From Hyphochytrium catenoides (Eukaryota > Sar > Hyphochytriomycetes > Hyphochytriales > Hyphochytriaceae), in NCBI GenBank assembly GCA_900088475.1, contig FLMG01000782.1, forward strand, positions 1-34,650: DNA of 34,650 nt. Direction: 5' to 3'. The translations under genes and the position numbers were made by a program. Under the pieces are notes generated by a model. The model was not told where the DNA came from, ran no database searches, and saw only the letters and a list, made by a program, of their open reading frames with translations. Of the stretch, positions 1 to 34,650 are shown piece after piece; within the stretch, counting starts at the first letter, position 1; every line of letters begins with the position of its first letter.

Positions 1-345
1 ATAGACCCTGTTTTGGCGTGTTGGTTTCCCTCGGGTGTATGGCTGAGCCATGTGTTTGTGCGTCCAGTAGTGTCACTGAATCAGCAGCATGGCGTCTTCC
101 CGCTAGCCAATTTGTTTGTTCCAAGTATATGTGGATTCTTATTGTCAAGAAATCGAATTTAGTACAATGTGAAGGTTTTATAAAGGATCTACAAGGTGTC
201 CAAGGAAGCGACACACAGTTATTTATGCATAAGGGGAAATAAAGTCGAATAAATCTTTTTATTTTTGTATCAACAATTGAGCTTGAGAGTAGGAAGTGTG
301 AGGAGAGAGGGAAGAATTTAAAATTTCGAGGTACGACCAAAAAAA

Positions 346-410
346 GGAGAGGGAGAGAGAGAGAGAGAGAACGAGAGAGAGAGAGAGAACGAGAGAGAGA
401 GAGAGAGAGA

Positions 411-451
<41 letters not shown>

Positions 452-467
452 AGAGAGAGAGAGAGAA
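346..467. repeat. (GA)n microsatellite with embedded (GT)5
   Basis: A nearly pure GA dinucleotide tract on the plus strand, interrupted by AAC units and by a short GT run at about 411-420. It gives spurious Ser-Leu open frames on the minus strand. Confidence 0.95.
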
Positions 468-990
468 ATGGAAGTGGAGTTAGAGACAAAGACAACACAG
501 AAAGACAGCGGGGAGCAGGGCACAGTGAGAAAGGAGAGAGGCAAAACCAAGAACGCGAGGAAATGAGAGAGGAAGGTACATGAAGAGAGAAACGAAGAGA
601 TTGCATGCACAGGCAGCAGATCTGGGTGGAGTGGGAGAGACAGAATAGCATGAAAGAAGGGCCTATGGCTGGTAAGAGACAGAGCGAAGCCTCTTCAAAA
701 CGAGGGAGAGAGAGACATAGACTTCACTTGGAGAGACAGAAGAGCGAGGGTTTAGGTCGCTGGCACAAGGAAGGCAGGAAAGGGCGCCTCTGTCGCGTCA
801 ACTGCGGCTCTTGATTATGGGGGAAACTGAGGTAAGAAAGGCTAAGGATTTGGACAGATGATGACAGTAGGAAGGCTAGTGTTGAGCGATGGCGCCTCAG
901 CGTCTTGTCTGTCAACTGCAAGGGCTGATGAAGATCCTCCCGCTAGTTAGCAGTGAGTAGTTGAACCTCCTAGTACCTGAATGCAATGAG

Positions 991-1104
991 GAAAGAGAGA
1001 GAGAGAGAGAGAGCCGAGAGGCGAGAGAGAGACAAAGAAAGGAAAACGGAGGAGGAGGCGTCAGAAGGCTCATCATAAGGCTAATCCCCGGCAGAGAAAG
1101 AGAG

Positions 1105-1157
<53 letters not shown>

Positions 1158-1160
1158 AAG
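991..1160. repeat. (GA)n microsatellites flanking a duplicated segment
   Basis: Two GA blocks (about 991-1015 and 1094-1160) are separated by a roughly 45 bp non-repetitive segment that recurs just downstream (see the direct repeat entry). Confidence 0.9.
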
Positions 1161-1215
1161 GAAATAAGAGGAGGAGGACGTCAGACGGCTCATCATAAGG
1201 CTAATCGCCGATAGA
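1050..1215. repeat. Imperfect direct repeat, about 45 bp, period about 120 bp
   Basis: The segment at about 1050-1095 (core GGCTCATCATAAGGCTAATC) recurs at about 1170-1215 with a few substitutions. Each copy is followed by GA or purine-rich sequence. The unit, segment plus GA tract, appears to have been tandemly duplicated. Confidence 0.85.
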
Positions 1216-1688
1216 GAGGAGCGTGTCGGTTGTGTCACAGGCGATGTGATGCTTATCGCACAAAGAAGGGAGGAGGGAACATAGGGCAGGGTAAGACGAG
1301 TAGGTACAAGGAGTGGGTGAGGGGAGAAAGATAGAGAGACAGCGAGAGAGTGCACTGAAGGAGGATGTGGCGAGCTGCACTAGCCAGTAAGCTCCGCCCT
1401 GTTGCGCGGGAAGCTCCTAAGATCAGAAAGCTCATCTGCTGCCAACAGTTAGAGAATCTAGTGAATAACCTTTATCTCTTCTCTCAGAGACACGATCCTC
1501 TCCTACCAGGAGCGTCATCCCTTGTGCCCGCTCACCAACGGCTAAAGATGGAGACAAACAATGAGAGAAAGAGAGAGAGAACTGAAGAAGAGACAGGGGC
1601 AAGTCAAGGTCCCCCGTCCTCCTCCAGTCAAATCCTCAGTCAGACGACAGCAATGCTGTTCCGTCATGCTGTTTCTAAGCTCAGGACT

Positions 1689-1704
1689 TGCTCTCTCTCT
1701 CTTG

Positions 1705-1755
<51 letters not shown>
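1689..1755. repeat. (CT)n microsatellite
   Basis: An almost uninterrupted CT dinucleotide tract on the plus strand, upstream of the plus-strand PX-VPS9 gene. A second one lies at about 2191-2229. Confidence 0.95.
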
Positions 1756-1756
<1 letters not shown>

Positions 1757-2190
1757 TCGTTTATCGTCATATAAGATGTTAATACGACCGATACGACGTT
1801 GCCTCGTCGTGGGCTTCTTGAGCTCTCCACATTGTCCGCCCTCTGAGCTTTTCCCGCTCAATGTATCATTTCTAGCCCATCCTTTTCTTCGTCAAGAGTG
1901 TTATAAGAGTCTGCCCCTCATCGCTTGTCGGTCCCTCTTCTCTCTCTCTGTCTCTTCAACGTTTCTTCTCATCTCTTTAGGCAGAGCACTAGCTTTGGCA
2001 GTGAGTCTGTCTCCTGTTCTCTACTATCTCGGTTCACGCTCTTCTCACCTCATCACCATGATCCATAGTAGTGATTCTTACCGTCTCCTCCAAGATCTTG
2101 TCAGGGACCGACAAGGATTCATTGGTCGAGGAACCAAAGTCATTCCCGGCGAACTGTAAGCTCACGCCTTCCAACCCTTTCCCTGCCTTA

Positions 2191-2229
2191 TCCTCTCTCT
2201 CTCTCTCTCTCTCTCTCCCTCTCTCTCTA
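2191..2229. repeat. (CT)n microsatellite
   Basis: A short CT tract about 165 bp upstream of the proposed PX-VPS9 start codon, in the sense-strand pyrimidine orientation seen at other genes in the window. Confidence 0.9.
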
Positions 2230-2393
2230 CTCTTCTCACTTCGCAATCCGCAAAATCTTGCTTAGAAGCGGAGCGGCCGCTTGTGAACCAGAATCAAAGA
2301 AGGAAGGCGCTTTGTCTTGGTGTCTCTTCTTCGCTCTTCAGCTCTCACTTATCTCTTCTCTCTTAAGCCTCAACTTCTATCTTAAGCTTCCCC

Positions 2394-5300
2394 ATGGAGA
2401 TCGAAGCTTCTCCTTCTGCCCTGTCGCCTTCTGCTGAGGACGAGACAGTCGGCAGCTACCTTCCTATGGCTCTGTACCCTCTCCGTCACTCCGGAGGAGG
2501 AGCACCTCGCCCTCCTACGTTAACAAGAAGGCGAAGGACCTCCTCCTGCGACCCTTCGCGCACGTTCTCCCTCCGTCGGCCACGGACGTCTTCTCTCTGC
2601 GGTTCTCCCAGTGACCAGAGGAAGAGAGGAGGGTACAAACAACCGCGTATAGACAGCGAGGAGCCCGTCAAAGGTATCCTAGCTCCTCCTAGACTGCTAT
2701 GCTCACATGTTCACGTTCTTCACCTCTCCCATATCTACTTTTTATCATGGTTAGGACTAACTCCCTCTCCTCTCTCCCTGAAGTTGGCTCAGAAGCGTCG
2801 GCAGCCTCTTTTCCCCGGAAAGGCAAAGGCTGGGGAGGTCGTCTCTCCTATCGCTGGGGCCATGCTCTGTCTTCTCCAGCCAAGAGCTTGTTGAGCAAGT
2901 TCCAGAGCAGCAAAAGGAAAAACAGGGTAAGGCCCAGAGACGAACAGCTCTCCCTTGCTCTCCAATAGGCTGTCTTCTTACGAAGCTCTTGCCCTATGTC
3001 AGAACTCGTATTCCAATTTCGTGGTGCCATCGACAGTGAAGATGCCTGCAAAGCTTCTCTTGGCCCTTCAACGCGGGCTCCAGGACAAGCGAACGGCAGG
3101 AAGAGTGTGCTCTGCCTCTCCCTACGTCAGCATTCATCCTCGCAGCACAGGTAAGAAGAGAAGGAGAGCGAGAGAAACGTGGTGGTTGAGACTGTGTTGG
3201 CCGTTCGTAGTCTAACCTCTTGCTTGTCCTCCACTAATCAGAGGTGAGAGATCCCTTGACCATCTCTGTGGTTGGAGCGGAGATGGCGAACGGCTTCGGA
3301 GAAGCAACAGTAAGTTCCTTCTGCTGAAAAGATCTTCTTCCTCTTCTGGTCTCGCCCTCTCTCTCCATGCTCTTCATGATCCCTCTTCCGTGTCTCCTTT
3401 TACTCTATTTTTTCTTTGCTCTGTGTCTCTCATCCGTTCTTCTGCTCTCTTTCCTCGTTCATACAACTAGATTATTCTGTGTCTCCCTCTCCCATGAGGC
3501 CTAACGTTCAGCTTCGTGGCAGCTCTATGTAGTGAAGGTAGTGGACATTAGGACGGGGACTCGATGGACTGTGAAGAGGAAGTTCAAGGATTTTTATCGC
3601 CTGCGAAGAGAGGTAGAAATTAGCGTTTCTCTACCAAGTGTCTCTCTGTCTTCTGTCTCTTTTTTGTCTCTTTATCTTTGTCTCAATTTTCTCAGTGGTC
3701 CTCAACGTCACATTGTCTCTTTCCCCTCTGACATGACACGTCTGACTCTCTCTTGTTCTCGCTCTGCAGCTGAAAGTCTTGTACAAGCGCTCAGGCGGGA
3801 GCCGCAGCGATCCCAATGGACAGTTCCGGCTGCTTCTCTCTCTTCCCTTTCCGCATCGCTTCTCCTCTCCTTCCTCTCTCTCGTCTCTTTCTTCTCAACG
3901 GGCAGTGAGACAGCGGATCCGCCAGTTGAACCTCTTCTTGAAGTACCTGGCGTGCTGGGACCTAGTGCATCAGAACTATGTCAATGCAAGGAAGATGATG
4001 GAGAGGATGATAGCGTAAGAGATACTTCTACTTCATGGACGTAACCTCTCTCCCGCGCTCTCTTTCTCTTTCTCTCTGTCTCTCCTTGCTGCCTCTCTCT
4101 CTCTGTCTCTCTCTTCTCTCTTCTCTTTGCTCCTTTTCTTAACTGTTCCGTGTCCGTAGGCCTTCAGAGAAGTTCCTCGTCAAGCTGAGGGCTACAGAGG
4201 AAGCCAACGTAGGAACGAAGCGATATGAAGAGAGTCCTGAGAGAGACCTGGAGCTCTGGCTCTTCCGAATTCTCAACAATCCTTTCTCTAGAGAAGGAAG
4301 AGCCTGTATCGCCTTCTCTACCGCCTTTCTGCAGCATTGCGCCAGCATTGGGGAGCTTGGGGAAGAGATAGAAGAAGGAGAAGACGAGGAAGATGACGAC
4401 GGTGAAGGGGATCTCTCTTCCATGGTTGCTAGTAGTATATCTTCCTCCTGCTCTACAATGATGATGACAGAAGGAAGGATGTCCTCTTCCTCTTTCTCTG
4501 CATCATTCTACAGCTACTCGAAGACCATCATAGCTGCAGGAGATGAAGAAGGAAAGAGAGAGAGAGTTATGGAGCTCTTCTCTCAGCTGAGAAGGGAGGA
4601 CCTTCCCCTGGAAGTCAGGAAGGTGATGACTCAAGTAACGGAGCACATTCTCTCAGCCTTAGAGAAGCCTTTCTACACAGAGCAACATGCTCTCGGAGAG
4701 GGAGAGCAAAGTCCTCCCTCTCTCTCTCCCCTTCAATGGGAAGCTGAGAAGAGAAAGAAAGGAACACAGAGCAATCAGTGCTATGAGCTATTGAGAGACT
4801 CCGCCATGGTAGCAGTGGAAGAGGCTCTCTTCTTCCCCCTCCAACCGGTACTGCTCTCTCTTCTTCGCTCTTCTTTCTGTCCCAAGGAGGCCGAAGAGCT
4901 GCGTCACTCTATGGAATGCTTAAGAAGAGCGGACCAGGACTACTTTGGCATCTCTAGGCTCTATCAGTCTCGAGAACAGAGGGGAGAGGAGTGGGCAGAT
5001 GCCGTCCGCCTGCTGAAATGCATGGACCAGGAAGCACTGCCGTCCCAGAAGCTTAAGTATCTCCTTCTCTCTGCTCAAGCAATCTTTAGAGAGGTCCGCC
5101 TCTCTCAGTGGCGGCAAAAGAGAAAGGAAGAAGCAGAGAGAAAGGCGGCAGAAAAGAAAGAAGCGGAAGAGAGTGGGGACGAAGCAATGAGACAGACTAG
5201 CAAACCAGACTCGCAGAATGGTGGTGATTCTTCCCCAACTGAAGCTTTCCCTCCTCTCACCTCCTCCTATGCGGACCTCTCCGCGGACGACTTCCTTCCC

Positions 5301-5666
5301 ATCCACATCTTCGTGGTCTCTCGAGCTAATCTTAGGGATCCTCTGGGAACTAAAGCAATGCTCAACCTGATGATCCACCCAGAGAAAGAGAGGGGAGAAA
5401 TTGGCTATTTTCTCACTCTCTTCGCGGTTGCTCTTCAGTATATTACCGAGCATAAGCGAGAGATTGAGGAGAGATGGGGAGAGGAGGAGAAGAGTGCAAG
5501 AAGGAGGACTCTTCTCGCCATGAGTGGTATTGGCACTCTTCCTGGAGGAGATGACTGTATCTTGGGAGGCGGAAGAATAGCAGAGGAAGGAGCAAACTAT
5601 TCTTTCCTCACGTCTCTTGCTGCGGACGCGGACAGCTTCTGCAAAGGGACAATCTTCTTCCTCTAG
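2394..5666 (+). CDS. PX domain-VPS9 domain protein (putative Rab5-family guanine nucleotide exchange factor)
   Basis: Exons 2394-2673, 2784-2926, 3003-3150, 3242-3309, 3523-3612, 3770-4014 and 4160-5666 join in phase to give 826 aa. The basic, Ser-rich N-terminus (about 1-190) has no recognised domain. A PX (phosphoinositide-binding) domain spans about 191-320, with the RKFKDFYRLRRE core and the helix around FLKYLACWD. An acidic linker follows. A VPS9 helical bundle and core lie at about 540-755, with SADDFLPIHIFVV and GEIGYFLTLFAVALQYI, the family's signature helices. VPS9 domains activate Rab5-type GTPases; PX would recruit the protein to PI3P endosomal membranes (family knowledge). The start is the first ATG of the open frame after CT-rich DNA. 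The first intron has an unusual donor, GTATCCT, which resembles a U12-type site. The N-terminal exon limits are the least certain part. Confidence 0.88.
4040..4135. repeat. CT-rich low-complexity intron sequence
   Basis: Intron 6 of the PX-VPS9 gene (4015-4159) is mostly CT-rich. It ends with CTTAAC about 17 nt before the acceptor AG, a plausible branch site. Confidence 0.8.
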
Positions 5667-6372
5667 CACCTCCTGCTGACCTTCCATCCCCTTCTTAGTC
5701 TTTTCTTCTATTTTATTTGTTCTGCTTTCTATGTGTCCATGTGTGATAAGAAAGTGTAGGGTAGGAGTAGGAACGATAGCAGTAGATAGTGTTGGCGAAA
5801 GACAGAGAGTGCAATGGCAAGGACAAAAAAGAGAGAGAGAGAAGCAGGACTAATATCGCTAGGGTACGTAGGAAAGGAGACACACGCATTGGTAGGTTAG
5901 GAGAGAGTCATAGCACCGAGCATAGAGAGACAGAGAAAGTAGCAGTGGCTGTAACGTAGAAGAGAAGAAGAGAAGCTGAGCTTGTATCCCTAATGTAGTC
6001 TATTAGAATGTAGTCTATTAGCTGTAGGAGGCGTACCATAAAGTCCATAAAGCCGAAGATTGATATGACAGAAGGGGACGGGGTTTATATCTGCACTCTA
6101 TCATATAATAAGCCCAGCACGACCTCTCTCGCTTTCTCACACTCTCTTTCTCTTCCATTCACTCTACCTCAAGTTTCTTTGTGTGTCTCCTTATTTCCTC
6201 TTGTCGTGGTTGCTATCGATGTCCTCCTATCCAGCATTGCAGCTGATCAATTCAAAGATCTCTAATCTCCCCCTGTCTCTCTCAAGAGTGATCATCTCCA
6301 CTACTTCCGATCTATGAGTGTCCCGACCCTCGTCGACTGACAAATAGCTTCGTAAGCGTTTACCTACTGGGC
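5667..6372. other. Convergent intergenic region (3' ends of PX-VPS9 and carbonic anhydrase)
   Basis: No gene is supported. It should contain the two 3' UTRs. The only structured element seen is a perfect 15 bp tandem duplication at 5992-6021. Confidence 0.6.
5992..6021. repeat. Perfect 15 bp tandem repeat, two copies
   Basis: AATGTAGTCTATTAG occurs at 5992-6006 and again at 6007-6021 with no mismatch. Confidence 0.95.
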
Positions 6373-8399
6373 TCACTTTGGGGGAGACTCTCCCTCATCT
6401 TCCTCGTAAAAGAGGCGGTAGATGTGGTCGTAGAGCTCGTCCTTGTCCTCTTCCTTAGTGTCTACAAGCTGAAAGAGACAAAGGCGAGCGGGGGAAGACT
6501 TAGTTGACTGGGTAAAAGAGGTCATCGTGAGACTGTAGAGGGAAGAAGTGAGGGCTCTAGAGCGTCTTCCTTTGCAGCTTAACCCGAATTCCGGGCTTCT
6601 CTCTCTCTCTCTCTCATTACCTCTCAATTAGTCTCATATGGAGGCGTTGCTACCTGGCTGCCGGCTGTCCCCTGTCTGTTTTTATCTTTATTTTCTTTGG
6701 CCTACCTGCAAGAGCCCATTCGCTACGTCGTATATCAATCCATGAATATGAGGAAAACCTCCCCTTTCCTTTCTCTCTCTCTGTATGATGGAGTTTCTGT
6801 AGAGGTTGGCACACTGCTCTTTAACGTTCAGTTCCACCAGACGCCTCCTTCGCTCTCCTATGTCTGGAATAGCAAGCAGCTCGTCGTGATACTTCGAACT
6901 CACTAGAGACGAACAGACGAGAGAGACAGCAGAGATTAGAGTTATGCGAAGGGCTAGCTGTGCCCTCAGTCTCATAGGACAGCTCTTGCACCTTTTTCCC
7001 ATGTGTCTCTATGGGTCTTGTGTGGGACGACAGCTACTTGTGGCTCTATTTTTCTATCTCCTCCATCTCAGTCCTCTTGTTTGTAGAGTACTTCCTCTGC
7101 CCTTGATTCTCCAGACTCTCTCTTTCTCCTGCGCCGCGTCCACTCCCTTCGAAGCTAGGTGTCTGTGCTTTCCTTTTTGTCTTTCTCCTTCATATGGATC
7201 AATAAGGTTTCTCTCTTCCTCTCCTTTCTCTTACCGTCCCTAATATTTCTCAGCCAATGATCTATCAGCCCTAGCTCTTTGTGCTCCAGTGCTGCTGCCA
7301 CACCGCCGCATCCATAATGCCCGCACACGATAATATCGTCGACTCTGAGAGTCTGCACGGCGTACTGCAGAACGGAGAGAAGGTTCAGATCAGAGTTCAC
7401 CACCAAGTTGGCGATATTCCGATGAACAAAAAGTTCTCCGGCCTCCAGACCTGGAACAGGATACGCATGAGAGTGATGACGACAATAAGAGAAAAGGGCT
7501 AGATCGGAGAAAGAAATAGCGCTGGAAGGGCCACGCTACGGGCAAAGACGTTAAAGATCAGAAGTAGGGAGGAGAGAAAGAGAGAGAAAGACAAATCATT
7601 GCATCAGGCGCGCCTAGTAATCGAACCAGAATGGTCAAAAGCTATAGGGAAGAGTAAAGAGGGAATGCTCCTCGGTCGCACCAGTGATATCGTTGGCAGG
7701 CACTCGACTGTCGCTGCAGCCAATGAACAGAAACCGCGGGGTTTGTCCCTGTTCTAGCTTCTCAAAGTATTTCTTGTCCTCTTGGAGCTTCGTCCGCACC
7801 CACCGACGGTTTCCCTCAAAGATCTGCCGTAGTTCCTGGCGAGAAATGGCTCTGTTGATGAAGATTTTAGATGGAGTTCGTAAGGGAAGCTTACTTGCTC
7901 AATGGGTGGAGAGTAGCATGTGAACGAAGAAGAGATAGAACGAGAGAGGTAGGCAGATTAGCTCAGACAAGCTACGGGCCAAGAGACCTGCGTCCTCGTA
8001 TTATCAGAGGCTGACAGACCCGTAAGCAACGCTGATGCTGTCTGAGTGCTCTGCTTGGACACCACTGACGCAAGACTGAGCGTGACAGTGGGTTTAAACG
8101 AGAGTGAGAAGGAGAGAGTCAGAGTTAGAGAGGTATACAGACGGGGAAAGGAGACCTACCGGTGAGGGTAAGAGAGAGAGAACACGAAGCAGAACCTCTC
8201 ACCTGTGATCCTCTTCCTCATCTTCTACTTTTCGAGCTTTTTTATCGTCTGCAGAGGGAGAGCCTGGATAAGCTGAGGAGGAACAGCGGCCCACTCGAAG
8301 CTTAGTCCCTCCGCGGGTGAGTGGCAGAAAGAATGCCGGTGCCCGACAGCCCAGGGCTGCCACCGGAATGACCCGTTGTAGAGCTCTGAGGGCCGGCAT
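6373..8399 (-). CDS. Beta-type carbonic anhydrase with N-terminal targeting sequence
   Basis: Catalyses reversible CO2 hydration to bicarbonate. Five minus-strand exons (8399-8203, 7851-7682, 7450-7235, 6902-6706, 6468-6373) join in phase into a 291 aa protein. Visible beta-CA signatures are GCSDSR (zinc ligand C111, Asp113-Arg115 dyad), HRNIAN, and CGHYGCGG with ligands H167 and C170, followed by the [12 protein letters not shown] strand motif near the C-terminus. The first exon (about 66 aa) is Arg/Ala/Leu-rich with few acids until residue 50, which fits a mitochondrial or plastid transit peptide; the compartment is inferred. Length is normal for a beta-CA plus presequence. The 3' neighbour is convergent, and the nearest upstream gene lies about 1.7 kb away. 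All active-site residues are present, so it should be functional. Confidence 0.95.
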
Positions 8400-8791
8400 T
8401 TATGGTCCTCCTGATGGATGGTCGCAGGTCTTGGATTGCTCTTTCTCTCTTGATATCTTCCGTCCTGAGATGGAAAGTCTGTCCAACTTTTGCTGTTCCT
8501 GCAGTATCCCACTCTCGTCAGCTCTTCCCAAGGCAGGTCGCTTAACTGCAATAACGCACCTGGTCCTAAGCATATGATGAACACCCGGCTGCTGCTCTTT
8601 TGTGAAAGATTAGATGTCAGAGACCTTGCTGGAAGAGATCGCTTCTCTTTTTCTCTGCGATAGCTGATGTGAGGTGTGGAAGGAGAGAGGCTGCGCGCAA
8701 GAGAGCATAGAGGGGATCGAAGGCGACAGCACAAAGCTGCGCGGATACAACCCGGGAGAGGCAGAGAGACAAAAAGAGAGCGAGTGAGAAA

Positions 8792-8846
<55 letters not shown>

Positions 8847-10121
8847 GAGAGAGAGACACAGAGAGAGAGACACACAGAGAGAGAGAGAGAAAGAGGGACG
8901 CTGCTTTGAAACCACCTTGAAGATTGTCCGAGATGAGAATCTCTCTCCGAGCCGGTAACAGCATTACCGACTCAATACCGAAATAGACGTCTACTAAATT
9001 CGGTCTCTCTAGCCAGGCCAACCTCATCCTCACGAAAGGTCACACTGTTTCCTCATCAGACTGCCACCGGAGAGGTGGTCCCATGATCTCAATGAGTTGA
9101 TGGGACAAGCAGCAGGCGTAGCGGTGGCCAAGAGAGAGGAAGGCGCGTCGCAAGCATCATGCTTGCTTCAAGACTGACAACAGCAGGAAGGAAAGGAGGA
9201 ATGCAGGCGAACAAGGAGAGTTGTGAATGCGAGAAGCAAACCACAGCAATCACAGCCCCAGCGAATGAATTTTGAGGGAAGTGGGAGTAAGAGGAAGAGG
9301 GCGAAAGGGATGAGAGCAAAAAAGAGAGGAGACAGAGAGAGGGGGCGAGAGAGGGAGAGAACGGAGGAAGAAGAATGGGGGAGCGCAAGCGGGATACGAA
9401 CCGATTCTTTTATGGGGGATAACGGGCAGGAGATAGCCGGGGGCAGAAGGGAGGGTGGATTGAAAGAAAAGGAAGAAGAGAAGACGACTGGGAGACAGAA
9501 GTGGGGAAGAGAAAGAGACAAAAAGAGGGACAGACAGAGAGAAAGTGGAAGAGAGAGATGAGAGACAGACGTAGGATGATGGATCCTGGACGCAGATCCT
9601 TTGCCAATCTTGGCTTCTATGTCGTTTCGCATCCTAAACAATGTCAGCGAAGTGGTCAACGGACAGATGATGCTCAGAGTGAGCGTGAGTCTTAGCTAAG
9701 GTGCACCTGTGTCCTGGTGAGAGAAAGCTTTCACTGAATGAGTTATGATTGATCCTACAGAACAGAGAAAGAAAGAAAGCAAGGTTAATACCCTGGAAAC
9801 CAAGTACTAAAGAAATGTATGGATAAGAACAAGGTCTGAAGTTTATGCCTGAAGATTGAGGAAGGTAATGACTGTTTAATCAAGAAGTGACTCTTCTTGA
9901 ACAGTGACTCTGGAGCCTAAGTGACTCTTGAACTCAATGAGGCGACACAAGGGCAATGGCAGAAGTTCAAAGCTAACGGTAACGCTAACAATCGTCAGGT
10001 CCCGCGTGGCCCTATAAATGAGTTGGTCTGCCTCAAGCTGTAACATGTGAGATATGATAATATATTTAGTGTGAATAGTTTGAGAGTGAAAGATGGTGGT
10101 TTGTCGGTCCGTCCGCCTCTC
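8400..10121. other. Intergenic, GA-rich; 5' region of carbonic anhydrase
   Basis: No gene recognised. It holds a long GA microsatellite (8796-8895) and purine-rich sequence at about 9200-9570, both pyrimidine-rich on the sense strand of the carbonic anhydrase gene. Open frames here are low-complexity. Confidence 0.6.
8796..8895. repeat. (GA)n microsatellite with CACA interruptions
   Basis: About 100 bp of GA dinucleotides on the plus strand, with a few ACAGA or CACACA interruptions. It starts about 400 bp upstream of the carbonic anhydrase ATG. Confidence 0.95.
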
Positions 10122-13789
<3,668 letters not shown>

Positions 13790-13820
13790 TCAGACAATCT
13801 TCAAGCCCAGGACCGATTCT

Positions 13821-13829
13821 GGCGGGAAA
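13821..13829 (-). promoter_or_regulatory. E2F-like site TTTCCCGCC
   Basis: The plus strand reads GGCGGGAAA; the minus strand, TTTCCCGCC, matches the TTTSSCGC consensus. It lies about 240 bp upstream of the RBBP4-like start codon. Function is inferred from the known E2F control of CAF-1/RBBP genes. Confidence 0.6.
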
Positions 13830-13907
13830 CTCCAAAAGCACCCTTGATTCGGGATAGATCTTGCTTTACCGCATTGATTCGGAATAAGAGGGGCTAAACG
13901 CGCCGCA

Positions 13908-13919
13908 TTTGGCGCGAAA
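13908..13919. promoter_or_regulatory. E2F consensus site TTTGGCGCGAAA
   Basis: An exact match to the symmetric consensus TTTSGCGCSAAA, about 330 bp upstream of the RBBP4-like start and near a second site. A chance exact match in 35 kb is unlikely but possible. Confidence 0.7.
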
Positions 13920-14258
13920 TGTACACTGTATGAATGTCAAGGAAGATCGTGTCATCAAGTGCCGCGCTGTCAAGATGGTCAGAAGGCTCTCAGACGTCGC
14001 TGGCTGGGGGAGATGAAGAATGTGCCAGCACCAGAGCGCGAAGGAATCTATAGGACTAATCGCCAGTCTATTGTCATATATATAGCATGAGCTGTCCGGC
14101 TGTCTTGGGCTAGTATTATGGCCAACCTCGTGGCGGCTGCTGATCTTGGGGAAGCGATCACTATTTACATCTGCCGCCTTGAGCCAGACATTCTAATTTG
14201 GTCTAAGATCACCTATCGGGGATTCCAGCCAGCGACAACTGAGAGAACTGTCCATTGA

Positions 14259-17200
14259 CTATAAGTTCTTGCGTAGTCTCACCTCGCTTGCAAGGGCACT
14301 GGGCCTCAGAGGACGAACGATGAAGCTCGACTGACTGCTTAAGGGCTCCACTGACCACTGAAGAAGCTGGGATAAACTCAGCAAGAGCTCCTTTTGTCTC
14401 TTCCTTTCTCTCTCACTAGCGTCGTCCTCCTTGACTTTCAACAGCATATTCCTACGGTGAACGGACATTGTTGATGACCAGCAGAGTTAGAGTTGAGACC
14501 GCTCTGGTCCAAATCCCAGTGTATGAGCCTACCTCATTTTCTTCGCGATAAGGTCTGGTGTGCACTTGTCAAATATTAGCTCTGGGATCAGCTCTCTGTG
14601 AAGAGACGAGAAGCTCGCTTAGTTCTGTGCCCTAGTGCCGATTCTTCATAGAAGTGGCTCATGACCATCCGGTGGGATAGGTAGTTAGCATCTCCGGGAA
14701 ATAGAATAAGCAATGCCTGGGCATGTTGTCCCCAGATTTCACTCTCCCTCCCTGTTGTCGCTTAACTTGTTCTCTATTACTCTTTCCCTCTCTGCAACCC
14801 AGTGTCATGCTCTGCACCCTCTTGCTCTGCCTTGAAACACTGTCTTCCTCTTGTATGCACGCCTTCTCTACCGTTGTGGCAACTCGTGTCCTCCAGTGAA
14901 GCTGAGATGTCTCAATCCGCCAGATGTTGACTGACTGTTCTTACCTGCCGGTCATGATGTTCGGCAGTGAGACATACTTTACAGTTGCCACCCGCTTGGC
15001 TAAAAAGGCAGTAAGCCAGTTGGCCTGATAGAAGCAGAGCGTTGGGGAGAGAGATAACGCGCTCTCCGTCACGGCCGTGCCTGAGTTGGCTAGGACTAAG
15101 TCACAGGCCTATTGAAGGAAAGGGTGTTGAGAACGGATAAATAGAAGAGAGAGAAAAGGAAAACGAGACACCGCCCGTGTGGAAAGAGGACGGGAAAGTG
15201 ACAGGGAGAGACCGTCGCAGGGACAACAAGAAACGGCTATCGCTGAAGCTGTCATCAACCGCTGCGGGGTTTTAAGCTGCCTGACATGCTCCCCAATCAT
15301 GATGTTATCCAAAGAATGACAGACAGACAGAGACAGAGAGAGAGAGAGGAGGCGGGAGATGGACAAGTTGAGAAGAGGGAGCACGGCCACGGCACATTCG
15401 GAGAAGCGCGAAAGAGGTAGCGTTGTCATCTTACATGGAACAGCTTCAGCTTGTCCACGTCCGTTGGCTCTTGGAGGATAGAAGTTGAAGACAAGGGAAG
15501 TGGCCACTCCTTAGAAACGACGAAATCTTCAACGAACTGCGAGACGCTGCTTATAGTGGGAATGACTACTCTAACATCCCTTTCCTTGCATGTTTAAAGG
15601 GGAAAAAAGGAAGACATAGAACAGGACGAGGGAGAGCCTGTCAAATAGTGAGCCTCAGGGTAACTAAGGGTAAGCCAACACTAAGCAGCCAGGCGACGGC
15701 GTCACATAGGAGAGATCTAACGCTACATAACAGGTGCACAGCGAGTTGTGGGAACCTAGTGCATACTCAGGAGATATAGAGGTGGCAGAATGTGAAGTCT
15801 AAAGAGAGTCAGGGCTGGGAGCAAGACCCAGGACTAGAGCGCAAGATTTGAAGAGCGGAGAGAAGAAGAGGGAAGTGGTTCGAGGTTTCCTCACCAGAGA
15901 CGCCTTTAACTGTCTCAAGGCCCCAGCGATGATTGAAAGCGACTTTTTCACCTCCATAAGTCGGCTGAGAGAGAAACATGAAAATAAGACAACGAGCGTT
16001 AGTCCGTAACAGCGGTATCTTCGTGCTATCGCCTAAGGCTTCTCTCTTCTCTCTTCTCGTTGAATTACTCTATGTCTTTTTCCTCTACTCGGGGTAAAGG
16101 TAAGACAAATAACTCTCACTCGTGCCCAATGCTTGACGCTCCGGACCCTTGGCTTGTAAGTCTCTCCCAAATGCTTTACCTTCCTGGTAGAAAAGCAATC
16201 GTGACAGGAGCGGAATCTCCACCGTCTTTCCAGTTAATAGGCCCGTACTTTGAGGGCGGCGCGCTCTCTCCTCGAGGAAGAGAAAAGAGAAAGTCTGAGA
16301 GGGCATCCATCAGTTCTCCTGCTTCCTTCTGGTGAGGGGGCATCCGCGGGGCCCCATGGGGGATATTGGCAGAACATTGTATAAGATCTTGCAGCCTGAA
16401 TGGCAGCATACGGGAAGCGAGAGAAGGGGCTGACTCAGAAGGAAGATTGAAGCCGCCCCAGGAACTCGCTTTGGTTTCCTCTCTATCTGGATCTGGATGA
16501 CCTTCTCGAATGACATCTACAGCGTCCAGCAGGTCCTCAAGGGCTGGATGACCAACAAATGTGGACGACACACCTAGCGGCTTAGGAGGACTTAGCTTAC
16601 CAACGCGAAAGTCGAAGCAATATGACGAAGGATCTGAGGCAGTGAAGCCGACCAGGTAGTAGGATCAAGCACCCAAGTAAATGACACAACTAGACTAACG
16701 TCGAAAGATAATGAAAGGCGAGCCATCGGTTAGATAAAAAAGTTGCAGAGGTTAGCTGGAGGAGAACTACGGGCCGTCTTCCCTTGAAGAAGGGATCAAG
16801 CCGTCCCAAGAGAGAGAAAATATGGGAGGCAGGTGAGCGAGGCCGAGGGCAAAAGAGGAGCACAAGAGACAACGCAGCAGAGAGGCCCATTTAAAGAAGC
16901 ACAGATCAGCAGAGAACATGCTTGACGGAGGAAGAAAAGGTTTGGCCTCCACTTTTTACCTGAAGCCAGGCGCTTTCAAACGGTAGCAGAAGAAGAATGT
17001 GATCCACCAGCCTCTGCAGCTCTTGAGTTTGTCTGCTTCTGAATGCCCAAAGGGAAGGGCTGACATAGTGAATAATGGGAGGACAGGCTCTTCCTTCTCT
17101 CTCCATCCTTTCTTGACGGCAAAGATCAGAGATTGATTAAGAAAGAAAATAAGGTGGACACATACACATAACAACAGCAAGAAAGATAGAAAGATGACAC

Positions 17201-18570
17201 GAGAAATGACCGGCCGGGAGAGCATATTAGCGTACCGCGGAGTTGTCGTATCATCCGAAGGTTGAAGCCCTTGGAATCTATGGTAACTACCGCATCAGGC
17301 CTGACGGAGACAATGTCGTCCACTACTTCTTTCATCCGGCGCTGTGGTGCAGGTAACGTTTAGGGAGAGGGGAAGAGAGAGAGAGAGAGAAGAGAGAGGG
17401 AGAGAGAGAGAGATGCAAAGGGCCATAAAACGTAAACCTTACGATGCTGAGGGATGGGCTAGAGCAAGGAAATGGCCACGTGACGTACCGACGGTGAGGA
17501 TAAAACAGGACCGAAAGTTAGGGAAGAAAGAGAGAAGAGAGAAGGAGGAGAAGATTAGAAATAAGAGGTACCACAAGGAAGTTGGGAAGGATAACGAGCA
17601 ATGTAGGAGATGGGGCACCACTTATTGAGAAGGAAGCGCACAAAAGTGAGATGCAGCTGAGATTAGATGACGGGATAGCGAGGATAGTATGAAACTACAG
17701 GCAATGGATGGACGAGGACCGGTAAGAGAGAGTGGCAAAGGGGAATGTATTCTAGACTCCAAAGAGCCATTTAAACCCGAAGAGGAGCGAGGACCGATAA
17801 GAGAAGAGAGAACAGCGGGCAACACCTTCAGTTTCCATGCCCTGGGCAGAACCTCAGCGATTCCCATGACAGATAACTCCGACATGTCAAAGAGAGAGTC
17901 AAGGCCCTTAGCCTCCATCTGTGGACTGCAGGCGCCAGAAGGCGTGCATGGAACATAAGAAGTAAAGAGAGAGAAACGAGGAGGAGGAAGAGAGCGCAGG
18001 GGAGAGAAAGGAACGAGACACGAGATATTAGCTTAAGCGAGTAAGGCACAAGCCGGAAGCGCGCCCTCTATCGCTTCAAACTGCTAAACTTTCTCCTTAT
18101 TCATGCAGTTAGGTTCGCCGCCCGTATCCACTGTCTTTTATTATTTCTCCCTCTTTTTCTTCTCTCTCTCTCGTCTCGGTCTGTGCTCGCTCACTCGCTT
18201 CCCTTTTCTCTCACTCTCTCTTTCTCATTTCTTCAAATCTCTTCTTCTCTTTCTCCCTCTGTGAGGCTTGGCTCTATTCTTATCTTTTGCTCTCTAGACA
18301 TATGCTCCCTCTCTCGTTATTGCTAAGCACTAGGATGGACTCTCACCCGCCGACTCCTCGAAAGTCCGTGTCGTGAGGAAGTGAAGCCATGAGTTTGCCT
18401 CCAATTCTGTCTCCAGACGGCTCCGCTGCGAAGAGATAAACTCCATACTGCCGTCTTTCCTCTATGCGGATGACACTCGTGTTGCTCCATCTTGCAAAGG
18501 AAGAGAGGTGACAAGAGTTGGCCCGGATCGGCGCTCCGCGATGTGGAAGATGAGGGCAGAAGCTTCTCAT
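14259..18570 (-). CDS. lpxB: Lipid-A-disaccharide synthase, nuclear, organelle-targeted (GT19 family)
   Basis: Condenses UDP-2,3-diacylglucosamine with lipid X (2,3-diacylglucosamine 1-phosphate) in the lipid A route; in plants the enzyme is mitochondrial. Ten minus-strand exons (18570-18347, 17925-17826, 17341-17236, 17111-16960, 16580-16180, 15964-15895, 15584-15435, 15108-14945, 14595-14533, 14451-14259) join in phase to give 540 aa. Family motifs appear in order: AAEPSGDRIGGKLM (about 48-61), GVGGPQMEAKGL, MSELSVMGIAEVLP, IDSKGFNLRMIRQLR, IHYVSPSLWAFR, TFVGHPALEDLL, LPGSR..EV, NSGTAVTESAL, KYVSLPNIMTGR and ELIPEL. The N-terminal about 40 aa are basic and Ser/Arg-rich, like a transit peptide. 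About 80-90 extra residues sit between FVGHP and LPGSR. The last exon could instead splice at ASE|GTGAGA, so the C-terminal residues are uncertain. It is divergent from SNRNP48, with 821 bp between the start codons. Confidence 0.93.
17361..17412. repeat. GA-rich microsatellite in an lpxB intron
   Basis: A GA dinucleotide tract on the plus strand, which makes it CT-rich on the lpxB sense strand. It lies between exons 2 and 3, just upstream of the exon 3 acceptor. Confidence 0.85.
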
Positions 18571-19391
18571 TGATTGTAAAGCTTCAGAGCTTGCCCTGCC
18601 CGATCCACACCGGTCGTGCTTCTAAAGTCTTCTTAGTTAGACTTCTATTGCCCTCATGTCCGTCGTCAGAAGGCTCTCCTGGTCCGCGGTCGCATCTGTC
18701 TTGCTAGGCGTCTCTCTCTCTCTTTCTCGCCTTCTATCGACGCTCCTCTGCTGGGCACAAGTTCTAGGTGAGCTCTTCTCTGTTGGCAGAGATCTGAAAG
18801 TCGGCTGCGTGCTTTCTACTACGTCCTTTTCTCTCTCTCTCTCTCTCTCTGTGCCTCTCCCTCAGTCTCTCTCTCTCTCTCTCTGACCTCTGTCTCTCCC
18901 TCTGTCTGTCTCTCTGTCTCTCTCCATAGAGTAGAAGCATGCTCTCCCTACAGACAGAACCAAAAAGCCAAGAAACAGCAAACAGGTGTCAGCTTCCCTT
19001 ATACGACAATATCAGGATACATATCAGCACGCTAGTGCTAAAAAGTGTCCACTTTGAAGCCTTCATACTTTATACCCTATCAGAACGAACATATAAGGAC
19101 CCGAAAGTTAGTTTAGCCGTTAGCGGCTTCCAAAGGATCATCAACTACAAGGAGGAGCGTGAAGAAAAGCGGCCAGGGCTCGGCGGTGGCCATCTCACTT
19201 TAGCGCCTGCACCGCCGCTGCGGAGGACAGCGAGGAATAGGGAAGACAGTGCTTCGAGAGAGGAAGGCAGGTCTTGGTTGGTGCGCATGGGGAGAAAGCT
19301 GCTGCTCTGGACGAGGCAGAGGAGGCCGATGCAAAGAGAGAGTTACCCGGGCAAGAAGTTGGCGGTCAGAGGAAGATAGAAGAAGAGCTGA
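18571..19391. other. Divergent promoter region between lpxB and SNRNP48
   Basis: Start codons of two divergent genes are 821 bp apart. Pyrimidine repeats on the plus strand (18828-18929) lie on the SNRNP48 side. A 146-codon open frame at 18939-19379 has no recognisable features and is most likely 5' UTR or non-coding. Confidence 0.6.
18828..18929. repeat. (CT)n-rich microsatellite
   Basis: A CT-rich tract with TGTCTC interruptions on the plus strand, about 460 bp upstream of the SNRNP48 start. Confidence 0.9.
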
Positions 19392-22300
19392 ATGGAGGAG
19401 ATTGGGAGTAAGGATGAGGACTTTGAAGACCTGCAGAGCTTCGTGCAGTCTTCTCTTCTCTTTGCGGAGCAGATGGAGCAGAAGGTAAGATTTAAGGCGC
19501 AGGGATGTCATGCAGAAGGAAGGAACAGAACAAAAATATTGGTAGAAAGAGGTAATGGACCCCACATAATGTGAGAGAGAGATTCTGAGAAAAGAACGCA
19601 CGAGAAAGTGGAGAAGTATGGGAAGAGAGAGAGAGATAGGCGTGGCATGCTAGAGTAGGACCAACGGGGACATAGGAAGGGGATTGATGCGGGCATAGCG
19701 TTGATCGGGCAGGATGGCCTTGTAGCCAAGAAGGCTATTCATTCTTCCAATTACAGTCGTTGTTCCTTTTCTTCTCTCTCACTCCTCTACTCTTCGCTCC
19801 TTTCGCTGCATATCTCTCTCTTTTCTCATCTCTTCCCCATCTCTTTCTCTTTCTCTCTCCCATTGTAGATGTCGTCCCTCCTGTCTGCCTTCCGCTGGAG
19901 CAGGCAAACGGTAGAGCAGGCAGCGGGTCAAGCAGAGCTGCTCTCCTGCCCTTATGATCCTAGCCATCTGGTCCCCGCTGCCTCTCTCGCGCAACACAAG
20001 GTGGTCTCCCTCATCTCTATAGCCCAATATGTTCTGGAGTGCTCCTTCCTGAAAGCTCACTATCGTGCTCTACCGCTCTTCAACTCTTTTCTATCATCGT
20101 TTTTTTCCTTTTGCCACGGTTCCACGATGTGAGACTCTACTATCGGGTGTAGGCATTTGAATGTCTCTGTACGTAAGGGAGTGGCTCATCTCTTCCTTAC
20201 TAGTTCTTCTCTGGGGTGGTCGAGGCCGTCACAGTATCTCACTCTTTATTTTCTCAAACTTCTCGGACGGTGCAGCGGCTGTGCCACGGGGTCAGGCATG
20301 AGAGCTTTGAGAGCCACAAGGTACCTACAGGCCACGGTCTCTGTCTTCTCTCTTGCTACATATGATAGATTAGGAAGTTTGTTACCTATTGTTACTCTTT
20401 TCCTTTCAATCTTTCTCTCCTTTAGTCTTTGTCCCCCTCCTTTAACCTTTCTTTGCTCCCTTATTTTGTCCTCTATCCCTCCGATATTTGTCTCCATGAT
20501 CGGTATCCTCGTTTCCTCTGTCACCGCGTCGCGCGCTGTCCTCTCGGCTGTCTTCTTACCTTTCTTTCGCCACGCTGTCCTCCCGAACCCACACTGCAAT
20601 ACCGTTCGTCCGATCCATCAGCTATTTCCTGTCATATTTTTTCTATCTGAATGGTCGATGGCGCTCACCTGCTCCACTCATGCTTGGCACCTCATTCTGC
20701 AGTTTTTTTATAGCAAAGCTCCTGCGGTAATCACTATGAACCCCCAGGTATGTACCTCTGTAACTCTCAACCTCTGTGTGTTGCCCAGTATCCTTTAGCA
20801 TCTCAGACTGCGGCCTCTCATCCCTGTCTCTCTAAGACACAACCACTATCTTTTGCTGGGACTAACTCTTCTGTTACAGACCGTTCCCGAAGCGGCACAA
20901 AGGGAAGGTGCAAACGCAAGAGATGGAAAACAAAAGCCTGAGTCGGTGAATGAATCTCCTCTATTAGAGAGGGACGATGAAGTTCTAATTGAAGATGAAG
21001 AAGAAGGTGCGCCGATTGCATTCTGAACAGTCCACAGCGCCGTCGTCATCATATTACCTCTTGCAGGTGCCTTGTGTGTACTCTGCTTCTTGGAGTCCCT
21101 CTCTTTTTTTTATGCTCTTGACTCCTTCTCTCTGTTGCACCGGCCCGACCCCTCCCTACTGAGCCTTCGTGACTCTATAAACTCTACCGATGCAGATGTG
21201 CCGCTATCATTGATCGATAGGGGTACCCCTCCGTTGTCAACATTCCCGGTAGAGGATGGAGTTTCTCCCTTTTTAGGGCCTTTCCTTTGCGTCTCCCTCT
21301 CGAGGCTACAGAAAGAGATGGGATCATGGCGGTGGGTCATTTGCACCTTCCTTAGGATCCTGCTCTTTTTAACCATTCGTCTGCACCGAGTATCACTCCA
21401 ACCTATTTGACTTCCCACACTTGATTCAACTGTTAATCCAATGGCTTCTTTTGTGTGGCGTTCAGTATGGACTCCCTACCTCGCGTTTTTCTATTGCTGA
21501 TAACTCGCAGCCTCTCCTGGTTGGGTTTGATATAAGCTTGCGGCCTCTTCTGGTTGCCCCTGATATCAGCACAGGCTTCAACCTAACACCTAAGAAACGC
21601 AAGAGTTCTGCCACTCTCACTCTGCTCCGCCTCTCCGTTGAGTTGATTGAATCTTGATTGAGTTATCTCGCCAGCTAATGTGGAACGCACAGACTCATAC
21701 CACAAGCTTTTGAAAGACTGGAGATTGAGATCTTGGATCAAAAGAAAGTGATGGGGTGGCTCATCTCTGAGATGGACAGGTACCAGAGCAAAGGACAACA
21801 GACTTTAAGAATAGAGTTAGCGACAACAGATACTTTATACCAGTTTCCCTGCCGAACAGTCTGCCGCCTTGTAACCTCGCTCTCACTTTCTACTTCTGCG
21901 GTTCATCGCTCGCCGCGCCACTGGCTCTCTTTCCTCACTTTGCTTGCGTCAGGACGCTTCCTCCAGAGCAATTTGACATGGACTTGGTGGAGTATGTCCA
22001 AGGGTTACTCTCTCATCCATTGATGAACACTCCGGACCCCCTCGCAGCGGAGCTCAAAGAGTTCTTAGGCACCATCACAAGGGTATATCCCAGTCAGATA
22101 ATGTTGTTCTTGCCTTCTTGAACACCTTTGAAAAAACCGTTCTCTGCCACACTTGTCTCGACACTCTCGTCCATAGTGGGCCTTTTCTGTTCTTTATCTA
22201 GAGTATGTACCGCTTTATCGACGAAGTTGACTCTGGACACTTTATGTACCTTCTCTTCCTTCTTCTTCCGACTCCGCGACCTCACGCTCTCTCGTCACCC

Positions 22301-24592
22301 TCTCTGTCTCCCCTGCCACCACTTACTCTCTGCTCCATTCGTCCTTTCCTCTTGCCTGCGTCTGCCGTGCGTGCTGCACGGCCTTTCCTTCCTTCTGTCC
22401 TACCGGATTTTGCAGCCTTTCGTCTTTCGCCTCTGGAAGTACCTCATCATGGCTGTTGGTCTCAGATATCAACACTTGGGAAGGGTAAGCTATAGTACCA
22501 CGTCTTCGCATTTTTACTGTTATTGTACTTAGGATCCTTGGGCGCTCTCCACTCCTTCTCGACGATTGTTGTTGCTTAGCTCATTATATTGCCTGTCTTT
22601 CTGCGGCGGAAGGATAGGTTCTCATGTTTCTTCATGGATAGATCCCTCAATCAGAAAATGGAAGAGGAGAAGACAGAGCAAAGGTTGAGAGAAGCGGGAC
22701 AATGAATGCAGACTCTGAGACGACTACTTCCCAAAGGGAGATGCCAACTCCACTCGATCGGTTAGATGAAGAGCTCATCAGGCCATCTGCTAAGCCAGTA
22801 GAAGGAGACAAAGAAAGTGAGAAACCGATGGAGCAGACCACCACCTTTGTGGTGGACTATAAGAGAAGACGGCCACGTTATAGGGGCAAGAATACTCATC
22901 TCACGAAAAGAACCCCAGTCCAGGTTAGTACATTAGAAAGAAGAAACTTCTGATTAAGGACAGATAAAAGAATGGGAGGGGCTCACTAAGAGGTAGACAA
23001 GTGACCATCAACCGCAGCAAATGACTAGTGTGCGGCAGTAGTTGGTTTCTAGCGCTGGTAGAAGCGCGTTCAGCTGACATCCCTTTTAGGTTCTACGGGA
23101 CTTGATTCACGCCAGCATGGAAGAGCTTAGAGGAGAGTTCGAGGTTATCGATGGTGAGACTGAAGGGGAGAGTGACGATGAAGAACAAAAAGAAAGAGAA
23201 GTGGCCAAAGACAAGCGGTGGGTCCTCCCTTTCTCCTTGAATCTTACATTTCGACTCTTTCTCTCTGGTTTTTCATCTAACAGTGCAAGACCTTCTTAAA
23301 TAGTCTAGGTCAGTTCACGTCTTTGCATGACATTCTAGTCGTTAACTCAGCTTCCTGTGGGCTCCCACCTCTTCTCTTTCTCCCAATCACCGCGATAGCT
23401 CTCTAAGTGGTTGTATGTGGTTCCGGTCAGGTTTCATGAGCTGCTGACACGACTAAACGACCCTTTACTGGTGAGTCTGATTAACTTTGACAACTTTGAC
23501 AAAGCACATAATCGAAGGAAGTGAATAATCGTGTGGTATAGGTTCGAGATCTTGAGAGATACCTAGAGGCGCCTTCATTCTCAATGCTGGACAGAGGAAG
23601 AGACTTAAGAAGAGTGGCCGAGGAGCTCTTGAGACTCCAAAGAGGAGAAAAGGTACCTATTTACTTCGGTTGCCCCGTCACGGGTTTCACCTTGGGCTTC
23701 CCTATACCCAGCGCCGCCCTTCACAACCCTTTATTTCATTCTCCATTTTTCTTCCCTTTCAGCATCTTCGATTCAGTCGAACAGTAAGACTAACAAGTGA
23801 ACGCATCTCCCCTTATCGACAGCCCGACACAAAAGTTTCCGAGAAGAAGCCTAGATCGGATGCCGAAAAGGCCCGCGACGAGTTCGACAGAAGAAGAGTT
23901 GCAGCTGATGCGTCAAGGAGAGATTGGGAGAGGTAACAAAAGCATCTCTTCTTGATGCTCCGACAAAGTTCGGTTCCTAAACTCCAGTATGACGTAGGTC
24001 TTCCGAGAGAAGATTGCGGGATAAGGAAGGGGACACGGAGAGAAACCGATGGGGAAGGAGCCACTTCAAGACTGACGTCCAGCAGCAAGAGCATCCTGCT
24101 ACTGATAAAGGATTGACGGCAACGAGGAGAAAAGACGATTACCATGAACTTCCGAGCAGCATGGCCCTGGACGCCGAGGAAACCACAAGAAGACAGAGGA
24201 GCCCGAGCCACGGTCGCTCTAGGAAAGAGGCAATAAGAAAGCGAAATAGCCGAGACCGATCGTTTGAGAGAGAAAAGAAGAGATTTAGAAGCCGACGCAG
24301 CTCTGAGAGACCACGAAGCAGATGCAGAGATGAGCCATCAAGTCGCAATAAGGAGAGGGGTGACTCGAGGCAGAATGTGGAGGAGACCGCTGTACAGGCC
24401 AATAGAAGTCAGGAGAGCAGCAGGAGCTACCATCACCCGAATGCCAGTAAACACGAAAGAGACAGAAGCAGGGGCAAGGATAGGAGAGAGGACCGAAGAA
24501 ATGACAGAGAAAGCGGGCGGGGGCGCAGTCGAAGTCGAAGCTCTCGAGAAGAACGGTCACGACGAAGCTACAGCCCACGGAGGAGGGTGTGA
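19392..24592 (+). CDS. SNRNP48: U11/U12 snRNP 48 kDa protein (minor spliceosome), with a long RS-rich C-terminus
   Basis: Recognises U12-type 5' splice sites as part of the U11 snRNP. Exons 19392-19484, 19869-20000, 20276-20320, 20703-20747, 20880-21006, 21707-21779, 21953-22082, 22642-22923, 23090-23217, 23431-23470, 23542-23652, 23763-23932 and 23998-24592 join in phase (656 aa). The CHHC zinc finger is complete: C58-x5-H64-x9-H74-x3-C78, the same spacing as human U11-48K; C78 lies in the next exon. FFYSKAPAVITMNPQ follows, matching the human FFYENVKIPSITLNK. The conserved core VVDYKRRRPRYRGKNTHLTK...VLRDLIHASMEEL (residues about 279-325) matches human VRDYKRRRQSYRAKNVHITK. Residues about 460-656 are Arg/Ser/Glu-rich, ending in an RS domain. 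The human protein is about 339 aa, so this one is nearly twice as long. The exon starting at 21707 and its flanking introns are the weakest part. A U12-type 5' splice-site sequence lies in the intron 20748-20879. Confidence 0.9.
20788..20796 (+). promoter_or_regulatory. Perfect U12-type 5' splice-site sequence inside a SNRNP48 intron (candidate USSE)
   Basis: GTATCCTTT lies 41 nt into the intron 20748-20879, directly overlapping a possible 3' splice site (TTGCCCAG, ending at 20788). A degenerate second copy, CTATCTTTT, lies at 20846-20854. In animals and plants the same gene carries tandem U12-type 5' splice-site sequences (USSE) that bind U11 and drive an unproductive isoform. Here only one copy is perfect, so the call is inference. 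Confidence 0.5.
23784..23822 (+). other. Possible 39-nt in-frame mini-intron (exitron-like) in SNRNP48
   Basis: Within the exon 23763-23932, the segment begins GTAAGACTAAC, ends CGACAG, and is 39 nt (13 codons), so it can be retained or removed without a frame change. Retention is assumed in the model above. Confidence 0.3.
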
Positions 24593-24712
24593 GGTCCCAA
24601 CTAAGTATATTTATTGAGCTTTCAGCCCTGGCTTGCATGGCCACTACGGGGCGTTGAAGTGATGCCTGTCTCCCTCCGAGTGTTACAATTTGCGTCAGTC
24701 CTCATTCGTCCC
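24593..24712. other. Short convergent intergenic gap
   Basis: 120 bp between the SNRNP48 stop codon and the stop codon of the opposing small gene. Nothing else is seen. Confidence 0.6.
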
Positions 24713-25003
24713 TCAAGAAGCTATAGCCTGCTTATAGAGCTCAATCCCGGCGGCGAGCTGGGTCTCTGCCCACCGCGAGCCTTTGTCATGCTCATGCTCA
24801 AACTCTGACAGAAGCGCTTTAATGATCCTCCTCTTGCCAAAGAATATGCCCCAGGAGAGTCTTCGCAGAGCTCCACGGGGGTAGTGGAGGCGCGTAAGCG
24901 GTGCTTTTTGCGGCTGACGAGACCGGTGCAGCACTGGCCTGATCGCCATCGCTCTTGTACGAAGCACGCCGAAGGCGAGGGAGAAAGCGAGTGTAGAGTT
25001 CAT
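24713..25003 (-). CDS. Small basic protein of unknown function, possibly organelle-targeted
   Basis: A single open frame of 96 aa starting at an ATG. The N-terminal about 45 aa are rich in Arg, Ala, Leu and Pro with no acidic residue (transit-peptide-like). The C-terminal half looks like a folded helical protein (SWGIFFGKRRIIKALLSEF, then WAETQLAAGIELYKQAI). I do not recognise a family. Another frame on the same strand is open for 117 codons (25172-24819) but is of lower quality. Spacing to SNRNP48 is 120 bp, tail to tail. Extra upstream exons cannot be excluded. Confidence 0.45.
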   Translation of the reverse strand: MNSTLAFSLAFGVLRTRAMAIRPVLHRSRQPQKAPLTRLHYPRGALRRLSWGIFFGKRRIIKALLSEFEHEHDKGSRWAETQLAAGIELYKQAIAS

Positions 25004-25801
25004 TTCTCAGGCGCAGAGTGCCGTTTCGCGTTGGCCTGAGTACTTCCAGAGCTCCTCCAGGATTCGTAACACACCACCTTTCTGAAGCGGATGAAATAAT
25101 CAGGGGAGTATTCCGCTGAAGGGGGTACAAAAGGAGTGAAGAACTGTGAAAGAATGAAATCCTTCGTTTCAATAGCTTTCATTCTTCATTGTGCGGCAGC
25201 TCCTGGACAAAGTGAGACGAGCGCAGAAAATTTTGGGAGGCAGGGCAGGCTCATCAGCTGGTCGGGACCATGTGGAGCTCTGAGCTCTCTGATGAAGCTT
25301 TTAGTTCTTCTTGAAGCCTGGATGTTTGCTGGGATAGATGAGCGAAGGTGGTGATGCAAGAGTTTGCTTCACCCTCTCATCCATGTTGTTTGGCAGAATA
25401 GCCTTGCTTCCACGCTGTTTAGGAGCGGCCTTAGAGCTTGAAGGAAGAGAACTAGCTCAGTGTTAGGTGTAAGAACGGACTGTGGTTGAGCGCTAAGGCG
25501 GATTCTGGACAGGGATAAGAAGGACGAACTTGTTGGTTGCTGTCCTAGGGTCCCTCTGACATTCGGGAAGTCATTACAACGTATTCTGGCTTGGCAGCTC
25601 TTTGAAAGAGCTTGCACATCTCGCAAACGGCACATTCAGTCTCAGGTGGAGTGAAAGGAGACCTAAGCACTAGATTACCCAAGAGAAGCATAAACCGACG
25701 ACCGATATCCCAAGCGGTAGAAGCACGCCATTTCTGGTTCTACTCCTCAAACTAAGCCTCGTCCAAACTTTAGCCAGGAGGCACCCTCTCAAGGTTATGC
25801 G
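25004..25801. other. Intergenic, 5' side of the DHHC gene
   Basis: No gene supported. Short open frames on both strands (for example about 25369-25635 minus) lack codon-level or motif support. Confidence 0.5.
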
Positions 25802-27132
25802 ATGGCTGAGGAACAGGCAGCAGCGGCAGCCTTTCAGGAGCAATGGCAGCGGAAGGCTGTCGCTCAGCAGCTCTCCTCTCATTCTGCGTTGTTGCCCGCG
25901 GCTCAACCGACGCCATGCGTTTCGGACGCTGAACATCCGAACGGAACGGAGGCGGGGTTGTCGAGGGAGACCATAAATGTGACAATCCAAGGTGCTCAAG
26001 AGGGAGAAAGCGTAGAGAGAGATCCCCATCACCCAGAAGCACCGTATATGAGCTTCCGTCACAAAAAGGAAAGCAGAAGCTTTCACTGCTGCCTGCGCAT
26101 TGGCAACTCCTATCTTATCTGTGGAAAGCAGAACTCATGCTTCCCTCAGCAGTTATTTATTGGTCCAGACTGGTATTGCATGCTCTTCACTTACATGCTA
26201 ATCCTCGGAGGTTCTACACTCTTTGCGGTTTATGTGTAAGCACCTTCCTGGTCTTCGTGTCCTTCTCCCTTCTCACTCTCTGGTTGTTAGCACTTTAACT
26301 TTACTCTCTCTTCCGTCCCTCATTCTCATCTTTGGCATCACTTCCCGTCGAGCACACTTCACGAAGCCTCAAGCTTGCTGTTCTATTCTATAGAACCTAT
26401 CTCTCTTTAACCTGCCAGGCTTTTCTTATCCTCTATCGCCGTGTTCCTTCATGCCTATGCCCTGTACACCACGAAACTTTGTCTTGCTTTGTCAGGGCCA
26501 CAAGGGCATCCGGCTTATAGACCTTGTCCCAGTTCGCTCTAAGTAACAAGCCCAAGTGGTCACCGCCCCCTCACTCTCATTTTGTCTCTCTGCAGATTAT
26601 CCTCACTGGGCTGGAAGTACACTATAGTTCCAGTCATCACCTTTACTTTAACTCTCCTATTTTACAGCCTTTGCGCCTGCAGTGATCCAGGAGTAGTGTT
26701 TCGAGAGGAGACTCTAACCGCGGGCACCAGCTACACGGTCTGCAGTGCCTGTCAGCTTGCTAGACCAAACAAGGCATCCCACTGCTACGATTGTGGGGTT
26801 TGTATCAATGAGGTTAGTCCTGAGAAAGTGCCTTCTCAGCAAGTACCCTTTGCTACCTTTTAAGTCATCGCTTACATTGGCATGATGCCTAGTGCTTTGG
26901 TCCTTGAAGTTCCTTCCTGACTTCTCACAATCTATCATCGATCGCCCCAGGCCATAGGTCGTTCTTATTGACTAAGTCACTCCCTCTCCGTTGACAGCTG
27001 GATCACCATTGCCCTTGGACAGGAAAGTGCATTGGGCAGAAGACTCTACGATACTTCTACTGCTTCGTTACCTTTCTCTTCCTTCACATTATTTATGTCG
27101 CCGCCATCACTGTGTACTACGTCACTCATTAG
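25802..27132 (+). CDS. DHHC-type palmitoyltransferase, short form
   Basis: Transfers palmitate to cysteines of membrane-associated proteins. Exons 25802-26235, 26596-26812 and 26998-27132 join in phase (261 aa). The N-terminal about 90 aa are Ala/Gln-rich and probably disordered. A segment resembling plant and protist DHHC enzymes follows (GNSYLICG...LFIGPDWYC), then two membrane helices (about 123-144 and 153-172), CSDPGVV (about 173-179), and the zinc-binding Cys-rich domain from CSACQLARPNKASHCYDCGVC to DHHC (residues 219-222), then PWTGKCIG. One more helix (about 236-257) precedes a TAG stop. The usual fourth helix and the TTxE/C-terminal motif are missing: the frame stops, and no membrane-like exon is seen downstream before the opposing gene. 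It could be an annotation limit, a truncated paralogue or an unusual three-helix enzyme. Confidence 0.88.
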
Positions 27133-27460
27133 CACCAGAAGAAAGATAAATATAGACGGGGCAGAGAAGAAGATCACAGGAAAAATAGCGACCAGATGGT
27201 GGTCGTCATAGATTTTAGGACGTTACGGAGCGTAAGTTGACCGTCAAGGCCAACTTCGCGTTGTGCAATGCCTAAGACTAGCTCCCTCACAAGCATTTTA
27301 TAAAGAGTCTTCCCTTCTTCATCTACAGTCCCTAAACTTTGGGCGCTGGCATCTGTAGAGTCTCCCTTCACCCTTCGTGCCCCCAGCCGGGAATCCCCTC
27401 TTTACGTCTTTCTCCTATACAGAGATTCATATTTCGGAGTTCTGCAGGGTGTGGGTGGAA
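27133..27460. other. Convergent intergenic region with a possible minus-strand exon
   Basis: A minus-strand open stretch at about 27371-27230 reads as an acidic helical peptide (DEEGKTLYKMLVRELVLGIA) after a possible acceptor CTACAG. It could be an alternative last exon of the NSL1-like gene. No independent support. Confidence 0.3.
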
Positions 27461-28815
27461 CTAAAGAAGTCTCGCACTGTAGGAGTACGACTTCTCCTGT
27501 AAGGAGTCCGCCAGCCGCTTCTCAATAGAAACAGATGCATCTTTAGCTGTTGACATCTCTCCTTCGGTTCCCTGTACGCAGCTAGTGGTGAGCAATGACG
27601 AATGGGTAACGGGGATTTCAGGGAATATTAGGGCTGCATAGGCCCTCAGCAAACGGGCCAAAGAAAAGAACCTGCGGAGGTAAGACCACTTGCACAGAAG
27701 GGCATGGCTTTCGACGCGGAAGCTACACAGAAGAGTAAATAGGGTAATGTACCTTCAGGAAACTGGCAGTGGGTTTGATCTTACTGACTACCATATCAGT
27801 ATCCGAAACGGGTGCACTTAGGACCTCCTCAATCTAGAACCCAATATCAGTTAGGTGACAGCATAAAGAAGAGAAGTGGATGCTGGCAAAGGAGGATACG
27901 CAGCGCAATATTACATGCATCAGTCGAAGTCTGAAGAGAAAGGCTGATGGTCTAGGTTGTTAATGATAGGGTGGCAGGGAGGGGTGACGATCCCAGCAGC
28001 TAACAAAATAGACTGAAGTTTACGCCGTACCGAGGAAGTTGTCTCCTGCGCCGTCTGGCACTTCTTCGGCAGAGCCTCTGAAAGGGAGTTAACCTTTTCA
28101 GACACCTGAGAGAGGGAGATGGTGAGATGAGCACTGGAAGAGAAGCAGTGCCTGCACTAGACCTTACCATAGCGGCATCCTCCGAAAGTTGGCGCATCTG
28201 ATTGGAGTCTAGAAGTCTCTCCCATCTCTTCTCTTGGTCTGCTACCACGTTTTCAAATCCACTCTCCTGGTTTTGAGGTCTTCATGGGCAAGACCGTCAG
28301 CTCAAGGTGGCCTTCGTTTCCAGTACACACTAATGAAAGTCTGTTGGTAGACCTACCCTTCAGGTGCCGCCATCTGCAACTGCCTTAATGTTCTGTCTGC
28401 TACAAGGGCTGGGACCTGAGCGAGTCGACGGTCAGAAGAAGAGACCCTCCTAGTCTACTTGAGCTTTTACCTTTCTTCGGTAATCTTGGACACGCTCCAG
28501 GACGGCACGAAGCTCATCTTCTAGCTGTGAGACCTCCTCTGCCAGACTTCGATCGACAGGCTGTAGTACGGTTGCTGCGGGGGAATGGTCAAAGGTTGGA
28601 TAAAAAAAGCCACAACCAGAGATCGACTTACGATGGGCCTTTTGGATAGAGGCCATCTGGGTCTCCAAGTTTTTGGCCAGACTGCTTGTCATCGTCTTCA
28701 CATTTCTTGTTAGAACCTCCTTCATCGCCTCGGACATTTGTAGCTCATCAGCCACTTTAGCTACTGCCGCATCGGCGGCGGTGTTCATAGTGCTCTCACT
28801 TACTTGGGTCATCAT
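27461..28815 (-). CDS. Probable NSL1/Mis14-like kinetochore (MIS12 complex) subunit
   Basis: Exons 28815-28632, 28574-28471, 28415-28357, 28261-28168, 28105-28031 and 27833-27753 join in phase, plus a last exon ending at 27461 whose acceptor is uncertain (about 27573 fits phase). The protein is about 235 aa, almost all helical. The diagnostic stretch is LQPVDRSLAEEVSQLEDEL followed by RVQDYRRKVPALV, which resembles the Mis14/NSL1 pattern (a PVD start, a coiled coil, then RR-x-VP) as I recall it. The family links centromere chromatin to the Ndc80 complex. An E2F-like site lies about 290 bp upstream. The ATG at 28815 is followed at once by GTAAGTGAG, which could itself act as a donor, so the start may be the in-frame ATG at 28788. 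Alternatives: another coiled-coil kinetochore or cytoskeletal protein. Confidence 0.5.
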
Positions 28816-29397
28816 TCACTACTCCTAAAGAGCACACAGCTCCTCAACGTATGTGTCTTCCAGACAAGGGATCAATAATCTCCATCTGCAGATGTGACTG
28901 GAGGGCAGCAGAATGATCAAGGCTCCAGATGCAGAAGACTGCGGCTGATGAAACTTCTTGCTTTTCGAATTTTTAACATCTGACCGTTAGCGGTAAATCA
29001 ACCAAGCTTTTATCCGCATGTTACCCGAGATATTATTCGAGTACAAGCTACAATTACTATATAAGTGTACCACCAAAATACTCGGGTCCATCAAGGGTCG
29101 AGCTTTCCCGCGCCTTTCCGTTGCCTGCGGCAATCAATGCTTTATCCAAGAAGAAAGGGCCTTTTATCATCGTGGGAAGAGCTTCATCGATAGATGCTGA
29201 GCTATGGCACAATGTAAGTCCGTAAACTTCGAGAGCTACGTCACTCGCCTAGCGCTAGTGAACGTCCGCTTTGACGATGGTAAGAGCAGTTGCCCAGGAG
29301 ACTCAAACCTGGTGCCGATGGGGCCTACGCAAAGGCAAACCAGACGGATGGGTTCGTACGAAAGCACTTGCATATCTACAGTGAAAGAGTTTCTGCG
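28816..29397. other. Intergenic, 5' region of the NSL1-like gene
   Basis: No gene supported. Contains an E2F-like site at 29104-29114. Plus-strand open frames at about 29018-29401 lack motif support. Confidence 0.5.
29104..29114 (+). promoter_or_regulatory. E2F-like site TTTCCCGCGCC
   Basis: Matches TTTSSCGC extended with GC. It lies about 290 bp upstream of the NSL1-like start (minus strand). A cell-cycle role is inferred from the site and the gene's likely function. Confidence 0.5.
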
Positions 29398-29839
29398 TTA
29401 GAATGAAAGCTTGCTTTTGATCGTAGGCCTTGTAGCGGGCCTGGAGCTCGCCCCAAGAAGAGTAGGATTGTGGCGAAACTCCAATAGCTCGGCAAGTATA
29501 CCAGTGTCAATGGTCTGGATTAAGATGCGCAGCCCGATCTTTGCGTCGAGCAAAGTCATGAAAAGGGCATCATGGCCGTCTAGGCCAGGAGGACTCATCT
29601 GACCAGTCACAATGTCAAATAAGCCTTCACACGAGACGTGCTTTTCAACTTGCCATTCTCATATTTCAAAGGTTTTTTCGCCCTTCAGCCTCACTGATGA
29701 GGGCGATAGGTTCGTCTGCTTGCTGAGATTGGTTGGATCCAGCAGTCGTCGGAGCAGAGGACGTAATAGCAGCGCCACCAAAGGAAGTCGTAGTGGTTTC
29801 TCCAGCAGAAAAGAGTTGGTCATTGTTGGGAAAAGACCA
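29398..29839 (-). CDS. Possible two-exon fragment of an unrecognised gene
   Basis: Exon 29839-29695 (acceptor CCTGCAG, donor GTGAGG) encodes a Thr/Ser-rich stretch with SFGG and ends ADEPIALI. Exon 29624-29398 continues in phase as LFDIVTGQMSPPGLDGHDAL...LLDAKIGLRILIQTIDTGIL to a stop. The join is clean and the second exon looks like a folded domain, but I recognise no family. The Ser/Thr/FG-like stretch would suit a nucleoporin or a scaffold; that is a guess. No start codon or upstream exon was identified. Confidence 0.3.
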
Positions 29840-30984
29840 CTGCAGGGTCCTCCGGAAGAAGAAGGTGAATACTCAATGCTGGAACTGGGGGACGCCATCT
29901 CCCAGCCAAGATGGTGCAACCCGCGACACAGCCAGGAAGAAGTGGGTCCAAACCGCAAAGCTGAGTTAGGTACAGAGGTCTGCAGAAGGCAGCGAGTATC
30001 TGGGCTAATAAATAAGGCGGTTGAGTCTTGATGGACTGTTCTACTCTATATGGAGGATGATAGAGTTCTGACTAAAGAAGAGATCACTGAAGACGCTAGG
30101 AGAAAGAGGAGGAAGTAGTGATAGAAGCAGTCGTAGTAGGGAGGGTGACTACCAAGTCCAGGAACAGAACAGATCTCAGTAGTTGTTTGAACTTCAGGAG
30201 GCGGAGTTCAGGAATGGCATAGCAGTTGCAGGCACGAGCCTGAGACATGGTTCGTCTAACACATTATTGCGCGCTGTTGGAGTCAGGCGTCAGGGGTCGT
30301 TTGTTGATGGTAAGTCTCAGATAGCTGAACGATAGTGCTCACACGCTCAGGATCATATCAGCTCCTTCTATCGCTTGGATGTCGCAGAGCCTAGGGAACT
30401 AAGTGACTGTTGACACCATCGATGGTACAGCCTGCCATTTTTATGGTCATGAAACTTGCACTCCTCTCAGAGGAACATTCGAGCTATCCACTTTCGCTAA
30501 CGACACACTAGGAGCCTTATTGATAAATCTCACCTACATTAGAAGCTACTAAGCCCGAGGAGCATAAAGACACCGAAAATCACTTCATACAAAATTGTTG
30601 GCTGCTGAGTAGCGCAGGTGGTGCGCAGTGTCTGTCCTAATTGGTCCCTAGAATGACATGTCAGAGCGCTTGGCCCTGTTGTGGTGCTTGGACCAAAATC
30701 CGGACGGTCCTTGTTATAAAATAAGAGGTATCCATTGCCCTCGTGTCATTTCTTCTTGCTAGCACCTTGTCCTCCAGGCTTGACAGCTATGATGAGATGC
30801 GCACAGAAACAGGAGTCAGTCTCTATAGAGCTAGAAAGATTGAGGAGCTCTTACCAGTGGGAGGAGGAGGAGGCTGCAAGGAAAATGTTAATGGCTGCGA
30901 GGAGGCATTTGGATCTTGGCTCTCTGTTCACGGAGGGATAACCATGACGAAGTGAGCCTGCTGACAACGGACCGCGCACTCTCT
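29840..30984. other. Unassigned region
   Basis: No gene is supported. Upstream exons of the fragment at 29398-29839 should lie here if that fragment is real. Minus-strand stretches such as SVVSRLTSSWLSLREQRA (about 30990-30930) are open, but no exon could be fixed. Confidence 0.3.
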
Positions 30985-32016
30985 TCAAGTTCTTTTTTCA
31001 TCCCATCCTTCGAACTGACCTATTCTATGCAGCACGTAAGCTGTCAGCGGGGTGATAAACTTAATAGCTCGCTCATTTCCTCCTTTTCTGAGACCAGATA
31101 AAGAACCATCTGCGGTCGCCAAGTCAATTTCAGCATCCTTGAAATCTAGAGCAAGGTGCATAATGATGAGGTGGACGAGGCAGGGAAGGAGAACTGGGTT
31201 AGATATAATAGTACTGGCATCTATTAGGGGGCCTTTTGCGACGGACGGCAAGAGCAGGAATCACTGGAAGGGACATGGGGAATCCAAGCTTGCTAGAGTC
31301 TTACCTTTGAACTTTGCAACCCCAGTCATCAGCGCATCTAATTGCCTTTTGGCTTCCTCTTTGCTCGCTGTCGTGCCACGTTTGCCGAGTTAAGAAGAAA
31401 GACCCAATGATGGTCAGATTGAAGAGGCACGCAGCAGGACAGGACAGGGGGAAGCAGAAGACTCGACAGAGGATTAAAGATGGCTGGAATGTACTTCCTA
31501 AGGCACTGGAGCGAAGTCTGAAGGCAAGGTGCTCTCTTGCCTACCCTGGACAATCTGCTTCTTGGATTCCAACTCAGCTAAATTGTTAAGGAAGTCATTC
31601 AGCAGTGCATTCAGGGAGAAGAGTATCTAAGATAAGAGCCATACCGGGGTTTTCACTGTTATGAATCTGTCGTACAAGGATCTTTTCCTGGCTTTCAAGG
31701 TCCTGAATTGTGGCTTGCAGCTCTGCGTCCTTCTGTCTGGCATATTGCTATCCCAGCCCGATACAGACTTTAGAGACGACGAAGTGCATGCAGACCCAGA
31801 CATATGTATCTCTATGTATGCCCAAGTGCACAGGTTCGTCTCGCTTCTTCAGACTGTCCGCACCAGCCCTTGAGGGTCATACTGAACTACAGTGTCTGAT
31901 AGCTATGCCTGCTCAAGCACTCTACTACTTACCTCCAGGTCTTGCCTTGCAATTTTACGTATGCTCTCAAGTAGGAAGGCGCTAGTAATATCGGCTGTAA
32001 AGGGCTTAGGCTTCAT
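30985..32016 (-). CDS. Coiled-coil protein of unknown function
   Basis: Five short exons join in phase: 32016-31933, 31747-31645, 31577-31545, 31367-31305 and 31145-30985, giving 147 aa. The first two read MKPKPFTADITSAFLLESI then QYARQKDAELQATIQDLESQ; the next two continue as ELESKKQIVQ and SKEEAKRQLDALMTGVAKF, a heptad-rich coiled coil. The last exon reads DFKDAEIDLATADGSL and ends WDEKRT. The first exon may begin further upstream (acceptor before 32062), because the frame is open there (VDTYAHVDE). Family not recognised; the size and coiled coil would suit a subunit of a larger complex. The intron 31644-31578 ends TTCCTTAACAATTTAG, close to a U12-type branch site, but its donor is ordinary. 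Confidence 0.45.
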
Positions 32017-32880
32017 CTCATCTACGTGGGCATAGGTGTCAACCGTGAGTAGAATAAGGAACCTGAGATGGACAGAAAGTATACCTGAGCCGAAGCTCAC
32101 CGTGATGAAGGGCATCGGATTGGTTCTCTTAGGAAACCAAGAAGGTCTCAACCAAAGCTACTTTACTCGCTCCTTCGCACAACTATGAGTGGGAGGTGCT
32201 TGCCATGCCAGCTTATCTGTGCACAGAGGTTGCCAAGAGGGACAGTTTAGCCCTGCCTTCTGATGGCAGCGTCTCAGAGCGCTTCCCAGCGGCTACCCTC
32301 TTGTTCGTACTCAGAACCTCTCCTTTGTCGCTCCAGGCCTAACATTCAGAGGGTATGGCAATGCCGACGTCTCTATGTAAGTTCTTCACCTCGCCACTGT
32401 GCACCAAGAATGAACTGTGTCAGTCTGGCTGAGTCTTATCACGAAGCTTCCTAGAGCGATGGAACGTCACAGTGACTCTTGGCTGTGCCTTCATACAGCA
32501 CCAGTAACGGCTCAACCAGCCGCTAACGGCCTCGAGCCTCTCCATATAGATACACTCTACGCAGAGTTCAAGCTGTAGATATCGAAGTCAGCGATTAAGC
32601 TCCTCCTTTTCCAATGACCAGCAAGGCCCTGACTACGTCTGTTCGGTCAGGATGTGCCATCATTAGTGCGGGCTGTAGCTGCCAAGTGTTATTAAGGCTA
32701 GCAGAGTATATTGAATCGACTTAACTGTTCAATACCTTTCCTAGCCCAGCCGATGACGCTCCGTCCTTTCTCTTTGATGTTGGTGGTGTGACAGGGATCT
32801 CAACTAGTCCTCCACGGACGAGAAGGATCACCTGGTATCGAGACCACTATCTTCACTGCTGAAGCGAACGCTCCAACTAT
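32017..32880. other. Intergenic
   Basis: No gene, RNA or repeat recognised between the coiled-coil gene and the 3' end of the CENP-B-like gene, except the possible 5' extension up to 32062. Confidence 0.5.
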
Positions 32881-33936
32881 TTAGACTATTTGTTGCAGCT
32901 CTGCATGGCCGCTTTCTGCCCTCTCACTTTGAGTTGCCTGTAAAAGGGCCGCCTGGGCAGCACCTGCTCTTGGTCTCTCTCGCGCCGGTGGGGCCATGTG
33001 TGACCTAGGACTAGGTCTTTTCACCTTCGTAATAGGTCTCGAGGGTCCTGCCTCACTACTTCCCCTAACTCCCTCCATATGATGCTTAGGTAATGAGGGA
33101 AGACGATGAACACCAGCTCTGCTTAGCACCAAACTGCCGCTGGTATCACCTTGCTGACCAGCTGACAATAAAGGGTCCCTCTCCCTCTCCTGACAGCTGT
33201 GCACTAGACTATCCAGACTATGAACTATAAAAGCACCGAGATGCTCTTGTCTACTGGCGATGGCCTGCAGAGCTTGAGCTCTGTCGCTTATGAGCTCTGA
33301 GACAGAGCGTTCATCATCCATCCTCTGGACCTTTCCCATACTGGCAGTTCGAGATGCTACCTTAACGCTCTCTCCGCCCGCAGCCCTTCGGGAGGAAGAG
33401 GAGAGTCCAAACCTATTCCTAAAGTTATAATACCAGCCATCAGAGGCCGAGAACTCCTGGTCCGTCACTCCCTGAGCCTCTGCAAATGCCTTTGCTTTGC
33501 TCTTGATCATTTGAGGAGTAACTGCCTTGCCCGTCTGCTTCATGTCGCAAATCCATCGATAGAGTGCCTCTTCTAAGTGAGGATGTTTCGCTGGTCTCAT
33601 GGCCTTTTGAGTCTTTTTCTGCTTCTCTGAGGCGGTGCTCCAGAGTCGGCGGATGTCATGGGCCTTAGACTTTATCTTCCTTACTGCTCCCTCCGTGATG
33701 CTGAACTGCTTCCCAATCTGTCTATTGGACAAAGACGTCAGCTCCAGGATCTTCATCTTCTGCTCTAACGTGGGGCGAACTCGCTTTTTCGCAGGTCTTG
33801 ATGAAGCCGAAGGCTCGGATGTGGCACTCTGCGCACCTTGTTCTGCTCGCCGTTTAATGGCCCCAGAAGAGGTCTCCATCCTGCGAGGAGAACGGGTATC
33901 CGGAGATACGATGTGGTCAAGAAGTGTCTTCACCAT
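32881..33936 (-). CDS. CENP-B/pogo-like DNA-binding protein without a DDE catalytic domain
   Basis: A single open frame with no intron, in contrast to most of its neighbours: 351 aa from the first in-frame ATG (an alternative ATG is at 33879). A basic Pro/Ser N-terminus is followed by a psq-type helix-turn-helix (about 50-95: RPTLEQKMKILELTSLSNRQ, IGKQFSITEGAVRKIKSK) and a second CENPB/Tc5-transposase-type helix-turn-helix (about 113-175: HPHLEEALYRWICDMKQTG, then ASDGWYYNFRNRFGL). The rest is Ser/Arg/Pro-rich and probably disordered, with a helical patch (about 205-255). The DDE integrase domain of Tigger/pogo elements is absent. It may be a domesticated transposase, a CENP-B-like protein, or a decayed element. 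No terminal inverted repeats were noticed nearby. Confidence 0.8.
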   Translation of the reverse strand: MVKTLLDHIVSPDTRSPRRMETSSGAIKRRAEQGAQSATSEPSASSRPAKKRVRPTLEQKMKILELTSLSNRQIGKQFSITEGAVRKIKSKAHDIRRLWSTASEKQKKTQKAMRPAKHPHLEEALYRWICDMKQTGKAVTPQMIKSKAKAFAEAQGVTDQEFSASDGWYYNFRNRFGLSSSSRRAAGGESVKVASRTASMGKVQRMDDERSVSELISDRAQALQAIASRQEHLGAFIVHSLDSLVHSCQERERDPLLSAGQQGDTSGSLVLSRAGVHRLPSLPKHHMEGVRGSSEAGPSRPITKVKRPSPRSHMAPPARERPRAGAAQAALLQATQSERAESGHAELQQIV

Positions 33937-34650
33937 CCTCCCAAGGTCGTAATGTGCTGTCTTCAAGCAAAAGACAGACAAAGCTCCAGGGCATGCTCCA
34001 CGATCGATGAGGCTCGCTGGCCATCTGCCACAAGTGAGTGAGATATTCCATTTCTCTCACCATAGTTCTCAATGTGCCAGGTGATATCCATGAGCTTGAG
34101 GAGAGACAGGGAAGCCCTCCCACTTCATGTTGTTGCACACCTTTCTTTTTTGCAGCAACCACTCAGTAGGCGGAAGCAAGGATGGAGAGAGCAAAGCTCA
34201 CATTTGCCAGAGACTCATCTGCGCCCGCGGCCCCATCTGGCATACCCTTTCTCTAGGTCTTGTTGTCTCCCCTTCTGTTGATTCTCCTCCTTGGGCGGAA
34301 CCTCTCCGCTGGCTTAAAAAGAGTAATGAAGCTCGAGAAACTGCAGCAGCGTTCAGATCTTTAGCTCGAAGTCACGGAAGAGGAGCAGCAGCGGAAGGTT
34401 GGTGCGAAGGGTGCATACGATGGCACTTTGGACCAATCCAACAGCAAAGAGTAGATTGGAGATGGAACAGCAAGGAGGAATAGAATAGTAAGGAGGAAAC
34501 AGGTGGAGACCGCGAAGAAAGAAGAGCTGAGAGCCGTACAGAAGCCTCAAAAAGTGTATGTACCTTTTCCTCGCCACACCCCTGTCGCATCTCGTCTCGG
34601 TCTACCTCTCCAACCCTCTCCTCTCTCTTTCTCTCTCTCTCTCTCTCTCT
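33937..34650. other. Window edge, no firm gene
   Basis: The 5' region of the CENP-B-like gene. Between about 34320 and 34560 the plus strand has stretches that look coding (for example KKEELRAVQKPQKVYVPFP near 34515-34570), but frames are broken by stops and no exon chain could be built. A gene starting here and continuing to the right is possible. Confidence 0.3.
34612..34650. repeat. (CT)n microsatellite at the window end
   Basis: CT dinucleotides run to the last base. By the pattern seen at other genes here, this orientation would fit the 5' region of a plus-strand gene to the right. Confidence 0.9.

Follow-up and report, generated by a model that had tools for sequence, protein, structure and literature searches.

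Does a perfect U12-type 5' splice-site sequence inside an intron of the gene for U11-48K (SNRNP48) take part in regulating that gene? The sequence in question, GTATCCTTT, can be read directly on the forward strand at 20788-20796 of the window (the whole stretch of DNA analysed, 34,650 nucleotides) and lies in intron 4 of the gene; its presence there, as given in a preliminary description of the locus, is confirmed. That description had read it as a USSE in a 'one-and-a-half-site' form. As far as the accessible parts of the published reports describe it, the USSE consists of tandem U12-type donors, themselves unused for splicing, which turn on a major 3' splice site lying upstream and so give poison-exon or long-3'UTR isoforms, and the genes with a known USSE are SNRNP48 and RNPC3 (PMC5473595, PMC3584512, PMC6865273, PMC8329584). 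We find the interpretation partly supported. With little better than even confidence, we regard the lone site at 20788 as most likely devoid of a regulatory role, a chance match in an ordinary U11-48K gene.

Contig C1014, which makes up the window, comes from a genome of 42.5 Mb in 1105 contigs; U11 and U12 genes together with spliceosomal introns mark this genome as evidently eukaryotic. The gene running from 19392 onward matches the Pfam family zf-U11-48K (E 4.3e-7). Its N-terminal part aligns with the human U11-48K chain 8r7n_F (E 6.1e-5), its C-terminal DYKRRR part also matches human U11-48K (E 8.9e-11), and the C-H-H-C spacing of its zinc finger is the same as in the human protein in the 8r7n_F alignment. 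By these similarities the host gene is a genuine U11-48K gene, which bears out the identity proposed for it beforehand. In the genome it gives one full match, to itself, and no protein relative was found at E 0.001 among 5448 candidates. A stretch of intron 1 (approximately 19765-19859) has five short matches in the genome, with 76-80% identity. Three other coding stretches can be recognised in the window by Pfam. An open frame at 4143-5663 has a VPS9 domain, 13334-13789 on the minus strand is likely to be an exon for a histone-binding protein resembling RBBP4/CAF1 subunit C, and an open frame of 391 aa (32881-34056, minus strand) bears the DNA-binding domain of a Tc5-type transposase.

The mapped exons 1 to 5, all on the forward strand, translate as MEEIGSK...CPYDPSHLVPAASLAQHKRLC...FFYSKAPAVITMNPQ/TVPEAAQ. 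Exon 1 (19392-19484) was placed by its translation from the ATG start and by the donor AAG/GTAAGA. Exon 2 (19869-20000) encodes the first part of the CHHC zinc finger (CPYDPSHLVPAASLAQHK), to which the Pfam match and the alignments with PDB 8r7n_F and 2vy4_A apply, and exon 3 (20276-20320, RLC...) supplies the finger's last Cys, as judged from translation and the human alignment. Exon 4 (20703-20747, FFYSKAPAVITMNPQ), directly upstream of the intron that holds the element, is a conserved coding exon aligning with FFY...ITLN of human U11-48K. Exon 5 (20880-21006) was read from its translation and has a putative 3' end. Two later exons, at 22642-22923 (VVDYKRRRPRYRGKNTHLTKRTPVQ) and 23090-23217 (VLRDLIHASMEEL...), both belong to the C-terminal human match, and their ends were set by eye.

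Intron 4 itself (20748-20879) reads as an ordinary U2-type intron, CAG/GTATGT ... ACTAAC ... TTACAG, with the unexceptional ends, at 20748 and 20879, that had been noted for it. The 9-mer at 20788-20796 is the sole match to RTATCCTTT on either strand of the window, in which five sites on the two strands score at least 10 with our U12-donor matrix; this matrix and the branch-point matrix used below are home-made, from consensus sequences. Second best between 19392 and 24500 is a weak donor-like sequence in intron 3, GTATCCTCG (20503-20511, forward strand), which scores 10.1 of 16.0. It and the 20788 site flank the 45-nt exon 4, and skipping of exon 4 keeps the frame. Two further elements had been proposed around the 9-mer. 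A possible 3' splice site, CCCAG, is indeed present at 20784-20788 on the forward strand, but it does not abut the 9-mer as claimed: its last G is also the first base of GTATCCTTT. The degenerate second copy, CTATCTTTT, likewise exists at 20846-20854 on the same strand and agrees with the 9-mer at seven of nine positions, but it scores 4.3 of 16.0, and when the 83 nt downstream were shuffled, 7/9 was reached in 7.4% of cases (P 0.074). This is chance level, and the 'one-and-a-half-site' form was thus overstated.

The minor spliceosome implied by the preliminary description is present in this genome, to judge from its snRNA genes and from two likely minor introns that begin with GTATCCTTT. There is one match to U11 (47.5 bits, cut-off 39) and one to U12 (55.9 bits, cut-off 53), while the Rfam model for U6atac had no match in this genome, nor in any control genome, so that this negative carries no weight. 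Genome-wide searches for donor-plus-branch-point patterns returned 4 against 2 in the control and, in a second search, 4 against 3, so that, over the distances covered, strong-consensus minor introns do not clearly exceed the controls. Of the eight places where RTATCCTT(T) is followed by the branch-point consensus, two join conserved coding exons in frame. One is a likely minor intron (GTATCCTTT, TTCCTTGAC, 13 nt to AG) at C8:4676 on the minus strand, in a gene matching PDB U2A' (E 1.6e-28); U2A' is a component of the major spliceosome. The other (GTATCCTTT, TTCCTTAAC) lies at C22:35167, minus strand, in a Der1-like gene (Pfam DER1 2.5e-12; Derlin-1 E 8.9e-4). Judging from these two introns, GTATCCTTT probably functions as a minor donor in this organism. 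At C70:28701 a possible minor intron begins 3 nt beyond the stop codon of an RS-rich open frame, which may place it in a 3' UTR.

Could U11 recognise the site in intron 4? The 5' end of this organism's U11 begins AUAAAGGGC, and the 20788 site is complementary to it: pairing is predicted from +4 to +10, with a duplex energy of -6.3 kcal/mol; the consensus donor that was tried gave -6.6, and the site in RNPC3 gave -4.7. The pairing is lengthened by the A at +10, after GTATCCTTT, which faces U2 of this organism's U11. On this complementarity the site could be bound by the host's U11 snRNP. However, the first nine bases of U11 pair better elsewhere in the U11-48K gene (up to -9.4), and a stretch containing GCCCA, a short way upstream within intron 4, reaches -7.4 with the same nine bases, so that energy alone fails to single out the 20788 site.

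Retention of intron 4 would give 121 aa and then an in-frame TAG (20795-20797, forward strand) that overlaps the last bases of the element. Use of 20788 as a donor with the acceptor at 20879 adds 40 nt, shifts the frame, as had been foreseen, and runs into a stop after 138 aa; use of 20788 as an acceptor leads to a stop after 155 aa. All three outcomes are premature stops, so any effect of the site would be unproductive, as feedback requires.

Two mechanisms with precedents have to be considered at this point. The canonical USSE, in which paired donors bound by U11 would switch on a major 3' splice site upstream of them and thereby create a poison exon, as in animal SNRNP48, has the right gene, the right motif, a position in a non-coding part of SNRNP48, a genome with both U11 and U12, and U11 pairing in the sense of complementarity alone. 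Two of its defining parts are missing. The next donor-like sequence in intron 4 is the chance-level CTATCTTTT, which leaves no tandem, and no U2-type 3' splice site stands upstream at an exon-like distance: the sole one proposed within the intron, CCCAG, shares a G with the element, so that no exon fits between them, and going further upstream, the gene model has its next acceptor at 20702, that of the conserved coding exon 4. We therefore reject the canonical USSE as an account of this locus and give it hardly any credence. Alternatively, the intron might act as a twintron or carry an alternative minor donor, the minor spliceosome sometimes joining the perfect donor at 20788 to the shared acceptor at 20879 and so making a dead mRNA, by way of the 40-nt addition and frame shift described above. 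Srsf10, in which competing major and minor donors serve as a control device according to the part of that report accessible to us (PMC7244321), would be a precedent. A U12-type intron requires a branch point as well as a donor, however, and between 20797 and 20880 no U12 branch-point-like sequence was found with our home-made matrix (best score 0.5, against 14.9 for a perfect match and a 99th percentile of 2.0 in the window). Donor use at 20788 is therefore unlikely, and the twintron reading is improbable; productive donor use we reject on branch point and frame.

Is a perfect 9-mer in this intron surprising at all? In shuffled versions of the window RTATCCTTT occurs 0.27 times on average, and at least once in 24 of 100 shuffles. 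Shuffling intron 4 alone gives P 0.00045 for GTATCCTTT. When all five introns mapped in the gene are taken together (1,362 nt), the figure is 0.0124 for GTATCCTTT and 0.053 for RTATCCTTY. A coincidence of this order in one such gene is unremarkable, and for one gene named beforehand the shuffle figures are mild evidence and no more. Across the genome GTATCCTTT is not enriched, with 166 + 141 = 307 occurrences against 181 + 198 = 379 for the reversed control, or one per approximately 277 kb of strand. In no bin of local pyrimidine content is its density raised more than 2.3-fold, an estimate drawn from 70 of the 307 matches; in the pyrimidine bin of the 20788 site the density is 0.0042 per kb, from the same 70 matches. 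With the genome and pyrimidine-bin densities, the 4 kb U11-48K gene is expected to contain about 0.014-0.022 occurrences. A tandem pattern, GTATCCTTT with TATCCTT no more than 30 nt away, turned up once in the genome and three times in the reversed control. The single case (C972:712-753, minus strand) combines two perfect U12-type donors, GTATCCTTT and ATATCCTTT, with 34 nt between their starts, close to the end of a contig; no clear gene was seen there by eye, and we set it aside.

Other genes for U11/U12 proteins offer a comparison that does not depend on the window. RNPC3 (U11/U12-65K) was located on contig C695 by its match to the PDB entry for RNA-binding protein 40 (E 5.3e-17), a name that we take to be a synonym of RNPC3. 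Towards the end of its exon 2 there is a sense GTATCCTTT (C695:11751-11759), which is the only exact copy on either strand of the 14 kb scanned; about 0.008 sense copies would be expected in this 2.1 kb gene at genome density, with the gene limits set by eye. Full RTATCCTTT is absent from the sense strand of SNRNP35 (5 kb), ZCRB1 (3.3 kb) and the SNRNP25 candidate (3.1 kb), the last a tentative locus with a weak identification (E 0.044). The perfect 9-mer is thus present in two of the five loci, exactly the two USSE genes. The control loci are negative for the full 9-mer only. TTATCCTTT, which differs from GTATCCTTT in its first base alone and keeps the U11-pairing core TATCCTTT, preceded by T, occurs twice in the tentative SNRNP25 locus (locus positions 353 and 1930) and once in the ZCRB1 locus (minus strand at 460), that is, in two of the three controls.

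The RNPC3 copy may also be a plain minor-intron donor. A branch-point-like GACCTTGAC, in the top 0.1% of the window's scores, stands 11 nt before the AG of TATAATAG (C695:11928), and RNPC3 is called a minor-intron-containing gene in the accessible part of one report (PMC6865273). The 9-mer also stands 11 nt after a GAG/GTACAG donor-like site (11740). Reading frame does not decide here: in the phase table it is preserved by several donor-acceptor pairs, among them 11751 to 11891, 11740 to 11928, and 11735 with 11893. With these caveats, the coincidence in RNPC3 counts as one independent hint.

These observations leave the choice between a chance match and a single-site decoy. If the match in the U11-48K intron is fortuitous, which we hold to be somewhat the better account, the major spliceosome would simply remove intron 4 from GTATGT (20748) to TTACAG (20879), and the 20788 site would be inert in the cell. 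The flat genome-wide count, the shuffle values for the five introns, the chance-level partner, the want of both an upstream 3' splice site able to form an exon with the element and a downstream U12 branch point, the possible donor role of the RNPC3 copy and the recurrence of the core TATCCTTT in control loci all point in this direction. On the other side, the gene could have been predicted beforehand, only SNRNP48 and RNPC3 of the five loci have the perfect 9-mer, the expected occurrences in both are low, the A at +10 lengthens the pairing with the host's own U11, and the stop codon met on retention lies inside the element. A decoy is a reading that we take seriously while holding it to be doubtful. 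Plentiful U11 snRNP, containing U11-48K, would bind 20788-20797, a site that lies 40 nt downstream from the major donor, and would disturb the major-type removal of intron 4; the retained intron would bring in the TAG, the mRNA would be lost, presumably by decay, and the level of U11-48K would fall. This would be USSE logic with one site, and with intron retention in place of the poison exon, and RNPC3 would be under the same control. The complementarity (perfect 9-mer plus A at +10 against U11 AUAAAGGG), the stop codon and the two snRNA genes are there to be read in the genome. The near-consensus duplex energy, the likely use of the 9-mer as a donor in the U2A' and Der1-like introns, its presence in RNPC3 but not in the SNRNP35, ZCRB1 and tentative SNRNP25 loci, and the premature stops in every outcome are all consistent with a decoy, and so is the missing branch point, as expected of a site that is bound but unused. 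Against it, known USSEs, as described in the accessible parts of the reports, come as tandems and switch on a 3' splice site upstream of them, neither of which is seen here (PMC5473595, PMC3584512, PMC8329584); a shuffle P of 1-5% leaves room for chance; TTATCCTTT, with its pairing core intact, recurs in ZCRB1 and the SNRNP25 candidate; the RNPC3 site may be an ordinary donor; and other stretches of the gene, one of them in intron 4, pair better with U11.

A broader form of the decoy idea, which we put forward only tentatively, is that in a compact, intron-rich eukaryote the single donors in U11-48K and RNPC3 would be U11 sensors that make their own pre-mRNAs unproductive through retention, the stop codon being built into the sensor. 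If true, this would be a minimal, one-site form of minor-spliceosome feedback, in which one U11 site can suffice. If, in addition, the host is neither an animal nor a plant, such feedback would be more ancient or more widely distributed than is known and would extend to a further lineage. Among the literature matches listed, titles and abstract openings describe no such element outside animals and plants; subscription literature is mostly beyond this coverage, which makes this weak evidence of absence. If instead the match is due to chance, the locus is a useful warning that a single perfect 9-mer found in the 'right' gene comes with a background of 1-5%.

How does the locus compare with known systems? 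Like prospero-type twintrons, it has major and minor splice signals within one intron, but neither a U12 branch point nor a separate minor acceptor was found to accompany the donor. The parallel with Srsf10 is a minor donor beside a major donor in a splicing-factor gene, where the level of the minor spliceosome could set productive output. In Srsf10, however, the minor donor lies upstream, is used and gives a productive mRNA, whereas here it lies downstream, lacks a recognisable branch point and would be unproductive in any use. The known USSE is a tandem pair, while 20788 is one site, lacking an upstream 3' splice site for it to activate and leaving no space for a poison exon. What the two have in common is the gene itself, a U12-type 5' splice site in its non-coding part, complementarity to U11, an unproductive outcome if the site acts at all, and the presence of the same 9-mer in RNPC3, the second known USSE gene.
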